Shown here: piece by piece, positions 1 through 64,000 of the stretch
How positions within the stretch are numbered: the stretch's first letter is position 1
Layout: each line of letters opens with the position of its first letter
Assembly: GCF_006539925.1 (NCBI RefSeq)
Contig: NZ_BJNY01000004.1
Location: 62,001-126,000 of the forward strand
Direction of reading: 5' to 3'
Source of the DNA: Glutamicibacter uratoxydans
Lineage (GTDB): Bacteria; Actinomycetota; Actinomycetes; Actinomycetales; Micrococcaceae
DNA: 64,000 nucleotides
Program-made: the position numbers and the translations under genes
The notes under the pieces: model-generated
Database searches by the model: none
What the model was told of the DNA's origin: nothing
What the model saw: only the letters and a program-made list of their open reading frames with translations

Positions 1-735
1 TCGCTGGCCGACTTCCTGTTCGACGACCCGCGGGCCATGGTCCGGATCGACATGTCCGAGTACTCGGAGAAGCACGCAGTCTCCCGGCTGGTCGGCGCCC
101 CTCCGGGATACGTGGGCTATGAAGAGGGCGGACAGCTGACCGAGGCGGTGCGCCGTCGGCCGTATTCGGTGATCCTGCTCGACGAAGTGGAGAAGGCCCA
201 CCCCGAGGTCTTCGACATCCTGCTGCAGGTGCTCGACGACGGGCGGCTGACCGATGGACAGGGCCGGACGGTGGATTTCAGGAACACCATCCTGATCCTG
301 ACCTCCAACCTTGGCTCCCAGTTCTTGGTCGACCAGACGCTGGATGCCGAGGCGAAGAAGAGCGCGGTCATGAACGTGGTGAATGCTTCGTTCAAGCCGG
401 AGTTCCTGAACCGCCTGGACGAGGTGATCCTCTTCGACCCGCTGAGCATCGAGGAGCTGGGAAACATCGTCAAGCTGCAGATCGACCAGCTGGGAGAACG
501 GCTTGCCGAACGCCGGCTCACCCTGGATGTGGATCCGGCAGCCAGCGAGTGGCTTGCGCTGACCGGCTACGATCCCGCCTATGGTGCACGCCCGCTGCGC
601 CGCCTAGTGCAGCGCGAGATCGGCGACCGGCTGGCCAAGGAAATCCTTGCCGGCGAAATCCAGGACGGAGACACGGTCTCGGTAACCCTGGACGAGGCCA
701 ACGACAGGCTGTCGGTGGGGCGTAAAAGCCTCTAG
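1..735 (+). CDS. clpB: ATP-dependent chaperone ClpB, C-terminal part (gene cut by window start)
   Basis: The reading frame is open from base 1, so the 5' part of the gene lies outside the window; 244 residues are visible. They cover the second AAA+ module: the pore-loop region [13 protein letters not shown], Walker B ([12 protein letters not shown]), the sensor region ILTSNLGSQ, the arginine-finger region PEFLNRLDE and the C-terminal D2-small domain with GARPLRR. ClpB is a hexameric disaggregase that works with DnaK to rescue aggregated proteins in the cytoplasm. No P-loop M-domain can be checked because it is upstream. ClpC is the main alternative; the ending without an extended tail and the [13 protein letters not shown] wording favour ClpB. 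A strong bidirectional terminator follows the stop codon. Confidence 0.9.
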
Positions 736-756
736 CCGATTCAGGCCTTGAAGGAC

Positions 757-799
757 AAAAGAATGGCGTGAAAGCAAAAGCTTTCACGCCATTCTTTTA
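757..799. terminator. Bidirectional Rho-independent terminator
   Basis: A perfect 15-bp stem (761-775 with 780-794) with an AAAA loop is flanked by an A run on the left and a T run on the right. It can end clpB on the forward strand and the septum-formation-type gene on the reverse strand. Confidence 0.85.
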
Positions 800-813
800 A
801 TGCCTGCCAAAGG

Positions 814-1494
814 CTAATTGGAGTTGCCCGAATTCTGGTCCTGGGGTTCTTTAGCTTCCGGAGTCGAGGACTTCGACGCGTCTGCTGAATTTGAATCAGC
901 CGAATCCGAGTCAGTTGCCGGAAGCAGCGATGTGCGGATGTTGCCCTCGGACAGGCTTAGGAAGCAGGTGATCGTGCGGTCGCCCTCAGCCCAGGTGCCC
1001 TTGGATGGACGGGAGAAATGGTAGGTCCAAGTCGAGTCGATGCCTGCGCTCGGGTCCAGGGCTACCGACTTGCACAGGTCCTCTGAGTGGGCCAGCAGTT
1101 CCTCGGGGCCCGGATACTCGGCATCCGCGCCTTCTTCAACGTCGAAGGAGCCAATCAGCTGCGCGTTGTGTGAAGACTCACAGGTGACGACGGTCTGCGG
1201 GTCAAGCGGAGATTTGAAGCCGCGCAGGCAGTCGGCAAGGACTAATTGCTCTGGAGGCATATTTTCGGCGATGACTCCGTCAAGGCCGGGAGTCTGGTTG
1301 CGCTCAACGGTGTCGGCACCCGGCTGGGCCGGGGGATCGATGAAACGCAAAACGAGGAAAACAATCGCGGCCGCCAGCGCAATTACCGCGGCGACAAGCA
1401 GGAACCACTGCCCAAATTGGCGCTTTGGCTTTGGCGGCTCCGGGCGCAGCGGCGGCAGCGCCGCCTGCGGCTCGGGCAGATTCTGTTCCACCAC
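814..1494 (-). CDS. Septum-formation family membrane protein
   Basis: 226 residues from the chosen GTG at 1494, which has GAAGGAG 8 bases upstream; an ATG at 1545 in the same frame has no comparable site. A proline-rich cytoplasmic N-terminus precedes one transmembrane helix (FLLVAAVIALAAAIVFLVLR) and an extracytoplasmic domain with cysteines in VLADCLRGF, VVTCESSH, DLCKSV and TITCFLSL, the pattern of the actinobacterial septum formation family (Pfam Septum_form). The C-terminus is low-complexity Ser/Asp/Glu-rich. The domain is found in actinobacterial membrane proteins of poorly defined role; a direct role in septation is not shown here. It is convergent with clpB. Confidence 0.7.
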   Translation of the reverse strand: MVEQNLPEPQAALPPLRPEPPKPKRQFGQWFLLVAAVIALAAAIVFLVLRFIDPPAQPGADTVERNQTPGLDGVIAENMPPEQLVLADCLRGFKSPLDPQTVVTCESSHNAQLIGSFDVEEGADAEYPGPEELLAHSEDLCKSVALDPSAGIDSTWTYHFSRPSKGTWAEGDRTITCFLSLSEGNIRTSLLPATDSDSADSNSADASKSSTPEAKEPQDQNSGNSN

Positions 1495-1714
1495 CTGATG
1501 TGCTCCTTCGTCGTGCGTTCGCGCGAAAGCAGAACTTCGCATCAAAAAGTCATTGGACTAATTGACAGTCTAGCGGTTCGGGTGAGTGTTGCGTTAAGCG
1601 CTCGCCGGTGAATCGTGTTAACCTTTAATTACGAAAGAACTGATCACATATTCGGGGGCCTTCACCTATTAGGTGGACCACCTCCCGACTCTACTGAAAA
1701 GAGGGGGTCACGCC

Positions 1715-1933
1715 ATGGGGCGCGGCCGTCAAAAGGCTAAAGCACAGCGTCAAGCGCGAGATATCAAGTACTACTCGCCCTCGACAGACCTTTCGGCACT
1801 CGAACGCGAGTTGGGTGTCGGGTCCGATCATCATGCTCAGAAACCTGAGCGTCATGAAACTTCGTATGACGATGACTATTCGGATTACGACGAGCTGACT
1901 AAGAAGTACTCCGAAGACGAGGACGACGACTAA
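1715..1933 (+). CDS. DUF3073 family protein
   Basis: 72 residues. ATG at 1715 is chosen because GAGGGGG lies just upstream and the protein then starts MGRGRQKAKAQRQARDIKY, the conserved opening of DUF3073 proteins. The N-terminal half is strongly basic and the C-terminal half very acidic (ending in a run of Asp and Glu), a charge split typical of this small actinobacterial family of unknown function. In mycobacteria a DUF3073 gene lies beside purM and purF (recalled synteny); here the purine genes are about 4 kb away, with a sirtuin and the VanZ/VanY operon in between. Confidence 0.85.
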   Translation: MGRGRQKAKAQRQARDIKYYSPSTDLSALERELGVGSDHHAQKPERHETSYDDDYSDYDELTKKYSEDEDDD

Positions 1934-2014
1934 CCTCGTCATCCAGCGCCGGGAGTTCTTGGCTCGAAGTGCCACAGCTTTTTATTTAGTGGTACAGCTC
2001 TTCAGTACATTTTT

Positions 2015-2072
2015 ACGACAAGCCGCAGCGACTAAGCTAAATTAGCTACTAGGTCGTTGCGGCCTTTGTCGT
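2015..2072 (+). terminator. Imperfect inverted repeat after DUF3073 gene
   Basis: The arms ACGACAAGCCGCAGCGAC (2015-2032) and GTCGTTGCGGCCTTTGTCGT (2053-2072) pair with one bulge or mismatch around a 20-base AT-rich loop. There is no T run after it on the forward strand, so termination is probable but not certain; the right arm ends 24 bases before the sirtuin start. Confidence 0.5.
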
Positions 2073-2096
2073 GTCACGAACCCCGGAAGGCGATAC

Positions 2097-3017
2097 ATGA
2101 GCACGCCAGAAGAACTGTCTATCCAGATGGCTCATCATTCGGCAATCCGATCCATGCAGCGGATCGTCCAAGAACAGGCAGAAGCCGACCCGGAGCCCGT
2201 GGCCCGCGACGGTGTGCAGTCGCTGCTCGATGCCGGCAAAGTGCTCGTCGTGACCGGAGCCGGCGTATCCACCGACTCAGGGATTCCCGACTACCGCGGC
2301 CCCAACGGTTCGCTGCAGCGCCACCGGCCCATGACCTACCAGGAATTCCGCTACCGCCCCGAAGCAAGGCAGCGCTATTGGGCCCGCGGATTCGTCGGCT
2401 GGCGCCACATGGACAAGGCCAAGCCCAATGACATCCACCGCCGGCTGGTGCAGTGGGAGCGCGAAGGCCGGATCTCGGGCATCATCACCCAGAACGTCGA
2501 CGGACTGCACCAGCAGGCAGGCTCGCGCCGCGTGGTCCCGGTCCACGGTGACCTGTCGATCGTGCGCTGCCTCGACTGCGGATACAGCGAGAACCGCCAG
2601 CAGTTCGACGCCCGGCTGCAGGCGGCCAACGTCGGCTACCTCGAAGCAGTGGAAATCGATCCATCAGCGGTCAACCCGGACGGCGACGTCGAGCTGCCGC
2701 AATACCTGGTGGATCGGTTCGTCATGGTGCACTGCATGAACTGCGGCTCCGAAGTACTCAAGCCGGACGTCGTCTACTTTGGGGAAAGCGTCCCGGCGGA
2801 GCGCAAGGAGGCAATGCATGCGCTGGAGAGCGAATCCAGCTCGCTGCTGGTGCTCGGCTCATCCCTGGCAGTGATGAGCGGCTACAGGATCCTGCTGGAC
2901 TTCGTGAAACGCGGCCTGCCGGTGGCGCTGGTGACCAATGGACACGTACGCGGCGAAGAGAAGGCCACCTGGCGCTGGCGGGTGCCGCTGGATCACGCGC
3001 TGAGCCAGCTGCGCTAG
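2097..3017 (+). CDS. Sir2-family NAD-dependent protein deacylase
   Basis: 306 residues, with GGAAGG upstream of the ATG. The NAD-binding motif GAGVSTDSGIPDYRGPNG is near residue 54, followed by ITQNVDGLHQQAGSR and the catalytic histidine in VPVHGDL. Two cysteine pairs (CLDCG and CMNCG) form the structural zinc site, and GSSLAVMSGY and VTNG complete the Rossmann fold. Sirtuins remove acetyl or other acyl groups from lysine using NAD+. The spacing between the two zinc pairs is longer than in CobB, as in many actinobacterial members. A likely client, acetyl-CoA synthetase, is encoded at 26.7 kb (inference). The stop overlaps the stop side of the convergent histidine kinase by 4 bases. Confidence 0.9.
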   Translation: MSTPEELSIQMAHHSAIRSMQRIVQEQAEADPEPVARDGVQSLLDAGKVLVVTGAGVSTDSGIPDYRGPNGSLQRHRPMTYQEFRYRPEARQRYWARGFVGWRHMDKAKPNDIHRRLVQWEREGRISGIITQNVDGLHQQAGSRRVVPVHGDLSIVRCLDCGYSENRQQFDARLQAANVGYLEAVEIDPSAVNPDGDVELPQYLVDRFVMVHCMNCGSEVLKPDVVYFGESVPAERKEAMHALESESSSLLVLGSSLAVMSGYRILLDFVKRGLPVALVTNGHVRGEEKATWRWRVPLDHALSQLR

Positions 3018-4096
3018 CCGGCTGCCGGCAGCCTCAGGGTTGCCGACAGGCCCCCGGCGCTGCGGGCCAAGAGTACCAGTTCGCCGTGGTGCGCCCTGGC
3101 CACAGCGTCGACAATCGACAGGCCCAGGCCCACTCCGGCCGTTTCCACGGATCCAAGCCGGTCGAGCCGCTGGAAAGGTTCGACCATCTGGGACAGCTGG
3201 GCTTCGCCGAGCATTCCGCCCTCATTCTCGACGCTGAGCAGCACCATGGAACCGCTGGCCCCGCCGGCGATCCTGATGGCGCCGCGTCCGTAGGCAATGG
3301 CATTGCGCACCAGATTGGACAGTGCGTGCTCCAGCAGGTCGGCATCGGCTTCTACACGCAGGTCCTCGGGCAGCTGCACGTCGATCTCAAAGCCGGCGGC
3401 GATGGCCGCCGGAAGCAGCTGCTCCACGACGTCTTCCACCAGCAGGACAACGTCCGTGCTGCGCGGGTGCAGCGCCGCGGATTCGGCCCGCGAGAGGGTC
3501 AGCAGCGCCTGCACTGTGCGTTCTGCCTTGGCGGAGATGCTGCCCAGACGCCTCATGAACTCTTCTTCTCCTCCGGCGCCCTGGATCCCCACATCAAGAG
3601 TTGCCCGCAGGGCGGCCAGCGGGGTGCGCAGCTCATGGGATGCATTCGCGGCGAACCGGCGCTGCTGGTCCACCTGGGCTTGGATCTCGTCGAGCATCTT
3701 GTCCATGGCATCGGCCACGTCGCTGAACTCGTTGCGCGGTCCGGAAAGCTCCACGCGGCTGGATAGCTGCCCGGCAGCCACCTTCAGCGAAGTGGACTGC
3801 AGCTGGTTCAGCGGCCGCAGCAGCCGCCCCGACAGCAGCCAGGCGCCGACGGCAGAGACGAGCACCAGCGCAGACAGCGCCCACAGCGCACGGGGCACGA
3901 ATGCCTGCGCCAAGTCCCGCCTGCTGGGAGCGAAGTCTCCGCGGACCGTGTTCAGATTTCCTTCGGGGATATAGCGCAGCAGGAACAGGTAGACCAGAGC
4001 CAGGATGAGCACCCCGGTGCAGATCACCAGCAGGCTCATGACGATAGTCAGCTTGACCCTGACGCTGGCCCCGGGGGTTCGCGGCGACCGGTTCAC
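3014..4096 (-). CDS. Sensor histidine kinase (VanS-like position)
   Basis: 360 residues. Transmembrane helices at about 15-40 and 70-90 enclose a short external loop of about 30 residues, followed by a HAMP region, the H-box ASHELRTPLAA with phospho-acceptor His154, the N-box NLVRNAIAYG and the G-box VGLGLSIV. It is a complete membrane kinase with almost no sensor domain, suggesting it senses within the membrane or at the envelope. It overlaps the response regulator gene by 4 bases (ATGA), so the two are translationally coupled. Because the same-strand upstream genes encode VanY-like and VanZ-like proteins, envelope or glycopeptide stress is a plausible stimulus; this is inference from context. 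Confidence 0.88.
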   Translation of the reverse strand: MNRSPRTPGASVRVKLTIVMSLLVICTGVLILALVYLFLLRYIPEGNLNTVRGDFAPSRRDLAQAFVPRALWALSALVLVSAVGAWLLSGRLLRPLNQLQSTSLKVAAGQLSSRVELSGPRNEFSDVADAMDKMLDEIQAQVDQQRRFAANASHELRTPLAALRATLDVGIQGAGGEEEFMRRLGSISAKAERTVQALLTLSRAESAALHPRSTDVVLLVEDVVEQLLPAAIAAGFEIDVQLPEDLRVEADADLLEHALSNLVRNAIAYGRGAIRIAGGASGSMVLLSVENEGGMLGEAQLSQMVEPFQRLDRLGSVETAGVGLGLSIVDAVARAHHGELVLLARSAGGLSATLRLPAAG

Positions 4097-4767
4097 GAGT
4101 CCTCCTGGGCGGCGCTCAGCCGGTAGCCGGTGCCCGTCACCGTTTCAATGATCGGTGGGGCACCCAGGCGCTTGCGTAGCGAAGACATGGTCACCCGCAC
4201 CACCGCGGTGAACGGGTCGGCGTGCTCATCCCAAGCCCGCTCCAGCAGCTGCTCCGCGCTGATCACCCCGCCGTCGGCTTCCAGCAGGATCTGCAAAATG
4301 GCGAACTGCTTCTTGGACAGCGCGATCGGCGTGCCATCCCGGTGGACCGTGCGCTTGAAGGGATCCAGCGACACCCCGTATTTTTCAAGCACCGGGGGAA
4401 CGCTGGCGGCAGGCCTGCGGGCTAGCGCCACAAGGCGCATGACCAGCTCTTTCATGGCGAAGGGCTTGGCAAGGTAGTCGTCCGCGCCGAGCTGGAAGCC
4501 GCTGACCACGTCGTCCAGCTGCGCGGCGGCGGTGAGCATCAGGATGCGGGTGCCCAGCCGCTGCTCGTGCATCCAGGCGACCACCTGATCCCCGCTGGGT
4601 CCGGGGATGTCCCGGTCCACCACTGCGACGTCGTAGTCGTTGACGCTCAGCAGTTCGATGGCCCGGTGCCCGTCCATGGCGCAGTCGGCGGCGATCCCCG
4701 CCTGTTCCATGCCTTGGGCCAGGGCCTGGGAGATATAGGGTTCATCTTCGATGAGCAGTACTCTCAT
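4093..4767 (-). CDS. OmpR/PhoB-family response regulator
   Basis: 224 residues from ATG at 4767 (MRVLLIEDEP); a second ATG nine bases upstream is also possible. The receiver domain has the acidic pair E7/D8, phospho-acceptor Asp51 (VVDRDIPG) and the conserved Lys in LAKPF. The C-terminal winged-helix domain has the effector pattern LSKKQFAILQILLEADGG and RVTMSSLRKRLG followed by TVTGTGYRL. Partner of the overlapping histidine kinase gene. The start lies 37 bases after the VanY-like gene on the same strand, consistent with one operon. Confidence 0.9.
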   Translation of the reverse strand: MRVLLIEDEPYISQALAQGMEQAGIAADCAMDGHRAIELLSVNDYDVAVVDRDIPGPSGDQVVAWMHEQRLGTRILMLTAAAQLDDVVSGFQLGADDYLAKPFAMKELVMRLVALARRPAASVPPVLEKYGVSLDPFKRTVHRDGTPIALSKKQFAILQILLEADGGVISAEQLLERAWDEHADPFTAVVRVTMSSLRKRLGAPPIIETVTGTGYRLSAAQEDS

Positions 4768-4804
4768 AGCTGCCATCCTATGCGCCTGCGGCGTCGTGCC
4801 ATTC

Positions 4805-5374
4805 CTAGCCTGCCGCGCTGGGCCGCATTGCGGGGCAGCGCCCGCCCGGGCTGGTGAGCAGTTCATAATGCCACAGCTCATTCGCGTACACCTGGCACAG
4901 GCCGAAGCGCTGGCCCTTGCGCGAGAGCCAATCGGCGGCGTTGGTGGGGCCCACATCCACCGCGCTTCCGGTCACGTGGGAGGAGTCTTCGGGGGAGGCG
5001 ACCCATTTGGCGGCTTCGGCCCTGCTGCCGTATTTGGCCACAGCGCTATCCAGCAGCTCCTGCTGGTAGTCTTCCGACCGCCAGCCGGAAGTGACCCAGA
5101 AGTCCTTGACGCCGTGCTGCTTTGCCGCCGCGGCGGCCTGCTGCAGGGCCGCGCGCAGCTGCGGGTCCAGGTTGCTGATTGCCGGATGGTTGTCGTCAAA
5201 GGGGTCCACCTGGGAATCGCGTAGCTTCGCAGCATCCGAGGGCGCAAAGAGCGACGAGGCTTTCGAAGTTCCCGGAGCCTGCACAGTAGTTGTTGTCAGG
5301 GCGGTGCAGGCCGCCAGGAGCAGGGCGCCGGCGGCGGCGAAGGACCAGAGGATGATGGCTCGTGTTGTTCTCAT
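4805..5374 (-). CDS. VanY-like D-Ala-D-Ala carboxypeptidase lipoprotein (peptidase M15B)
   Basis: 189 residues. The N-terminus has a positively charged start, a hydrophobic stretch and the lipobox LLAAC, so it is predicted to be a lipoprotein facing outward. The M15B zinc-peptidase signature is present: TSGWRSEDYQQ, then SSHVTGSAVDVGP (zinc His and Asp) and ELWHYELL (catalytic Glu and zinc His, as EPWH in VanY). Such enzymes trim the terminal D-Ala from peptidoglycan stem peptides. In VanA-type clusters VanY removes vancomycin targets, but chromosomal homologues in actinobacteria may simply remodel the wall. It sits between the VanZ-like gene and the response regulator gene. Confidence 0.85.
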   Translation of the reverse strand: MRTTRAIILWSFAAAGALLLAACTALTTTTVQAPGTSKASSLFAPSDAAKLRDSQVDPFDDNHPAISNLDPQLRAALQQAAAAAKQHGVKDFWVTSGWRSEDYQQELLDSAVAKYGSRAEAAKWVASPEDSSHVTGSAVDVGPTNAADWLSRKGQRFGLCQVYANELWHYELLTSPGGRCPAMRPSAAG

Positions 5375-5437
5375 GGACTAAGCACATCAAAAGCGGTGTT
5401 AAGCCAGTGTAAAGAGCGGCCGCATCGTCGAGGGGGA

Positions 5438-5941
5438 TTATCCGGGCGCAGCAAACCTGATCGGCGAGGCGATGAACAGCAGCGACAGGATTGCCAAGCT
5501 GATGCCGAGCCAGGCGCAGATGCCGCGCAGCGTCGGAAGGTGCTTGGCCGCGGCGAAGCCGATAAGGCAGCCGCCAGCGTTGGTGAGCAGGTCCGTGGTG
5601 TCGCTGCTTCCCACTGCAAGGACATACTGCGCAATTTCCAGCAGCGCGGAGATTCCCAGGCCCACGGCCGCCGCTTGAATCCAGCGCAGCCGAGGCAGCA
5701 GCAGCCGCAGGTTCAAGCCCGCCGGGATGAACAGCAGCACGTTGACGATGCTTTCCTTCATACCGCTGGCAGCATAGCGGCCGTCGGCAATGAACGGGAC
5801 CAGCTTGATGGAGCGCAGCTCACCGCTGCCAAGATGCGGCAGATTCAGCTTGAAGAGGATGATCCAGGAGAGGAAGAACAGGTACAGCCCGGCGAAGATG
5901 AAGCTCCTGGCGCGCAGGGCGGCTGCCGGTGGTTCGGCCAT
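5438..5941 (-). CDS. VanZ-like membrane protein
   Basis: 167 residues with about four or five transmembrane helices. Conserved VanZ features are visible: an N-terminal helix, NVLLFIPAGLNLRLL, ALLEIAQYVLAVG with the Glu-x-x-Gln pair, and the acidic loop SDTTDLLTNAGG before the last helices. VanZ proteins give low-level teicoplanin resistance in some Gram-positives; the mechanism is unknown. It is the first gene of a probable operon with the VanY-like lipoprotein (63 bases away), the response regulator and the kinase. A hairpin upstream separates it from purM. Confidence 0.8.
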   Translation of the reverse strand: MAEPPAAALRARSFIFAGLYLFFLSWIILFKLNLPHLGSGELRSIKLVPFIADGRYAASGMKESIVNVLLFIPAGLNLRLLLPRLRWIQAAAVGLGISALLEIAQYVLAVGSSDTTDLLTNAGGCLIGFAAAKHLPTLRGICAWLGISLAILSLLFIASPIRFAAPG

Positions 5942-5963
5942 GGCAGAATTTCCTTCTGATACG

Positions 5964-5999
5964 CGAACACCGGCGGACCCGAAGGCCCGCCGGTGTTCG
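5964..5999 (-). terminator. Hairpin terminator after purM
   Basis: A perfect 13-bp GC-rich stem (5964-5976 with 5987-5999) with a 10-base loop lies immediately after the purM stop on the reverse strand. No clear T run follows, as is common for actinobacterial terminators. Confidence 0.65.
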
Positions 6000-6013
6000 T
6001 CGAGTGCTGGATG

Positions 6014-7156
6014 CTACTTGGCGTAGCTGCCGGTCAGCAGCACCGCGCCGCCGTCCACGCCCTTGGCGCCCTGGACGAAGTCCAGGCCGGCATCTGCCGC
6101 CGATGGATCCAGGTTTTCGACCTGGCCCATGACCCAGGCGCCCATGCCCGCTGCGTTGAGCAGTTCCACCGCGCGGTCTGCCACGGCAGGATCCACGACG
6201 GCGACCATGCCCACGCCCAAGTTCAGGGTGCGCTCAAGGTCAGGCTGCGGCACATTGCCCAGCTGGGCGATGGTGGAGAACACCGCTGGCAGCGCCCAGG
6301 TGGAGCGGTCCACGCGGGCCATCAGACCCTGTGGGAGCACGCGGGCCAGGTTGGCAGCCAGGCCGCCGCCGGTGACGTGGCTGAAGCCGTGCACGCCGAA
6401 GTTCTCGCCGTCGTTCAGTGCGCCGACCAGATCCAGGCAGGCGCTGGTGTAGATGCGGGTTGGAACCAGCAGCTCCTCGCCCAGGGTGCGGCCGAACTCG
6501 GCGACCTCGCGGTCAAGCTCCCACTTGGCGTGGGCGATGACGCGGCGCACCAGCGAGTAGCCGTTGGAGTGGATGCCGGAGGAGGCCATGCCGATGACTA
6601 CGTCACCGGCCTTCACGCGCTCAGGGCCCAGCAGCTGGTCTGCTTCGATGACGCCGGTGGCGGCGCCGGCTACGTCGTACTCGTCCTCGGCCAGCAGGCC
6701 CGGGTGCTCGGCGGTTTCGCCGCCGACCAGTGCGGTGCCTGCCAGCTTGCAGCCCTCGGCGATGCCGCGCACGATGTCGGCGATGCGCTCCGGGACGACC
6801 TTGCCGGTGGCGATGTAGTCGGTCATGAACAGCGGCTTGGCGCCCACCACGACGATGTCGTCAACCACCATGCCGACCAGGTCCTGGCCGATGGTGTGGT
6901 GGATGTCCAGCTTCTGTGCGATGGCGACCTTGGTGCCGACGCCGTCGGTGGAGGTGGCCAGGTACGGCTTCTTGTAGCCGGTGAGGAAGGAGACGTCGAA
7001 CAGGCCGGCGAAGCCGCCGACGCCGCCGATGACCGAAGAGTTGTGGGTGGCCTTGATGGCGCCCTTCATCAGCTCGACCGCGCGGTCGCCGGCTTCGACG
7101 TCGACGCCTGCGCCGGCATAGGTGATGGAGGTTGGCTGCTCTTGCGTGCCGCTCAT
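6014..7156 (-). CDS. purM: Phosphoribosylformylglycinamidine cyclo-ligase
   Basis: 380 residues, slightly longer than the usual 345-360. It contains ITYAGAGVDVEAGDRAVELMK, the substrate region GVGGFAGLF, the ATP-binding ATSTDGVGTKV, DDIVVVGAKPLFMTDY and LVGGETAEHPG. PurM closes the imidazole ring (FGAM to AIR, using ATP), step five of purine biosynthesis in the cytoplasm. It lies 84 bases downstream of purF on the same strand, so both are probably cotranscribed. Confidence 0.96.
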   Translation of the reverse strand: MSGTQEQPTSITYAGAGVDVEAGDRAVELMKGAIKATHNSSVIGGVGGFAGLFDVSFLTGYKKPYLATSTDGVGTKVAIAQKLDIHHTIGQDLVGMVVDDIVVVGAKPLFMTDYIATGKVVPERIADIVRGIAEGCKLAGTALVGGETAEHPGLLAEDEYDVAGAATGVIEADQLLGPERVKAGDVVIGMASSGIHSNGYSLVRRVIAHAKWELDREVAEFGRTLGEELLVPTRIYTSACLDLVGALNDGENFGVHGFSHVTGGGLAANLARVLPQGLMARVDRSTWALPAVFSTIAQLGNVPQPDLERTLNLGVGMVAVVDPAVADRAVELLNAAGMGAWVMGQVENLDPSAADAGLDFVQGAKGVDGGAVLLTGSYAK

Positions 7157-7240
7157 GGCAGAGGGTTCCTTATCTGTCGTGACTACCGGCTGGGGTGGGC
7201 CGGCGTGCTTGCACCGAAGTGCCGGTGGCTGAAGTGTGGG

Positions 7241-8764
7241 CTAGAGGGTTGCTTCGAGCTCGGAATCCGGGCCCGGCTCGCAGCCAGCCTGGTTCGCGCC
7301 TTCGAGCAGGTTCTTGCCGCGGCGGTTGGCATCCGGCAGCGCGATCGGGTAGTCGCCGGTGAAGCAGGCGGTGCACAGGCGCTCGCGCGGCTGGCGGGTC
7401 GCCTCGATCATGCCGTCCTCGGAGATGTAGGCCAGCGAGTCTGCGCCGATGGAGGTGGCGATTTCATCCACCGCCGCGCCGTTGGCGATCAGCTCCGCAC
7501 GGGTGGCGAAGTCGATGCCGTAGAAGCAAGGCCACTTCACCGGAGGCGAGGAGATCTTTACGTGCACCTCGGCGGCGCCCGCCTCGCGCAGCATGCGCAC
7601 CACGGCGCGCTGGGTGTTGCCGCGCACGATCGAGTCGTCAACCACCACTACGCGCTTGCCGCGCAGCACGGTCTCCAGCGCGTTGAGCTTGAGCTTGATG
7701 CCCAGCTGGCGCAGGGTCTGCGAAGGCTGGATAAAGGTGCGGCCCACATAGGCGTTCTTCACGAAGCCGTGGGTGAACGGAATGCCTGACTCTTCGGCGT
7801 AGCCGATGGCGGCCGGGGTGCCGGATTCCGGAACAGGGATCACGATGTCGGCTTCCGCGCTGTTCTCGCGGGCCAGCTGGCGGCCCATCTCCACGCGGGA
7901 CTCGTAGACCGAGCGGCCGGCGATGGTGGCATCCGGACGGGCCAGGTACACGTACTCGAAGACGCAGCCCTTCGGGGTGGCCTCGGCGAAGTGGGTGGAG
8001 CGCACGCCGTTCTCATCGATGGCGATCATTTCGCCCGGCTCGATCTCGCGGATGAAGGAGGCGCCGACGGTGGCCAGTGCAGGCTGCTCGGAGGCGACGA
8101 CCCAGCCGCGGTCAAGGCGGCCGAGCACCAGCGGGCGCACGCCGTGCGGATCGCGGGCCGCATACAGGGTGGTCTCGTTCATGAAGACGAAGCAGAATGC
8201 GCCCTCGATCTTGGGCAGCAGCTCCATCGCGGTGTCTTCAAGGCTCTGGCCTTCGGAGCCTGCCAGCAGCGCGGTGACCAGCGCGGTGTCGGTGGTGTTG
8301 CCCTGGGCGATCTCGCCGCGGACCTTTCCACCCTCGGCGGCCAGCTTGGCGGACACCATGTCGGCCAGGTCTGCGGAGTTGGTCAGGTTGCCGTTGTGAG
8401 CCAGTGCCACGGTGCCGGTCTGGGTGGGCCCCAGGGTCGGCTGCGCGTTAGCCCAGTGGCTTGCGCCGGTGGTGGAGTAGCGGCAGTGGCCAATGGCCAA
8501 CTGTCCGCTCATGGAGTTTAGGGTGTTCTCGTCGAACACCTGGGAGACGAGGCCCATGTCCTTGTAGACGTTGATGCGGGCGCCGTCGGAGGTGGCGATA
8601 CCCGCTGATTCCTGGCCTCGGTGCTGCAGGGCATAAAGACCGTAATAGGTCAGTTTTGCGACTTCTTCACCTGGTGCCCAAACGCCGAAGACGCCGCATT
8701 CATCCTGCGGCCCCTTCTCGCCTGGAAGCAGGTCGTGATTGAGCATTCCATCGCCACGCGCCAT
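7241..8764 (-). CDS. purF: Amidophosphoribosyltransferase
   Basis: 507 residues. The N-terminal nucleophile cysteine is C23 in DECGVFGVW, meaning a propeptide is removed as in the Bacillus subtilis type. The glutaminase domain has HRGQESAG and GHCRYSTTG; the transferase domain has the PRPP loop VVVVDDSIVRGNT, and cysteines such as those in CTACFTGDYP near the end fit the [4Fe-4S] form. It makes phosphoribosylamine from PRPP and glutamine, the first committed purine step. The start at 8764 has only a weak ribosome site; ATG at 8746 is an alternative. Followed by purM. Confidence 0.96.
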   Translation of the reverse strand: MARGDGMLNHDLLPGEKGPQDECGVFGVWAPGEEVAKLTYYGLYALQHRGQESAGIATSDGARINVYKDMGLVSQVFDENTLNSMSGQLAIGHCRYSTTGASHWANAQPTLGPTQTGTVALAHNGNLTNSADLADMVSAKLAAEGGKVRGEIAQGNTTDTALVTALLAGSEGQSLEDTAMELLPKIEGAFCFVFMNETTLYAARDPHGVRPLVLGRLDRGWVVASEQPALATVGASFIREIEPGEMIAIDENGVRSTHFAEATPKGCVFEYVYLARPDATIAGRSVYESRVEMGRQLARENSAEADIVIPVPESGTPAAIGYAEESGIPFTHGFVKNAYVGRTFIQPSQTLRQLGIKLKLNALETVLRGKRVVVVDDSIVRGNTQRAVVRMLREAGAAEVHVKISSPPVKWPCFYGIDFATRAELIANGAAVDEIATSIGADSLAYISEDGMIEATRQPRERLCTACFTGDYPIALPDANRRGKNLLEGANQAGCEPGPDSELEATL

Positions 8765-8868
8765 GTCTTTTATTCTCTCATGTTTCTCTTAGGTCGACAC
8801 CGACCAAATGTGTGGTGGGTGGCGGCCAGGTGCGCGGCCGCCTGCCTTCCAATGAGGGGAAGGGCTGC

Positions 8869-9195
8869 CTAGCCTTGTTGAGCGCTGGTATCGGTGTCCT
8901 CGGCCAGAGGAACCGCCAGATGTTTGGTGGATTTACGCGAGGTGACGCGGTCGATGATCACGTACACCAGTGCGCCAATGCCCGCACCGAGCCCGCCGCA
9001 GAACATGGCAAAGAACCCGGAGGCCGAGGCACGGGTATATTCTTCGGACGGTGCGCCCAACATGCCGACAATCAGCCCCACCAGCGCGCCTACGACGAGG
9101 AAGGTAAGGATGAATGGCCAGAACTTCGGTGAGGTGTGAACCTGCACTTCGATGGGCTGGTCAGCGGATGAGGGGGTAGCGGGGTGTTGCTCCAT
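8869..9195 (-). CDS. Small two-helix membrane protein of unknown function
   Basis: 108 residues from ATG at 9195; the frame also opens at a TTG 18 bases earlier. Two hydrophobic helices (FWPFILTFLVVGALVGLIVG and AMFCGGLGAGIGALVYVIID) are joined by a short loop, with a basic stretch then an acidic tail. I cannot assign a family with confidence. Its start nearly abuts the stop of the sterol carrier family gene on the same strand, and purF follows about 100 bases downstream, so it belongs to the purine-side operon. Confidence 0.6.
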   Translation of the reverse strand: MEQHPATPSSADQPIEVQVHTSPKFWPFILTFLVVGALVGLIVGMLGAPSEEYTRASASGFFAMFCGGLGAGIGALVYVIIDRVTSRKSTKHLAVPLAEDTDTSAQQG

Positions 9196-9199
9196 ACCT

Positions 9200-9580
9200 T
9201 TAAGGGTACTCAATCAATGGCAGATGCGCGGACAAGTCTGCCCTAAGTCCGGAGGCGTGCAATTGCCCAGTTTGCAAAGCCTCATCCCACGTCGTGTTTC
9301 CTGTCGCTAGGCAAAGCCATAATTCGGCAGGCATTTCGACCACATTGGGCGGTGTTCCCCGGGTATGGCGGGGCCCGGGTATGCACTGAGTCACACCGAA
9401 GGGCGGTACCCTGACCTCCACCGAGTTGCCCTCGGCCTTCGACGCCAGTTCTTCCAGCGCAAAGCGCACCGCCATGGCAAGCACCGGGCGCGCTGGCTTG
9501 GAAGATTCGCGGTAGGCGCCCGCCCATTCGCGCAGCGCCGCGCGCCCTTCGGCTTCATCGATGCGCCGCTTGATTGCCAT
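9200..9580 (-). CDS. Sterol carrier family protein
   Basis: 126 residues. The conserved core VRVPPFGVTQCIPGPRHTRG and the following TPPNVVEMPAELWLCLATG with a TWDEA motif are characteristic of the actinobacterial sterol carrier-like family that is regularly found upstream of purF. The biochemical role is unknown: the fold is SCP2-like, but no sterol function is implied in this organism. In mycobacteria the homologue also precedes purF and purM (recalled synteny). Confidence 0.8.
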   Translation of the reverse strand: MAIKRRIDEAEGRAALREWAGAYRESSKPARPVLAMAVRFALEELASKAEGNSVEVRVPPFGVTQCIPGPRHTRGTPPNVVEMPAELWLCLATGNTTWDEALQTGQLHASGLRADLSAHLPLIEYP

Positions 9581-9639
9581 GGAACCTGCCTTCGCTTGTG
9601 AGACGCCTTCGCGTCATAATTGCGCGCTAAGCATCTGCG

Positions 9640-10614
9640 CTAGAAATCAATACCCTTCAACTCTAGTCCAGCCGCCTTGGCGCCGGCGGTGGCCGCTTCA
9701 GGCGTCAACTGGTCCACCAGCCAGTTGTGGTCTTCCGGCTCAAGTGCACCGAAGGAAGCCAGCAGGCCCAACGCCAAAAGGTCGGTGCCGCGCTGGGAGC
9801 CGTCGAGCATTTTCACCGCGACGCTGTGTCCGCTGGGAGCCGCCATGGCCAGCACGCCCTCGGCGCCGAGCTTGGCGATGATCCCGGTGCGCTCGGCCAC
9901 CAGGGTGTTGGGGCTGCCTGGGCCGCGGATGGCCCAGGGATGCCGGCGGATGGCAGAGGCCACCTGGAGCGCGTGCGCATCCTCGCTGGCCACCAGCCGG
10001 TGGAAGCCGGAGGCCAGCGAATGCAGCGACATCTGAGGGGCCGGGGCGCCGCAGCCGTCGGTGCCCAGGAATCTGATCGGGCCGCAGAATTCTTCCATGG
10101 CGGCCAGGGCCGAGGCCTGCACGGCGCCTGCCGGATCCAAATAGGTGTGGGGATCCTGGTCCAGGGCAATGGCGGCATTTAGGAAGGCCGCGTGCTTGCC
10201 CGAGCAGTTGAACGCCAGGTGGTTCTTCGGCTCGTTGCCGCTGATCATCTGCTGGCGGGTTTTCGCATCCCCAGGCCAGGACAGCGGGCACTGCAGGTCT
10301 TCCTGTGACCGCCCAGCCTGGGCGAGCATGCTGGCCGCAAGTTCCTGGTGCTGCCTGGTGCCCACATGGCTGGCGCAGGCCAGGGCCGTGGCCTCGTCGG
10401 ACAGTTTGGCCCCGGCGCGCAGCGAGCCGATGGCTTGGAAAGGCTTGAGCGCAGAGCGCGGAAAGACCAGCGCCTGCGGATTGCCGAAGGCCGCCAGTTG
10501 TTCTCCATCCGGCCCCAGCACCACAGCGATGCCCAGATGGCGGGATTCGATGATGGAATTGCGGGTGACCCGGACCAGTTCGGCGCAGTCGGCGATGTCA
10601 AGAGCTGGATGCAT
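9640..10614 (-). CDS. L-asparaginase II family protein
   Basis: 324 residues. Asparaginase II (PF06089) motifs are clear: VTRNSIIESRHLG near the N-terminus, VFPRSALKPFQAIGSL, CASHVGTRQHQ, CSGKHAAFL and GTDGCGAPAPQMSLHSLA. This family (as in Rhizobium etli) hydrolyses asparagine to aspartate and ammonia and is unrelated to the classical E. coli enzymes. It stands alone, about 25 bases upstream of nothing else on its strand but following the ribbon-helix-helix gene by 26 bases, so it may be cotranscribed with that gene. Confidence 0.88.
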   Translation of the reverse strand: MHPALDIADCAELVRVTRNSIIESRHLGIAVVLGPDGEQLAAFGNPQALVFPRSALKPFQAIGSLRAGAKLSDEATALACASHVGTRQHQELAASMLAQAGRSQEDLQCPLSWPGDAKTRQQMISGNEPKNHLAFNCSGKHAAFLNAAIALDQDPHTYLDPAGAVQASALAAMEEFCGPIRFLGTDGCGAPAPQMSLHSLASGFHRLVASEDAHALQVASAIRRHPWAIRGPGSPNTLVAERTGIIAKLGAEGVLAMAAPSGHSVAVKMLDGSQRGTDLLALGLLASFGALEPEDHNWLVDQLTPEAATAGAKAAGLELKGIDF

Positions 10615-10640
10615 AAGCCCCAGTCTAGGGCGCCGAAGCC

Positions 10641-10934
10641 TCAGCGCGGATCTGCGACGCTGCCCCAGTGCAGCTGGGCCACCTGCGTGCGGACCTGCTG
10701 TGATGTCAGCAGCTGCCCAGGTGAAGCCTGCATCTGGTCATAGGCAGCGGCGACTTCGCCGCGCAGCCATTGCTCCACGGGCTGCGTCGTGGACAAGAGC
10801 AGACTCAGCGCATGCACAACGACTTCGCTCTGAGTGGCGTATCTTCCGGAATCGACCAAGGACGCGACGGCATCCACCATCGAAACATCGAGTTCGACGT
10901 GCAGCTCTACCTGATTTTCATGTCTGATTTCCAC
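10641..10934 (-). CDS. Ribbon-helix-helix protein, ParD-antitoxin-like, no partner toxin
   Basis: 97 residues from GTG at 10934, which has GAAAGG 8 bases upstream; in-frame ATGs exist further up. The N-terminus has a basic and acidic beta-strand followed by the ParD/CopG pattern MVDAVASLVDSGRYATQSEV and VVHALSLLL, then a Gln-rich tail. RHH proteins bind DNA as dimers. ParD antitoxins normally precede a ParE gene; here the next gene downstream is the asparaginase, so this is either an orphan antitoxin or a small repressor. Divergent from purD with 130 bases between. Confidence 0.6.
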   Translation of the reverse strand: MEIRHENQVELHVELDVSMVDAVASLVDSGRYATQSEVVVHALSLLLSTTQPVEQWLRGEVAAAYDQMQASPGQLLTSQQVRTQVAQLHWGSVADPR

Positions 10935-11064
10935 GTCCGGCCCTTTCAATGCGTAACAGATCATTCTAGCCCTGGCGGGATCGGAAATCACTGGGCGGTG
11001 TACTGCAGGACGGCAAAAAGTCATGGCCGAGGCCGGTGAGTATTTCTCCGGTAAACTTTTGGCT

Positions 11065-12351
11065 GTGAAGGTTCTGGTTATTGGCCCAGGCGGCCGCGAA
11101 CATGCAATTGTCCGAGCACTGAGTGCAGACCCCTACGTCAACGAAGTCCACTGCGCCCCCGGCAACGCCGGCATCGCGCAGGATGTCACCACCCATTCCA
11201 TCGACGCCCAGGCCCCTGCCGCGGTAGTGTCCCTGGCCCAGCAGCTGGCCAGCGACCTGGTGGTCGTCGGCCCCGAAGCTCCGCTGGCGGCAGGCGTCGC
11301 CGACGCCTTGATCGCCGCCGGCATCCCGGTCTTCGGCCCGACCAAGGCCGCGGCGCAGCTGGAAGCCTCCAAGGCCTTCGCCAAGGACGTCATGGCCGCG
11401 GCCCAGGTGCCCACCGCGATGGCCCACGTGGCCACCAACACCGCGGAAGCCGAAAGCGCGCTGGACGACTTCGGCGCCCCCTACGTGGTCAAGGACGATG
11501 GCCTGGCAGCCGGCAAGGGCGTCGTGGTCACCTCCGACCGCGCCGAGGCCCTGGCCCACGCCGAAGCCTGCTTCGAAGCCGGCGGCACCGTGGTCATCGA
11601 GGAATTCCTGGACGGTCCAGAAGTTTCCCTGTTCGTGATCTGCGACGGTAAGCACGCCGTCCCGCTGTCCCCAGCCCAGGACTTCAAGCGCATCTTCGAT
11701 AATGATCAAGGCCCTAACACCGGCGGCATGGGCGCCTACTCGCCGCTTGAGTGGCTGCCTGCAGGCTTCGTGGACGAGGTCATGGAACGCGTGGCCTACC
11801 CGACCCTGCGCGAGATGGAACACCGCGGCACCCCCTTCACCGGCGTGCTCTACTGCGGCCTGGCGGTCACCAAGCGCGGCATCCGCGTCATCGAATTCAA
11901 CGCCCGCTTTGGCGATCCCGAAACCCAGGCGGTGCTCGCACGCCTGAAGACCCCGCTGGGCGGCGTGCTGCTGGCGGCCGCCAAGGGCGAACTGGACGAT
12001 GCAGAACAGCTGACCTGGTCTAAGCAGACTGCGGTGGACGTGGTTATCGCCGCGGAGAATTACCCCGACACCCCGGTCAAGGGCGCTGTAATCACCGGCC
12101 TGGACGCCGCCAACGCCATCGACTCGGTGCACGTGGCCCACGCCGGCACCGCAGCCGACGCAGACGGCAACATCACCGTGGCCGGCGGGCGCGTGCTGGC
12201 GGTAGTCGGCCTGGGCGATGACCTGGCGGCGGCCCGCAAGGCGGCCTATGCCGGCGTGGCAGAAATCAGCTGGCCGGGCGCCCAGTCGCGCAGCGATATC
12301 GCCCTGAAGGCAGAACGCGGCGAAATCATCGTCGCGAACGAAAGCAAGTAG
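11065..12351 (+). CDS. purD: Phosphoribosylamine-glycine ligase
   Basis: 428 residues. GTG at 11065 gives the typical start MKVLVIGPGGREHAIV; the frame extends 42 bases further to an ATG but that start is not family-like. The ATP-grasp enzyme has GKGVVVTSD, FLDGPEVSLFVICDG, GPNTGGMGAYSPL and FNARFGDPETQAVL. It ligates glycine to phosphoribosylamine, the second purine step. purC follows after 10 bases, so both are cotranscribed. Confidence 0.96.
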   Translation: MKVLVIGPGGREHAIVRALSADPYVNEVHCAPGNAGIAQDVTTHSIDAQAPAAVVSLAQQLASDLVVVGPEAPLAAGVADALIAAGIPVFGPTKAAAQLEASKAFAKDVMAAAQVPTAMAHVATNTAEAESALDDFGAPYVVKDDGLAAGKGVVVTSDRAEALAHAEACFEAGGTVVIEEFLDGPEVSLFVICDGKHAVPLSPAQDFKRIFDNDQGPNTGGMGAYSPLEWLPAGFVDEVMERVAYPTLREMEHRGTPFTGVLYCGLAVTKRGIRVIEFNARFGDPETQAVLARLKTPLGGVLLAAAKGELDDAEQLTWSKQTAVDVVIAAENYPDTPVKGAVITGLDAANAIDSVHVAHAGTAADADGNITVAGGRVLAVVGLGDDLAAARKAAYAGVAEISWPGAQSRSDIALKAERGEIIVANESK

Positions 12352-12361
12352 AGGAAGATCC

Positions 12362-13267
12362 ATGGCAGGTTTGCAGACCGACGTACTCACCCTTGAAGGC
12401 TGGGACCACTTCTACTCGGGCAAGGTGCGCGACCTCTACGTGCCGGCCGGCGTCAGCTTCGAGGACACCGACCGCGTGCTGGTGGTGGCCTCCGACCGCA
12501 TCAGCGCCTACGATTTTGTGCTCACCAGCGAAATCCCTGACAAGGGCAAGGTGCTCACCCAGCTGAGCCTGTGGTGGTTTGAACAGCTGGGCGATTTCGC
12601 CAACCACGTGATTTCCACCGAGGTGCCTACCGAGGTTGCCGGCCGCGCGATGGTCTGCAAGAAGCTGGACATGTACCCGATCGAGTGCATCGCCCGCGGC
12701 TACCTCACCGGCTCCGGCCTGGCCGAGTACAAGGTGTCCTCCACCGTGTGCGAGCTGCCGTTGCCAGCCGGCCTGGTGGACGGCTCGCGCCTGGAGCCGG
12801 CGCTGTTCACCCCCTCGGCCAAGGCCGAGGTGGGCGAGCACGACGAGAACATCTCCTACGCCCAGACCGTGGACCGCGTGGGCTCCGAGGTGGCCGAGGC
12901 ACTGCGCGAGAAGACCGTGGCGCTGTACGAGCAGGCGGAGAAGATCGCCCGCGAACGCGGCATCATCCTTGCGGACACCAAGGTCGAATTCGGCGCAGAT
13001 CCAGCCACCGGCGAAATCACCCTGGGCGATGAGGTGCTCACCCCCGACTCCTCGCGCTTCTGGGATGCGGAAGCCTACAAGCCGGGCCAGGCCCAGGCGA
13101 GCTTCGACAAGCAGTTCGTGCGTGACTGGCTGACCTCCGAGGCTTCGGGCTGGGATAAGAATTCCGGTGAAGAGCCGCCGGCACTTCCAGCGGAAATCAT
13201 CGAGAAGACCCGCGCCCGCTACATCGAAGCCTATGAGCGCCTGACCGGGCGCAGCTTCAGCGCCTAA
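12362..13267 (+). CDS. purC: Phosphoribosylaminoimidazole-succinocarboxamide synthase
   Basis: 301 residues. SAICAR synthase motifs are present: FYSGKVRDLY, VVASDRISAYDFVL, MYPIECIARGYLTGSGLAEY and LADTKVEFG followed by LTPDSSRFWD. The enzyme joins aspartate to CAIR using ATP, step eight of the pathway. GAGGAAG precedes the ATG by 5 bases. It ends the purDC operon, followed by a very strong hairpin. Confidence 0.96.
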   Translation: MAGLQTDVLTLEGWDHFYSGKVRDLYVPAGVSFEDTDRVLVVASDRISAYDFVLTSEIPDKGKVLTQLSLWWFEQLGDFANHVISTEVPTEVAGRAMVCKKLDMYPIECIARGYLTGSGLAEYKVSSTVCELPLPAGLVDGSRLEPALFTPSAKAEVGEHDENISYAQTVDRVGSEVAEALREKTVALYEQAEKIARERGIILADTKVEFGADPATGEITLGDEVLTPDSSRFWDAEAYKPGQAQASFDKQFVRDWLTSEASGWDKNSGEEPPALPAEIIEKTRARYIEAYERLTGRSFSA

Positions 13268-13273
13268 TTCCGT

Positions 13274-13317
13274 GCGGCAAGGCCCCGTACAGCACCTGCT
13301 GTACGGGGCCTTGCCGC
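13274..13317 (+). terminator. Strong hairpin terminator after purC
   Basis: A perfect 21-bp stem (13274-13294 with 13297-13317) with only a 2-base loop starts 7 bases after the purC stop. No T run follows, so it is an actinobacterial-type stem terminator. Confidence 0.8.
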
Positions 13318-13396
13318 ATCTGATGTGAATGTGTCGGCGCCACGTCGCACCACTTTTGGAATACCATTTTCCTCGTGCTACGGTACTAATCGCGTT

Positions 13397-13415
13397 TGAG
13401 GTGACCCTAAGCTAA
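13397..13415 (+). promoter_or_regulatory. Putative DtxR/IdeR-type iron box
   Basis: TGAGGTGACCCTAAGCTAA matches the 19-bp DtxR/IdeR consensus (TTAGGTTAGCCTAACCTAA) at 15 of 19 positions by my alignment. It lies 47 bases upstream of the siderophore-binding lipoprotein start, where iron-bound repressor would block transcription. Confidence 0.6.
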
Positions 13416-13461
13416 TTAGTGAACGCGTTCCATATTGAATTGCCGTAATGAAGGAATTTTA

Positions 13462-14463
13462 GTGAAACATTCTCGCGTTCTGCGGGCCAGCGCCCTGCTT
13501 GCCCTTGCCGGGCTCGCCTTGAGCGGCTGCGCCGGCTCAGCACCCGCAGCTTTGGAGTCCTCGGACGCCGCCAACAGCGGGGCAGGGTTCCCGCGCACCA
13601 TTGAACACTTCCGTGGTACCACCGAGATTCCCGAACGACCGATACGCATAGCGGCCTTGGATACTTCATATGTAGATGGTGCGCTGCTGCTGGGCGCCGA
13701 AGTGGTCGCCTATCCCGAATACCGCCTGAGGAGCCAGGGCTTTCCTGCCTATCTTGGCGATGTCTCGGAGCTCACCGACGAAGCAGTCAGCGTGGGAACT
13801 CTGCAGGAACCCGATCTGGAAAAGCTTCTTGCCGCGGAACCCGACCTGATCATCTCCGCCGACTTGCGCCAGGGCCCGCTGTTTGACCAGTTCCAGAAGA
13901 TCGCGCCTACGGTATTCTCCGAGGTTGTCGGCGCCACCTGGAAGGAAAACATCGTGCTGCTCGGCGAAGCGCTGGGCAAGGAAGCCCAGGCGAAGCAGGC
14001 AGTGGCCGACTACGAAGAGCGGGCAGCTGCGGTGGGCAGGGAAATCCTCGCCAAGAACAGCGAAACGACCTATACGCTGGTGCGCTTCATGGGAGAAGAC
14101 ACCGCACGCCTGTATTCCTCTAAGTCGTTCATCGGCGAAGTGATGTCAGATATGGGCATTCCGCGCCCAACAGGTGCTCCTGATACGGACCAGACGGTAT
14201 TCACCCAGCTGTCCCCGGAAGAGATCCTCACCGCGGACGCCACGGTGGTTTTCCAGGCGACGTCCGCTCCGGAAGGCTCGGAGGGCGACGCCGCCCGCGC
14301 CCAGGCGAGCTCTTTCACCGCGAACCCGCTGTGGTCCCGGCTGGAGGGCAATGTGCTGGAAGTTTCCGACGAGATCTTCTTGACCTCGGTGTCGATCCAG
14401 GGCGCGAACGAGGTGATCACCCAGGTGGCCGAGCACTTCAAGGTTGACCCGCACCTGCCCTAG
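13462..14463 (+). CDS. Iron-siderophore ABC transporter substrate-binding lipoprotein
   Basis: 333 residues from GTG at 13462, with AAGGAA upstream. A signal peptide ends in the lipobox LSGC. The mature protein has the FecB/BtuF-like two-lobe periplasmic-binding pattern: IPERPIRIAALDTSYVDGALLLG, LEKLLAAEPDLIISADLRQ, FDQFQKIAPTVFSE and a C-terminal NPLWSRLEGNVLEV. It would capture ferric siderophores at the cell surface and pass them to a permease. No FecCD-type permease or ATPase gene is beside it, so it works with components encoded elsewhere. Iron control is suggested by the upstream box. Confidence 0.85.
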   Translation: MKHSRVLRASALLALAGLALSGCAGSAPAALESSDAANSGAGFPRTIEHFRGTTEIPERPIRIAALDTSYVDGALLLGAEVVAYPEYRLRSQGFPAYLGDVSELTDEAVSVGTLQEPDLEKLLAAEPDLIISADLRQGPLFDQFQKIAPTVFSEVVGATWKENIVLLGEALGKEAQAKQAVADYEERAAAVGREILAKNSETTYTLVRFMGEDTARLYSSKSFIGEVMSDMGIPRPTGAPDTDQTVFTQLSPEEILTADATVVFQATSAPEGSEGDAARAQASSFTANPLWSRLEGNVLEVSDEIFLTSVSIQGANEVITQVAEHFKVDPHLP

Positions 14464-14506
14464 GAAGCGGCGATTGCCGCGCCGGCAATGTTCCTGCGGC
14501 GCAAAG

Positions 14507-14548
14507 CTGGCCCCCGACCAAGCAGGCAAGAGCTCGGTTGGGGGCCAG
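14507..14548. terminator. Hairpin between convergent genes
   Basis: A 13-bp stem with one G-T pair (14507-14519 with 14536-14548) and a 16-base loop separates the lipoprotein gene from the ABC exporter genes, which converge on it. Confidence 0.6.
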
Positions 14549-14562
14549 TCGCGTGGTGTCGG

Positions 14563-16371
14563 CTAGACCAGCGAGTCCTGCCAGGCCTTGTGCAGGGCCG
14601 CGAAGCGCCCGCCGTCGGCGATCAGCTGCTGGGGGCTGCCGTCCTCCACGATCTTACCGCCGTGGACCACCAGCACGCGGTCAGCGATCTGCACCGTGGA
14701 CAGTCGGTGGGCGATGATCAGGGCTGTCCGGTTGCCCAGCAGGGTCTGCAGGCCGTGCTGCACCGCGCGCTCCGAGGGGATGTCCAGCGAGCTGGTCGCC
14801 TCGTCGAGGATCAGCACCGCTGGATCCGCCAGGAAGGCGCGGGCGAAGGAGATCAGCTGGCGCTGTCCGGCGGAGACACGGCCGCCGCGCTTGTTCACAT
14901 CCGTGTCGTAGCCGTCGGGCAGGTCCAGGATGAACTGGTGGGCTCCCACCGCCTTGGCGGCGTCCTGGATTTCCTGCAGCGAGGCGCCGGGGCGCCCCAG
15001 GGCGATGTTCTCCGCCACCGAGCCGGAGAAGAGGAACGCCTCCTGGGTCACCATCACCACATGGCGGCGCAGCTGCTCGTTGCTCAAGTCCTTGATTGCC
15101 ACGCCGTCCAGGGTCAGGCTGCCTGAGCGCAGGTCGTAGAAGCGGGCGATGAGCTTGGCCAGCGTGGACTTGCCGGCGCCGGTCTGGCCCACCACTGCTA
15201 CAGTTTGGCCGGCGGGAATGGAAAGGTCGAAGCGGTCCATGATGACCGGCCCGTCGCCGTAGCCGAAGACCGCGTCCTTGAAGGCCAGCTCGCCGCGCAC
15301 CTGCTCGATGCTGCGCGGAGCCGGGGGCTCCTTGACCGTGGGCTCCTCTTCGAGCAGCCCCGAGACCTTTTCTAGGGCTGCGGTGGCGGACTGCAGCGAG
15401 GAGTAGAACATCGCGATCTCGTCCATGGGCTGGAAGATGCGCTTGGAAGCCAGCAGCAGCGCGACCATGACGCCGACCTGCATGGTGCCGTCTAGGATGC
15501 GGAAGCCGCCGAAGGCCAGCAGCCCGGCCACCGTCAGGTTGCCCAGCAGCACCAGCCCCGGCTGCAGGATGCCGAAGAGGTTGAAGGACTTGACGTTGTT
15601 CGCCCGGTACTGCTCTGCCAGGTCCGCATAGTTCTGATCGTTGGCCTTCTCACGGCGGAATGCCTTGACCGCGCGGATGCCTGTCATGGTTTCCACGAAG
15701 GTGGAGATGACCTTGGCGGAGACCACGCGGGACTCGCGGTAGAGCACCTCGGAGCGGCTCTGGTACCAGTAGAAAAGGCCCGTCACCGGGATCGCGGCGA
15801 AGCAGACGATGATGCCCGATTGCCAGTCGAGCATGAAGATCGACGCCAGCGTGAACACGATGAACACGCAGGAGGAGGCCAGCTCGGAAACGCCCTGGTC
15901 AAGCAGCTCGCGCAGGGTCTCCAGGTCAGAGGTCTGCCGGGAGATGATCCTGCCCGAGGTGTAGCTTTCGTGGAATTCGAGGCTCAGCCGCTGGGTGTGG
16001 CGGAAGACCCGCAGCCGCAGGTCCAGCAGCATCGCCTGGGAGATCCGGGCGGCGGCGTTGATGTACCAGGAGAGCATGACCCCGGCGGTGACAGCGCACA
16101 GGATGTATGCGCCGCCGGTCAGCCCGAGCGCCGCCCAGTTGCCCTCGCGCACCGCCGGCAGGGTGCTGTCGATGGCGAAGGCGATCAGCAGCGGCAGCGC
16201 CACCCGGGCAGCGTTGGAAACCAGCACCAGCAGCACCGTCAGCGCGAACATCTTCTTCTGCGGCAGCGCCAGCGCGGCCAGCAGCCTGAAGGAGCGCTGG
16301 CGCACCGCCTTGCGCTCGGCGCCGGTGAGTTTGATGGCGTCTTCGTTGGCGACGCCGAGCGGCTGGCTCAT
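14563..16371 (-). CDS. ABC exporter half-transporter, subunit with consensus Walker B
   Basis: 602 residues: an N-terminal six-helix exporter membrane domain (about 35-330) and a C-terminal nucleotide-binding domain. Walker A is GQTGAGKSTL, Walker B VLILDEATSSLD keeps the catalytic glutamate, but the signature is VSAGQ rather than LSGGQ. The start overlaps the stop of the partner gene by 4 bases (ATGA). The substrate is unknown; heterodimeric exporters of this kind move drugs, lipids or peptides. It converges on an iron-uptake lipoprotein gene, but is not obviously part of that system. Confidence 0.88.
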   Translation of the reverse strand: MSQPLGVANEDAIKLTGAERKAVRQRSFRLLAALALPQKKMFALTVLLVLVSNAARVALPLLIAFAIDSTLPAVREGNWAALGLTGGAYILCAVTAGVMLSWYINAAARISQAMLLDLRLRVFRHTQRLSLEFHESYTSGRIISRQTSDLETLRELLDQGVSELASSCVFIVFTLASIFMLDWQSGIIVCFAAIPVTGLFYWYQSRSEVLYRESRVVSAKVISTFVETMTGIRAVKAFRREKANDQNYADLAEQYRANNVKSFNLFGILQPGLVLLGNLTVAGLLAFGGFRILDGTMQVGVMVALLLASKRIFQPMDEIAMFYSSLQSATAALEKVSGLLEEEPTVKEPPAPRSIEQVRGELAFKDAVFGYGDGPVIMDRFDLSIPAGQTVAVVGQTGAGKSTLAKLIARFYDLRSGSLTLDGVAIKDLSNEQLRRHVVMVTQEAFLFSGSVAENIALGRPGASLQEIQDAAKAVGAHQFILDLPDGYDTDVNKRGGRVSAGQRQLISFARAFLADPAVLILDEATSSLDIPSERAVQHGLQTLLGNRTALIIAHRLSTVQIADRVLVVHGGKIVEDGSPQQLIADGGRFAALHKAWQDSLV

Positions 16372-18197
16372 CGGTTGACCTCCGAGGGGATCTGGGATTC
16401 CTGCTCGTCATCGTCAAGGCTGGCGATGACGTAGCGGTAGTGTTCATTGGTGCTCAGCAGGTGCGCGTGGCTGCCCACGGCGTCGATCCTGCCATCGCGC
16501 AGCAGCGCGACCCGGTCGGCGAGCATCACGGTGGAAGGCCGGTGCGCGACCACCAGCGTGGTGGTTCCCTCCAGCACCGCGCGCAGCCTCTGGGTGACCG
16601 CCTCCTCGGTGCGCACATCCAGCGCGGAGAGCGGGTCGTCGAGCACCAGCACGCGCGGCTGGGCGGCGATGGCGCGGGCTAGGGCGATGCGCTGGCGCTG
16701 GCCGCCGGACAGGGACAGGCCCTCCTCGCCGATCAGCGTCTCCACGCCGTCGGCCAGCGAGTAGGCGAACTGCGCCTGGGCCACGTCCAGCGCCTCGGCC
16801 AGCAGCGCCTCGCGCTGCTGCTCGTCCAAGCCTGCCGGGGCGCCCATCAGCACGTTCTCCCGGATCGTGGTGGAAAACAAGGTGGTGTCCTCGAAGGCCA
16901 CCGCGATCTCGGTGCGCAGCTTCTCCAGGTCCCAGTCGCGCACGTCCATGCCGTGGACCTTGACGGTGCCGGCGGTGGCGTCGTGCAGCCTCGGCACCAG
17001 GTTCAGCAAGGTGGATTTGCCGGAGCCGGTGATGCCCACCAGTGCCATGGTTTCGCCCGGGCGGATCTCCAGGTTGATGTCTGCCAGGATCGGGCGGGCA
17101 CGTCCTGCCTCGTCGGGGTAGCTGAAGCGCACATGCTCCAGTTCCACGGCCCCGGTGAATTCGCCGGGCGTGGCGGGGGAGTCGGGCGAGGTGATGTCAT
17201 TGACCGCGTCCATGACCTCAAAGTGCCGGTCCAGCGCGGTTTTGGTGCTCAGCGTCATGCCCAGCAGCATGCCCATGGCTTCCACGGGGATCGCGATGAC
17301 GGCGGCGATGGCGAAGAATGCCACCAGCGAGCCCACGCTCAGGGTCCCGGCCGCCACCTGGGCGATGCCGATGACCAGGCCGATGCCTAGGATGACCTCC
17401 GGAACTGCCACCACGGTGAGCAGGAAGCTGGCAAGGGTGCGGGCCTTTGACAGCTCGGTTTCCTGCAGGCTCTTGGCCTGGGCGTTGAAGCCCTCGTACA
17501 TGTCCCGCCCGCGGCCGAAGGCCTTGATGACGCGGATGCCGTGCACTGACTCTTCCACCGCTGTGGCGAGATCGCCTGCCTGGTCCTGGCTCAGCCGGCT
17601 GGCGGCGCGGAAGTCGTTGCGGAAGTGGTAGGCCTTGATGGCGATGGGGATCGAGCCGAGCAGGAAGAGCAGGCCCAGGATCCAGGAGTGGAAGAACATC
17701 AGGGTCAGGCCGGTGATGACGGTGACGGTGTCGACGATCAGCATCATGGCGCCGAAGGCCAGCCAGCGGCGCAGCAGCGACAGGTCGGACATCGAGCGGG
17801 AGAGCAGCTGTCCGGAGCCCCAGCGCTCGTGGAAGGACACCGGCAGGCGCTGCAGATGCTGGTAGAAGTGGATGCGCATGTCGGTTTCGACGCCGGCCGC
17901 CGGTTTGAGCACGAACTGCCGGCGCAGGAAGATCAGCAGAGCTTCAAGGAACCCGAGCGCGGCGATGATGCTTACCGCGAACCATACTTCGCCCGATGCG
18001 CCGTTGTAGTGCAGCACCTCGTTGACCAGCTTGGCCAGCACCTGGGGGATGGCCAGTGCGACGATGCCTGCGCCCAGCGCACAGAAGAAGCCCCCGATCA
18101 GCCGCGGGAGCACCGGTGCGACAAACGGTTTGAGTCTTTTGAGTGTGGTCGACAGCGGAATCGCTTCCTGATTCCCTGCATTTTTTCTCCGCGCCAC
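16368..18197 (-). CDS. ABC exporter half-transporter, subunit with degenerate ATP site
   Basis: About 609 residues from a GTG at 18197 with GGGG nearby; a TTG at 18209 in the same frame is possible. The membrane domain is followed by an ABC domain with Walker A GITGSGKSTL, a consensus LSLSGGQRQRIALARA signature, but Walker B reads VLVLDDPLSALD, with Asp where the catalytic Glu is expected. The partner subunit shows the opposite pattern (Glu kept, signature altered), so the pair should form one active and one degenerate ATP site, as in TM287/288-type exporters. First gene of the pair. Confidence 0.85.
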   Translation of the reverse strand: MARRKNAGNQEAIPLSTTLKRLKPFVAPVLPRLIGGFFCALGAGIVALAIPQVLAKLVNEVLHYNGASGEVWFAVSIIAALGFLEALLIFLRRQFVLKPAAGVETDMRIHFYQHLQRLPVSFHERWGSGQLLSRSMSDLSLLRRWLAFGAMMLIVDTVTVITGLTLMFFHSWILGLLFLLGSIPIAIKAYHFRNDFRAASRLSQDQAGDLATAVEESVHGIRVIKAFGRGRDMYEGFNAQAKSLQETELSKARTLASFLLTVVAVPEVILGIGLVIGIAQVAAGTLSVGSLVAFFAIAAVIAIPVEAMGMLLGMTLSTKTALDRHFEVMDAVNDITSPDSPATPGEFTGAVELEHVRFSYPDEAGRARPILADINLEIRPGETMALVGITGSGKSTLLNLVPRLHDATAGTVKVHGMDVRDWDLEKLRTEIAVAFEDTTLFSTTIRENVLMGAPAGLDEQQREALLAEALDVAQAQFAYSLADGVETLIGEEGLSLSGGQRQRIALARAIAAQPRVLVLDDPLSALDVRTEEAVTQRLRAVLEGTTTLVVAHRPSTVMLADRVALLRDGRIDAVGSHAHLLSTNEHYRYVIASLDDDEQESQIPSEVNR

Positions 18198-18311
18198 GAT
18201 ACCCCGCAATCACCCAAAGTCTAAGTAGGGCTATAGCCTACATTCACTAGTTGGGAGAATTCAATCAATGGGACACTTTAAGAAAGAAGTGCTTCATATT
18301 GGAATAAAACG

Positions 18312-18350
18312 GCGCCGCGCCAGCCGTTGTGCAAACGGCGGGCGCGGCGC
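18312..18350 (-). terminator. Hairpin after metallophosphoesterase gene
   Basis: A GC-rich stem of about 17 bp with one mismatch (18312-18328 with 18334-18350) and a 5-base loop lies just downstream of the metallophosphoesterase stop on the reverse strand. Confidence 0.6.
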
Positions 18351-18364
18351 AGAATTCAGAAAAT

Positions 18365-19318
18365 CTAGTCCTTAGCGGTCAGCGTGACCAGGATTGCCTC
18401 GGGCGGGCAGGCGATGCGGAACGGCGCAAAGCGCGAATTGCCCAATCCTGCAGAAACATTCAACGGGACGGTGTTTCCCACGTGCTCCCAGTAGGTCAGG
18501 CCCCGGGCGCGCCAGGTCGGAAGATCGCAGTTGGACACCAGGGCGCCGTAGCCGGGGATGCAGACCTGGCCGCCATGGGTGTGTCCTGCAAAGATGACAT
18601 CCGCTCCCGCATCCGTGAACTGGTCAAGCACCCGCTGATAGGGGGCATGGGCCAGTGCGATGCGCACATGCGGCGCCGAGGCGCTGGTGGATGATCCCTT
18701 GGGCCAGCCGGCGAAGTTATCGCGGGCGATATGCGGATCGTCCACGCCGGTAAGGTCCAAGCGGATGCCGTTGAGCACGGTCGAGTAGGCCTTGTTCGAC
18801 ATGTTGACCCAGCCGGCCGCGCCGAAGGCGCGGTGCATGACTTCGAAGGGAAGCGCATCTCGATGGGAGAGGTGAGGAACCCCGCGGTTGCGCTTGAAGT
18901 AGCGCAGCGGGTTCTTGGCGCGCGGTCCGAAGTAGCAGTTCGATCCCGGGACGAATGCGCCGGGGATGTGCATCAACGGCTCCAGCGCGTTCAGCAGCGC
19001 AGGAACGCCGTCGTGGTGGCTGAGGTTGTCTCCGGTGTTGATGACATAGTCGGGGTTCAGCTTTGCCAGGTTGCGAATCCACTTGGTCTTGACCTGCTGG
19101 CCGGGAACCATATGGATGTCCGAAAGGTGCAGGACGCGGATGTCCGCGGCGCCACGGGGGAGCACCTTCAAGGTTTCACGGCGCAGCCCAAACTGCTGGG
19201 TCTCGTACATGCCGTATCCGAGCGCCGCCGTGCCGATGGCCAGCGCACCGGTGGCCAGCAAGGCCGCGGTTCCCGCAGCGTGGCCCAGTGCCGAGGCAAA
19301 GTTCTTCTGTTCCGCCAT
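18365..19318 (-). CDS. Calcineurin-like metallophosphoesterase, membrane-anchored
   Basis: 317 residues with an N-terminal hydrophobic helix (AAGTAALLATGALAIGTAAL). Metal-binding motifs appear in order: LHLSDIHMVPG, NTGDNLSHHDG, GSNCYFG in the place of GNHD, ALAHAPYQ and FAGHTHGGQV. YkuE-like proteins of this type hydrolyse phospho-substrates at the membrane, sometimes UDP-sugars or lipids; the substrate here is unknown. It is the downstream neighbour of the penicillin-binding protein on the same strand, an arrangement also recalled from mycobacteria (beside ponA2). Confidence 0.85.
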   Translation of the reverse strand: MAEQKNFASALGHAAGTAALLATGALAIGTAALGYGMYETQQFGLRRETLKVLPRGAADIRVLHLSDIHMVPGQQVKTKWIRNLAKLNPDYVINTGDNLSHHDGVPALLNALEPLMHIPGAFVPGSNCYFGPRAKNPLRYFKRNRGVPHLSHRDALPFEVMHRAFGAAGWVNMSNKAYSTVLNGIRLDLTGVDDPHIARDNFAGWPKGSSTSASAPHVRIALAHAPYQRVLDQFTDAGADVIFAGHTHGGQVCIPGYGALVSNCDLPTWRARGLTYWEHVGNTVPLNVSAGLGNSRFAPFRIACPPEAILVTLTAKD

Positions 19319-19387
19319 GACTTGTTTGTCATCGTCCTTTCAAAATGGCTTCGCGCGAAAGCCTTCAATAAGCCAATCTAAACCGAA

Positions 19388-19420
19388 GGGCCGCGTTCAA
19401 CCAAAGTTGAACGCGGCCTT
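19388..19420 (-). terminator. Hairpin terminator after the penicillin-binding protein gene
   Basis: A perfect 13-bp stem (19389-19401 with 19406-19418) with a 4-base loop ends 16 bases after the PBP stop codon on the reverse strand. Confidence 0.7.
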
Positions 19421-19435
19421 CACAGGTTTCTAGGG

Positions 19436-21775
19436 CTAGTCGTCGGACTTGTCGCCCTTGCCCTTGCCATTTCCGTTATTCCCAGAATTTCCGGAATCGG
19501 ACTTGCTGCTCTTGCTCGAAGAGTCAGACTTCGACGAGGAATCCGACTTGGATGACTTCGAGTCCGAGCTGGATTCCTTCGAAGAATCAGACTTCGAGGA
19601 AGAATCCGACTTGGAATCAGATGACGAGCTGGAATCGGAGCTGGTTTCCTTCTTCACCACCGGTGCGCGGCGGGCCGCGCCGAGGCTCGAACGGTCGTAC
19701 TCGAGAACTGCCTCTTCCATAAAGTCGACCCACAGCGGGGCGGCATAGGTCGAGGAGTCAAGAGTACGTGGAGCACGCACGTTGTTGATCATCGAGCCCT
19801 GAAGGGTGTTTGCTTCTTCAGCAGCAGTCTTGTCAACGCGGCCAACCCATGCGGCAGTGGAGATGCCGGTGGTGTAGCCAACAAACCAGGTGGAGGTCGA
19901 GTAGTTGTTGGTACCGGTCTTACCGGCAATAGGACCGGCTACACGGCCCTTGGAGACGCGCTTGGTGGCGATCTTCTGCAGGGTGCCGTTCAAATCCGAG
20001 ATGTCCTGCGGATCCACCTGCTGGGAGCAAGTGGTTGGCTTGACCTTGTACTCGTTGCCCGACTTGTCGGTCACGCTGGTCAGTGCACGCGGCTCGCAGA
20101 ACTCGCCCTTGTTGGCGAAGGTTGCGAAGGCGGCGGCCTGAGCCAGCGGGGTGACCTTAGGGGTACCAATGATGAACGACGGGCTCTTTGGCGAAATCGG
20201 CTTTCCTTCGCCGCCGTCGTAGTCAACAAGTCCCAGCGCGTTGGCGTAGTCGGAAATGTTGCACAGATCCAGTCGGTTGGCTTCCTGGATGGTTGCCGAG
20301 TTGATCGACCAGAACAGGCCGGTGTCGACAGTCATGGTGCGGTAGAAGCCAGCCGATGCGTTGCGCGGCTGCCACGGCTGGCTTCCGCCGGTAATGGTTT
20401 GCCCGCCCGGAAGGCACGAGGCGCGCCAGGTCGAGGTTGGCGAGAAGTACGGACGCTTGGCGTTGATCTTGTCGTACATGTGGTGGCCTTCCTTCAGCCA
20501 CGCAAGAGTCGTGTACGGCTTCATCGTCGAGCCAGCCTGGAAGCCGCCGGCGCCGCCGTAGGCGCGCTCAACGGTGTAGTTCAGCATGGTCTGGCCAAGT
20601 CCCTTGTCCGGGACGTACTCGGTGTTCTGGGCCATGGCCAGAATGTTGCCGGTTCCCGGCTCGACCGAAACGATGGCCGAAGCAACGTCGGTGTTCGACT
20701 TCGCCTTGGGATCGATCGACTTGCGGGCGTCCTTGGCTGCCTGCTTGTTCAGCGAGCTGTTCAGCGTGGTCTTGATCTGCAGACCGCCGCGGTACAGCAG
20801 GTTTTCACGATCCTTCTTGGTCTTGCCGAAGGACTCGTCGCTGGTGATCAGCTTGGTCACGTAGTCGCAGAAGTAGGCGTTGTCGCCGGCGGCGATGCAG
20901 CCGGAAGGGGACTTGCTCTGCTTCAGTTCAAGACCCGACTTGACCGCCTTGTCGTATTCCTTCTTGGTGATCGCACCGGTGCGCAGCATATTGCCCAGCA
21001 CCTTGTTGCGGCGGTCCAGGGAACGCTCGGGGTTGTTGATCGGGTTGTAGACGTTTGGCAGCTGGACCATGCCTGCAAGCATGGCCGACTGCTGAAGGTT
21101 CAGGTCCTTGGCATCGACAGAGTAGAAGTACTGCGAGGCAGCCTGTACTCCATACTCGCGGCCCGAGAACAGCACCAGGTTGAGGTAACCTTCCAGGATT
21201 TCGTCCTTGGACATGGTCTTCTCGATCGACGTCGCGTACTTCAGCTCGCGGATCTTGGCAGCCAAGTCCTTCTGGCCGGAGACGGTGCTTTCCTCTGAGC
21301 CGGTGAGTTCCTGGTTGTTCACCAGCAGGTTGTTCACGTACTGCTGGGTCAGGGTCGAAGCACCCGAGCGCGAAGAACCGGTGAGGTTGCCTACCACTGC
21401 ACGGGCGATGCCCTTGGGATCGATGCCCTTGTGCTCGTAGAAACGCTCATCCTCAACGGAAACAATCGCCTTGCGCATGTAAGGAGAAATTTCGTCAAGT
21501 TTCACCGGTTCGCGATTTTGTTCATAGAACGTCGCGATGGTCTTGCCCTTGGCGTCCAAGATCTGCGAAGGCTCCGAAATCGGGAGCGCCTCGAATGAGC
21601 TCGGGAGTGCTGTGACAATGTTGTTACCGGTGGTCATGCCGGTTTTTGCGAGAGCCGCCACGGGCACCATCATGCCTGCGGTCAGCAAACCACACAGGGC
21701 GCTGATTCCGAAGAATGCGACGATTTTGCCCAGAGTGGTAGCTGTATCAAAAAAGGGTGACTTCTTAGCTGCCAT
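19436..21775 (-). CDS. Bifunctional penicillin-binding protein (transglycosylase/transpeptidase)
   Basis: 779 residues from ATG at 21775 (MAAKKSPFFD); the frame extends 60 bases upstream. A membrane anchor (about 17-45) precedes a GT51 glycosyltransferase domain with the catalytic region VEDERFYEHKG (about 107-117) and a transpeptidase domain with STMK (415-418), SIN (489-491) and KTG (618-620). It polymerises and cross-links peptidoglycan, class A. No PASTA domain is seen. The last 70 or so residues are a low-complexity tail rich in Ser, Asp and Lys ending in Gly/Asn. Divergent from DUF4177; the metallophosphoesterase follows. Confidence 0.94.
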   Translation of the reverse strand: MAAKKSPFFDTATTLGKIVAFFGISALCGLLTAGMMVPVAALAKTGMTTGNNIVTALPSSFEALPISEPSQILDAKGKTIATFYEQNREPVKLDEISPYMRKAIVSVEDERFYEHKGIDPKGIARAVVGNLTGSSRSGASTLTQQYVNNLLVNNQELTGSEESTVSGQKDLAAKIRELKYATSIEKTMSKDEILEGYLNLVLFSGREYGVQAASQYFYSVDAKDLNLQQSAMLAGMVQLPNVYNPINNPERSLDRRNKVLGNMLRTGAITKKEYDKAVKSGLELKQSKSPSGCIAAGDNAYFCDYVTKLITSDESFGKTKKDRENLLYRGGLQIKTTLNSSLNKQAAKDARKSIDPKAKSNTDVASAIVSVEPGTGNILAMAQNTEYVPDKGLGQTMLNYTVERAYGGAGGFQAGSTMKPYTTLAWLKEGHHMYDKINAKRPYFSPTSTWRASCLPGGQTITGGSQPWQPRNASAGFYRTMTVDTGLFWSINSATIQEANRLDLCNISDYANALGLVDYDGGEGKPISPKSPSFIIGTPKVTPLAQAAAFATFANKGEFCEPRALTSVTDKSGNEYKVKPTTCSQQVDPQDISDLNGTLQKIATKRVSKGRVAGPIAGKTGTNNYSTSTWFVGYTTGISTAAWVGRVDKTAAEEANTLQGSMINNVRAPRTLDSSTYAAPLWVDFMEEAVLEYDRSSLGAARRAPVVKKETSSDSSSSSDSKSDSSSKSDSSKESSSDSKSSKSDSSSKSDSSSKSSKSDSGNSGNNGNGKGKGDKSDD

Positions 21776-21812
21776 ACCCACTAGTTTACAAGGACGCGCT
21801 AACGTATCGAGT

Positions 21813-21968
21813 ATGACTAAATGGGAATACGCCACATTGCCGCTGCTGATCCACGCTACGAAGCAGATTTTGGATCAGTGGGGAGATGACGGATGGGAAC
21901 TGGTAACCGTTGTTCCAGGCCCGAACGGCAGCTCTCCGGTTGCATACTTAAAGCGTCCAAAGCAGTAA
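21813..21968 (+). CDS. DUF4177 small protein
   Basis: 51 residues, starting with ATG at 21813. MTKWEYATLPLLIHATKQIL and WGDDGWELVTVVPGPNG are the conserved DUF4177 pattern (a W-E-Y motif near the start and GWELV in the middle). The function is unknown. It is divergent from the PBP gene with 37 bases between starts, and 32 bases upstream of the RidA gene, which suggests an operon. The same DUF4177-RidA pair is recalled from mycobacteria. Confidence 0.85.
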   Translation: MTKWEYATLPLLIHATKQILDQWGDDGWELVTVVPGPNGSSPVAYLKRPKQ

Positions 21969-22000
21969 ATTCACATCACCGAAAAAAGGAGTAAAACCCC

Positions 22001-22477
22001 ATGCAAGAAGCCACTTCTTCGCGTGTCGAAGCTCGACTTGCCGAGCTTGGACTGACCCTTCCATCCGTTGCCAAGCCGGTAGCCGCCTACCTGCCTGCAC
22101 TGGTGACCGGCAACTACGTTTACACCTCAGGTCAGCTTCCGCTGATTAACGGTGAACTCCCAGCCGTAGGAAAGGTCGGCGCAGAGGTCTCCGCCGAGGA
22201 TGCAAAGGCCCAGGCTCAGACCTGTGCGCTGAACGCATTGGCGGCCATCAAGAGCGTTATCGGCGACCTCGACCGCGTCAAGCGCATCGTGAAGGTTGTC
22301 GGTTTCGTAGCTTCCGATCCATCGTTCACCGGCCAGCCGGCAGTGGTCAACGGCGCCTCGGAATTCTTCGGCGAAGTATTGGGTGATGCAGGCCTGCATG
22401 CACGTTCGGCAGTGGGCGTCGCAGTCTTGCCACTGGACGCTGCAGTCGAGGTCGAGGTCATCGCTGAATTTGAATAA
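22001..22477 (+). CDS. RidA/YjgF-family protein
   Basis: 158 residues, with a strong AAAAGGAG upstream of the ATG. RidA features are YTSGQLPLINGELP, AQTCALNALAAIKSVIGDLD and the C-terminal VEVEVIAEFE strand. The family deaminates reactive enamine/imine intermediates, but this divergent member (closer to the longer YoaB/TdcF-like group) lacks an obvious conserved active Arg in the usual PG-S-R setting; it has ARSAVGVAVLPLDAAVEVE. Function is therefore inferred from the family only. Followed directly by a Nudix gene. Confidence 0.85.
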   Translation: MQEATSSRVEARLAELGLTLPSVAKPVAAYLPALVTGNYVYTSGQLPLINGELPAVGKVGAEVSAEDAKAQAQTCALNALAAIKSVIGDLDRVKRIVKVVGFVASDPSFTGQPAVVNGASEFFGEVLGDAGLHARSAVGVAVLPLDAAVEVEVIAEFE

Positions 22478-22493
22478 TTCACGACCCGACTCC

Positions 22494-23441
22494 GTGGCGC
22501 GGTCCCGAAGGGAATTTCCTTCGGGGCCGCGCACCGGCGTGGTGCGCAGGGTCTTTCTCCTGCCGCCGCATGAAACAGCCGCGGCGGAGAACTGGTTCGC
22601 CTTCGGCTCGCGCACACCGCGCGCCTCACGCAGGGCGTCCTCAGTCAGCCTCATACGCGACAGTTCGCATGGCGTGGAAACCTACCTCACTTTCCGTCCC
22701 GGAGGCTCTCCACTGGGCAACGTAGCCTTTCCAGGAGGCAGCCACGAGGAAAGCGACTGGGCTGACTACAAATGGTTCGGCCCGAGCCTGTCCCAATGGT
22801 CAAAGCGCATGGACGTGATCAACCAGCAGCTGGTGCAGGCGCATATCGTCTGTGCGATCCGTGAACTCTTCGAAGAGACAGGCATCCTGCTGGCCGGAAC
22901 CGATTCCCAGTCGGTAGTTGAAATGACAGATCCCGAAGACTGGATGAGCGCCCGCGAAGCCATTGCCGGGCAGGACCTAGGATTCGATGAATTCCTGCGC
23001 CGCCGTGGCCTGGGGCTGCGCACCGACTTGCTGCGCCCCATCGCCCACTGGCTCAGCCCCAACTTTGCCTTCCGGCGCTTTGACACCTGGTACTTCGCAG
23101 CAACGGTGCCCATGCGCCAAGAGCCGTCGCTGCTTCGCGGCAAGGGTCGGTGGGGACGCTGGTGCTGCGCGGCAAAGGTGCTCGGCACCCGCAATACCAG
23201 CGAGCTGGGTGACATCGTCGGCCAGCCCGAGACCAATGGCCTGACCCTGTCCGAGATCACCTACCCGGCAGTGGAAATGATGCTTGAACATATGGCCGAT
23301 GCCAACGGCGTGGTCGCCTATCTTTCCCGGGTACGCTCCTTCGACCTGCTGCACCCGGACGTTCTGGTCCGCGACGCCACCTACTACCTAGAGGTCACAA
23401 GTTCGCAGAACACCAGCACCGCACGCTCCTGGCGGGTCTGA
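22494..23441 (+). CDS. Nudix hydrolase with a split Nudix box
   Basis: About 315 residues from GTG at 22494; no strong ribosome site is seen, so the start is tentative (the frame is open back to 22383, inside ridA). The Nudix box is present but interrupted: the front half FPGGSHEESD is separated by some 40 residues (DWADYKWFGPSLSQW and on) from the catalytic half RELFEETGILLAG. This is the architecture of the NUDT19-like group, which hydrolyses CoA and related nucleotides. Substrate here is not known. It follows ridA and a bidirectional terminator follows it. Confidence 0.75.
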   Translation: MARSRREFPSGPRTGVVRRVFLLPPHETAAAENWFAFGSRTPRASRRASSVSLIRDSSHGVETYLTFRPGGSPLGNVAFPGGSHEESDWADYKWFGPSLSQWSKRMDVINQQLVQAHIVCAIRELFEETGILLAGTDSQSVVEMTDPEDWMSAREAIAGQDLGFDEFLRRRGLGLRTDLLRPIAHWLSPNFAFRRFDTWYFAATVPMRQEPSLLRGKGRWGRWCCAAKVLGTRNTSELGDIVGQPETNGLTLSEITYPAVEMMLEHMADANGVVAYLSRVRSFDLLHPDVLVRDATYYLEVTSSQNTSTARSWRV

Positions 23442-23457
23442 AACCCACGGTAAACAA

Positions 23458-23493
23458 AAAGAGTCGAAATCCAATCAAGGATTTCGACTCTTT
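23458..23493. terminator. Bidirectional terminator between Nudix and crp genes
   Basis: A perfect 15-bp stem (23458-23472 with 23479-23493) with a 6-base loop, with A residues on the left and T residues on the right. It separates the convergent Nudix and crp genes. Confidence 0.85.
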
Positions 23494-23506
23494 CAGCTAA
23501 TACCGT

Positions 23507-24184
23507 CTAGCGTGAACGCTGGCGCAGACGCTGGATATCCAGAATCACGACCGCGCGTGCTTCCAAACGCAGCCATCCGCGCTGTACGAACTCGGCCAGG
23601 GCCTTGTTCACGGTTTCGCGGGAAGCGCCGACCAGCTGGGCCAGCTCTTCCTGGGTCAACTCGTGGGCAACCAAGATGCCATCGGTGGCTGGACGGCCGA
23701 AGCGGTCGGCCAGATCCAACAGCGCCTTGGCAACGCGGCCTGGAACATCGGAGAACACCAAGTCGGCCAGCGACTCATTGGTGCGGCGCAGGCGTGCAGC
23801 CAGAGCCTGCAGCAGCTGGATCGAGACCTCAGGGGAGTTCAAGATCGCCTTGCGCATGTTCTCGTGGCTCAGGCCAGCAAGTCGGGTCTCCGACACTGCG
23901 GTGGCAGTAGCGTTGCGTGGGTGTGGGTCGAACAAAGCCATTTCGCCGAACAGCTCACCTGGGCCGAGTACGGCGATCAGGTTTTCGCGTCCGTCCGAAG
24001 AGGTGCGGCCCAGCTTAATCTTGCCCGAGACGATGAAGTAGAGACGGTCACCCTGATCGCCTTCACGGAACACCGACGCACCACGGGACAGATCAACCTC
24101 GGTCAATTCTTCGGTTAGCGTGGCGAATACATCATCACCAAGCGACGCGAAAAGCGGTGCTCGGCGGAGTACCTCGATATCCAT
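23507..24184 (-). CDS. crp: Crp/Fnr-family regulator (cAMP receptor protein, GlxR-like)
   Basis: 225 residues from ATG at 24184 (MDIEVLRRAPLF), with GGAG 6 bases upstream. The cyclic-nucleotide domain has the phosphate-binding cassette region FGEMALFDPHPRNATATAV with its Arg; the C-terminal HTH is TQEELAQLVGASRETVNKAL. This matches actinobacterial Crp/GlxR global regulators that use cAMP and bind TGTGA-N6-TCACA. A near-consensus site lies upstream of its own start, suggesting autoregulation, and another lies before acs. The gene is divergent from the MarP-like protease, as in mycobacteria (recalled). Confidence 0.9.
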   Translation of the reverse strand: MDIEVLRRAPLFASLGDDVFATLTEELTEVDLSRGASVFREGDQGDRLYFIVSGKIKLGRTSSDGRENLIAVLGPGELFGEMALFDPHPRNATATAVSETRLAGLSHENMRKAILNSPEVSIQLLQALAARLRRTNESLADLVFSDVPGRVAKALLDLADRFGRPATDGILVAHELTQEELAQLVGASRETVNKALAEFVQRGWLRLEARAVVILDIQRLRQRSR

Positions 24185-24241
24185 TAAATCTCCTGTCAAC
24201 AGTAGTAAGCGCTCACTTCATTGTGCCGTATTCGGTAACAA

Positions 24242-24257
24242 TGTGACAGTTTCCACA
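24242..24257. promoter_or_regulatory. Putative Crp box upstream of crp
   Basis: TGTGACAGTTTCCACA matches the Crp/GlxR consensus TGTGA-N6-TCACA with one mismatch (CCACA for TCACA). It lies about 58 bases upstream of the crp start. Confidence 0.55.
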
Positions 24258-24388
24258 CGTGGTTTAACCAAGAAAATGTTGAAAATCACGCAAATTCGTT
24301 CAAAACTCACGAATATCCTCGCAGAAATCCATCAGCTACTAAGGGTACCTTGGATTAATACGGTTTAAGTGAATGAAGTGGAGACTTA

Positions 24389-25579
24389 GTGCTGGGAACA
24401 TTCAGCTGGCTGGACGTTGTCATCAGCGCTGTATTGCTCACGTTTTTCATTTTGGGGATCCGCCGCGGCTTCCTGCTGACCGTGGGGGACATGGTCGGCC
24501 TTGTGGTCGGCGGCATCGCTGCCTTCTTCGCGATTCCCCTGGTATCCACCTTTGCGTCCAACCCGTGGTGGCGCTTGAGCCTCATGGTCGCGGTGGCCGC
24601 CGTGCTGATCATCCTGGGACAGGCGCTGGGGCGGTTCATCGCCACCAAGATCAGGCACTGGATGAACGTCGACTTTCTGCGCTCGGCCGACCGGCTGGCC
24701 GGCGGCGCGCTGTCGGTGCTGATCACCGCCACGATCATCGGCGCGCTGGCCTTCTCCGCCTCCAGCATGGGCATCCCGCGGCTCTCCGCCGAAATCGCCA
24801 AGTCCAAGATGATCGAAACCATCCGCGGCTTGACCCCGGACTTCGTCACCTCCGCCATCTCCTCCGCCCGTTCGGCGGTCATGGCCGAAACCATCCCCGC
24901 CTTCCTGGAGCCCTTCGCCCCGCCGGTCGCCCCGGCGGAAGAAACCGACTGGAAGGCCAATGACATCCAGCGGGCCGCTGCCAAGTCGGTGGCCAAGATT
25001 TCAGGCACCGCCGTGCAGTGCGGCGTCAACCTCACCGGCTCCGGATTCGTGGTCGACGACGAGCTGGTCATGACCAATGCGCACGTGGTGGCAGGCCTGA
25101 GCGCAGCGACCATTGAAATCGGCGACGAGCAGCTGCGCCGTGCCAAGGTGGTCTATTTCGACCCCCAGGCCGACATCGCGCTGCTTCACGTCGACGGGCT
25201 TGAAGCCGAGCCGATTCCGCTGGCCCACCATGATCTGAGCCGCGGTGACTCGGCGGCGTTCATCGGCTACCCTGCCGGCGGCCCGCAGCAGATCCACGGC
25301 GCGGTGGTCGCCTCCATGGCCACGGTGTCGATTGCCAATATCTACGGCGAGGACCCGGGACGGCTCTCGGTCTACCAGCTGTCCGCGCAGGTGGCCCAGG
25401 GCAACTCCGGCGGCCCGCTGGTGGATTCCAACGGCGACGTCGCGGGGCTGATCTTCGCCAAGTCCCGCAGCAATGAGGATGTCGGCTTCGCGCTGAGCCT
25501 TGAGGAAATGCAGAAGGCCCTAGATGCGGGCGGGCACCGGACCACGTCGATCAAGACCGGCACCTGCATCAGCGACTAG
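24389..25579 (+). CDS. marP: MarP-like membrane serine protease
   Basis: 396 residues with GTG at 24389 and GGAG upstream. An N-terminal CvpA-like domain of four helices (about 1-125) tethers a trypsin-like domain. The catalytic triad is His232 (TNAHVV), Asp262 (ADIALL) and Ser340 (GNSGGPL). Cys211 and Cys393 bracket the protease, matching the positions of the Cys214/Cys395 disulfide described for Mycobacterium tuberculosis MarP, which controls its activation at low pH. The protease would act in the periplasm on envelope substrates. Divergent from crp; converges by 4 bases with aroQ. Confidence 0.9.
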
Positions 25580-26028
25580 CCGCTGATCAGGTGGGCCAGC
25601 TGCTGGACTGCCAGCTTGTAGCCGTTGACCCCGGCGCCGATGATGATCGAGCTTGCCACGGGGGAGATGTAGGAGTGGTGGCGGAAGGCCTCGCGCTGGT
25701 GCACATTCGAAATATGCACTTCGATGGCTGGAAGGCTCACACCGCTGATGGCATCGGCCAGGGCGATGGAGGTGTGGGTGAAGGCCCCGGGGTTGATGAC
25801 GATGCCCGCCGCGGTGCCGCGCGCTTCGTGGATCGCGTCAAGCAGCACGCCTTCGTGGTTCGACTGCAGTGCCTTCAGCTCGAATCCCAGTTCTTCGGCG
25901 GTTTCCCGGGCCAGCTGCTCGACGTCGGCCAAGGTGTCTCGGCCGTAGATATCAGGCTCGCGGGTTCCGAGCAGGTTCAGGTTTGGTCCATTGAGCAGCA
26001 AGATGGTGCGTGAGGCGTTTACAGTCAT
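25576..26028 (-). CDS. aroQ: Type II 3-dehydroquinate dehydratase
   Basis: 150 residues. Signature motifs: [20 protein letters not shown] with the catalytic Tyr, [31 protein letters not shown] and [17 protein letters not shown]. It dehydrates 3-dehydroquinate to 3-dehydroshikimate in the shikimate pathway, as a dodecamer. No other shikimate genes are adjacent, so it is a stand-alone gene here. Convergent with the marP gene. Confidence 0.95.
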
Positions 26029-26118
26029 GCATTCAATCTATTACAGCGCCGCGCGTTCACTGTGATGCATGACGAAATTTGCCCTCCCCGACCGGCCCAT
26101 CCTTAGCGGCCAGCTCGG

Positions 26119-26565
26119 CTAGGAGCCGAGATCCCGGGTGGCGTAGCCGGTTGCCTGCTCGCCCTGCACCGTGATGGTCACCGATCGCACCGAAGCATCC
26201 AGCCGCTCAAGCAGCGTCGCGGCCATCCAGTCCAGGTCTTCGTAGGCGTCCTCCGCGCTGGACTGCGGCACCGAGACTTCTAGATGCCCCACGTCGCTGG
26301 CGCCCCAGGCGATGAGCTGCCGGTCGTAGAAGCCCGAGGTGAGATCCTCGATCAGGTAGTCTTCGGCAGCCAGCTCATAGTCCCAGCGGATCTGGTCTGC
26401 CCATTCCTGCCCCTGGAGCTGCTGCTCCTGCTCGTTGTGCAGCCGCCTGGCCTCGGACGGAGCCACCGCAGGGGCGGTGCGCGGGCCGGGCTCAAACTGC
26501 ACCTCGACGCAGCTGGCCAGCGGAAGGACGGCCATCACTGCCGCCGCAAGGATCCGTGCGCGCAT
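26119..26565 (-). CDS. Small lipoprotein of unknown function
   Basis: 148 residues from ATG at 26565, chosen for GGAAAGG 8 bases upstream; two other starts lie 6 and 24 bases further up. The N-terminus MRARILAAAVMAVLPLASC is a lipoprotein signal with LASC lipobox. The rest is Gln/Glu-rich, then YELAAEDYLIEDLTSGFYDRQ and a mixed alpha/beta part with no motif I recognise. It is a short, probably surface-attached protein of unknown role. Same strand as aroQ and downstream of acs, but separated from acs by a terminator. Confidence 0.6.
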   Translation of the reverse strand: MRARILAAAVMAVLPLASCVEVQFEPGPRTAPAVAPSEARRLHNEQEQQLQGQEWADQIRWDYELAAEDYLIEDLTSGFYDRQLIAWGASDVGHLEVSVPQSSAEDAYEDLDWMAATLLERLDASVRSVTITVQGEQATGYATRDLGS

Positions 26566-26597
26566 GGGCATTGCCTTTCCAGGTATCACTTCACGAA

Positions 26598-26666
26598 GCA
26601 GGCCGCTGTCAGCTGGACCATCCGCCGAAAGGAAATCGGCGGAAGACCCAGAGGACAGCGGCCTGC
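26598..26666 (-). terminator. Branched hairpin terminator after acs
   Basis: An outer 13-bp stem (26598-26610 with 26654-26666) encloses an inner stem (CCGCCGA with TCGGCGG). It lies about 33 bases after the acs stop on the reverse strand. Confidence 0.65.
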
Positions 26667-26698
26667 TGGTCTCAATCAGCGTCTGGCGTTGCAGAAGA

Positions 26699-28675
<1,977 letters not shown>

Positions 28676-28714
28676 GGTGATCTCGTCCTTCCAAGTTGAC
28701 GCAAATTTTCGCTC

Positions 28715-28730
28715 TGTGATCAAAGTTACA
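28715..28730. promoter_or_regulatory. Putative Crp box in the acs promoter
   Basis: TGTGATCAAAGTTACA fits TGTGA-N6-TCACA with one mismatch. It lies 40 to 55 bases upstream of the acs start, within the acs/nth divergent region, so Crp could act on either gene; acs is the more likely target because acetate use is Crp-controlled in several actinobacteria. Confidence 0.6.
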
Positions 28731-28883
28731 CGCTCCGCCGCCCTGCTTTGTGGTTTATGTCACCGGCGAGCGCGGGATTGAGCGGATTCTGCGCTGAACG
28801 GTCAAAAGTCAGCGCCGAACTGCAGAGGCGGCCCCGGCTTGGCAAAAGGTGAAAACTGCGCTGGTTAGTGGCAGGATCGATGC

Positions 28884-29678
28884 GTGGCACAGAACGCAAA
28901 AGTAGAGACAGAACTCGGGCTCAAGCGCCGGGCCCGCAAGATGAACCGGCTGCTGGCGGACGCCTACCCCTATGCGGTGCCGGAGCTGGATTTTGAGAAC
29001 CCCTTCGAGCTGCTGGTGGCTACCGTGCTCTCCGCGCAGACCACCGATGTGCGTGTCAACGCCATCACCCCTGCGCTGTTTGCGCGCTTCCCCGACGCGA
29101 AGGCGATGAGCCAGGGCGACCGGGCGGAGATCGAGGAGCTGATCCGGCCCACCGGCTTCTACCGCGCCAAGACCGACTCCCTGCTGGGGCTTTCAGCGGC
29201 CCTGGTCGAGCGCTTCGACGGGCAGGTGCCGGGACGACTGGAAGAACTGGTCAAGCTGCCGGGCGTGGGGCGCAAAACCGCCAACGTGGTGCTGGGCAAT
29301 GCCTTCGGGGTGCCGGGGATCACCGTGGACACGCACTTCGGCCGGCTGGCCAACCGCTTTGGCTGGACCAATGAAACCGACCCGGTGAAGGTTGAATTCG
29401 CCGTGGGCGAGCTCTTCGAGAAGCGCGACTGGACCATGCTCAGCCACCGCGTGGTGTTCCACGGGCGCCGGGTCTGCCACGCCCGCAAGCCTGCCTGTGG
29501 TGCCTGCGTGCTGGCCAAGCTGTGCCCCTCCTACGGGATCGGCGAGGAAATACCTGCCAAGGCGAAGGCGTTGCTTAAATACGAGCTGGCCCCGGGCCGC
29601 GAAGAGCTGCTGGCGAAAATGCTGGCAGGCGCCACCCGCCGCGAGCTGCGGGCCGAAGGATATGGACTTGATGCATGA
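28884..29678 (+). CDS. nth: Endonuclease III (DNA glycosylase/AP lyase)
   Basis: 264 residues with GTG at 28884. The HhH-GPD core has [18 protein letters not shown], with the catalytic Lys in GRKTA and the Asp in [10 protein letters not shown]. Four cysteines ([17 protein letters not shown]) form the [4Fe-4S] cluster near the end. It removes oxidised pyrimidines and cleaves abasic sites. The stop overlaps the next Nudix start by 4 bases (ATGA), so the two are coupled. Confidence 0.93.
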
Positions 29679-30352
29679 GCGCACGTGAAGAACTGGAACG
29701 GGTTATCTCCCGGCACAAGACCTATGCGGGGGCTCCGCGCAGGCTGCGCAATGACATCAACTTCGCCCCCGAGGACATTGCCGGGGCGCGCAAGGCGGCG
29801 GTGCTGATCCTCTTCGGAGCGGCCGGCGAACAGCGGTTGTCCGAGACGGCGGCCCCGGAGGACTTGGACCTGCTCTTCGTCCAGCGGGCCTCCACGCTGC
29901 GCAAGCATGCTGGGCAGGTCTCCTTCCCGGGCGGCGGGATCGACCCGGAGGACGGCAGCGCGGCCGATGCCGCCCTGCGCGAAGCCTGGGAGGAGACCGG
30001 CGTGCAGACCTCGGGCATCGAGGTCCTGGGCTCGCTGGCGGAAACCGAACTGCCGGTCACCAATTTCCTGGTCACCCCGGTGCTGGGCTGGTGGCACACC
30101 GAGTCCAAGGTCTACCCGGTGGATCCGGGGGAGAGCGCAGCGGTGTTCCGCGCGCCGGTGGCCCAGATGCTCGACCCGCGCCACCGGCTCACCGGCGTGG
30201 TGCAGCGCGACGGGCGGAAGTTCAAGTCCCCGGCCTTCGAGGTTGGCGGGCATATCATCTGGGGCTTCACCGCGATTGTCGTCGACCAGCTGTTCACCGA
30301 ACTGGGCTGGACCAGGCAGTGGGACGACTCCCGCGAAATCCGCATGAACTAG
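29675..30352 (+). CDS. Nudix CoA pyrophosphatase-type hydrolase
   Basis: 225 residues. It has the UPF0035 lead-in [20 protein letters not shown] and a full Nudix box, [26 protein letters not shown] in part (GX5EX7REUXEEXGU). These features identify the NUDT7/YeaB-type CoA pyrophosphatases. Coupled to nth by an ATGA overlap, and convergent with the polymerase gene (3-base gap). In mycobacteria an nth-Nudix pair is recalled in the same neighbourhood. Confidence 0.85.
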
Positions 30353-30355
30353 GTG

Positions 30356-32014
30356 TTACTTTGCATCGGCGTAGTTCGCGGTGACGGCGATGCTCACCGG
30401 GAAGTTCACGCTGTGCGCGCCGAACAGGGTGCGCCCGGCGAGCGCCGCGGCGGTGCGGATCATGCCTGCCAGCTCATCGGCCAATTCAACCGGGCATTCG
30501 AAGACGATCTCGTCGTGCACGAAGAACACCTGCCGGCACAGCTGGCTGTAGCCGGCCTGGTGGATCAGGTGGCGGGCATGTCCCATCCAGACCAGCGCCC
30601 ATTCGGCGGCCGTTGACTGCACCACGAAATTGCGGGTGAAGCGGCCTCGGGAGCGGGCGGCCGCGTCGGCGGCGCGCTGCGAGGCCTCGTCGCGCGTGGA
30701 GCGCTGGGCCCGCATCCAGCGCTCATCGGCCGGCGGGCAGCCGCGGCCCAAAAAGCTGTGCACCCCTTCGCCGCGCTCGCCGGCCCGGGCGGCCGAATCC
30801 ACATAGTCCATCGCCGTCCCGAAGTTCTTCTTCAGCGCCGCGCCCACCGCCGCCGAGCCCCCGGCAGAGCCGCCATAGATGACCGAGAGCATGCCGAGCT
30901 TGGCGTCGTGCCGGTCCCTGACCAGCTGTGCGTCAATGAGCCACTGATAGAGGTCGTCCTGGGCACCCGCCTTCTGCAGGTTGGCATCCTGGGAGATCGC
31001 GGCGAGGATGCGCGGCTCCAGCTGCCGCCCGTCGGCCACGACGAAGGTAGAGCCGGCCGGGGCGCGGACCACCTGGCGGATGGAATGGGGCAGCTGCAGG
31101 GCCCCGCCGCCGGAGGCCGCCCAGCGCCCGGAGGCGACGGTGCCCAGCACATAGTGCGGGTGGAAGCGCCCGTCGGCCACCCACTGGTCCAGCCAGGCAT
31201 CGCCGTGGGTGCTGGCCAGCCGGGAGAGCTTTTTGTATTCCAGCACCTTCGCGATCGCCGGGTGGTTGATGTGCTCCAGCTCCCAGGCGCGCACCGACTG
31301 CACCGCGAAACCGGCTTTGTGCAGGGCGCGCAGCAGCTCCTGCGGGGAATCCGGGTTCAGTCCAGGGGTGCCCAGCGCCGCTCCCACCTGGGCGGCCAGC
31401 GCCGCGAGCTTGGCAGGGCGGTGGTGTTCGGGTACCTGCGGGCCCAGCTGTTCGCGCAGCAGCGCGCGGTGGGCCCGCTCATCCCAAGACAGCCCGGTGT
31501 TTTCCATTTCGCTGGCGATCAGGGCGCCGACGGATTCGGCGTTGAGCAGCAGCCGCAGCTTGGCGCGCAGCACCGGATCTGCCGGCATCGCCGCCTGCTG
31601 TGCGGCGTACATGGCCAGCAGCTCCTCCAGCGTCTCGCCGCTGGCCGGGGCGGCGAACAGTGCGTCCTGGAATTCTGGCTGGCTGCTGGGGGAGGGGGCG
31701 CTTTCCAGATCGAAGTCCTCGATCTGCCCGGCGGCCGGGCTGCGGTGCAGGATGCGCTGGGCCAGCGAGAGCACGTACGCCTTGGCCAGGTAGACGTCGG
31801 CGGCGGCCAAGAGCTCGCACCAGCCGCGCGTGCGCAGCATGACCCAGCGCGGTGCATGCCGGCTCTCAAGCTGCTGCACGACCGCGCAGAAGCTCTCCTT
31901 GTCCACCGTGCGGGCCGGGGCCAGCACCGTCCCGGTATCCTCCGCGTACAGGCCGATGCGGGCAAAGCCTTCGGGGTCTTCGGCGATAAAGGCCAGGGCG
32001 CTGGTGGGGGACAT
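30356..32014 (-). CDS. Family A DNA polymerase without 5' nuclease domain
   Basis: 552 residues from ATG at 32014 (MSPTSALAFIAEDP); the frame extends 96 bases further. Polymerase motifs are present: motif A VVADGRQLEPRILAAIS, motif B RHDAKLGMLSVIYGG, and motif C FVHDEIVFE. There is no 5' flap nuclease domain, and the N-terminal third lacks an obvious DxE exonuclease site, although such proteins are often annotated as exonuclease/polymerase. A second family-A polymerase of this type is common in actinobacteria. Its 5' end was copied into the adjacent low-GC island. Confidence 0.85.
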   Translation of the reverse strand: MSPTSALAFIAEDPEGFARIGLYAEDTGTVLAPARTVDKESFCAVVQQLESRHAPRWVMLRTRGWCELLAAADVYLAKAYVLSLAQRILHRSPAAGQIEDFDLESAPSPSSQPEFQDALFAAPASGETLEELLAMYAAQQAAMPADPVLRAKLRLLLNAESVGALIASEMENTGLSWDERAHRALLREQLGPQVPEHHRPAKLAALAAQVGAALGTPGLNPDSPQELLRALHKAGFAVQSVRAWELEHINHPAIAKVLEYKKLSRLASTHGDAWLDQWVADGRFHPHYVLGTVASGRWAASGGGALQLPHSIRQVVRAPAGSTFVVADGRQLEPRILAAISQDANLQKAGAQDDLYQWLIDAQLVRDRHDAKLGMLSVIYGGSAGGSAAVGAALKKNFGTAMDYVDSAARAGERGEGVHSFLGRGCPPADERWMRAQRSTRDEASQRAADAAARSRGRFTRNFVVQSTAAEWALVWMGHARHLIHQAGYSQLCRQVFFVHDEIVFECPVELADELAGMIRTAAALAGRTLFGAHSVNFPVSIAVTANYADAK

Positions 32015-32030
32015 GCTTCCATTGTGCCCG

Positions 32031-32087
32031 CAGCGCGGCGATATCCCCAGTTCGCGGCCCCGGCCGACCGGCGCGCACCGGCAGGGC
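32031..32087 (+). repeat. Left copy of 57-bp direct repeat flanking the island
   Basis: Matches 34594-34650 at 54 of 57 bases by my alignment. It overlaps the polymerase upstream region and stops exactly where sequence similar to ssd begins. See the right copy. Confidence 0.8.
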
Positions 32088-32282
32088 CAGTGCGGCCCGC
32101 AGGAGGTCATTGAGGCGGGTCCGGGATCCCCAGAGCTGTGGGCGCTTACGCGCTGTGGTTTGCCGTCGGTATCATCGTGGCCAAGTACCCCCCCAGTCGA
32201 TCTACTCGCCCACGAACGTATGCATGGTGGGCTGCACAGCGTGATCTTCGAACCTGACCCGAATTCCTCACTGCTGTGGTAG
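32088..32282 (+). pseudogene. Decayed fragment of the pilus gene ssd
   Basis: Reading forward from 32088, the frame gives QCGPQEVIEAGPGSPELW, compared with QCGPQEAIEADPGTPVLW in the intact ssd gene, and later HGGLHSVIFEPDPNSSLLW, compared with LCGLRSVLIDLDPHSSGLW. Nucleotide identity is roughly 84% over the first 55 bases and 78% over the second stretch (32228-32283 versus 35220-35275), with internal deletions between. The frame stops at 32282. So this is a partial, degenerate copy of ssd, whose intact version starts at 34664. Confidence 0.75.
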
Positions 32283-32537
32283 TAGATCTGTGCATTCGAG
32301 CATATTCTTTATACGGCTTGGCTGATGTCGAAATCCCGCTGAGATCGAGTCGCTTCATTCATAGGCGGCGACCTTGCTGTGTGGGTCACTGCTGTATGAC
32401 TCGTCCCCGGATCATCTTGCTAATCCGCTCCGTATGGGGCGTGTTGAAGATACGACTAATCATTTTTGTTCTCATTCAACGAAGGGCTGTAGTTTAGGAA
32501 GAAACCCTCCTCTTGGGAGTAGCGAATGAGAATCTAG

Positions 32538-33560
32538 CTAGGGCCACTCTGGAGGATTGTGCTTGTGGATTTTGTTGTAGTCCAAGTTAGTAGAAAGAAA
32601 TGTCGGTTGTCTCCACTCTCGAACAAGCTCCTCATACATCCGACCTAGATTGGCCGCTCGATAAAATCCTCTGTACAAAGCTTCCATATATGCATTCAGG
32701 TTTGCTTTCGCTACGGTTTGATTGTGTTGGGGAAGATCCTTCTCCAACTGCGAAAGTTCCTTCTGAACATCGCTCAGCGGGGACCAGAAGGCATCACCGA
32801 CTGGCTCCCAGATCGCAAGCCTTAGCGCAGAACGAAGGAATGTCCTAGCCATGGTTAGAAAACTAGATGCTGGCAAAACCATGTCGGAACTCTGCTCATC
32901 ATGAGTCTCGATAAAACTTGGGAAGGCAATCTGCAATTCCCTAAATTGATAAGAAAATGTGTTGAATGCTGCATAGAACTTGCTTCTACGCGCTAGAAGT
33001 CGAAAGTATGAGAAACTCGGGTCATCTTTATCAAGTACGTTCCATGATGGTAAATAAAGGGTAACTGAGCCTTGGAGCTCGTAAGAATGCTTATAGGGTA
33101 GAAGTGATTTTGAGAGGTAGTCATTCAGGCACACGTAGTAGGTGTCTTCCGTCGAGAGATCGACGTAACAAAGTACTACAGGGACAGCAGCGCCCATTGT
33201 CTCAACTGTAAGCAATTCCGATGTCTCGAGATTGATCTTCACGACATTGATTTCGAGAGTATCGCCTAGATTCGGGTCCGGATCATACTTGGTCACATTT
33301 AGACGACTACGCACGGTAATTTGCGTTTGTTCAATGTTCTCAGAAGACTTCACTTGGATATAGAAGTGCTCGCCCAGAGTATTTGCGCTACGGGGGTCCC
33401 GCAAATCAGATTCGAAAACTTCAACATGTAAGTCAAGTCCATAGTCCGGGGTAATCACCCGAGTAACCCAGTGTTCTGGCAAGCTTCGCATCACGATGTC
33501 GATACCTTTATCGCCATTGATGTGGTTAATATGCCGCTGCTTTGTTCGAGGAATATGCAT
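32538..33560 (-). CDS. DUF4365 protein with nuclease-like PD-(D/E)XK pattern
   Basis: 340 residues. The N-terminal 120 residues have the DUF4365 pattern: RTKQRHINHINGDKGIDIV, then TPDYGLDLHVEVFE and EHFYIQVKSSE. The Asp-x(n)-Glu/Gln-x-Lys arrangement resembles the PD-(D/E)XK nuclease core, as in restriction-type endonucleases; the Q-x-K form is typical of this family. The remaining residues are predicted helical and unfamiliar. DUF4365 genes often sit in mobile defence islands, but the activity of this one is unproven. It is reverse-strand with a lower GC content than the neighbours, and lies downstream of a broken gene on the same strand. Confidence 0.8.
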   Translation of the reverse strand: MHIPRTKQRHINHINGDKGIDIVMRSLPEHWVTRVITPDYGLDLHVEVFESDLRDPRSANTLGEHFYIQVKSSENIEQTQITVRSRLNVTKYDPDPNLGDTLEINVVKINLETSELLTVETMGAAVPVVLCYVDLSTEDTYYVCLNDYLSKSLLPYKHSYELQGSVTLYLPSWNVLDKDDPSFSYFRLLARRSKFYAAFNTFSYQFRELQIAFPSFIETHDEQSSDMVLPASSFLTMARTFLRSALRLAIWEPVGDAFWSPLSDVQKELSQLEKDLPQHNQTVAKANLNAYMEALYRGFYRAANLGRMYEELVREWRQPTFLSTNLDYNKIHKHNPPEWP

Positions 33561-33766
33561 TGGACTAGGTTCTCACACTTTCAATAAAATGGACTTTCCC
33601 GTCAGAAGTTTCGCAAAATTTTCGTCAGTCAATGCGTGAGGATGTGATGGAAGGGCCCGGGACGGGTAAGTAATGCAACTTCAAACGCACGGAATGCCAA
33701 CGGATGCGCTATTGTGGATGACTCAGAGGCTGACAAATTAATGTATTTTGGCGGCGTGACTGCTGC

Positions 33767-34435
33767 TTACGAGTCAGCCAGTTGAATCTGTGTCAATCTG
33801 AAGTGATTCTCGCTGGTGCTCGGTTTGTCAGCTTGCTTTGCTCTAAAGTTCACCAACAGGGTGATTCTGTCTTGCTCCATCTTGCCGTTTGCCTGCTGGT
33901 TATTCTCTCGTGGCTATCGACGTTGAGCTCGTGCGCCTGTAGATCGTATAAGTCGGAATTCTGTGCAGATTCGTCAAGTTTCCGAAATATATCTAAAGTT
34001 ACGGCGATAAGTCTCTCTAGCAGAAGTGTGGCCTTGCCGCTCCTGAGAATGATCCAATTTGCGTACGCATCGCGTTTAGGGTCTTGACTTTGCCCGATAG
34101 CGAACTCATTTCGGACGCTAATCTCTCATTTAACGATCTGCGAATGAATCGTTTGGTACGCGTCGAGGGTGGTGTTTAAGAGCGCCGCTTTCGTAGCTTT
34201 GTTGCCGAGTTATCTACGGTTGTGGCGCTAGCATCAATTGACTCGCGACTTGCCTCCAACGATTGCTTTGAGGCCCTTTTTGTTGAGCTCGCATTATCGG
34301 ATTGTCCGATAATCACCGCCGTGTCCTGTGGGCCCCGGCAATGGTCCGCCCGGAGCTAGCTAGGACATCTGTCATAGAGGTTAAATCCGAAGCCAGAGAT
34401 TCCATTTTCCAATCTTGGTATGACAAAACCAGCAT
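33767..34435 (-). pseudogene. Broken gene of unknown function, upstream of the DUF4365 gene
   Basis: No single frame is longer than about 100 codons, but joined frames give protein-like sequence for about 220 codons. It starts with ATG at 34435 after AAGG (MLVLSYQDWKMESLASDL), shifts frame near 34325 (GPQDTAVIIGQSDNA), shifts again near 34200 (ATKAALLNTTLDAYQ), meets a TGA at 34126-34128 (QIVK*EISVRNEFAIG), and continues as DAYANWIILRSGKATLLLER and LDIFRKLDESAQNSDLYD. The tail is in a third frame from ATG at 33880 (MEQDRITLLVNF) to TAA at 33767. The composition is helical and hydrophilic. I do not recognise the family. It may once have been an operon partner of the DUF4365 gene. Confidence 0.6.
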
Positions 34436-34578
34436 TGGACCTTATGAGATGTTATATCCGCTCAGTAATTGGCATCTTAAAGTAATTTTTAAAGTAATTT
34501 TTGGAGGCTCCTGGTGGCTACTGAACAGCAACACTTATTAATGATCGAAGTCGTCGATATGCTCGGAGGCAGAGCACG

Positions 34579-34601
34579 GTGCGCAGCATGACCCAGCGCG
34601 G
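34579..34601 (+). pseudogene. Fragment of the polymerase gene at the right island end
   Basis: These 23 bases are identical to 31830-31852 inside the polymerase gene (ending CCCAGCGCGG), then continue as the 57-bp repeat. In the intact left copy, 181 bp separate these two blocks, so the right copy looks like a deletion joined at the 8-base identity CAGCGCGG. Confidence 0.7.
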
Positions 34602-34650
34602 CGATATCCCCAGTTCGCGGCCCCGGCCGCCGGGCACGCACCGGCAGGGC
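34594..34650 (+). repeat. Right copy of 57-bp direct repeat flanking the island
   Basis: Matches 32031-32087 with three substitutions, in the same orientation. It lies just upstream of the intact ssd gene, in the same order as in the left copy, so the segment polymerase-intergenic-ssd has been duplicated in tandem and then altered. Confidence 0.8.
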
Positions 34651-34663
34651 GCATGCTCGATGC

Positions 34664-35794
34664 ATGAAATGGCAATCGATCAAAGCTCGAACCGCTCCCG
34701 CGGCGGCCGATTCGCGCTATGTCCCGCGGGGGCTTGACGACGCGCTGTCGCCGCGGCCAGCCCCGGCAGCCTCCCCGCCGGTGCGGGCGTCCGCGGATCC
34801 GCAGGGCCCCAGCTGCCTGCTGGTTAGCGCCGACAGCCAGCTGGCGGCCCGGTGCGCCGGCATCGCGCTGGGCGCGGCGGTGCGGCTGGCCCAGTGCGGC
34901 CCGCAGGAAGCCATCGAGGCGGACCCGGGAACCCCGGTGCTGTGGGGCGCCGACGCGGCGGCGGCTGCCGTGGATTCAGCGCGGCGCGCCGACGTACTGA
35001 TCGGAACCGAGGAACAGGCAGCGGCCCTGTGGTCGGCGGCCAGCGCGCTGCCCTTGGCCCGGGTGGCAATCCTGCCCGGAGCCCAGGGCTGGCTGGGCGA
35101 ATACCTAGGGCTGCAGGGCATGCGAGCGGGGCACGGGCATACCCTGGCGGTGGGCTCCGCGGCTGGCGGCATCGGGGCCAGCACCCTGTGCTTCCTGCTG
35201 GCGCACGCCGGAACACTGTGCGGGCTGCGCAGCGTGCTGATCGACCTTGACCCGCATTCCTCCGGGCTGTGGCAGCGGATCTGCGCCGCTCCTCCGGCAG
35301 GGGCAGGCTGGGAGGCGCTGCGCGGCTCGGGCGGGTCGCTGGCGGCGCACCAGCTGCGCGCGGCCCTGCCCCAGGTTTGCGGCACCAGCGTGGTGACCTG
35401 GGAGCAGTCCTCGGCCGGCGGGCAGCTGGAACAGCAGCTGATCGCGCGGCTGCTGTCCGCCGCCCGGCAGGGCTTTGACTTTTTGGTGCTGGACACCGGG
35501 CGGGCCGGGCATCCGCAGGCCCAGGCCATCGACCACTTCGTCGACCGCGGCATCACCCTGTGCCAGCAGCCGGGCACCGCGGCGGGGGACTACGTGCTGT
35601 GCGGACAGGAACGCAGGCCGCGCACGGCGGGCGAGCCAGGATGCCTCGGCAGCTTCAGCTACAGCACCCGGATTTCCAGGGCGGCGGCCCGCGGGCAGCT
35701 GGTCGACTGCTTCAAGTCCAGATCCCTGCGCCAGCAGCTGGCCGATCTGCAGCTGATCCCGCAGCCCGCCCAAGATGCACGGAGCGCGGCATGA
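34664..35794 (+). CDS. ssd: Ssd/CpaE-like protein of the Tad pilus locus
   Basis: 376 residues, no strong ribosome site, start tentative. A CpaE/MinD-type ATPase fold is suggested by VGSAAGGIGASTLCFLLAH, a deviant Walker A with Ala where Lys is expected, followed by VLIDLDPHSSG. Ssd (septum site-determining) proteins precede the tad genes in actinobacteria, where they are proposed to act in localisation of the pilus or of division; in mycobacteria the homologue is Rv3660c. The stop overlaps the TadA start by 4 bases (ATGA), giving a coupled operon. Confidence 0.8.
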   Translation: MKWQSIKARTAPAAADSRYVPRGLDDALSPRPAPAASPPVRASADPQGPSCLLVSADSQLAARCAGIALGAAVRLAQCGPQEAIEADPGTPVLWGADAAAAAVDSARRADVLIGTEEQAAALWSAASALPLARVAILPGAQGWLGEYLGLQGMRAGHGHTLAVGSAAGGIGASTLCFLLAHAGTLCGLRSVLIDLDPHSSGLWQRICAAPPAGAGWEALRGSGGSLAAHQLRAALPQVCGTSVVTWEQSSAGGQLEQQLIARLLSAARQGFDFLVLDTGRAGHPQAQAIDHFVDRGITLCQQPGTAAGDYVLCGQERRPRTAGEPGCLGSFSYSTRISRAAARGQLVDCFKSRSLRQQLADLQLIPQPAQDARSAA

Positions 35795-37035
35795 GCCCGG
35801 GACGCCACCTGCCCGCCGCCCGGGTGCTGGCCGGTAGGGCCATCGATGAGAAGATCCTGCACTCGGTGCGCGAACGGGCGCTGGCCAGCGGCGGCGAGCT
35901 CGACGCTGTGGCGCTGGCCGCGGCGGTGCATGATTCAGGGGCGGCACTGGGATCCGGCGGGGCCACCGCCTCCCTGCAGGCGCTGCAGAACGAGGTCTCC
36001 GGCCTGTCGGTGCTTGAACCCTTCGCCCAGCAGGAGGGAGTCACCGATGTGCTGGTGGACGGCCGCGGCCAGGTGTGGACCGACTCGCCGCGCGGCCTGC
36101 AGCCCACCGGATTCAGCTTCGACAGCGCCGAGCAGGTGCGCGCCCTGGCGGTGCACCTGGCAACGCTGGCAGGCCGGCGGCTGGATACCGCCAGCCCGTT
36201 CATGGACATGAGCCTGAACAACTATCGAGTGCACGCGGTGATCCCGCCGATCGCCACCGAAGGGCCGCTGATTTCCATCCGCGTCAAGAACGCCCGCCAA
36301 CTGGAACTGTCCGAGGTGCTTCAACACGCCGCCGGCTTCTGGGACCCGCTGCTGGGCGAGGTGCTGCGGCGCAGGCTGAACTTCCTTATCACCGGGGGCA
36401 CCGGCAGCGGCAAGACCACCCTGCTGCAGGCAATGCTGGGCCAGGTCCGGCCGGACCAGCGGCTGCTGGTCATCGAAGATTCCAAGGAGCTGCAGATCCG
36501 CCACCCGCATGTGATCGGGCTGCAGGCACGAAACGCCAATACCGAATCCGCCGGATCGGTGCAGCTGAGCGACCTGGTGATCCAGGCCCTGCGGATGAGG
36601 CCGGACCGGCTGGTTGTCGGCGAGTGCCGTGGGGCAGAAATCAGGGACTTTTTGGCGGCCATGAACACCGGCCACCAGGGCGCCTGCGGTACGCTGCACG
36701 CCAATCACCCGCAGGCGGTCCCTGCGCGCCTCGCGGCCCTGGGTGCCTTGGCCGGCTGGAGCCTGCAGGCAACCTCGCTGCAGGCAGCCAGCGCCCTGGA
36801 CCTGGTCATCCACATGGAGCGCGACGGGAGGGGAGGACGCGCTCCGGCCGTGCTGGGCCTGCTGGAAACCGATGACGAGGGGCGACTGTCGGTCCGTACG
36901 CTGTTCGACCTGCACTGCCAGGATGCTGTCCCGGCTCCGGCGCTGGACGCCATCGAGGACAAGCTTGGCACACCGGTTGCCGCCGCGGTGCGCGACTGGC
37001 GGTGTCCGGCGGGCCGGAAGGGCACGCCATGCTGA
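35791..37035 (+). CDS. tadA: TadA/CpaF-type pilus assembly ATPase
   Basis: 414 residues from ATG at 35791 (MSPGRHLPAARV), with GGAG upstream and ATGA overlap with ssd. Secretion-ATPase motifs: Walker A GGTGSGKTTLLQ, the Asp box VIEDSKELQ, Walker B-like RPDRLVVGECRG and His-box GACGTLHANHP. It is a hexameric ATPase driving Flp pilus assembly. The next gene starts before its stop (TadB at 37029, 7-base overlap). The cluster order ssd-tadA-tadB-tadC-flp-tadE-tadG is that recalled for the mycobacterial locus. Confidence 0.92.
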   Translation: MSPGRHLPAARVLAGRAIDEKILHSVRERALASGGELDAVALAAAVHDSGAALGSGGATASLQALQNEVSGLSVLEPFAQQEGVTDVLVDGRGQVWTDSPRGLQPTGFSFDSAEQVRALAVHLATLAGRRLDTASPFMDMSLNNYRVHAVIPPIATEGPLISIRVKNARQLELSEVLQHAAGFWDPLLGEVLRRRLNFLITGGTGSGKTTLLQAMLGQVRPDQRLLVIEDSKELQIRHPHVIGLQARNANTESAGSVQLSDLVIQALRMRPDRLVVGECRGAEIRDFLAAMNTGHQGACGTLHANHPQAVPARLAALGALAGWSLQATSLQAASALDLVIHMERDGRGGRAPAVLGLLETDDEGRLSVRTLFDLHCQDAVPAPALDAIEDKLGTPVAAAVRDWRCPAGRKGTPC

Positions 37036-37709
37036 TCTTGCTGCTCCTGCTGCTCCTGGGCGCGGGGATCTGCCTGTTCTGGGTTCCGCGCCGCGTCCCC
37101 GGAGCCGCGGCAGTGCAGCACCGGTTCAGGCCTCAGCTGTTGGGCAGAACCAGGCGGCCGCCCCTTCTGGAACTGGCCGGCGATGCCCAATGCCTGCGCG
37201 AACTGGCCGCCCTGCTGCGTTCCGGGATGCTGTTCGAGCAGGCAGCGCAGGCGCTGTTGGAAGTGCGCAGCGAACCGAGCCCGGTGCTGCAGGCGCTGCG
37301 CAACATCCAGGCGAACTACAAGCTCGAAGGGCCGGCAGCACTAGGCCCGGAACGCGGACAGTCCAGCTCGGTGCGCCGGCTGATGTGGTGCCTGCAGCTG
37401 TGCTCGCGCAGCGGGGCACCGCTGGCAGGAGTGCTTGAACAGCTGGCGCAGGACCTGGAAGCGGATGTGGCGGCGCGCCAGTCGTTCGACGCGGCCATGG
37501 CAGGGCCCAGGGCCACCACCAAGCTACTGACCTGGCTGCCGGTGATCGGGCTGGGTGCAGGATTCCTGCTGGGAATTGACGTGCTGCACACGCTCGCAGC
37601 GTCGCCCGCTGCCCAACTGAGCGTGGCAGGCGGGGCGCTGCTGTGGGCCGCCAACCGCATCTGGTGCCAGCGGCTGCTGGCCTCCACCACCGCCCGGGCG
37701 CTGTCATGA
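37029..37709 (+). CDS. tadB: TadB-like pilus assembly membrane protein
   Basis: 226 residues from ATG at 37029, chosen because GGAAGGG lies 8 bases upstream and MLILLLLLLLG starts the first membrane helix. The central part has the type II secretion F-domain pattern (LLRSGMLFEQAAQALLE and LCSRSGAPLAGVLEQLAQDLE) and two more helices near the end (LLTWLPVIGLGAGFLLG and LSVAGGALLWAANRIW). It would form the inner-membrane platform of the pilus with TadC. Short compared with typical TadB, as is usual in actinobacteria. Overlaps both neighbours. Confidence 0.82.
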   Translation: MLILLLLLLLGAGICLFWVPRRVPGAAAVQHRFRPQLLGRTRRPPLLELAGDAQCLRELAALLRSGMLFEQAAQALLEVRSEPSPVLQALRNIQANYKLEGPAALGPERGQSSSVRRLMWCLQLCSRSGAPLAGVLEQLAQDLEADVAARQSFDAAMAGPRATTKLLTWLPVIGLGAGFLLGIDVLHTLAASPAAQLSVAGGALLWAANRIWCQRLLASTTARALS

Positions 37710-38239
37710 TGTGGCTGCTCGGTGCGCTGCTGGCCGGCGGGATGCTGCTGCTTGGCTCATCTGCCGCGTCCAGTGTTCCCCGCGGCCGGAAGAAGGCCAG
37801 GCATGCCCCGGCTCCGGCAGAAGAGCAACCCATCGAGCTGGTCCTGGACCTGGCGGCCAGCCTCATGGACTCGGGGCTGCCGATCACCGAACTGCTTGAT
37901 GTCATCGGGTCCATCATTCCCTGCTGCGCGGTGCTGCGCACGGTGGCCCGCTGTCTGGAGCTGAACATGGACTGGGACAAGGCGTTCGAACTGGTCCCAT
38001 CCTGGCTGCGGCCGCTGCAGCGCTCGCTGAAATTCGCCCATTCGACCGGCGCGCCGGCAGCAGATCTGCTGCGCAATACCGCGGTGCTGCAGCGCCGGGA
38101 GCGCGAGGCAAAGGTCGCCCGGCTCGGCGCGCAGTTCGCCACCCGGCTGGTGCTGCCCCTGGGCGCCTGCGCGCTGCCGGCGTTCATCGCCCTGGGCGTG
38201 GTGCCGCTGATCATCGCACTCTTTCCCAGCATGGGTTGA
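37706..38239 (+). CDS. tadC: TadC-like pilus assembly membrane protein
   Basis: 177 residues; ATG at 37706 overlaps the tadB stop (ATGA). After an N-terminal helix (MMWLLGALLAGGMLLLG) comes the cytoplasmic F-domain with DLAASLMDSGLPITELLDVIG and SLKFAHSTGAPAADLLRN, then a C-terminal helix pair (RLVLPLGACALPAFIALGVV). It is the second platform protein, usually acting with TadB. No more assembly genes follow on the same transcript until the pilins 99 bases downstream. Confidence 0.8.
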   Translation: MMWLLGALLAGGMLLLGSSAASSVPRGRKKARHAPAPAEEQPIELVLDLAASLMDSGLPITELLDVIGSIIPCCAVLRTVARCLELNMDWDKAFELVPSWLRPLQRSLKFAHSTGAPAADLLRNTAVLQRREREAKVARLGAQFATRLVLPLGACALPAFIALGVVPLIIALFPSMG

Positions 38240-38250
38240 AAGTTATGCCC

Positions 38251-38296
38251 AGCTCGCAAGCATCCCACCCGCCACCGCCGGCAGCCTTGCGAAGCT
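38251..38296 (+). promoter_or_regulatory. Inverted repeat between tadC and the pilin gene
   Basis: AGCTCGCAAG (38251-38260) pairs with CTTGCGAAGCT (38286-38296), one bulged base, enclosing a C-rich 25-base loop. It may be a processing or attenuation site that lets pilin be made at a different level from the assembly genes. Confidence 0.4.
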
Positions 38297-38307
38297 GAAA
38301 CTACCAG

Positions 38308-38329
38308 CTCCGCCACACAAGCGGCGGAG
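38308..38329 (+). promoter_or_regulatory. Hairpin covering the pilin ribosome-binding site
   Basis: A 7-bp stem, CTCCGCC (38308-38314) with GGCGGAG (38323-38329), includes the GGAG that precedes the pilin start at 38339 by 9 bases. When folded it could limit ribosome access. Confidence 0.45.
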
Positions 38330-38338
38330 AACGAACTA

Positions 38339-38536
38339 ATGAAAGGCAGAATGATGAATGCATCCTACGAGAAGCTGATGGAACTGCTCGACGACGACCA
38401 AGGGTCGACCACCGCAGAATTTGCCATGGTCACTCTGGCCGCCGTGGCATTCGCGGGACTGCTGATCAGCATCCTCTCCAGCGGTGACGTGCGCGGCATG
38501 CTGATGGGGCTGATCAGCAAGGCGCTGTCGCTCTAG
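38339..38536 (+). CDS. Flp-type pilin (DUF4244 family)
   Basis: 65 residues. After a charged leader the protein has DDDQGSTTAEFAMVTLAAVAF, a class III-type pilin signal: cleavage after Gly leaves Ser at +1 and Glu at +5, followed by a hydrophobic helix. This is the major pilin of the Tad apparatus. ATG at 38351 or 38354 are alternative starts. The Shine-Dalgarno region lies in a hairpin. TadE starts 3 bases after its stop. Confidence 0.85.
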   Translation: MKGRMMNASYEKLMELLDDDQGSTTAEFAMVTLAAVAFAGLLISILSSGDVRGMLMGLISKALSL

Positions 38537-38539
38537 GCC

Positions 38540-38878
38540 ATGGACCTCAACGACGAGAGGGGCAGCAGCACCGCAGAATTTGCGGTGCTGCTGCCGGCGG
38601 TGGCCCTGTTGCTCAGCCTGCTGCTGTGCTTCGGGGTGCTTGGCATGCAGCAGATCCAGGTCCAGCAGGCGGCCGGGGCCGCGGCCAGGGAACTGGCCCG
38701 TGGCGAAGATGCAGGCACCGCCAGGGCCAGCGGCGCACGGCTGGCCGGAAGCGAGGCCGCCTTCCGGATCTCCTCGGGCGGGGACTACTCCACGGTGAGC
38801 GTCGCCAAAACGGTGAGGATCCCTTTGGTCGGCCCGGTGATGGTCCACGGCAAAGCAAGTGTGGCGAACGAACAATGA
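38540..38878 (+). CDS. TadE-like pseudopilin
   Basis: 112 residues. It starts near ERGSSTAEFAVLLPAVALLL, the same cleavage pattern as the pilin (Gly, then Glu at +5) followed by a hydrophobic helix. TadE proteins are minor pilins of Tad machinery. Its stop overlaps the next gene by 4 bases (ATGA). Confidence 0.82.
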   Translation: MDLNDERGSSTAEFAVLLPAVALLLSLLLCFGVLGMQQIQVQQAAGAAARELARGEDAGTARASGARLAGSEAAFRISSGGDYSTVSVAKTVRIPLVGPVMVHGKASVANEQ

Positions 38879-39264
38879 CACACTGGCCACAGTCTGATCA
38901 GCAGCGCGGCAGCAGCACCGTCGCCGTGGCGGGCTTGGTCGCCGCGGTCCTGCTGCTGGCCGCCGCGCTGTTGGCTTTCGGGGCCGCCAGCCGGGCCGCC
39001 ATGCAGGCCGGCACCGCGGCGGATCTGTCGGCGTTGGCAGCCGCCGATGCCGCCCGCGGACTGCGTGCAGGGGACCCCTGCACCGTGGCCGGACAGCTCG
39101 CCTCGGCCAACGGCGCGCAGCTGTCCAGCTGCCAGGTGGAAGCCGACGGGACCACGGTGAGGGTGGCGGTGGATGTTCCGCTGCACTTCTCCGCCTTGGG
39201 CATCACGCTCTACCAGGCGCACGCCAAGGCTAGGGCAGGCGCCCCGCCGCTGGCTGATGGCTAG
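38875..39264 (+). CDS. TadG-like secretion-related protein
   Basis: 129 residues; ATG at 38875 overlaps the TadE stop. The N-terminus QRGSSTVAVAGLVAAVLLLA has the helix but lacks the +5 Glu. The helix is followed by a short domain with two cysteines (GDPCTVAGQL and LSSCQVEAD). It corresponds to Rv3654c-type proteins of the same position in mycobacteria (recalled). It ends 11 bases before the convergent helicase stop. Confidence 0.75.
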   Translation: MTHWPQSDQQRGSSTVAVAGLVAAVLLLAAALLAFGAASRAAMQAGTAADLSALAAADAARGLRAGDPCTVAGQLASANGAQLSSCQVEADGTTVRVAVDVPLHFSALGITLYQAHAKARAGAPPLADG

Positions 39265-39275
39265 AAAACCACTGG

Positions 39276-41606
39276 CTAGAAGTGGTGGCGCGGCTGGACA
39301 TCCTCCAGCACCGCGGACAGCAGCAGCACCGCCCCGCCCTTGTCCAACGGGTTGTTGCGGTTGCCGCACTTGGGGGACTGCACGCAGCTGGGGCAGCCAT
39401 GAGAGCATTCGCAGGCAAGGATCGCATCCCTGGTGGCCCGCACCCAGGTGGTGAACTGCTCGAATCCGCGCTCGGCAAAGCCTGCCCCGCCGGGCTGGGC
39501 GTCGTAGACGAAGATCGTTGGATGGCCGGTATCCATGTGCAGGGCGGTGGACACCCCGCCGATGTCCCAGCGGTCGCTGGTTGCCACCAGCGGCAGCAGC
39601 CCGATCATCGCGTGCTCCGCGGCATGCAGCGCCCCGGGGAACTGGTCGACTCCCAGCCCGGCCCGCAGCAGGCGCTGCTCTGTCAGCGTGAACCACACCG
39701 ACTTGGTATGCAGGTCCCGCGCCTCCAGCTCCAGCGGCTCCTCGGAGAGCACCTCGTTCGAGGCAATGGATTTGCGCTGGAAGGAGACCACCTGGGTGGT
39801 GACAACCACCTCGCCGAAGAACACTTGCAGCTCATGGTGCTTGCTGGCCCGTTCCTCTTCCTGGATGGCCACCGTGGTCAGGTCTCTGGCGGTGGTGTAG
39901 TAGTCGGGGTTCACCCGGGAAACCAGCACCACATGGTTCTGCTCGTCCAGCTCCTCCACGTGGTAGCTGGCCCCCTGATGCACATAGATCGCGCCGGGGT
40001 GGGCCTGGTAGTGGGTCTGCGGAGAATCCATGGTGCCCAGCAGCGCGCCGGTTTCCGCATCGATGATGTCCACCGGCCCGCCGCCGTCGGCCCTGATGGA
40101 GAACATCGCAGCCGCATGCTGCGGGTGGGTCCAGAACCAACCAGCGGGCCGGCGGCGAAGGTATCCGCGCTGCACCAGGGAGTCGAGCAGCGTCTCGGTG
40201 TGCGGGCCGAAGGCCTCCAGCTCTTCGGGGCGCAGTGGATTCTCCTGGGCGGCGGCGCACAAATGGCCGCTGAGCACATACTTGTTCTGCGGGTCGAAGA
40301 CCGTTGCCTCCACGCCCAGATCGAAAATGGCTTCAGGGTGGCTGACCAGATAGGTGTCCAGTGGATCCTCTGCGGCGACGAAGATCGCCAGCGCATCCTG
40401 GCCCGACCGCCCGGCGCGCCCGATCTGCTGGAAGAACGAGGCGCGGGTGCCCGGCCAGCCGGCCACCACGACCGCATCCAAGCCCGAGATGTCGATGCCC
40501 AGCTCCAGCGCGGAGGTGGAGGTGACCCCCAGCAGCTCGCCCGAGCGCAGCTTGCGCTCCACCTCGCGGCGCTCGCCGGGAAGGTAGCCCGAGCGGTAGG
40601 CGGCCAGCCGCACCGAAAGCTCGGGCGCGAACTTCTCCAGGTGCTTGCGGGTCAGCGAGGCAATGGTTTCCGCCCCGCGGCGGGATTTGATGAACACGAT
40701 CGTGCGCACATGGTCGGCCATCAGGTCGGTGAGGATCGATGCGCTTTCGGCGATGGCGGTGCGCCGCACCGGGGCGCCGTTCTCGCCGGTGCGATCTGAC
40801 AGCGGAGGCTCCCACAACCCGATGACCAGCTCGCCGGAGGCGGAGAAGTCGTGGGCTACTGCGCTGGCCGGGGCGCCGATCAGCCGGCCGAAGGAGGCCT
40901 CGGGATCAGAACTGGTGGCCGACGCGCCGATGAACACCGGCTCATTGCCGTAGTGCGCGCAGATCCGGCGCAGCCTGCGCATCAGGTTCGCCACGTGGGC
41001 GCCGAACACGCCCCGGTAGGAATGGGCCTCGTCGATCACGACATAGCGCAGACGCTTGAAGAACCGCGCCCACCCTGGATGGTTGGGCAGGATGCCGCGG
41101 TGCAGCATGTCTGGATTGGTGAAGATGAAATTTGCGTGCGACCTGGCCCAGGCACGAGTTCCCTGGTCGGTGTCTCCGTCATAGGGGCAGGCGCGGACCC
41201 CGGGGACCTGCAGCGCTTCAACCGCGGAGAGCTGGTCGGCGGCCAATGCCTTGGTGGGGCAGATGTACAGCACCGCACCCTGCGCCTCGGAATCGTTCAT
41301 GGCGCTGCCGCGGGCGCGGAACAGCAGGTCCAGCGCCGGCATCAGGTAGGCCAATGACTTGCCCGAGGCGGTGCCAGTGGAAATGATCGTGTTCTTCCCT
41401 GCATGGATCAGATCCGCGGCCTGCACCTGGTGCAGCCAGGGCTGGCGGATGCCCAGGCGCTCAAATACCTGCACCAGTTCGGGGGACAGCCACTGCGGCC
41501 ACGGTGCGGTGATTTCATCCTTGGCGGCGACGCTGCGCCGATGCTTGAGCGCCTCGGGGTCGTTGGTGCGGTCATATGGATCAAGCAGTGCACGCACGGA
41601 CTTCAC
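39276..41606 (-). CDS. MrfA-like DEAD-box helicase with DUF1998 zinc domain
   Basis: 776 residues. Helicase motifs: Q-like APWPQWLSPELVQVFERLG, Walker A GTASGKSLAYLMPALD, DEAH-type VVIDEAHSY, SAT-type VFIGASATS and motif VI-type QQIGRAGRSGQD. The C-terminal DUF1998 domain carries CECSHGCPSCVQSPKCG, a four-cysteine metal site. MrfA in Bacillus removes mitomycin damage independent of UvrABC, so a DNA-repair role is a good guess. It is convergent with the Tad operon. Identification of the subfamily is from the motif layout. Confidence 0.85.
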   Translation of the reverse strand: MKSVRALLDPYDRTNDPEALKHRRSVAAKDEITAPWPQWLSPELVQVFERLGIRQPWLHQVQAADLIHAGKNTIISTGTASGKSLAYLMPALDLLFRARGSAMNDSEAQGAVLYICPTKALAADQLSAVEALQVPGVRACPYDGDTDQGTRAWARSHANFIFTNPDMLHRGILPNHPGWARFFKRLRYVVIDEAHSYRGVFGAHVANLMRRLRRICAHYGNEPVFIGASATSSDPEASFGRLIGAPASAVAHDFSASGELVIGLWEPPLSDRTGENGAPVRRTAIAESASILTDLMADHVRTIVFIKSRRGAETIASLTRKHLEKFAPELSVRLAAYRSGYLPGERREVERKLRSGELLGVTSTSALELGIDISGLDAVVVAGWPGTRASFFQQIGRAGRSGQDALAIFVAAEDPLDTYLVSHPEAIFDLGVEATVFDPQNKYVLSGHLCAAAQENPLRPEELEAFGPHTETLLDSLVQRGYLRRRPAGWFWTHPQHAAAMFSIRADGGGPVDIIDAETGALLGTMDSPQTHYQAHPGAIYVHQGASYHVEELDEQNHVVLVSRVNPDYYTTARDLTTVAIQEEERASKHHELQVFFGEVVVTTQVVSFQRKSIASNEVLSEEPLELEARDLHTKSVWFTLTEQRLLRAGLGVDQFPGALHAAEHAMIGLLPLVATSDRWDIGGVSTALHMDTGHPTIFVYDAQPGGAGFAERGFEQFTTWVRATRDAILACECSHGCPSCVQSPKCGNRNNPLDKGGAVLLLSAVLEDVQPRHHF

Positions 41607-41647
41607 TGGATTTGCCTTTCGCCGCCAAAGATCGGTTGGTTAAAAGA

Positions 41648-41690
41648 TTATCGCCGCCAGAACCTGTGTTCTCGCGGCGATAAGGGTTTT
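41648..41690 (-). terminator. Hairpin between GNAT and helicase genes
   Basis: A 10-bp stem (41648-41657 with 41674-41683) with an inner AGAAC/GTTCT stem lies 18 bases downstream of the GNAT stop on the reverse strand. The T-rich side (GGGTTTT) follows on the forward strand, so direction is uncertain. Confidence 0.6.
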
Positions 41691-41700
41691 CGCGTGCTGC

Positions 41701-42357
41701 TTAGGCTTTGAAGACTACTACCTGGCCCAGCGAGGTCCAGCCCAGGGAGGCATAGAGCTGCTGTCCATCGACCGAGGCGATCAACAGGCCTTCGTCGACG
41801 TAGTGCTCCTGCGCCAGGGAGGCCAGCGCGCGCATGATCAGGGTTCCCAGGCCCTTGCGGCGGAAGTCCGGGCCGGTGATGATGCGGTCGAAGATTGCAA
41901 AGCCTTCCACTGCCGAGACGTGGCCGGAGGCCGCAACAACGTCCTGGTTAGCTTCGGGATGCAGGGAGACATAAGCATGGGTGCCGTCGCGCTCGATCTG
42001 GAAGACGAAGCCGTCCGGAGGCAGCGGGACCTCGACGTCGTGCACCGCCAATTCGGTGACCATGAGCGCTTCGTCGTCGCTGACGACCTTCAGGCCTGCC
42101 GAAGACGCGTTAGCCAGCAGCTCGTCGACGGAGGTGTCAAATGCTGTCAGGCGGCGGGTTGGATGTTTCTTCAGGGTTTCAGCTACTGCTGCCAGCTCTT
42201 CCTTGGAAGGGCCGTAGATGACATATTCCCAGTCTTCGGTGGTGTCATGACGCAGCGCCGCGTGGACGCGTCCCTCATTACGGGTTTCGTATCCGCGGGC
42301 TCCTGCCCAGCCGGCAACCCAGGTGCCAATCAGTTCATCGCTTGCGTTAGATGCCAT
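41701..42357 (-). CDS. GNAT-family N-acetyltransferase
   Basis: 218 residues. The GNAT core is visible in RRKGLGTLIMRALASLAQEH, the acetyl-CoA pyrophosphate-binding motif A (R/Q-x-x-G-x-G/A), preceded by FAIFDRIITGPDF. The N-terminal 90 residues are variable. The substrate cannot be told. Divergent from trhO with about 160 bases between. Confidence 0.75.
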   Translation of the reverse strand: MASNASDELIGTWVAGWAGARGYETRNEGRVHAALRHDTTEDWEYVIYGPSKEELAAVAETLKKHPTRRLTAFDTSVDELLANASSAGLKVVSDDEALMVTELAVHDVEVPLPPDGFVFQIERDGTHAYVSLHPEANQDVVAASGHVSAVEGFAIFDRIITGPDFRRKGLGTLIMRALASLAQEHYVDEGLLIASVDGQQLYASLGWTSLGQVVVFKA

Positions 42358-42519
42358 GCCTTGACCCTACCTTGTATTGGCTAGGAATTAGCTGACATTG
42401 GGCTAATCGTTGCCTAGTTGAAATTATTGTTTCGCGCTCCGTGCCTAGATTGCGGGAAAAGAATGTGATCTTGCTCGTCCGCACGGCGTTTCATGCCTGA
42501 AAACCACTAAACTTGTCTG

Positions 42520-43419
42520 GTGGCCATTCAACGCATTGTCTTGTATTACGCATTTACTCCGCTTGCCGATCCGGAAGCCGTCCGCCTGTGGCAGCGCTCG
42601 CTGCTGGAGCGCTGGAACCTGCGCGGACGCATCATCATTTCCAAGGACGGCATCAACGGAACCGTCGGCGGCGATCTTGCAGACGTCAAAAAGTACGTCA
42701 AGGCAACTCGCGAATACCCTCCCTTTAAAAAGATGGACATCAAATGGTCCGAAGGCGCCCGGGAAGACTTCCCCCGCATCTCGGTCAAGGTCCGCGACGA
42801 GATCGTCACCTTCGGCGCACCGGGTGAACTGGAAGTCGACGAGAACGGCGTCGTCGGCGGCGGCACCCATCTGCGCCCCGAAGAACTGCACGAGCTGGTC
42901 GACGCCAAGAAGAAGGAGGGCACGCAGGTGCACTTCTTCGATGGCCGCAATGCCTTCGAAGCGCAGATCGGCAAGTTCAAGGACGCGATCGTCCCCGATG
43001 TGGAAACCACCCGCGATTTCGTCGCCGAACTCGACTCGGGCAAGTACGACCACCTCAAGGACCAGCCGATCGTCACCTACTGCACCGGCGGCATCCGCTG
43101 CGAGGTGCTCTCCGCACTGATGGTCAAGCGCGGCTTCCAAGAGGTCTACCAGATGCAGGGCGGCATCGTGCGCTACGGCGAGAAGTACGGCGACGCTGGC
43201 CTGTGGGAAGGCTCGCTCTATGTCTTCGACAAGCGCATGCACACCCAGTTCAGCCATGATGCGCTGACCATCGGCGAATGCGTCGGCTGCCACAAGCCGA
43301 CGAACAAGTTCGAAAACTGCTCGAACCCTTCGTGCCGCAACCTGCGTCTCTTCTGCGAAGACTGCGCCAAGGACGAGACCCTGCGCACCTGCCCTGACTG
43401 CAAGGCGGATGCCGCCTAG
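42520..43419 (+). CDS. trhO: tRNA uridine(34) hydroxylase TrhO (rhodanese family)
   Basis: 299 residues from GTG at 42520. N-terminal acylphosphatase-like part with [16 protein letters not shown], then the rhodanese domain with [15 protein letters not shown], active Cys in YCTGGIRC, and a cysteine-rich C-terminus (ECVGCH, NCSNPSC, FCEDC, TCPDC) that is likely zinc-binding. TrhO (YceA) proteins hydroxylate U34 of tRNA in several bacteria; the older annotation is simply rhodanese-like. A hairpin follows the stop. Confidence 0.9.
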
Positions 43420-43436
43420 CGCCAGAAGCTAGAGGC

Positions 43437-43476
43437 AAAGGCGGCGGGAAATGCTCAAGCATTCCCCGCCGCCTTT
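43437..43476. terminator. Terminator after trhO
   Basis: A 12-bp outer stem (43437-43448 with 43465-43476) encloses a 5-bp inner stem (AATGC with GCATT) and a short loop. It lies between the convergent trhO and GNAT genes, so it can serve both. Confidence 0.7.
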
Positions 43477-43494
43477 GGCCATTTAAAGCACGGC

Positions 43495-44067
43495 TCAGGG
43501 CGCAGGCCACAGCCCAACCGAGGCGTCCTTCACCTCGGTGTCCTCGGTCTCGTGCTTGTAGACGGACAATCCGCGCGCCTCGTAGTTGGGCAGCGCCGCC
43601 GGGCCGTCCAGCGAGCAGGTGTGCAGCCATACCCTGCGCACCTCGGGCAGCGAAGGGCAGCGCTGGTTGACCTTGAACGCTTCCTCCAACGCGCGGGTCA
43701 GCAGCAACCCGCCCAGCCCCTGGCCGATGGCCTCGGGGAACAGACCGAAGTAGAACACCTCAACGTCGCTGCGCCCATCGACCACCTCGGTGACTAGCTC
43801 GACGTAGCCCTTGGGCGCCCCGCCGCGGTAGATGACCCAGGTTTCCGAGCCGTCGCGGCGCAGCACTGCATCCCACTGTTCGCGGGTGGATTCGAGCCTG
43901 TCGGCCCAGTTCAGCTCGCTGCCGACGCTGCGGTAGAGGAACTTCGAATATTCCGGGCTGATGTCCTTGACCAGCTCGATGCGCACGTCATCGGGCGCAG
44001 GTCGGGACGAAGGTTTGATCTGGTCGGGGGAGAGCAATTGCAGGTACGTGATGGTGACATTGGTCAT
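43495..44067 (-). CDS. GNAT-family N-acetyltransferase (second)
   Basis: 190 residues from ATG at 44067 (MTNVTITYLQ), which replaces a longer frame starting at 44097. The acetyl-CoA motif EAIGQGLGGLLLTRALEEAF and the preceding VEVFYFGLFP are typical of GNATs, and a C-terminal YEARGLSVYKHE ends the fold. Substrate unknown. It is convergent with trhO and divergent from the methyltransferase. Confidence 0.75.
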   Translation of the reverse strand: MTNVTITYLQLLSPDQIKPSSRPAPDDVRIELVKDISPEYSKFLYRSVGSELNWADRLESTREQWDAVLRRDGSETWVIYRGGAPKGYVELVTEVVDGRSDVEVFYFGLFPEAIGQGLGGLLLTRALEEAFKVNQRCPSLPEVRRVWLHTCSLDGPAALPNYEARGLSVYKHETEDTEVKDASVGLWPAP

Positions 44068-44141
44068 GGGCACCATCATAGGCAGTACTGAAAGCAAAGC
44101 AGTCTTTAGAACGGGCCGATGAACTGGCTAGACTTGACTGC

Positions 44142-45731
44142 GTGAATGCCGCCGAATTTTCCTCGATTGAAGACGCCCCGCAGAGTTCAGATCTGCAGTT
44201 GATCGAAAAGCTCTCCGAAGACCTTACCGAAATGAACTTCACCTATGAAGCAGTCAGCGAGCTGCTCGGTGAGGACGCGAAGTCAGCCTTTGACCGCGAC
44301 CAGATCGTCCCGGCGCTTCGGGTGATCGAGCAGCAGGCGGCCGACACCGTGCTGGGCTGCGTCTTCAGGCTCTTCCAGCTGGGGCAGACCGAGGAAGCGG
44401 CAATGCTTAACAAGGCTTTTCCGCGGCTGAAGCTCGACGGCTTGCTCAAGCTCGGGCTGATCGAACCGTGGGCTGCCGGCTTCCGGGCGACGGTGGCATT
44501 GACGCTGCACTCCTCGGATGCCGACGGTGAGCTGTGGGTGGCGCATGACCTGGGAGCGCACCAGCGCCCCGGCGTGCTGCGCACCGACCACGTGCTGGGC
44601 ATTGGGCAAGCCTCTTTGACCCTGGCGCAAATCACCATCCGCTCGAAGGTGGACACTGCCTTGGACCTGGGCACCGGCTGCGGCATCCAGCTGTTCCACC
44701 TGCTGGGGCATTGCAGGCATGTGACGGCCACCGATCTTTCCACTAGGGCCTTGGCCTTCACCCGTTTCAACCTGCTGCTTAACCACAAGGTGCTGCAGAT
44801 CGACCCGCGCAACCTTGATGAACGCGTCACCCTGCTGCAGGGCAGCCTATTCGAGCCGGTGGCTGGCCAGCAGTTCGATTTGATTGCCAGCAATCCGCCC
44901 TTCGTGATCACCCCGCGCAAGAAGGCCGAACGCCAGAAGGACCGCTTCACCTATCGCGACGGCGGCATGGCAGGCGACCGGCTGGTCAGCACCCTGATTT
45001 CGCAGGCTCCGGAGTATCTGCGCCCGGGCGCCTCAATGCAGATGCTCTCAAACTGGGAGATTCATCTTCTAGAGGACGGCACGATTGAGCCCTGGAACCG
45101 CCGGGTGGAAAGCTGGTTCCCGCAGGACCTGGACGTGTGGGTTATCGAGCGCGAGCAGACCAGCCCGAGCCTCTATGCTGAAACCTGGCTGCGCGATGCC
45201 TCGCAGACCGAGGACAGCTCCTCCTATGCGTCCGCCTACAACGCCTACCTGGACGACTTCGATTCCCGCGGCGTCGGCGCCGTGGGCTTCGGGCTCGTCT
45301 ACTTCCGCAAGCCTGCCAATGGCCGTGCCACGCTGCGCCGCTTTGAGCAGATCACCCATCCGATTGAGCAGCCTGTCGCCCCGACGCTGCAGCGCGATAT
45401 CGCGATGAACGACGAACTGGCGGCCGCCGGCGAGGATTTCAAGAACTGGCATCTTGAAGTTGCCGACGACGTCACCGAAGAACGCCACCAGCGTCCTGGA
45501 GCCGAACACCCGGGGGTCATCCTGCTGCGCCAGGGGGCTGGTCTGCGCCGTACCGAGCTGCTGGATACCGCGCAGGCTGGCTTCGCCTCGGCCAGCGATG
45601 GGGAGCTGAGCGTTTCACAATTGGTGGTAGCCCTTGATTCCCTGATTTCAGAAGGGGATCATGAGTTCGCAGACAAGCTTTATGAAGCCATTTCACGGCT
45701 ATTGCGACACGGTCTCTTTCGTAAAGTGTGA
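44142..45731 (+). CDS. SAM-dependent methyltransferase, N5-glutamine type (NPPF motif)
   Basis: 529 residues with GTG at 44142. The Rossmann methyltransferase core has VDTALDLGTGCGIQLFHL and the amide/nucleobase N-methyltransferase signature NPPFVITPRKK (NPP-[FY]). An N-terminal domain (about 1-140) looks like an additional helical part, and the C-terminal 170 residues are unlike PrmC. Possible targets are release factors, ribosomal proteins or nucleobases; not resolved here. The stop overlaps the next gene by GTGA at 45728, so the regulator is translationally coupled. Confidence 0.7.
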   Translation: MNAAEFSSIEDAPQSSDLQLIEKLSEDLTEMNFTYEAVSELLGEDAKSAFDRDQIVPALRVIEQQAADTVLGCVFRLFQLGQTEEAAMLNKAFPRLKLDGLLKLGLIEPWAAGFRATVALTLHSSDADGELWVAHDLGAHQRPGVLRTDHVLGIGQASLTLAQITIRSKVDTALDLGTGCGIQLFHLLGHCRHVTATDLSTRALAFTRFNLLLNHKVLQIDPRNLDERVTLLQGSLFEPVAGQQFDLIASNPPFVITPRKKAERQKDRFTYRDGGMAGDRLVSTLISQAPEYLRPGASMQMLSNWEIHLLEDGTIEPWNRRVESWFPQDLDVWVIEREQTSPSLYAETWLRDASQTEDSSSYASAYNAYLDDFDSRGVGAVGFGLVYFRKPANGRATLRRFEQITHPIEQPVAPTLQRDIAMNDELAAAGEDFKNWHLEVADDVTEERHQRPGAEHPGVILLRQGAGLRRTELLDTAQAGFASASDGELSVSQLVVALDSLISEGDHEFADKLYEAISRLLRHGLFRKV

Positions 45732-46408
45732 AACAAGCGCTAAAGTTTTTCGGTATGACACGGAACACAACTGAGGCGCAGGAAACCGAGACCTTGGAAG
45801 CCAACGGAGAGTACCCGCAAGTTGTCTCGATTACCGACCCTCAGGCGATTCGAGCACTTGCCCACGATGCTCGACTGATTGTGCTTGATGAGCTCTTTGC
45901 TTCGCAGGCAACCCGCACCGCCACCGAACTGGCATCGCTGTGCGATTTGACCCCGAGCGCCATGAGCTACCATCTGCGTGCCTTGGAAAAGTACGGGTAC
46001 GTCGTGAGGGCAGCCAGCGAAGGCGACGCCCGCGAACGCCGTTGGCGCGCAGCCGGCGCACGCCTGGAGCTGAACACGCAGATCGACTCCTCGAACGCCA
46101 AGACCGCCTACTTGAATGTGCAGTTGAACGCATTCCGCACTAGGCTCAATGCCGAGGTGCAGCGCCGCGAAGCCGAAGCAAAGGCGGGAATCGAGCCGGA
46201 TCCCGAACGTCCGCCCATGCTGACCAGCGGGTTGGTGTTCCTTCCGGAGGAAAAGCAGCGTGAATTCAACCGCCGACTGCTGGACCTCGTCTATGAATAT
46301 GAGGCCATGGCCACTGCGGACCAGCGCAGCATTGACTCGCGGCGTATGTTCTACTTAATCTCATTGCTTCCTGAGTACCCGAGCCCCGGGGAACCAGGAA
46401 CCGAATAA
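45728..46408 (+). CDS. ArsR-like HTH transcriptional regulator
   Basis: 226 residues. GTG at 45728 overlaps the methyltransferase stop, so translational coupling supports this start; ATG at 45755 is the alternative. A winged-helix domain contains TATELASLCDLTPSAMSYHL as recognition helix region, with RALAHDARLIVLDELF before it. The C-terminal half has no known domain. Likely a repressor coupled to the methyltransferase gene. Next comes topA, 147 bases downstream. Confidence 0.78.
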   Translation: MKQALKFFGMTRNTTEAQETETLEANGEYPQVVSITDPQAIRALAHDARLIVLDELFASQATRTATELASLCDLTPSAMSYHLRALEKYGYVVRAASEGDARERRWRAAGARLELNTQIDSSNAKTAYLNVQLNAFRTRLNAEVQRREAEAKAGIEPDPERPPMLTSGLVFLPEEKQREFNRRLLDLVYEYEAMATADQRSIDSRRMFYLISLLPEYPSPGEPGTE

Positions 46409-46555
46409 CCAGCCTAGCGCCGGACCAGCTGAATTCGCGGTGTAAGATCATCGGGAATTGGGTCTAGAAAATTAGGCACAAGAAGACAACGCGCTGGCGG
46501 CAGCCTGAACGAACCGGCAACGGTTCTCGGCGGCCGCAATGTTTGAAGGAGAGCC

Positions 46556-49342
46556 GTGCCCGCCAAGGTCCAGGAAAAGACCGGTAAGAAACTCGTGATC
46601 GTGGAGTCTCCTGCCAAGGTGAAGTCAATTGCCAAATATTTGGGCGAGGGCTTCGACGTGGACGCTTCGGTGGGCCACATCCGAGACCTTCCGCAGCCTT
46701 CCGAGCTGCCGACCGAGCTGAAGAAGACCTCGGTGGGCAAGTTCGCGGTGGACCTGGACAACGACTTCGAGCCGTACTACGTGGTCTACCCTGACAAGAA
46801 GAAGCGCGTCGCGGAACTGAAGGCCAAGCTCAAAGAAGCCGACGAACTCTACCTCGCAACAGATGCGGACCGCGAGGGCGAAGCCATCGCGTGGCACCTG
46901 CTGCAGGTGCTCAAGCCAAAGGTTCCGGTGCGCCGCCTGGCCTTCACCGAAATCACCAAGGAAGGCATCGCCCGCGCCCTGGAAAACATGCGCGAGCTGG
47001 ATACCGACCTGGTCGACGCGCAGGAAACCCGCCGCGTCCTTGACCGCCTCTACGGCTATGAAATTTCCCCGGTGCTCTGGCGCAAGGTGGCCCGCGGCCT
47101 GTCCGCAGGACGCGTGCAGTCGGTGGCAACCCGCCTGGTCGTCGAGCGCGAGCGCGAGCGCATGGCGTTCATCTCCGCCGGCTACTGGGACATCAAGGGC
47201 ACCTTCGCCACCTCTAATGGCGAGGCCTTCGCCGCCAAGCTCTCCGCGGTCGACGGCGCCCGCGTGGCCTCCGGCCGCGACTTCGACGACCGCGGCCAGC
47301 TCAAGACCGCCCGCACCGCGCTGACCCACCTGAACCAGGAAGCCGCCGAATCCCTGGTGGCCAACCTGGCCAACACCGACTTTGCCGTCACCTCGGTGGA
47401 GGACAAGCCGTACACCCGTCGTCCGGCCGCCCCATTCACCACCTCCACCTTGCAGCAGGAAGCCAGCCGCAAGCTGCGCTGGAGCTCCAAGCTGACCATG
47501 CAGATCGCCCAGCGTCTGTACGAAAACGGCTACATCACCTATATGCGTACCGACTCGGTGTTCCTGTCCAACGAGGCAGTCTCCGCCGCGCGCAAGCAGG
47601 CCACCGAACTCTACGGCGCCGACGCCGTGCCGGCCAAGCCGCGCGTCTACAAGGCCAAGTCCGACGCCGCCCAGGAAGCCCACGAGGCCATCCGCCCGGC
47701 AGGCGACATGTTCCGCCGTCCTACCGACGTGCGCTCCTCGCTGTCCAAGGACGAGTACGCGCTCTATGAGCTGATCTGGAAGCGCACCGTCGCCTCCCAG
47801 ATGGCCGACGCCAAGGGCTTCACCGCCACCATCAAGCTCGCCGGCACCGCCAGCGATGCCCGCGTGGCCGAATTCTCTGCCTCCGGCACCGTGATCACCT
47901 TCCGCGGCTTCCTGGCCGCCTATGAGGAAGGCAAGGACGAATCGCAGGCAGAAAACACCGACGCCAACGCCGAGGCGCGCCTGCCGCAGCTGGCAGTGGG
48001 CCAGAACCTCGCCGGCGACGAGCTGACCGCGCTGGGCCACGAGACCACCCCGCCGGCCCGCTACACCGAAGCATCGATCGTCGCAGAGCTGGAAAAGCGC
48101 GAAATCGGACGCCCGTCCACCTACGCGCCGACCATCTCCACCATCATGGACCGCGGCTACGTCACCAAGCGCGGCGGCGCTCTGGTGCCGAGCTGGATCG
48201 CCTTCTCCGTGATCCGCCTGCTCGAAGAGCACTTCGCCAAGTACGTGGACTACGACTTCACCGCGCGCCTGGAAGACGACCTGGATGAGATCGCCAAGGG
48301 ACACCGCGCCCGCACCGATTGGCTGAGCCTGTTCTACTTCGGCAACGACGGCGTCGAGGGCCTGAAGCACGTGGTGGACAACCTGGGCGACATCGACGCC
48401 CGCGCCATCAACTCCATCCGCGTCACCGACGACATCACCCTGCGTGTGGGCAAGTTCGGACCGTACCTGGAGCGCGCCCTGCCCGAGGGCGCCGAGGAAG
48501 GCACCGAGCCGCAGCGCGCCAATGTGCCAGAAGACCTGGCACCTGACGAACTGACCGCCGAAAAGGCTGAGGAGCTGTTCGCCAACTCCAAGGTCTCGGA
48601 GAAGGAACTGGGCATCGACCCGGAAACCGGCCGCAAGATCGTCGCCAAGGACGGGCGCTACGGCGCCTATGTCACCGAGATCATCCCGGAGCTGACCGAG
48701 GAAGAGATCGCCGCGCTGCCGGTGGAGTACTACAAGAACGGCAAGCCCAAGCCGCCGAAGAAGCCAGCGAAAATCAAGCCGCGCACCGGCAGCCTGTTCA
48801 AGTCGATGAGCGTGGAGACCGTGACCCTGGAGGACGCGCTGAAGCTGCTGAGCCTGCCGCGCGTGCTCGGGACGGATGCCGAAGGCGAAGAGATCACCGT
48901 GCAGAACGGCCGCTTCGGCCCGTACCTGAAGAAGGGCAGCGATTCGCGCTCCATCGAGTCCGAGGAGCAGATCTTCACCATCACCCTCGACGAGGCGTTG
49001 GAGATCTACTCGCAGCCCAAACAGCGCGGACGCCGGGCAGCGGTGCCGCCGCTGGCAGAGTTCGGCGTGGACCCGACCAGCGAGAAGAACATCGTGGTGA
49101 AGGACGGTCGCTTCGGCCCGTACATCACCGACGGCGTCACCAACATCACCGTCCCGCGCGGCACCTCCCTGGAGGAGCTGACCCGCGAGCAGGCGATCGA
49201 ACTGCTGGCGGACAAGCGCGCCCGCGGACCGGTCAAGCGCACGGCGAAGAAGCCTGCCGCCAAGAAGCCTGCGGCGAAGAAGGCCACCACCGCCAAGAAG
49301 GCTCCTGCCAAGAAGCCGGCCGCGAAGAAGACCGAGAAGTAA
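46556..49342 (+). CDS. topA: DNA topoisomerase I
   Basis: 928 residues with GTG start and AAGGAGA upstream. The TOPRIM domain has LVIVESPAKVKSIAKYLG and the acidic DREGEAIAWH; the active-site Tyr is in YITYMRTDS. After the four-domain core come C-terminal topoisomerase repeats, ending in a Lys/Ala-rich basic tail (residues about 895-925) that suits DNA binding. This actinobacterial form relaxes negative supercoils, without zinc fingers. Ppx follows after 31 bases. Confidence 0.96.
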   Translation: MPAKVQEKTGKKLVIVESPAKVKSIAKYLGEGFDVDASVGHIRDLPQPSELPTELKKTSVGKFAVDLDNDFEPYYVVYPDKKKRVAELKAKLKEADELYLATDADREGEAIAWHLLQVLKPKVPVRRLAFTEITKEGIARALENMRELDTDLVDAQETRRVLDRLYGYEISPVLWRKVARGLSAGRVQSVATRLVVERERERMAFISAGYWDIKGTFATSNGEAFAAKLSAVDGARVASGRDFDDRGQLKTARTALTHLNQEAAESLVANLANTDFAVTSVEDKPYTRRPAAPFTTSTLQQEASRKLRWSSKLTMQIAQRLYENGYITYMRTDSVFLSNEAVSAARKQATELYGADAVPAKPRVYKAKSDAAQEAHEAIRPAGDMFRRPTDVRSSLSKDEYALYELIWKRTVASQMADAKGFTATIKLAGTASDARVAEFSASGTVITFRGFLAAYEEGKDESQAENTDANAEARLPQLAVGQNLAGDELTALGHETTPPARYTEASIVAELEKREIGRPSTYAPTISTIMDRGYVTKRGGALVPSWIAFSVIRLLEEHFAKYVDYDFTARLEDDLDEIAKGHRARTDWLSLFYFGNDGVEGLKHVVDNLGDIDARAINSIRVTDDITLRVGKFGPYLERALPEGAEEGTEPQRANVPEDLAPDELTAEKAEELFANSKVSEKELGIDPETGRKIVAKDGRYGAYVTEIIPELTEEEIAALPVEYYKNGKPKPPKKPAKIKPRTGSLFKSMSVETVTLEDALKLLSLPRVLGTDAEGEEITVQNGRFGPYLKKGSDSRSIESEEQIFTITLDEALEIYSQPKQRGRRAAVPPLAEFGVDPTSEKNIVVKDGRFGPYITDGVTNITVPRGTSLEELTREQAIELLADKRARGPVKRTAKKPAAKKPAAKKATTAKKAPAKKPAAKKTEK

Positions 49343-49373
49343 TTCCCGCCGATTCCCTGTTGAGGAGCGCACC

Positions 49374-50390
49374 ATGAGACTTGGCGTACTGGACATCGGA
49401 TCCAACACGGTCCACCTGCTGCTGGTCGACGCCTACCCGGGCGCCCGCCCGGTGCCCTATGCCTCGCACAAGCGTCCGCTGTCGCTGGTGCGCTACCTCA
49501 ACGAGTACGGGGCCATCACCGAGGAAGGCCAGAGCGAACTGCTCTCCTTCATCGCGGAGGCCGCCGAATTCGCCGCCAACCACCAGGTGGAAGACTTCAT
49601 GGCCTTCTGCACCTCGGCCATCCGCGAATCCTCCAACGGCAACACCGTGCTGGAACGGGTCAAGGCGGAAACCGGGGTCACCCTGATGGAGCTGACCGGC
49701 GAGGAAGAAGCCGGCATGACCTTCTACTCGGTGCGCCGCTGGTTCGGATGGTCCTCCGAGTCGATCCTCAACCTGGACATGGGCGGCGGATCGCTGGAAC
49801 TTGCCTGGGGAACCGACGAGTTCCCGCAGGTGGCCTTCTCCGTGCCGCTGGGCGCCGGGCGGCTGACCCGCGAATGGCTGCCCGAGGACCTGCCAGGCAT
49901 GAAGGAGGTCCGCGAGCTGCGCAACTACGTGCGCGACGTGCTCTCGGACCCCACCACGGAGCTGCGCCAGTACGGCAAGCCCACCCTGGCCACCGCCACC
50001 TCCAAGACCTTCCGCTCGCTGGCCCGCATCACCGGGGCGGCCCCCAGCGCCGAGGGCCCCTACGTCAAGCGGGTGCTGCACCGCGACGCGCTGAAGCTGT
50101 GGACCAACCGGCTCACAGCAATGAGCTGGTCCGAACGCGCCGAGCTGCCCGGCGTCTCCGAGGTGCGCGCGCCGCAGCTGCTGGCCGGGGCCATCGTCGC
50201 CCATGAGGCGATGAGTGCGCTGAAGCTGAAATCCGTGCGCATCTGCCCGTGGGCCATCCGCGAGGGATTGATGCTGCGCAGATTCGACCATGTGATGTTC
50301 GATTCATCGACGCCGCTCAGTAGTAGCGTTGGAGTAGGCGAGGTAGCCTTGGGATCAGGGGCGCAGCGCATGGCCGAGCCCAAGGCCTAG
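49374..50390 (+). CDS. Ppx/GppA exopolyphosphatase-like phosphatase
   Basis: 338 residues. The ASKHA phosphate-binding loops are present: VLDIGSNTVHLLLVD near residue 5 and NLDMGGGSLELAWG in the middle, with the catalytic Glu in TGEEEAGMTFYSV. It hydrolyses polyphosphate and/or pppGpp; short members lacking the C-terminal HD domain, as here, are usual in actinobacteria. Possibly cotranscribed with the downstream isomerase and proC genes. Confidence 0.88.
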   Translation: MRLGVLDIGSNTVHLLLVDAYPGARPVPYASHKRPLSLVRYLNEYGAITEEGQSELLSFIAEAAEFAANHQVEDFMAFCTSAIRESSNGNTVLERVKAETGVTLMELTGEEEAGMTFYSVRRWFGWSSESILNLDMGGGSLELAWGTDEFPQVAFSVPLGAGRLTREWLPEDLPGMKEVRELRNYVRDVLSDPTTELRQYGKPTLATATSKTFRSLARITGAAPSAEGPYVKRVLHRDALKLWTNRLTAMSWSERAELPGVSEVRAPQLLAGAIVAHEAMSALKLKSVRICPWAIREGLMLRRFDHVMFDSSTPLSSSVGVGEVALGSGAQRMAEPKA

Positions 50391-50441
50391 AGGGACCCGC
50401 GCGGAAAATTTCCGGCTGCACGCCGGCATGGATGGGAGGGC

Positions 50442-51272
50442 ATGAGAATGGAAGCACACTCGCCTAAGGTACCGGTGGCGCTCTCCAGTGCCTCGGTCTA
50501 TCCGCTGACCGTCCACGACGCCTTCGCCATGGCCAAGGACGTGGGCTACGACGGGCTGGAGGTGCTGATCACCGGCAACGCCGCAAGCCAGTCCGCCACC
50601 GCTTTGCGCGCCCTGATGGACAAGTACCAGCTGCCGATCCTCGCCATCCACGCGCCCACCCTGCTGCTGACCCAGCAAGTCTGGGGTTCGGCCTGGGCGA
50701 AGATCGAGCGCTCGGTGATCCTGGCGCAGGCGGTCGGGGCCGACGTGGTCGTCGCCCACCCGCCCTTCAGATGGCAGGGAAGCTACGCCGAGGAGTTCGT
50801 CGACGGCGTGCGCCGGCTGACCGATACCACCGGGATGAAGATCGCGGTGGAGAACATGTACCCGTGGCGCGCACGCGGCCGCGAAGCGAAGATGTACCTG
50901 CCGCACTGGAACCCGGTGCCGCAGCCCTACCAGAACGTCACCTGGGACTTCTCCCACGCCGCCATCGCCAACATGGACTCGCACCAGGCGCTGCAGGACC
51001 TGGGGCAGCGGCTGCGCCATGTGCACCTGTGCGACGGGCTGGACAACGGCAAGGACGAGCACCTGGTGCCGGGCCTGGGAACCCAGCCGGTGGCCCAGTC
51101 CCTGCAGTTCCTGCGCGACAGCGCCTGGGAAGGCGTCGTTGCCGTGGAGGTTTCCACCCGCAAGGCCAAGAATGCGGGCCAGAAGGAAGAATGGCTGGGG
51201 CGCACGCTGGCCTTCGCCCGGGAGCACCTGCAGGTTAACAACGACACTGAACAGGTCACCGGCTGGAAATGA
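50442..51272 (+). CDS. Sugar phosphate isomerase/epimerase-like TIM-barrel protein
   Basis: 276 residues. An AP endonuclease 2/xylose isomerase-like fold is suggested by AFAMAKDVGYDGLEVLI, then metal-ligand-like positions in KIAVENMYPW, ENVTWDFSHAAIA-type strand (TWDFSHAAI) and AVEVSTRKA near the end. The actual reaction is unknown. In mycobacteria the homologue lies between ppx and proC, as here (recalled). proC follows after 16 bases. Confidence 0.75.
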   Translation: MRMEAHSPKVPVALSSASVYPLTVHDAFAMAKDVGYDGLEVLITGNAASQSATALRALMDKYQLPILAIHAPTLLLTQQVWGSAWAKIERSVILAQAVGADVVVAHPPFRWQGSYAEEFVDGVRRLTDTTGMKIAVENMYPWRARGREAKMYLPHWNPVPQPYQNVTWDFSHAAIANMDSHQALQDLGQRLRHVHLCDGLDNGKDEHLVPGLGTQPVAQSLQFLRDSAWEGVVAVEVSTRKAKNAGQKEEWLGRTLAFAREHLQVNNDTEQVTGWK

Positions 51273-51288
51273 TGACAAGATGGAATGC

Positions 51289-52131
51289 ATGAGCGAAGCG
51301 ATTAACAACCTGAAACTTGCATTCCTCGGCACCGGCTCGATGAACGGCGCGATTCTGCGCGGCATCATCGCCTCGGGCCACGACCCCAAGCTGATCACCG
51401 CCACCCTGCGCAGCGACTCCCGCGCCGCCGAACTGCGCGAGCTGGGCGTGAACGTGCTGGTGGGCGCCGAAGACCCGCAGGCGAACTCCACCGCTGCGGC
51501 CGGCGCCGACGTGGTGTTCCTCGGCGTGAAGCCGGTGGGCATCACCGCGCTGTGCGATGAGATCTCGGCTGCCCTGGACCCTGCCTCCGTGGTGGTCTCC
51601 GTGGCCGCGGCCATCACCCTTGAGAGCATGGTGGCGCACCTGCCGGCCGGCCAGCCGGTGATCCGCTCCATGCCGAACACCCCGCTGATGGTGGGCGCCG
51701 GCGTGGTGGGCCTTTCGCCGGCAGCCAGCGTGAGCCAGGCGCAGGTGGACTCGGTCAGCGCCTTGTTCGCCGGCTCCGGGGATGTGCACGTGATCGACGA
51801 GGAGCAGCAGAATGCGCTCTCGGCCATCTCGGGCTCCGGCCCCGCCTACGCCTTCTACCTGGCCGAGGCCATGGCCAACGCCGGCGTGGCCCTAGGGCTG
51901 GATGAGAAGCTGTCCATCGCGCTGGCTCGTGCCACCGTGGCAGGGGCAGGGAAGATGCTGGCCGATCCGCAGGCGGACCCCGCAGCCATGCGCAGGGCGG
52001 TGACCAGCCCCAAGGGCACCACCGAGCGCGCCATCGCCGTGTACGACGAGCAGGGCATCCCGCAGATCATCAAGGACGGCACCGCAGCGGCCGCGGCCCG
52101 CGCCGCACAGCTGAGCGAGGAGGTGGGCTAA
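51289..52131 (+). CDS. proC: Pyrroline-5-carboxylate reductase
   Basis: 280 residues from ATG at 51289. The nucleotide-binding motif is LAFLGTGSMNGAILRG near residue 9; GVKP appears mid-protein, and the signature ISGSGPAYAFYLAEAMANAG and AVTSPKGTTERAI cover the C-terminal dimer domain. It reduces pyrroline-5-carboxylate to proline with NADPH. Part of the ppx-isomerase-proC group. Confidence 0.95.
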   Translation: MSEAINNLKLAFLGTGSMNGAILRGIIASGHDPKLITATLRSDSRAAELRELGVNVLVGAEDPQANSTAAAGADVVFLGVKPVGITALCDEISAALDPASVVVSVAAAITLESMVAHLPAGQPVIRSMPNTPLMVGAGVVGLSPAASVSQAQVDSVSALFAGSGDVHVIDEEQQNALSAISGSGPAYAFYLAEAMANAGVALGLDEKLSIALARATVAGAGKMLADPQADPAAMRRAVTSPKGTTERAIAVYDEQGIPQIIKDGTAAAAARAAQLSEEVG

Positions 52132-52147
52132 GTCCTGCAGCGCGGCA

Positions 52148-52819
52148 TTAAGGCCTAGCGGCGAAGCGCTCCAGCAGATCCACGTGGCCCGAAACGATGA
52201 GCATATCGCGTCGGGTCACGATGGTGTCCGGCAACGCATAGGTGAAGTCCTCGCCCGGGGACTTCACGCCCACGATCGTCACGCCGTACTTCGAGCGGAC
52301 CTGCGACTGGGCCAGGGTGAAGCCCTGGGTCTCCTTGGGCGGGTACATCTTCACGATCGCAAAGCCGTCGTCGAACTCGATGAAGTCGAGCATGCGCCCG
52401 CCGACCAGGTGGGCCGCGCGCACCCCGGCGTCGGCCTCAGGGTAGATCACGTGGTTCGCGCCGATGCGGGTCAGGATCTTGCCGTGCGACGGGGTGATCG
52501 CCTTGACCCACAGGTGCTCGATGCCCAGGTCCACCAGGTTCACGGTGATCAGCACCGAGGACTCGATGGAGGTTCCCACGCCCACCACGGCGGAGGAGAA
52601 CTCCTGGGCGCCGAGCTGGCGCAGGGCGTCGATGTTCGTGGCATCCGCGGCCACCACGTGGGTCAGCGTGCTGGCCCACTGCTGCACCAGTTCCGGGCTG
52701 CGTTCGATGGCCAGCACCTCGCGCCCCTGCTTGACCAGGGTTTCGGCCACCGAGGCACCGAAGCGGCCGAGCCCAATGACCAGCACCGGAGCATTGTGGT
52801 CGATGTGTTTCTCAGCCAA
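52148..52819 (-). CDS. trkA: TrkA/KtrA-type potassium uptake regulatory subunit
   Basis: 223 residues. An RCK domain begins VLVIGLGRFGASVAETLVKQG (NAD(H)/ATP-binding GxGxxG), with VAADATNIDALRQLG next, and a TrkA-C domain at the C-terminus (about 140-223). It gates the TrkH channel protein. It follows that gene on the reverse strand with an 8-base overlap, so the pair is an operon. Confidence 0.9.
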   Translation of the reverse strand: MAEKHIDHNAPVLVIGLGRFGASVAETLVKQGREVLAIERSPELVQQWASTLTHVVAADATNIDALRQLGAQEFSSAVVGVGTSIESSVLITVNLVDLGIEHLWVKAITPSHGKILTRIGANHVIYPEADAGVRAAHLVGGRMLDFIEFDDGFAIVKMYPPKETQGFTLAQSQVRSKYGVTIVGVKSPGEDFTYALPDTIVTRRDMLIVSGHVDLLERFAARP

Positions 52820-54245
52820 TGATCGGCCTTTCTTCTGGAAGCTTGTACAGCGATTCGCGGTGGCGCATGGTCAGCGCGCTGGCAAGGGTGATGGAGCCGA
52901 TGCGCCCGGCGAACATCAAACAGCTTAAGACATATTTGCCGGCCGGCGGCATTTCCTCGGAGACGCCGGTGCTCAGGCCCACCGTGGCGAAGGCCGAGAT
53001 CGACTCGAACAGCGCCCGGGAGATGCCCACCGACTCGTCGATCAGCACCAGCAGCCCAGTGGAGACCGCTACCAGCGAGGCGCCCATGACCACCACCGAA
53101 ATGGCCACGCGCATGGTTTCCTCCGGGATGCTGCGCCCGAAGGCGCGAGTCTCGGAGTCGCCGCGGGCCTCGGCGAAGATGGCCAGGAACATCACCGCGA
53201 TGGTGGTGACCTTGATGCCGCCGGCGGTGGAGGCCGAGCCGCCGCCGGCGAACATCAGCGCGTCGGTGAGCAGCATCGTGGCCTGGTGGATATCGTTCTG
53301 GTCCACCAGGTTCATGCCGCCCGAACGGGTCATCACGGAGGCGAAGAACCCGTGGATCAGCTTGTCGGAGACGCTCAGCGAGCCGATGGTGCGCGGGTTG
53401 TTCCACTCGATCAGCAGCCACATCAGGGCGCCGGCGAAGAGCAGGATGGTGGTCACCAGCAGCGTGAGCTTGGTGTGCAGGTTCCACTTTTTGGTGTTGA
53501 AGCGGTGCGCCAGCAGCACCATGATCACCGGGAAGCCGAGCGAGCCGAGGAACACGCCGGCCATCAGCGGGCCCAGGATCCACAGGTCAGTTTCGTAGGG
53601 GACCAGCCCGTCGGAGTGCGGGGTGAACCCGGCGTTGTTGAAGGCGGAGATCGCGTAGAAGACCCCATGCCAGATCGCCGACAGCGGGCTCTCGCCCAGG
53701 ATGTAGAAGCGCGGGATCAGCAGCAGCGAAATGATCGCCTGCAGCACGATCGCGGTGAGGATCACGATGCGCAGCAGCGAGCCCACATCGCCCAGCGCGG
53801 AGGCGTCGGTGGTGTTCATCGAGTTCTGCGCCATCAGCTTGGCGCGCACGCCCAGCTTGCGGGAAACCGCCAGGGACATGATCGATGCCAGGGTCAAGAT
53901 GCCCAGGCCGCCGACGAATGTGCCCACGATCATGACCAGCTGCCCCAAAAACGACCAGTGGGTCGCCGTGGACACGGTGGTCAGCCCGGTCACGCACACC
54001 GAGGAGACGGCGGTGAACAGCGCGTCCTCCAACGGCGTCGGCTTGCCGTCGGCAGAGGAGAAGGGCGCTGCCAGCAGCGAGGTGAAAATCGTGATCACCA
54101 CCAGGAAGGTGCCCAGGGCTAGGCGCGCGGGGGAGCGGATGGTGAAGTTTGCCATGGCGGTGCGCAGCGCCAACCACCGTCGGCGCATTTCATCGCGCCG
54201 TTCAACGCGATGCAGGTTTGCTCCTGGCCCGCTGCTGCTGCTCAT
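52812..54245 (-). CDS. trkH: TrkH/KtrB-type potassium transporter subunit
   Basis: 477 residues with about ten transmembrane helices. The four filter loops of the TrkH/KtrB family are recognisable, each with a central Gly: SSVCVTGLTTV, SAFNNAGFTPHSD, TRSGGMNLVD and SAFATVGLSTGVS. It moves K+ (with Na+ or H+ help) across the membrane, gated by the TrkA subunit encoded just downstream. Divergent from acuC. Confidence 0.9.
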   Translation of the reverse strand: MSSSSGPGANLHRVERRDEMRRRWLALRTAMANFTIRSPARLALGTFLVVITIFTSLLAAPFSSADGKPTPLEDALFTAVSSVCVTGLTTVSTATHWSFLGQLVMIVGTFVGGLGILTLASIMSLAVSRKLGVRAKLMAQNSMNTTDASALGDVGSLLRIVILTAIVLQAIISLLLIPRFYILGESPLSAIWHGVFYAISAFNNAGFTPHSDGLVPYETDLWILGPLMAGVFLGSLGFPVIMVLLAHRFNTKKWNLHTKLTLLVTTILLFAGALMWLLIEWNNPRTIGSLSVSDKLIHGFFASVMTRSGGMNLVDQNDIHQATMLLTDALMFAGGGSASTAGGIKVTTIAVMFLAIFAEARGDSETRAFGRSIPEETMRVAISVVVMGASLVAVSTGLLVLIDESVGISRALFESISAFATVGLSTGVSEEMPPAGKYVLSCLMFAGRIGSITLASALTMRHRESLYKLPEERPIIG

Positions 54246-54415
54246 CTACCCTGCTCGTACTTTCCCTGTGGCTTGCTGTGGCGAGAATGCCTCATCATGT
54301 AATGTACGCGGTCAACGGGCGCTTCGCCCTGCTTCAGCACGCCAAATCGGCAAAGCGGGGGCATTAATCGCCCAATAACCGCATTTGTTCCGGTGCTTTC
54401 CGGTAGCCTGAAAGC

Positions 54416-55618
54416 GTGTTAGAGCCTGAGCATGCCCCGCGGCCCACCCTGGTGATGTGGGATGAGCAGTACCTGAAATACAAATTCAGCGACTGGCATC
54501 CGATGCACCCCTGCCGCTTGGACTTGACCCACCGGCTGAGTGATCAGCTTGAGGTCTTCAACGCGCCGAATGTCAGCCTGGCCCCGCCGGAAGTCGCCGA
54601 GGACGCGGTGCTCGCCACGGTCCACGAACAGTCGTATATCGACCAGGTCCGCAAGGTCAGCGCCGATCCAACGCTGGTGGCCGAGGAGTTCGGTCTCGGC
54701 ACCGAAGACGACCCGGTCTTCGCCGGAATGCACGAGGCCGCCGCGCGGATCGTCGGCGGCTCGGTGATCGCGGCAGAAGCCATCATGGACGAGCGCACCG
54801 TGCGCGCGGTGAACTTCGCCGGCGGCATGCACCACGCGGCGCGCAGCAAGGCCAGCGGGTTCTGCATCTACAACGATGCGGCGGCCGCAATTTTCCGCAT
54901 GCTTGAACGCGGCGCACAACGCATCGTCTACATCGACGTCGACGCCCACCACGGCGACGGTACCGAGTCCATCTTCTGGGACGACGAGCGCGTGCTGACC
55001 ATCTCTATCCACGAATCGGGCCTGTCGCTGTTCCCTGGGACCGGCTTCGCCAACGAGATCGGCGGCAAGAATGCCGAGGGCTCTGCGGTGAACATCGCGA
55101 TCCCCGCCATGACCGGCGACGCCGGGTGGCTGCGCGCCTTCCACGCGGTCATTCCGCAGCTGGTGCGCGCCTTCAAGCCCGAGATCATCGTCTCCCAGCA
55201 CGGCTGCGACGCGCACCGCGACGACGACATGACCAACCTGAAGCTTTCGGTGGACGCCCAGCGCCAGGCCGCCCTTGACATCTCCCAGCTGGCCGACGAG
55301 CTGTGCGAGGGCCGCTGGCTTGCCACAGGGGGCGGTGGCTACAACGTCACCGGCGTGGTGCCGCGCACCTGGACCCATCTGACGGCCATCGCCGCGGGCA
55401 AGCCCATCCCGCTGCGCACCTACGTCCCGGAGACCTTCCGGCGCCATGTCCTTGAAACCTATGGCCGCGCGATGCCGTACCTGATGGGCGACGACGCCCA
55501 GCTGTGGTGGCGCAACTGGGAGATCGGCTACGATCCGGCAGACCCGGTGGACCGCACCATCATCGCCACACGCAAGGAAGTCTTCCCGCTGTTCGGGCTC
55601 GATCCCTGGTTCGATTAG
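54416..55618 (+). CDS. acuC: AcuC-type class II-like histone deacetylase family protein
   Basis: 400 residues from GTG at 54416. Zinc-deacetylase motifs: FAGGMHHAARSKASGFCIYND, YIDVDAHHGDGTESIFWDD (metal Asp and His) and GLSLFPGTG. AcuC deacetylates acetyl-CoA synthetase in Bacillus subtilis, and an acs gene is in the same window, so Acs is a credible target (inference). Divergent from trkH; the ArsR gene follows. Confidence 0.9.
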   Translation: MLEPEHAPRPTLVMWDEQYLKYKFSDWHPMHPCRLDLTHRLSDQLEVFNAPNVSLAPPEVAEDAVLATVHEQSYIDQVRKVSADPTLVAEEFGLGTEDDPVFAGMHEAAARIVGGSVIAAEAIMDERTVRAVNFAGGMHHAARSKASGFCIYNDAAAAIFRMLERGAQRIVYIDVDAHHGDGTESIFWDDERVLTISIHESGLSLFPGTGFANEIGGKNAEGSAVNIAIPAMTGDAGWLRAFHAVIPQLVRAFKPEIIVSQHGCDAHRDDDMTNLKLSVDAQRQAALDISQLADELCEGRWLATGGGGYNVTGVVPRTWTHLTAIAAGKPIPLRTYVPETFRRHVLETYGRAMPYLMGDDAQLWWRNWEIGYDPADPVDRTIIATRKEVFPLFGLDPWFD

Positions 55619-55689
55619 CCGCATATATGCCCCGCTGGCAAAACTGCTCGGGGGCTGACGTTGCGGTTTAGTCATATGCCGCTAGGGTT

Positions 55690-56130
55690 ATGTGTGTGGC
55701 TATTGATGAAGTTTTTTCCGCGCTCGCTGAACCTACCCGGCGCCGAATTATTGAAGCACTGCGTTTGGAACCCAAGGCGGTGGGCACCCTTGTCACCGAA
55801 CTGGAGATCTCCCAGCCGACGGTCTCAAAGCATTTGAAGGTCCTACGCGAGGCGAATCTGGTGGGAATGACGGCCGCCGGCCAGCGCAGAATCTACAGCG
55901 TCGATGCCGCGGCGATCGATGAACTGGTGCTGTGGTGCGCGCATATTGTGCCACAGCAGGCCGAAGAAGCACAGGAGTCCGAGGTCGAGCTTCTGCCCGA
56001 GGAACACTCCGGAGCCCAGGGTCAGGCGGCCGCGCAGCTGAGCCGCAGCGTGGGACGTGGACTGGAGCAAGTCACCGAAAGGGCGCAGGAATTCTTCGAC
56101 CGGCTTCCCCGCTTCGGACGGCGCAAGTAG
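55690..56130 (+). CDS. ArsR-family transcriptional regulator
   Basis: 146 residues. HTH_5 winged-helix pattern: VFSALAEPTRRRIIEALRLE, then ELEISQPTVSKHLKVLREANL and RRIYSVDAAAI. A Gln/Glu-rich tail follows. No metal-binding cysteine is visible, so it likely is not a metal sensor of the ArsR/SmtB kind. ATG at 55690 has AGGG upstream; a GTG at 55696 is the alternative. Upstream of gdhA on the same strand but separated by about 195 bases. Confidence 0.85.
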   Translation: MCVAIDEVFSALAEPTRRRIIEALRLEPKAVGTLVTELEISQPTVSKHLKVLREANLVGMTAAGQRRIYSVDAAAIDELVLWCAHIVPQQAEEAQESEVELLPEEHSGAQGQAAAQLSRSVGRGLEQVTERAQEFFDRLPRFGRRK

Positions 56131-56208
56131 ACATTTGACTAGTGAATCGATGCCCTAGCTTACAAAATGTCCAAAATTTTACGTTACGCGGGCCATACGG
56201 TTTTATAA

Positions 56209-57669
<1,461 letters not shown>

Positions 57670-57691
57670 GCCCCAGCAGCCGCTGCCTTCC

Positions 57692-57751
57692 GATCACCCG
57701 GGGTGTAATGAGTGCAATATCACTCTGCGCATCTCGGGTGATTGCATTTTT
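57692..57751 (+). terminator. Nested terminator after gdhA
   Basis: An outer stem of 8-9 bp (57692-57700 with 57735-57743) encloses an inner GAGTG/CACTC stem at 57710-57725 and is followed by a run of five T. Confidence 0.75.
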
Positions 57752-57933
57752 GCAACAATTTATTCGTTTTGCGTCGTCGCTCATGTGTTTCGTGATGCGA
57801 AAGTTACCAAAGTGCGATTAGACTAGGACAAAGCAAACGTGAATCTGATCGCCGTTGTTGATCCTCAGTCGTGTAAGTTCACGTGCGCTAGTCACGCGAC
57901 GAATCAGAGATCAGCGTCAGGAGAATATCCCGC

Positions 57934-58158
57934 ATGCAGGATAAACAGAATTTTGCAGGAGCCCGTTTCATGACGGTGGCCGAAGTGGCCGACATGATGC
58001 GTGTTTCCAAAATGACCGTTTATCGCCTGATCCACGCAGGTGATCTTCCTGCGGTTCAGTTCGGTCGCTCCTATCGCGTTCCAGAAAACGCTGTGGAGTC
58101 CTACCTGCAGTCTGCGGCTATTGATCCGCAGCGCGGCACCGGTTCTCTCGGTCGATAA
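57934..58158 (+). CDS. BldC-like MerR/excisionase-type small DNA-binding protein
   Basis: 74 residues. The helix-turn-helix MTVAEVADMMRVSKMTVYRL and the following IHAGDLPAVQFGRSYRVP match BldC, the small developmental regulator of Streptomyces, and excisionase-type HTH proteins. In non-sporulating actinobacteria the homologue is conserved beside proC and bS22 (recalled as Rv0500A). Likely an autonomous DNA-binding protein. Confidence 0.82.
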   Translation: MQDKQNFAGARFMTVAEVADMMRVSKMTVYRLIHAGDLPAVQFGRSYRVPENAVESYLQSAAIDPQRGTGSLGR

Positions 58159-58296
58159 GCCCAGCGGTGGTCAGAGTATGGCCGAAAAGCGGGTAATCTA
58201 TTAAGGAACGTTTAACGTCCGGTCAACCTTTCCGTATGCCGCAATGCATGTGGTGCTTTTGGGTTGGCGCATTTATTTAGTTTGTGAGGAACCAGT

Positions 58297-58395
58297 ATGG
58301 GCTCTGTTATCAAGAAGCGCCGCAAGCGTATGTCGAAGAAGAAGCACCGCAAATTGCTTCGTAAGACCCGCCACCAGCGTCGCAACAAGAAGTAA
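58297..58395 (+). CDS. bS22/AURKAIP1-like 32-residue ribosomal protein
   Basis: A very short gene: ATG at 58297, TAA at 58393-58395. The translation [20 protein letters not shown] and onward ([11 protein letters not shown]) is almost entirely Lys, Arg and His, with the AURKAIP1/COX24 pattern seen in small actinobacterial ribosomal proteins (bS22). GAGGAA lies 7 bases before the ATG. A terminator follows. Position after the BldC-like gene is conserved in actinobacteria (recalled). Confidence 0.85.
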
Positions 58396-58427
58396 ATTTA
58401 CTTCGAGCAGCTTGCCGTTAGGCATTC

Positions 58428-58475
58428 ATCGCCACCGCATCAGGATTTACTCCTGGACGGTGGCGATTGCTTTTT
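58428..58475 (+). terminator. Terminator after bS22 gene
   Basis: A 10-bp stem (58428-58437 with 58458-58467) contains an inner CAGGA/TCCTG stem and is followed by T residues at 58470-58475. Confidence 0.85.
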
Positions 58476-58498
58476 CCTGTTTGGCCCGGCCCGGCCGC

Positions 58499-59305
58499 CT
58501 AGAAGCCGCTGCGGTCCTTGAAGGACCGCTTGAGCGCCCAGATGAATCCGATGACTCCGGCGGCCTTCAGGCTCAGCTTTGCGGCCCGCTGGCCCTTGCG
58601 GAAGTCGTAGACCTGCCAGCCTCTGCGCTTGGCATAGGCGCGTAGGCGCGCATCGGGGTTGACGCAGACCGGATGCCCGACGGCTTCGAGCAGGGGCACA
58701 TCGTTGTAGGAATCCGAATAGGCCCAGGAATTGGATAGGGAGATCCCGCGTTCCTTGGCCAGCTCCCGCACAGCCTGCGCCTTTTCGGCGGCGTGAAGAA
58801 TCGGCGTGGCAAGAGACCCTGTATACAACCCGTCCTCGCGGTCGACCACGGTGCCGAGCGCTCCAGAGAGGTTGAGCCGCGAAGCAATGACATTAGCGAC
58901 TTCCACCGGGGTGGCGGTGACCAGCCATACTTCGCGTCCCACTGCCCGGTGCTGGTTGGCGATCGCTACGGTTCCCTGCCAGAGCTTCGGCGCGATGTAC
59001 TCGTCGTAGATTTCCTCGCCGATCTTTTCGATATCGGCGACTAGGATGCCTTTAACCAGAAGCAGCGCACGGTCGCGGATGGCCTGGATATCGCCAAGGT
59101 GCTCGCCTCGGGCGACAAAGCGCAGCTGCTTGAGTGCAAACCACATGATCTCGCGCAGGTGGAAGAACTTGCGTTCATGGAGCTTTCGGGCCAGTAGATA
59201 GGCCGAGGCGCCCCGGACAAGAGTGTTGTCGACGTCGAAGAAGGCGGCAACGCCCTCGGCGCCGTCGGTCGGTGCAGTGGCGGAAGCAGGATTGGTGGAA
59301 GACAT
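58499..59305 (-). CDS. HAD-IB family phosphatase (SerB-like)
   Basis: 268 residues. HAD motifs: FFDVDNTLV (nucleophile Asp), LVTATPVEVANV (motif II Thr) and SDSYNDVPLLEAVG (acidic motif IV), with Lys in between. HAD-IB phosphatases include phosphoserine phosphatase, but here the cap differs, and membrane-lipid or glycerol-phosphate substrates are equally possible. In mycobacteria SerB1 occupies the same relative position (recalled). Confidence 0.85.
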   Translation of the reverse strand: MSSTNPASATAPTDGAEGVAAFFDVDNTLVRGASAYLLARKLHERKFFHLREIMWFALKQLRFVARGEHLGDIQAIRDRALLLVKGILVADIEKIGEEIYDEYIAPKLWQGTVAIANQHRAVGREVWLVTATPVEVANVIASRLNLSGALGTVVDREDGLYTGSLATPILHAAEKAQAVRELAKERGISLSNSWAYSDSYNDVPLLEAVGHPVCVNPDARLRAYAKRRGWQVYDFRKGQRAAKLSLKAAGVIGFIWALKRSFKDRSGF

Positions 59306-59431
59306 TTGCTCTAGCTTATCAATCCGCGGCTCCTGCCCTGGCCTTTGGAGATCACCGTTGTATTACGGATCACCGGGGTGCAAAACGTCGTCGAGTTTAA
59401 GACCCTCCAAGGCCCATGAGATTATGAATAG

Positions 59432-59680
59432 GTGAGTACTTTGCATGAAATTCAGCTGCTTGTCCGCCAGGGATGCCATCTGTGCCAGGCTGCGCGGGAA
59501 ACCGTCCACGACGTGACGCAGCGCTTGGGCATGCAATTTACCGAATTGGACATCGACGAATATCCAGCGCTGCTTGAACGCCATCATGAAGAGGTTCCCG
59601 TCCTGCTGATCGACGGGCAGGTCCGCGACTTCTGGACCATCGACGGCGCGCGCCTAGAGCGCCTGCTACAAACATCATGA
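59432..59680 (+). CDS. Glutaredoxin-family protein (DUF836-like thioredoxin fold)
   Basis: 82 residues with GTG start. The redox motif CHLC is in RQGCHLCQAARE, with the cis-proline region EVPVLLIDGQ after it. Glutaredoxin-like small proteins act in thiol exchange; here a partner is not clear. It is 36 bases upstream of rex on the same strand, as recalled for mycobacteria (Rv0508 next to hemA). Confidence 0.8.
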   Translation: MSTLHEIQLLVRQGCHLCQAARETVHDVTQRLGMQFTELDIDEYPALLERHHEEVPVLLIDGQVRDFWTIDGARLERLLQTS

Positions 59681-59716
59681 GCCTGTACGAACTTCCGCCA
59701 GGACAGGAGAGCTGCC

Positions 59717-60352
59717 GTGGCCGAGGCTGAAGCAAAGGTGCTGCCCGAGGCTACCGTCGCACGCCTGACGCACTACCTGCGGGCGCTGAATGCGCTGGAG
59801 GCGCAGGGCCTTGAACGCACCAGCTCCGGAGTCCTGGCCAAGGAAGCGGGAGTGAATCCCGCAATACTCCGCAAGGATCTCTCGTGGCTCGGCTCCTACG
59901 GGACCCGCGGCGTGGGCTATGTAGTGCGAGAGCTGGCCGAACACATCAACAACACCCTGGGACTGAACCGGGATTGGCGTGTGCTGATCCTCGGAGCCGG
60001 CAACTTGGGCCGTGCGCTGAGCGGCTATGCCGGTTTTGCGATCCGCGGCTTCAAGGTCCAGGCGATCCTCGATGTTGACCCTGCAATGATCGGTTCGCGC
60101 GTTGGCCAGCTTCAGGTTGAAGACAGCCGCGATCTGGCATCGGTAGTCGAACGCGAAGAGATCAACATCGCGGTGCTCGCGGTGCCGGGGCAGGCAGCCC
60201 AGGACCTGATCTATGAACTCTCTGACCTTGGCGTGAATTCAGTGCTTTCCTTCGCGCCGAAGCCTCTGGTGGTACCGCGCGGAATGAACGTCCGCCGGGT
60301 GGACCTGTCCACCGAGCTGCAGATTCTTGCCTATCTTGCCGTCCAATCCTGA
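59717..60352 (+). CDS. rex: Redox-sensing transcriptional repressor Rex
   Basis: 211 residues with GTG at 59717 and AGGAG upstream. The N-terminal winged helix has LERTSSGVLAKEAGVNPAIL and RKDLSWLGSYGTRGVGY; the Rossmann domain has VLILGAGNLGRALSGY. Rex represses respiratory and fermentation genes when NADH/NAD+ is low, binding DNA as a dimer. A bidirectional terminator follows. Confidence 0.93.
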   Translation: MAEAEAKVLPEATVARLTHYLRALNALEAQGLERTSSGVLAKEAGVNPAILRKDLSWLGSYGTRGVGYVVRELAEHINNTLGLNRDWRVLILGAGNLGRALSGYAGFAIRGFKVQAILDVDPAMIGSRVGQLQVEDSRDLASVVEREEINIAVLAVPGQAAQDLIYELSDLGVNSVLSFAPKPLVVPRGMNVRRVDLSTELQILAYLAVQS

Positions 60353-60372
60353 ATCGGCTGAGCGTAGTTAAA

Positions 60373-60418
60373 AACGGGTGGTGCCAGGCATCCTTGCGGA
60401 TACCGGGCACCACCCGTT
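60373..60418. terminator. Terminator after rex
   Basis: A perfect 13-bp stem (60373-60385 with 60406-60418) with a 20-base loop; A residues on the left would suit the reverse strand as well. It separates rex from the convergent membrane-protein gene. Confidence 0.7.
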
Positions 60419-60447
60419 GTCAGCTGCGGTTCGCAGTCTCTGGCTCT

Positions 60448-61206
60448 TTAGCGGTAGCCGGCCATGCGGGCCCTGCGGCGGGCAATGATGTACTCGGAGG
60501 ACGGACGCAGCCAGGAGAAGACGACTCCTGCCACTCCGCAGATGACGCCCAGCAGAGTCAGCGCGATCAGCAGTCCGGCCTGGCCGCCGCCGAAGGTGGC
60601 AATGGCTGCCAGGGTGCTGGCAACACCCATGACCGAGAGCACGGCAAGAATGGTGGCAACCACGCGCATCGCGTTCACGCCGCGGCCCACGAAGAAGCCG
60701 ACCAAGAAGTACAGGCCGACGCTGATGACCAGGGAAACCACCATGAACCCTGCCAGCGTCGAGTGGATCTCGTTGACGAATGCCTCAGGGCTGCTCATCA
60801 TCTGCTGGATCATCGGATCCTCGGACGCACCCGGTGTCGAGGCCATCTGACGGTCGAACTCATCCTTGATGGCGCTCCACTGGGAGCTGAACATGTTCAT
60901 GAACAGGTCCGACTGGAAGACCAGCCAGTTGGCGACCGCGCTGATCACGCCGGCGGCGAGGATCAGCAGGAAAGCCCACTGCAGGGTCTGCGGACGCTCT
61001 GCCGGTGGCGGTACTGCGGCATAGCCTCCCTGCTGCTGTGCATAGGGGTCGAAGGCAGGCGGCTGGCCAGGCTGCTGCCCGTAGGGATTTTGGCCGTACG
61101 GCGCCGGCTGCTGGCCATAGGGGTTCTGGCCGTAGGGATTTGAAGCATTGGACCCGGCATTGGGGTCGTAGGGCTGGCCCGGTTGGTTCGGATCGTAGTT
61201 GCTCAT
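60448..61206 (-). CDS. Membrane protein with Pro/Gln/Tyr/Gly-rich N-terminal repeats
   Basis: 252 residues from ATG at 61206 (MSNYDPNQPGQPYD, with GAGG upstream), which replaces a longer frame with an unlikely N-terminus. Tandem NPYGQ repeats fill the first 80 residues, followed by four hydrophobic segments (AFLLILAAGVISAVANWLVF and others) and a short basic tail. Repeats of this kind in actinobacterial membrane proteins have no known catalytic role. Divergent from the histidine phosphatase gene. Confidence 0.6.
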   Translation of the reverse strand: MSNYDPNQPGQPYDPNAGSNASNPYGQNPYGQQPAPYGQNPYGQQPGQPPAFDPYAQQQGGYAAVPPPAERPQTLQWAFLLILAAGVISAVANWLVFQSDLFMNMFSSQWSAIKDEFDRQMASTPGASEDPMIQQMMSSPEAFVNEIHSTLAGFMVVSLVISVGLYFLVGFFVGRGVNAMRVVATILAVLSVMGVASTLAAIATFGGGQAGLLIALTLLGVICGVAGVVFSWLRPSSEYIIARRRARMAGYR

Positions 61207-61403
61207 AACCGTCCTCGATAGGTTGGTGCAGGTGTTGATGTGCCGATGTGCTTGCTTAATCCCAAGCGTAGTCGCCGCAGATAGTGATGCACCCCATCCC
61301 AAAGGATGGTTTTTCTATTTGCGAATCCCATGCAAGCCCTGTGAATCGTTGACGGGGGCCACATTATTCATCTTTAAGGTTGATTCTTTGAGACACTGGA
61401 AGC

Positions 61404-62066
61404 ATGCCTTTATCGACTGTTCATTTGTTGCGCCATGGGGAAGTTCACAACCCAGACCGCGTTCTGTATGGACGAATCCCAGGCTTCGGGCTTTCCGACC
61501 TCGGATTCAAGATGGCCGAAGGGGCTGGCGCCTATTTCGCCAAGCACCAGGAACGCGGCGGCCGCATCGTGCGCTTGGTCGCCTCGCCGTTGATCCGGGC
61601 CCAGCAGACCGCCGCTCCCACCGGGCAGGCGCTTGAACTGCCGATCCTCACCGATGACCGCGTCATCGAAGCCGAGAACAAGCTGCAGGGCCTGTCGAAC
61701 GTGGCCACGCATCTGAAGAAGCCGGAATACTGGCCGCTGCTGGTCAACCCGCTCAAGCCTTCATGGGGCGAGCCCTACAAGCAGCAGGTCGCCCGCATGC
61801 GCGAGGCCATGGACTTCCACCGCCACGAAGCGGTGCAGGAGCACGGCCCGGACGCCGAAGTAGTCATCGTCAGCCACCAGCTGCCGATCTGGGTGACCCG
61901 CCGCGATGCCGAAGGCAAGCCGCTGTGGCACGATCCGCGCAAGCGCGAGTGCACCTTGGGATCGATTACCAGCTTTGATTTTGAAGGGGACAAGCTCGTC
62001 TCCGTGCGTTATACCGAACCGTGCCCCGAGCTTTTGGCGGGCGCCGCGAACATTCCTGGAGCTTAG
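61404..62066 (+). CDS. Histidine phosphatase family protein (phosphoglycerate mutase-like)
   Basis: 220 residues. The RHG signature LLRHGEVHNPDRVLYGR is near residue 8, ASPLIRAQQTAAPTG supplies another catalytic Arg, and the second His is in VIVSHQLPIW. Substrate not defined. The same gene is recalled upstream of the resA-ccdA-resB cluster in mycobacteria. The next gene starts 6 bases after the stop. Confidence 0.85.
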   Translation: MPLSTVHLLRHGEVHNPDRVLYGRIPGFGLSDLGFKMAEGAGAYFAKHQERGGRIVRLVASPLIRAQQTAAPTGQALELPILTDDRVIEAENKLQGLSNVATHLKKPEYWPLLVNPLKPSWGEPYKQQVARMREAMDFHRHEAVQEHGPDAEVVIVSHQLPIWVTRRDAEGKPLWHDPRKRECTLGSITSFDFEGDKLVSVRYTEPCPELLAGAANIPGA

Positions 62067-62072
62067 AGCAAA

Positions 62073-62693
62073 ATGATTGATCCTGTGCAGAATCCTCGAT
62101 CGCTGTCGCGGCGCACCATGCTGCGTTCGCTGATGGTCGCCGCGGCAGTGGTGCCGCTGGCGGCGTGCGCGAAGGAAGATTCCCTGACCAAGCAGGCAAA
62201 CAGCGGCGATGGCAAAAACTATATTGCCGGCGACGGCGCGGTCCAGGAATACGCGTTGGACCAGCGCACAGACCCAGTGGACATCAAGACCGAGACCTAC
62301 CACGGCACCAAGGTGGACACCGCTGCATGGCAGGGCCAGCCGGTTGTCTTGAACTTCTGGTACGCGGCCTGCGCCCCGTGCCGCATTGAAGCTCCCGATC
62401 TGAAGAAGCTCGCGGACGAATTCAAGGGCAAGGTGCATTTCCTGGGCGTCAACGTGCGCGACGAAGCAGAGGCGGCCAAAGCCTTTGAACGCACCTTCAA
62501 CCTGCCCTACGAATCGGTGCAGGACACCAGCGGAGATATCCAGCTGGCCATGACCAAGTATGTGCCGCTGCAGGCGGTGCCGTCCACGCTGGTCCTTGAC
62601 CGCAAGGGCCGGGTCCGGGCCCGCGTCATCGGCGCCGTGGAACCGGGCACGCTCAAGGCGCTGATCAACACCGCCATGACTGAAGAGCTGTGA
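62073..62693 (+). CDS. ResA/TlpA-type thiol-disulfide oxidoreductase, lipoprotein
   Basis: 206 residues. The N-terminus has a Tat-like SRRTMLRS followed by a hydrophobic stretch and lipobox LAAC, so it is probably exported and lipidated. The thioredoxin-fold motif CAPC is in FWYAACAPCRIEAPDL, with cis-Pro in LQAVPSTLVLD. It keeps apocytochrome c cysteines reduced, receiving electrons from CcdA. First gene of a resA-ccdA-resB group; ccdA starts 8 bases downstream. Confidence 0.85.
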   Translation: MIDPVQNPRSLSRRTMLRSLMVAAAVVPLAACAKEDSLTKQANSGDGKNYIAGDGAVQEYALDQRTDPVDIKTETYHGTKVDTAAWQGQPVVLNFWYAACAPCRIEAPDLKKLADEFKGKVHFLGVNVRDEAEAAKAFERTFNLPYESVQDTSGDIQLAMTKYVPLQAVPSTLVLDRKGRVRARVIGAVEPGTLKALINTAMTEEL

Positions 62694-62701
62694 GCTGAGC
62701 G

Positions 62702-63457
62702 TTGACCTCTAATCCCTTTGCCGACATCGTTCTGGACGGCTCGCTGCTGCTTGCCGCTCCGGTGGCTTTGCTGGCCGGACTGGTGTCTTTCCTGTCTCCC
62801 TGCGTGCTTCCGCTGGTGCCCGGGTACCTGGGCTACGTCACCGGCCTGACCGGAGCCGACCTCAAGGAGCACCGCCGCGGCCGCGTCGTGCTGGGCGTGC
62901 TGCTGTTCGTGTTGGGCTTCTCCGTGGTGTTCATCGCCGCCGGAGTGCTGTTCAGCCAGGCCACGGCATGGCTGCGCTTCAACGGCGGCTGGGTCACCCA
63001 GGCGCTGGGCTTGGTAGTGATCTTCATGGGCATCGTGTTCATGGGCGGCTTCTCGTGGATGCAGCGGGACGCCAAGATCCACAAGCGCCCGCCGGCAGGA
63101 CTGTGGGGAGCCCCGGTGCTGGGGCTGACCTTCGGCCTGGGCTGGGCGCCGTGCATCGGCCCGACCCTGTCCGCGGTGCTGATCATGTCCACCGGCGTGG
63201 ACGCGAACGTGGGCCGAGGCGCGCTGCTGACGGTGTTCTACTGTCTGGGGCTCGGACTGCCGTTCCTGCTGATCGCCTTCGGGCTGCAGCGGGGAATGCA
63301 GGCAATGAACTTCTTCCGCCGCCACCAGCTGCTGATCATGCGGCTGGGCGGGGGTCTGCTGATTCTTTTGGGCGTAGTGATGGTGACCGGCCTGTGGGGC
63401 AACTGGGTTACCGAATTGCAAAACTGGTTTGCCAATGAAGTGAGGTTGCCAATCTAA
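62702..63457 (+). CDS. ccdA: Cytochrome c biogenesis protein CcdA
   Basis: 251 residues from TTG at 62702. Six-helix CcdA/DsbD membrane core with Cys in FLSPCVLPLVPGYLGYVTG and LGWAPCIGPTLSAVL, the pair that carries electrons across the membrane. It passes reducing equivalents from cytoplasmic thioredoxin to ResA. The stop overlaps the resB start (TAATG). Confidence 0.92.
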   Translation: MTSNPFADIVLDGSLLLAAPVALLAGLVSFLSPCVLPLVPGYLGYVTGLTGADLKEHRRGRVVLGVLLFVLGFSVVFIAAGVLFSQATAWLRFNGGWVTQALGLVVIFMGIVFMGGFSWMQRDAKIHKRPPAGLWGAPVLGLTFGLGWAPCIGPTLSAVLIMSTGVDANVGRGALLTVFYCLGLGLPFLLIAFGLQRGMQAMNFFRRHQLLIMRLGGGLLILLGVVMVTGLWGNWVTELQNWFANEVRLPI

Positions 63458-64000
63458 TGGCGAAGAACAAGCGAAACGCCAAGAACGCGGGGGATGCCCC
63501 GGCGCTTGGCTTCGTCGGATCCATGCGGTGGATCTGGACGCAGCTGACGTCGATGCCTACCGCGCTGTTCCTGCTGCTGCTGCTGGCAGTCGCCGCGGTG
63601 CCGGGCTCGATCTTCCCGCAGCGTTCGGCGAATCCCGAGGTTGTCGTCCAGTACCTGGAACAGCATCCGGTGGCAGGCCCTTGGCTTGATAAGTTCCAGA
63701 TGTTCGAGGTGTACTCTTCGGTCTGGTTCTCCGCGATCTACCTGCTGCTGTTCATTTCCCTGGTTGGCTGCATCCTGCCGCGCATCAAAAAACATGCCAA
63801 GGCGCTGCGCACTCCGCCGCCGCGCACCCCAGCCAAGATGCAGCGTCTGCCGCAGTACACTTCGCTGGAAATCATCGAGGGCGAATCCGACACCCCGGAT
63901 GACGACCAGGTCATCGAGGATACTTACAAGATCCTGAAGAAGCGCGGCTACCGGGTGGAGCGCCGCAAGGATGCCACCGGCCGCTCGGTTGCTGCTGAAC
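63457..64000 (+). CDS. resB: Cytochrome c biogenesis protein ResB, N-terminal part (gene cut by window end)
   Basis: 181 codons are visible from ATG at 63457, and the frame is still open at base 64000. The start overlaps the ccdA stop (TAATG). A membrane helix (ALFLLLLLAVAAVPGSIFPQ) leads into RSANPEVVVQYLEQHPVAG, then a second helix (SAIYLLLFISLVGCILPR) and the loop TPPPRTPAKMQRLPQYT, as in ResB proteins of the system II cytochrome c maturation pathway. ResC/CcsA would be expected downstream. Confidence 0.88.
   Translation, partial: MAKNKRNAKNAGDAPALGFVGSMRWIWTQLTSMPTALFLLLLLAVAAVPGSIFPQRSANPEVVVQYLEQHPVAGPWLDKFQMFEVYSSVWFSAIYLLLFISLVGCILPRIKKHAKALRTPPPRTPAKMQRLPQYTSLEIIEGESDTPDDDQVIEDTYKILKKRGYRVERRKDATGRSVAAE

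What the first reader, a model, noticed from the sequence alone, without database searches (positions are those of the whole stretch)
32031..34650. Low-GC island between 57-bp direct repeats
Two nearly identical 57-bp repeats (three differences) in the same direction flank about 2.5 kb of markedly AT-richer DNA. The repeats come from the polymerase-ssd junction, so they are not random target-site duplications; the island arrived together with a duplication of the junction.
Basis: seen in the sequence. Interest (0 to 1): 0.7.

Follow-up and report, generated by a model that had tools for sequence, protein, structure and literature searches.

The report
Nuclease island inside a duplicated junction
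A small stretch of foreign, AT-rich DNA carrying one gene for a probable DNA-cutting enzyme sits between two copies of the region that separates a DNA polymerase gene from a pilus-locus gene; the related bacteria examined have one copy and no insert, so this looks like a real but fairly ordinary case of gene acquisition.

Summary
Two 57-bp direct repeats (54/57) flank about 2.5 kb at 46-48% GC between genes of 70-74% GC. In 17 of 17 held congeners the same two genes (PolA-like polymerase, Ssd/CpaE-like) lie divergently, extrapolated gap 75-135 bp, with no insert. The 57-bp repeats are the preserved core of a longer duplication: beside the left repeat lies a decayed, stop-containing piece of ssd, beside the right repeat a short decayed piece of pol. 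The layout is pol - J1 - ssd relic - foreign DNA - pol relic - J2 - ssd: a tandem duplication of at least about 1.0 kb with the island between the copies. J1 keeps both conserved intergenic elements; J2 keeps one and the ssd start region. The cargo is one intact 340-aa DUF4365 protein whose predicted N-terminal domain best matches the SPARDA nuclease subunit; its C-terminal part is modelled as helices, and no Argonaute was found. Best explanation: a solitary, defence-type nuclease acquired by insertion with long target duplication, perhaps by a single crossover with a molecule carrying pol-ssd homology, then decay of the redundant halves. New member of a known kind; the nuclease's role and the crossover route are inferred.

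The parts
30356..32014 (-). PolA-like 'bifunctional 3'-5' exonuclease/DNA polymerase', left neighbour, open frame of 552 aa
   Evidence: NCBIfam NF011538 587.8 bits, cut-off 389; Pfam DNA_pol_A
32031..32087 (.). J1: left copy of the pol-ssd intergenic region; with ATTGTGC (32021-32027) just left of it, it keeps both conserved elements
32088..32293 (+). Decayed piece of ssd: 32087-32181 matches 34891-34985, 32202-32293 matches 35195-35286; 36/150 differences in the ungapped blocks, small indels, two stop codons in the second block
32538..33560 (-). Only sizeable gene wholly inside the island: 340-aa DUF4365 protein, predicted PD-(D/E)XK-type nuclease domain plus helical C-terminal part
   Evidence: Pfam PF14280 E 1.9e-12; fold matches to SPARDA nuclease subunit; coding-type differences to homologues
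33561..34542 (.). AT-rich DNA without a recognised gene or RNA family (longest ORF 101 aa, chance-level Pfam matches only)
34543..34601 (-). Short relic of pol: 34543-34582 matches 31708-31748 (33/41), 34579-34601 is identical to 31830-31852 (23/23)
   Evidence: 1 of 200 shuffles reached the score
34594..34650 (.). J2: right copy of the intergenic region; continuous with ssd's start region, lacks ATTGTGC
34664..35794 (+). ssd (Ssd/CpaE-like ATPase beside a tadA-like gene), right neighbour, open frame of 376 aa
   Evidence: NCBIfam TIGR03815 133.1 bits, below its cut-off of 154.45; TadA-family ATPase follows, TIGR03819 402.4 bits, cut-off 373.15

Best explanation
A lineage-specific insertion with long target duplication. 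A foreign, AT-rich segment carrying one solitary DUF4365 nuclease gene entered between the divergent genes pol and ssd together with a second copy of at least about 1.0 kb of the locus (from pol position 31708 across the junction to ssd position 35286). The likeliest route is a single (Campbell-type) crossover between the chromosome and a circular or ligated molecule that carried foreign DNA beside pol-ssd homology; another repair route with the same product is possible. The internal halves (ssd copy on the left, pol copy on the right) were redundant and decayed by deletions and substitutions, while the intergenic core stayed nearly identical because J1 now serves pol and J2 serves ssd. The cargo protein most likely cuts DNA, as a single-gene defence nuclease. 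Shown: repeats, foreign composition, empty sites, ssd relic, layout, open reading frame with a coding-type difference pattern. Predicted: the nuclease fold. Supported but short: the pol relic. Inferred: crossover route, one event, promoter roles of J1 and J2, defence function.
Against: The pol relic is short, and 1 of 200 shuffles reached its score. No further host relic stood out between 32294 and 34542, so the length is a lower bound and the far ends of the duplication are not seen. Codon-position evidence for unselected decay of the ssd relic is weak: 9/51, 11/50, 16/49 (p 0.10), with the same order of positions as in congeners; the excess of G/C-to-A/T changes (20 of 108 G/C sites against 5 of 42 A/T sites) is modest. 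J1/J2 differ at 5% while the adjoining relic differs at 24%, which needs selection or conversion as an extra assumption. In the second block own ssd is closer to several congeners (up to score 56) than to the relic (38), which decay explains but a foreign source could too. No plasmid, phage or viral contig with a close copy of the gene was found. The structure model is middling (mean pLDDT 71.4; the other four models 45.6-63.2), and Foldseek TM-scores are only about 0.3 of the query.
Confidence: 0.7

Rival explanations
1. Two steps: an ordinary tandem duplication of the pol-ssd region came first, and foreign DNA entered later between the copies, replacing the rest of the duplicated stretch.
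For: Gives the same final layout; both relics have internal deletions, as expected of an old duplication.
Against: No clear relic of the sequence beyond the matched parts: 96 of 200 shuffles for 32294-32537 against 35287-37035, 37 of 200 for 33561-34540 against 28800-31707, 5 of 200 for 34100-34540 against 30356-31707. It needs two events at one spot, and no congener shows the intermediate.
Confidence: 0.15
2. Site-specific integration: J is the attachment site of an integrative element whose recombinase has been lost.
For: Direct repeats at both ends of a foreign segment, with an empty site in relatives.
Against: No integrase-sized ORF besides DUF4365 wholly inside the island; the similarity continues past J into ssd on one side and pol on the other, which an attachment site would not explain; J is a conserved intergenic region of two genes.
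Confidence: 0.05
3. The finished structure (double junction plus island) formed in another strain or species and came in by ordinary homologous replacement of the locus.
For: Only this one of the 18 genomes of the genus has the island; the relic differs from own ssd by 24%.
Against: The relic is nearer to own ssd than to any of 15 congener loci tested; no donor is held.
Confidence: 0.08

Closest known systems
Insertion with long target duplication of restriction-modification genes (Nobusato et al. 2000, Helicobacter pylori; not read, known here from passages of PMC1643837 and PMC3031569)
   Same: Foreign gene between long direct repeats of a target that is single in the relative without the insert; cargo of nuclease type.
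   Different: Not Helicobacter; solitary DUF4365 nuclease with no methyltransferase ORF in the island; the duplication looks old, with all but the 57-bp core decayed.
Merodiploids formed during natural transformation (PMC3784515, passages read; trapping of foreign DNA by homology on one side, Prudhomme 2002 and de Vries and Wackernagel 2002, seen only as cited there)
   Same: Tandem duplication of a chromosomal stretch created by recombination with incoming DNA that shares part of the chromosome's sequence.
   Different: Competence of this organism was not tested; here the duplication is about 1 kb and holds foreign DNA between the copies.
SPARDA nuclease subunit (DUF4365-APAZ with short Argonaute; PMC10810196, passages read)
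   Same: Predicted nuclease domain; a Q-x-K pair (Q69/K71 here; [quoted passage not shown] municipale protein).
   Different: C-terminal part modelled as helices, no Argonaute gene in the island and no Piwi-family match in the genome.

Membership tests
Insertion with long target duplication (as described in passages of PMC1643837 and PMC3031569; original definition not read) | Insert flanked by long direct repeats of the target | tested here: met
   54/57 repeats, continued by relics of ssd and pol on the inner sides. The copies outside the 57-bp core are decayed (ssd relic 114/150 identical in ungapped blocks)
Insertion with long target duplication (as described in passages of PMC1643837 and PMC3031569; original definition not read) | Target single and insert absent in a relative | tested here: met
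   17 of 17 congeners
Insertion with long target duplication (as described in passages of PMC1643837 and PMC3031569; original definition not read) | Frequent association with restriction-modification genes | tested here: inconclusive
   Predicted nuclease, but no second sizeable ORF for a methyltransferase in the island
DUF4365 (PF14280) | Score above the curated cut-off | tested here: met
   47.8 bits, cut-off 24.3
SPARDA (short Argonaute plus nuclease-APAZ) | Nuclease domain of the DUF4365 kind | tested here: met
SPARDA (short Argonaute plus nuclease-APAZ) | Partner short Argonaute | tested here: not met
   No second sizeable gene in the island; no Piwi-family match in the genome at E 0.001, control found in M. 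jannaschii
SPARDA (short Argonaute plus nuclease-APAZ) | APAZ domain | tested here: inconclusive
   Five of six listed SPARDA matches cover model residues 7-198 only, the sixth reaches 254; the C-terminal half was not modelled alone
Transposon or integrative element | Transposase or integrase gene in the insert | tested here: not met
   The only ORF over 101 aa wholly between J1 and J2 is the DUF4365 gene; a lost gene cannot be excluded

The most novel reading that the evidence does not exclude
Solitary DUF4365 (SPARDA-like) nucleases with a helical C-terminal part are single-gene defence systems of actinobacteria that work without an Argonaute, and they can spread as minimal islands by insertion with long target duplication; here the insertion also split a shared divergent promoter region into two separately evolving ones.
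Probability: 0.25. Interest if true: 0.5.

Novelty: new member of a known kind. Interest (0 to 1): 0.33.

Why it matters
It is a readable fossil of how a small defence-type gene may enter a chromosome with no visible integrase or transposase and without breaking either neighbour, because the whole region between them was duplicated. It also points to a sparsely distributed group of solitary DUF4365 nucleases whose function can be tested.

Tried and rejected
RNA families in 31900-34800: no match up to E 1. tRNA genes in the window: none. Plasmid DNA search with 32143-34593: no match; phage protein search: no match; plasmid protein search: 4 records, all under 60% identity; viral contigs: 3 pattern matches, none a relative. 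PADLOC: one weak match, E 0.036. NCBIfam: none for the 340-aa protein at E 0.001. PDB by sequence: 4 weak matches, best E 0.021, to IWS1 and a related factor. Promoter and terminator scan of 31900-34800: no more than in shuffles to speak of (3 against a mean of 2.6; 4 against 2.9).

Same duplication pattern around DUF4365 homologues: in L023-L026 the only repeats of 28 nt or more were a GC-rich low-complexity 31-nt family in L023 (two of its copies 6 kb off on either side, 74-84%), two short pairs far from the gene in L024, none in L025, and a repeated protein gene in L026. So the pattern is not shown to be general. Neighbours of the homologues: 9 neighbouring ORFs of L023, L024, L025 and L028 were scanned with Pfam, not all neighbours; no shared partner was seen; they included type I restriction-type genes in L025, an IS481-type transposase in L028 and a DUF4268 protein in L024.

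Full report
What was claimed and what is there. The two 57-bp direct repeats are present at 32031-32087 (J1) and 34594-34650 (J2), 54 of 57 bases identical, with the differences at repeat positions 37, 39 and 43. None of 200 dinucleotide shuffles reached the score. Between them GC is 0.459 in the gene, 0.473 in the ORF-less part and 0.484 in 32294-32537, against 0.703 and 0.736 in the neighbouring genes. GC at third codon positions is 0.487 in the island gene, 0.886 in pol and 0.857 in ssd. A search of the own genome with the island found only the island itself and a 75-bp piece of ssd matching the relic.

Neighbours. Left is a PolA-like bifunctional 3'-5' exonuclease/DNA polymerase on the minus strand (NF011538). 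Right is an Ssd/CpaE-like ATPase on the plus strand (TIGR03815, 133.1 bits, below its cut-off of 154.45), followed by a TadA-family ATPase. The genes are divergent, and the region between them is what is repeated.

Empty site. The set holds 17 congeners besides this genome, none named. A DNA search with ssd found 15 of the 17, a protein search 17 of 17. In all 17 the pol and ssd homologues lie side by side, divergent, with an extrapolated gap of 75-135 bp and no insert (15 of them also). In two (L043, L054) the ssd alignment starts late, so the gap is approximate. Joining the window's flanks gives a gap of 86 bp. In all 17 an ATTGTGC is followed by ATWTCCCCA (ATATCCCCA in 16), start to start 21 bases in 16 and 20 in one; in the window it is 20, counted on the sequence. 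The closest congener protein is 55% identical in Ssd, so no near relative was available. The island protein has no relative at E 0.001 in the 17 congeners and one in the 294 other genomes of the family sample, which include those 17. By the Pfam profile a different DUF4365 protein occurs in one congener, G010.

The duplication is longer than 57 bp. Right of J1 the sequence matches ssd internally: 32087-32181 to 34891-34985 and 32202-32293 to 35195-35286 (0 of 200 shuffles for each). Left of J2 it matches pol: 34543-34582 to 31708-31748 (33/41) and 34579-34601 to 31830-31852 (23/23). One of 200 shuffles reached the score of the second match, so this relic rests partly on its order and position. 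The layout is pol - J1 - ssd relic - foreign DNA - pol relic - J2 - ssd. From pol 31708 to ssd 35286 without the island, at least about 1.0 kb was duplicated (my arithmetic). The offsets imply about 241 bp lost between J1 and the ssd relic and 186 bp between the pol relic and J2, both removing the start of the redundant copy. The right loss lies between two copies of CAGCGCGG, the left one between similar but not identical short sequences. Further host relics were sought and not found convincingly: 96, 37 and 5 of 200 shuffles reached the scores of the three stretches tried, and tblastx against the window and loci gave no match of the ORF-less part below E 0.1 outside itself.

Age and decay. 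In the ungapped blocks of the ssd relic 36 of 150 bases differ from intact ssd: 9/51, 11/50 and 16/49 at codon positions 1, 2, 3 (position 3 against the rest, Fisher p 0.10). Changes run 20 from G/C to A/T (of 108 G/C sites) and 5 the other way (of 42 A/T sites), a modest excess. The second block holds two stop codons. Own ssd against 15 congener loci over 35195-35286 has fewest differences at position 2 and most at position 3 in all 15; the relic has the same order in that block, less marked (8, 7, 12). So the stops, indels and lost start carry the case for decay, and the codon pattern adds little. The relic scores 40 and 38 against own ssd and at most 14 and 29 against the 15 congener loci; own ssd itself scores 11-15 and 23-56 against them. 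I read it as a copy from this lineage or a near sister. J1 and J2 stayed alike: J1 with the bases left of it keeps both conserved elements; J2 lacks ATTGTGC but is continuous with the ssd start region. I infer that each copy now serves one gene.

How it most likely happened. The layout is that of a single crossover between the chromosome and a molecule carrying foreign DNA beside pol-ssd homology, or of another process with the same product. [quoted passage not shown] the original was not read). Tandem duplications formed by transformation are shown in Streptococcus pneumoniae (PMC3784515, passages). Whether this organism is competent was not tested. The flanking pattern was not seen around the homologues in L023-L026.

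Verdict. The finding is real and its interpretation holds, in a longer form. It is a new example of a known kind of event with a plausible but untested defence nuclease as cargo. A full-text search for DUF4365 listed 10 papers, four of them on Argonaute systems; judged by titles and abstract starts, none is about a solitary DUF4365 defence protein (five listed). Only open-licence PMC papers are searched.

Noticed in passing
window 32021-32049 (and J2 34604-34612): ATTGTGC followed by ATWTCCCCA at nearly fixed spacing lies between pol and ssd in 17 of 17 congeners; on the minus strand of the window it reads TGGGGATAT-N13-GCACAAT upstream of pol, perhaps the pol promoter or an operator shared by the polymerase and the tad locus.
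   Followed up: partly
window 34293-34313: Perfect 9-bp inverted repeat ATTATCGGA-TTG-TCCGATAAT in the ORF-less part of the island, not followed by a T run (read on the sequence).
   Followed up: no
window 34477-34500: Two head-to-tail copies of TTAAAGTAATTT in the island.
   Followed up: no
G010:C25:59520-59963: A congener carries a different, shorter DUF4365 protein (open frame 188 aa) at another place.
   Followed up: no
L028 385-2454 (G164): In another genus of the family the DUF4365 homologue follows directly after an IS481-type transposase gene.
   Followed up: partly
window 30356-32014: The polymerase next to the island also matches the PADLOC model RTasPolA (DRT), E 2e-10, probably as a general PolA-family resemblance.
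   Followed up: no
window 1001-2000 and 21001-22000: Two other 1-kb blocks fall below 58% GC; around 21-22 kb lies a long ORF that I read as penicillin-binding-protein-like (no family search), not an obvious island.
   Followed up: no
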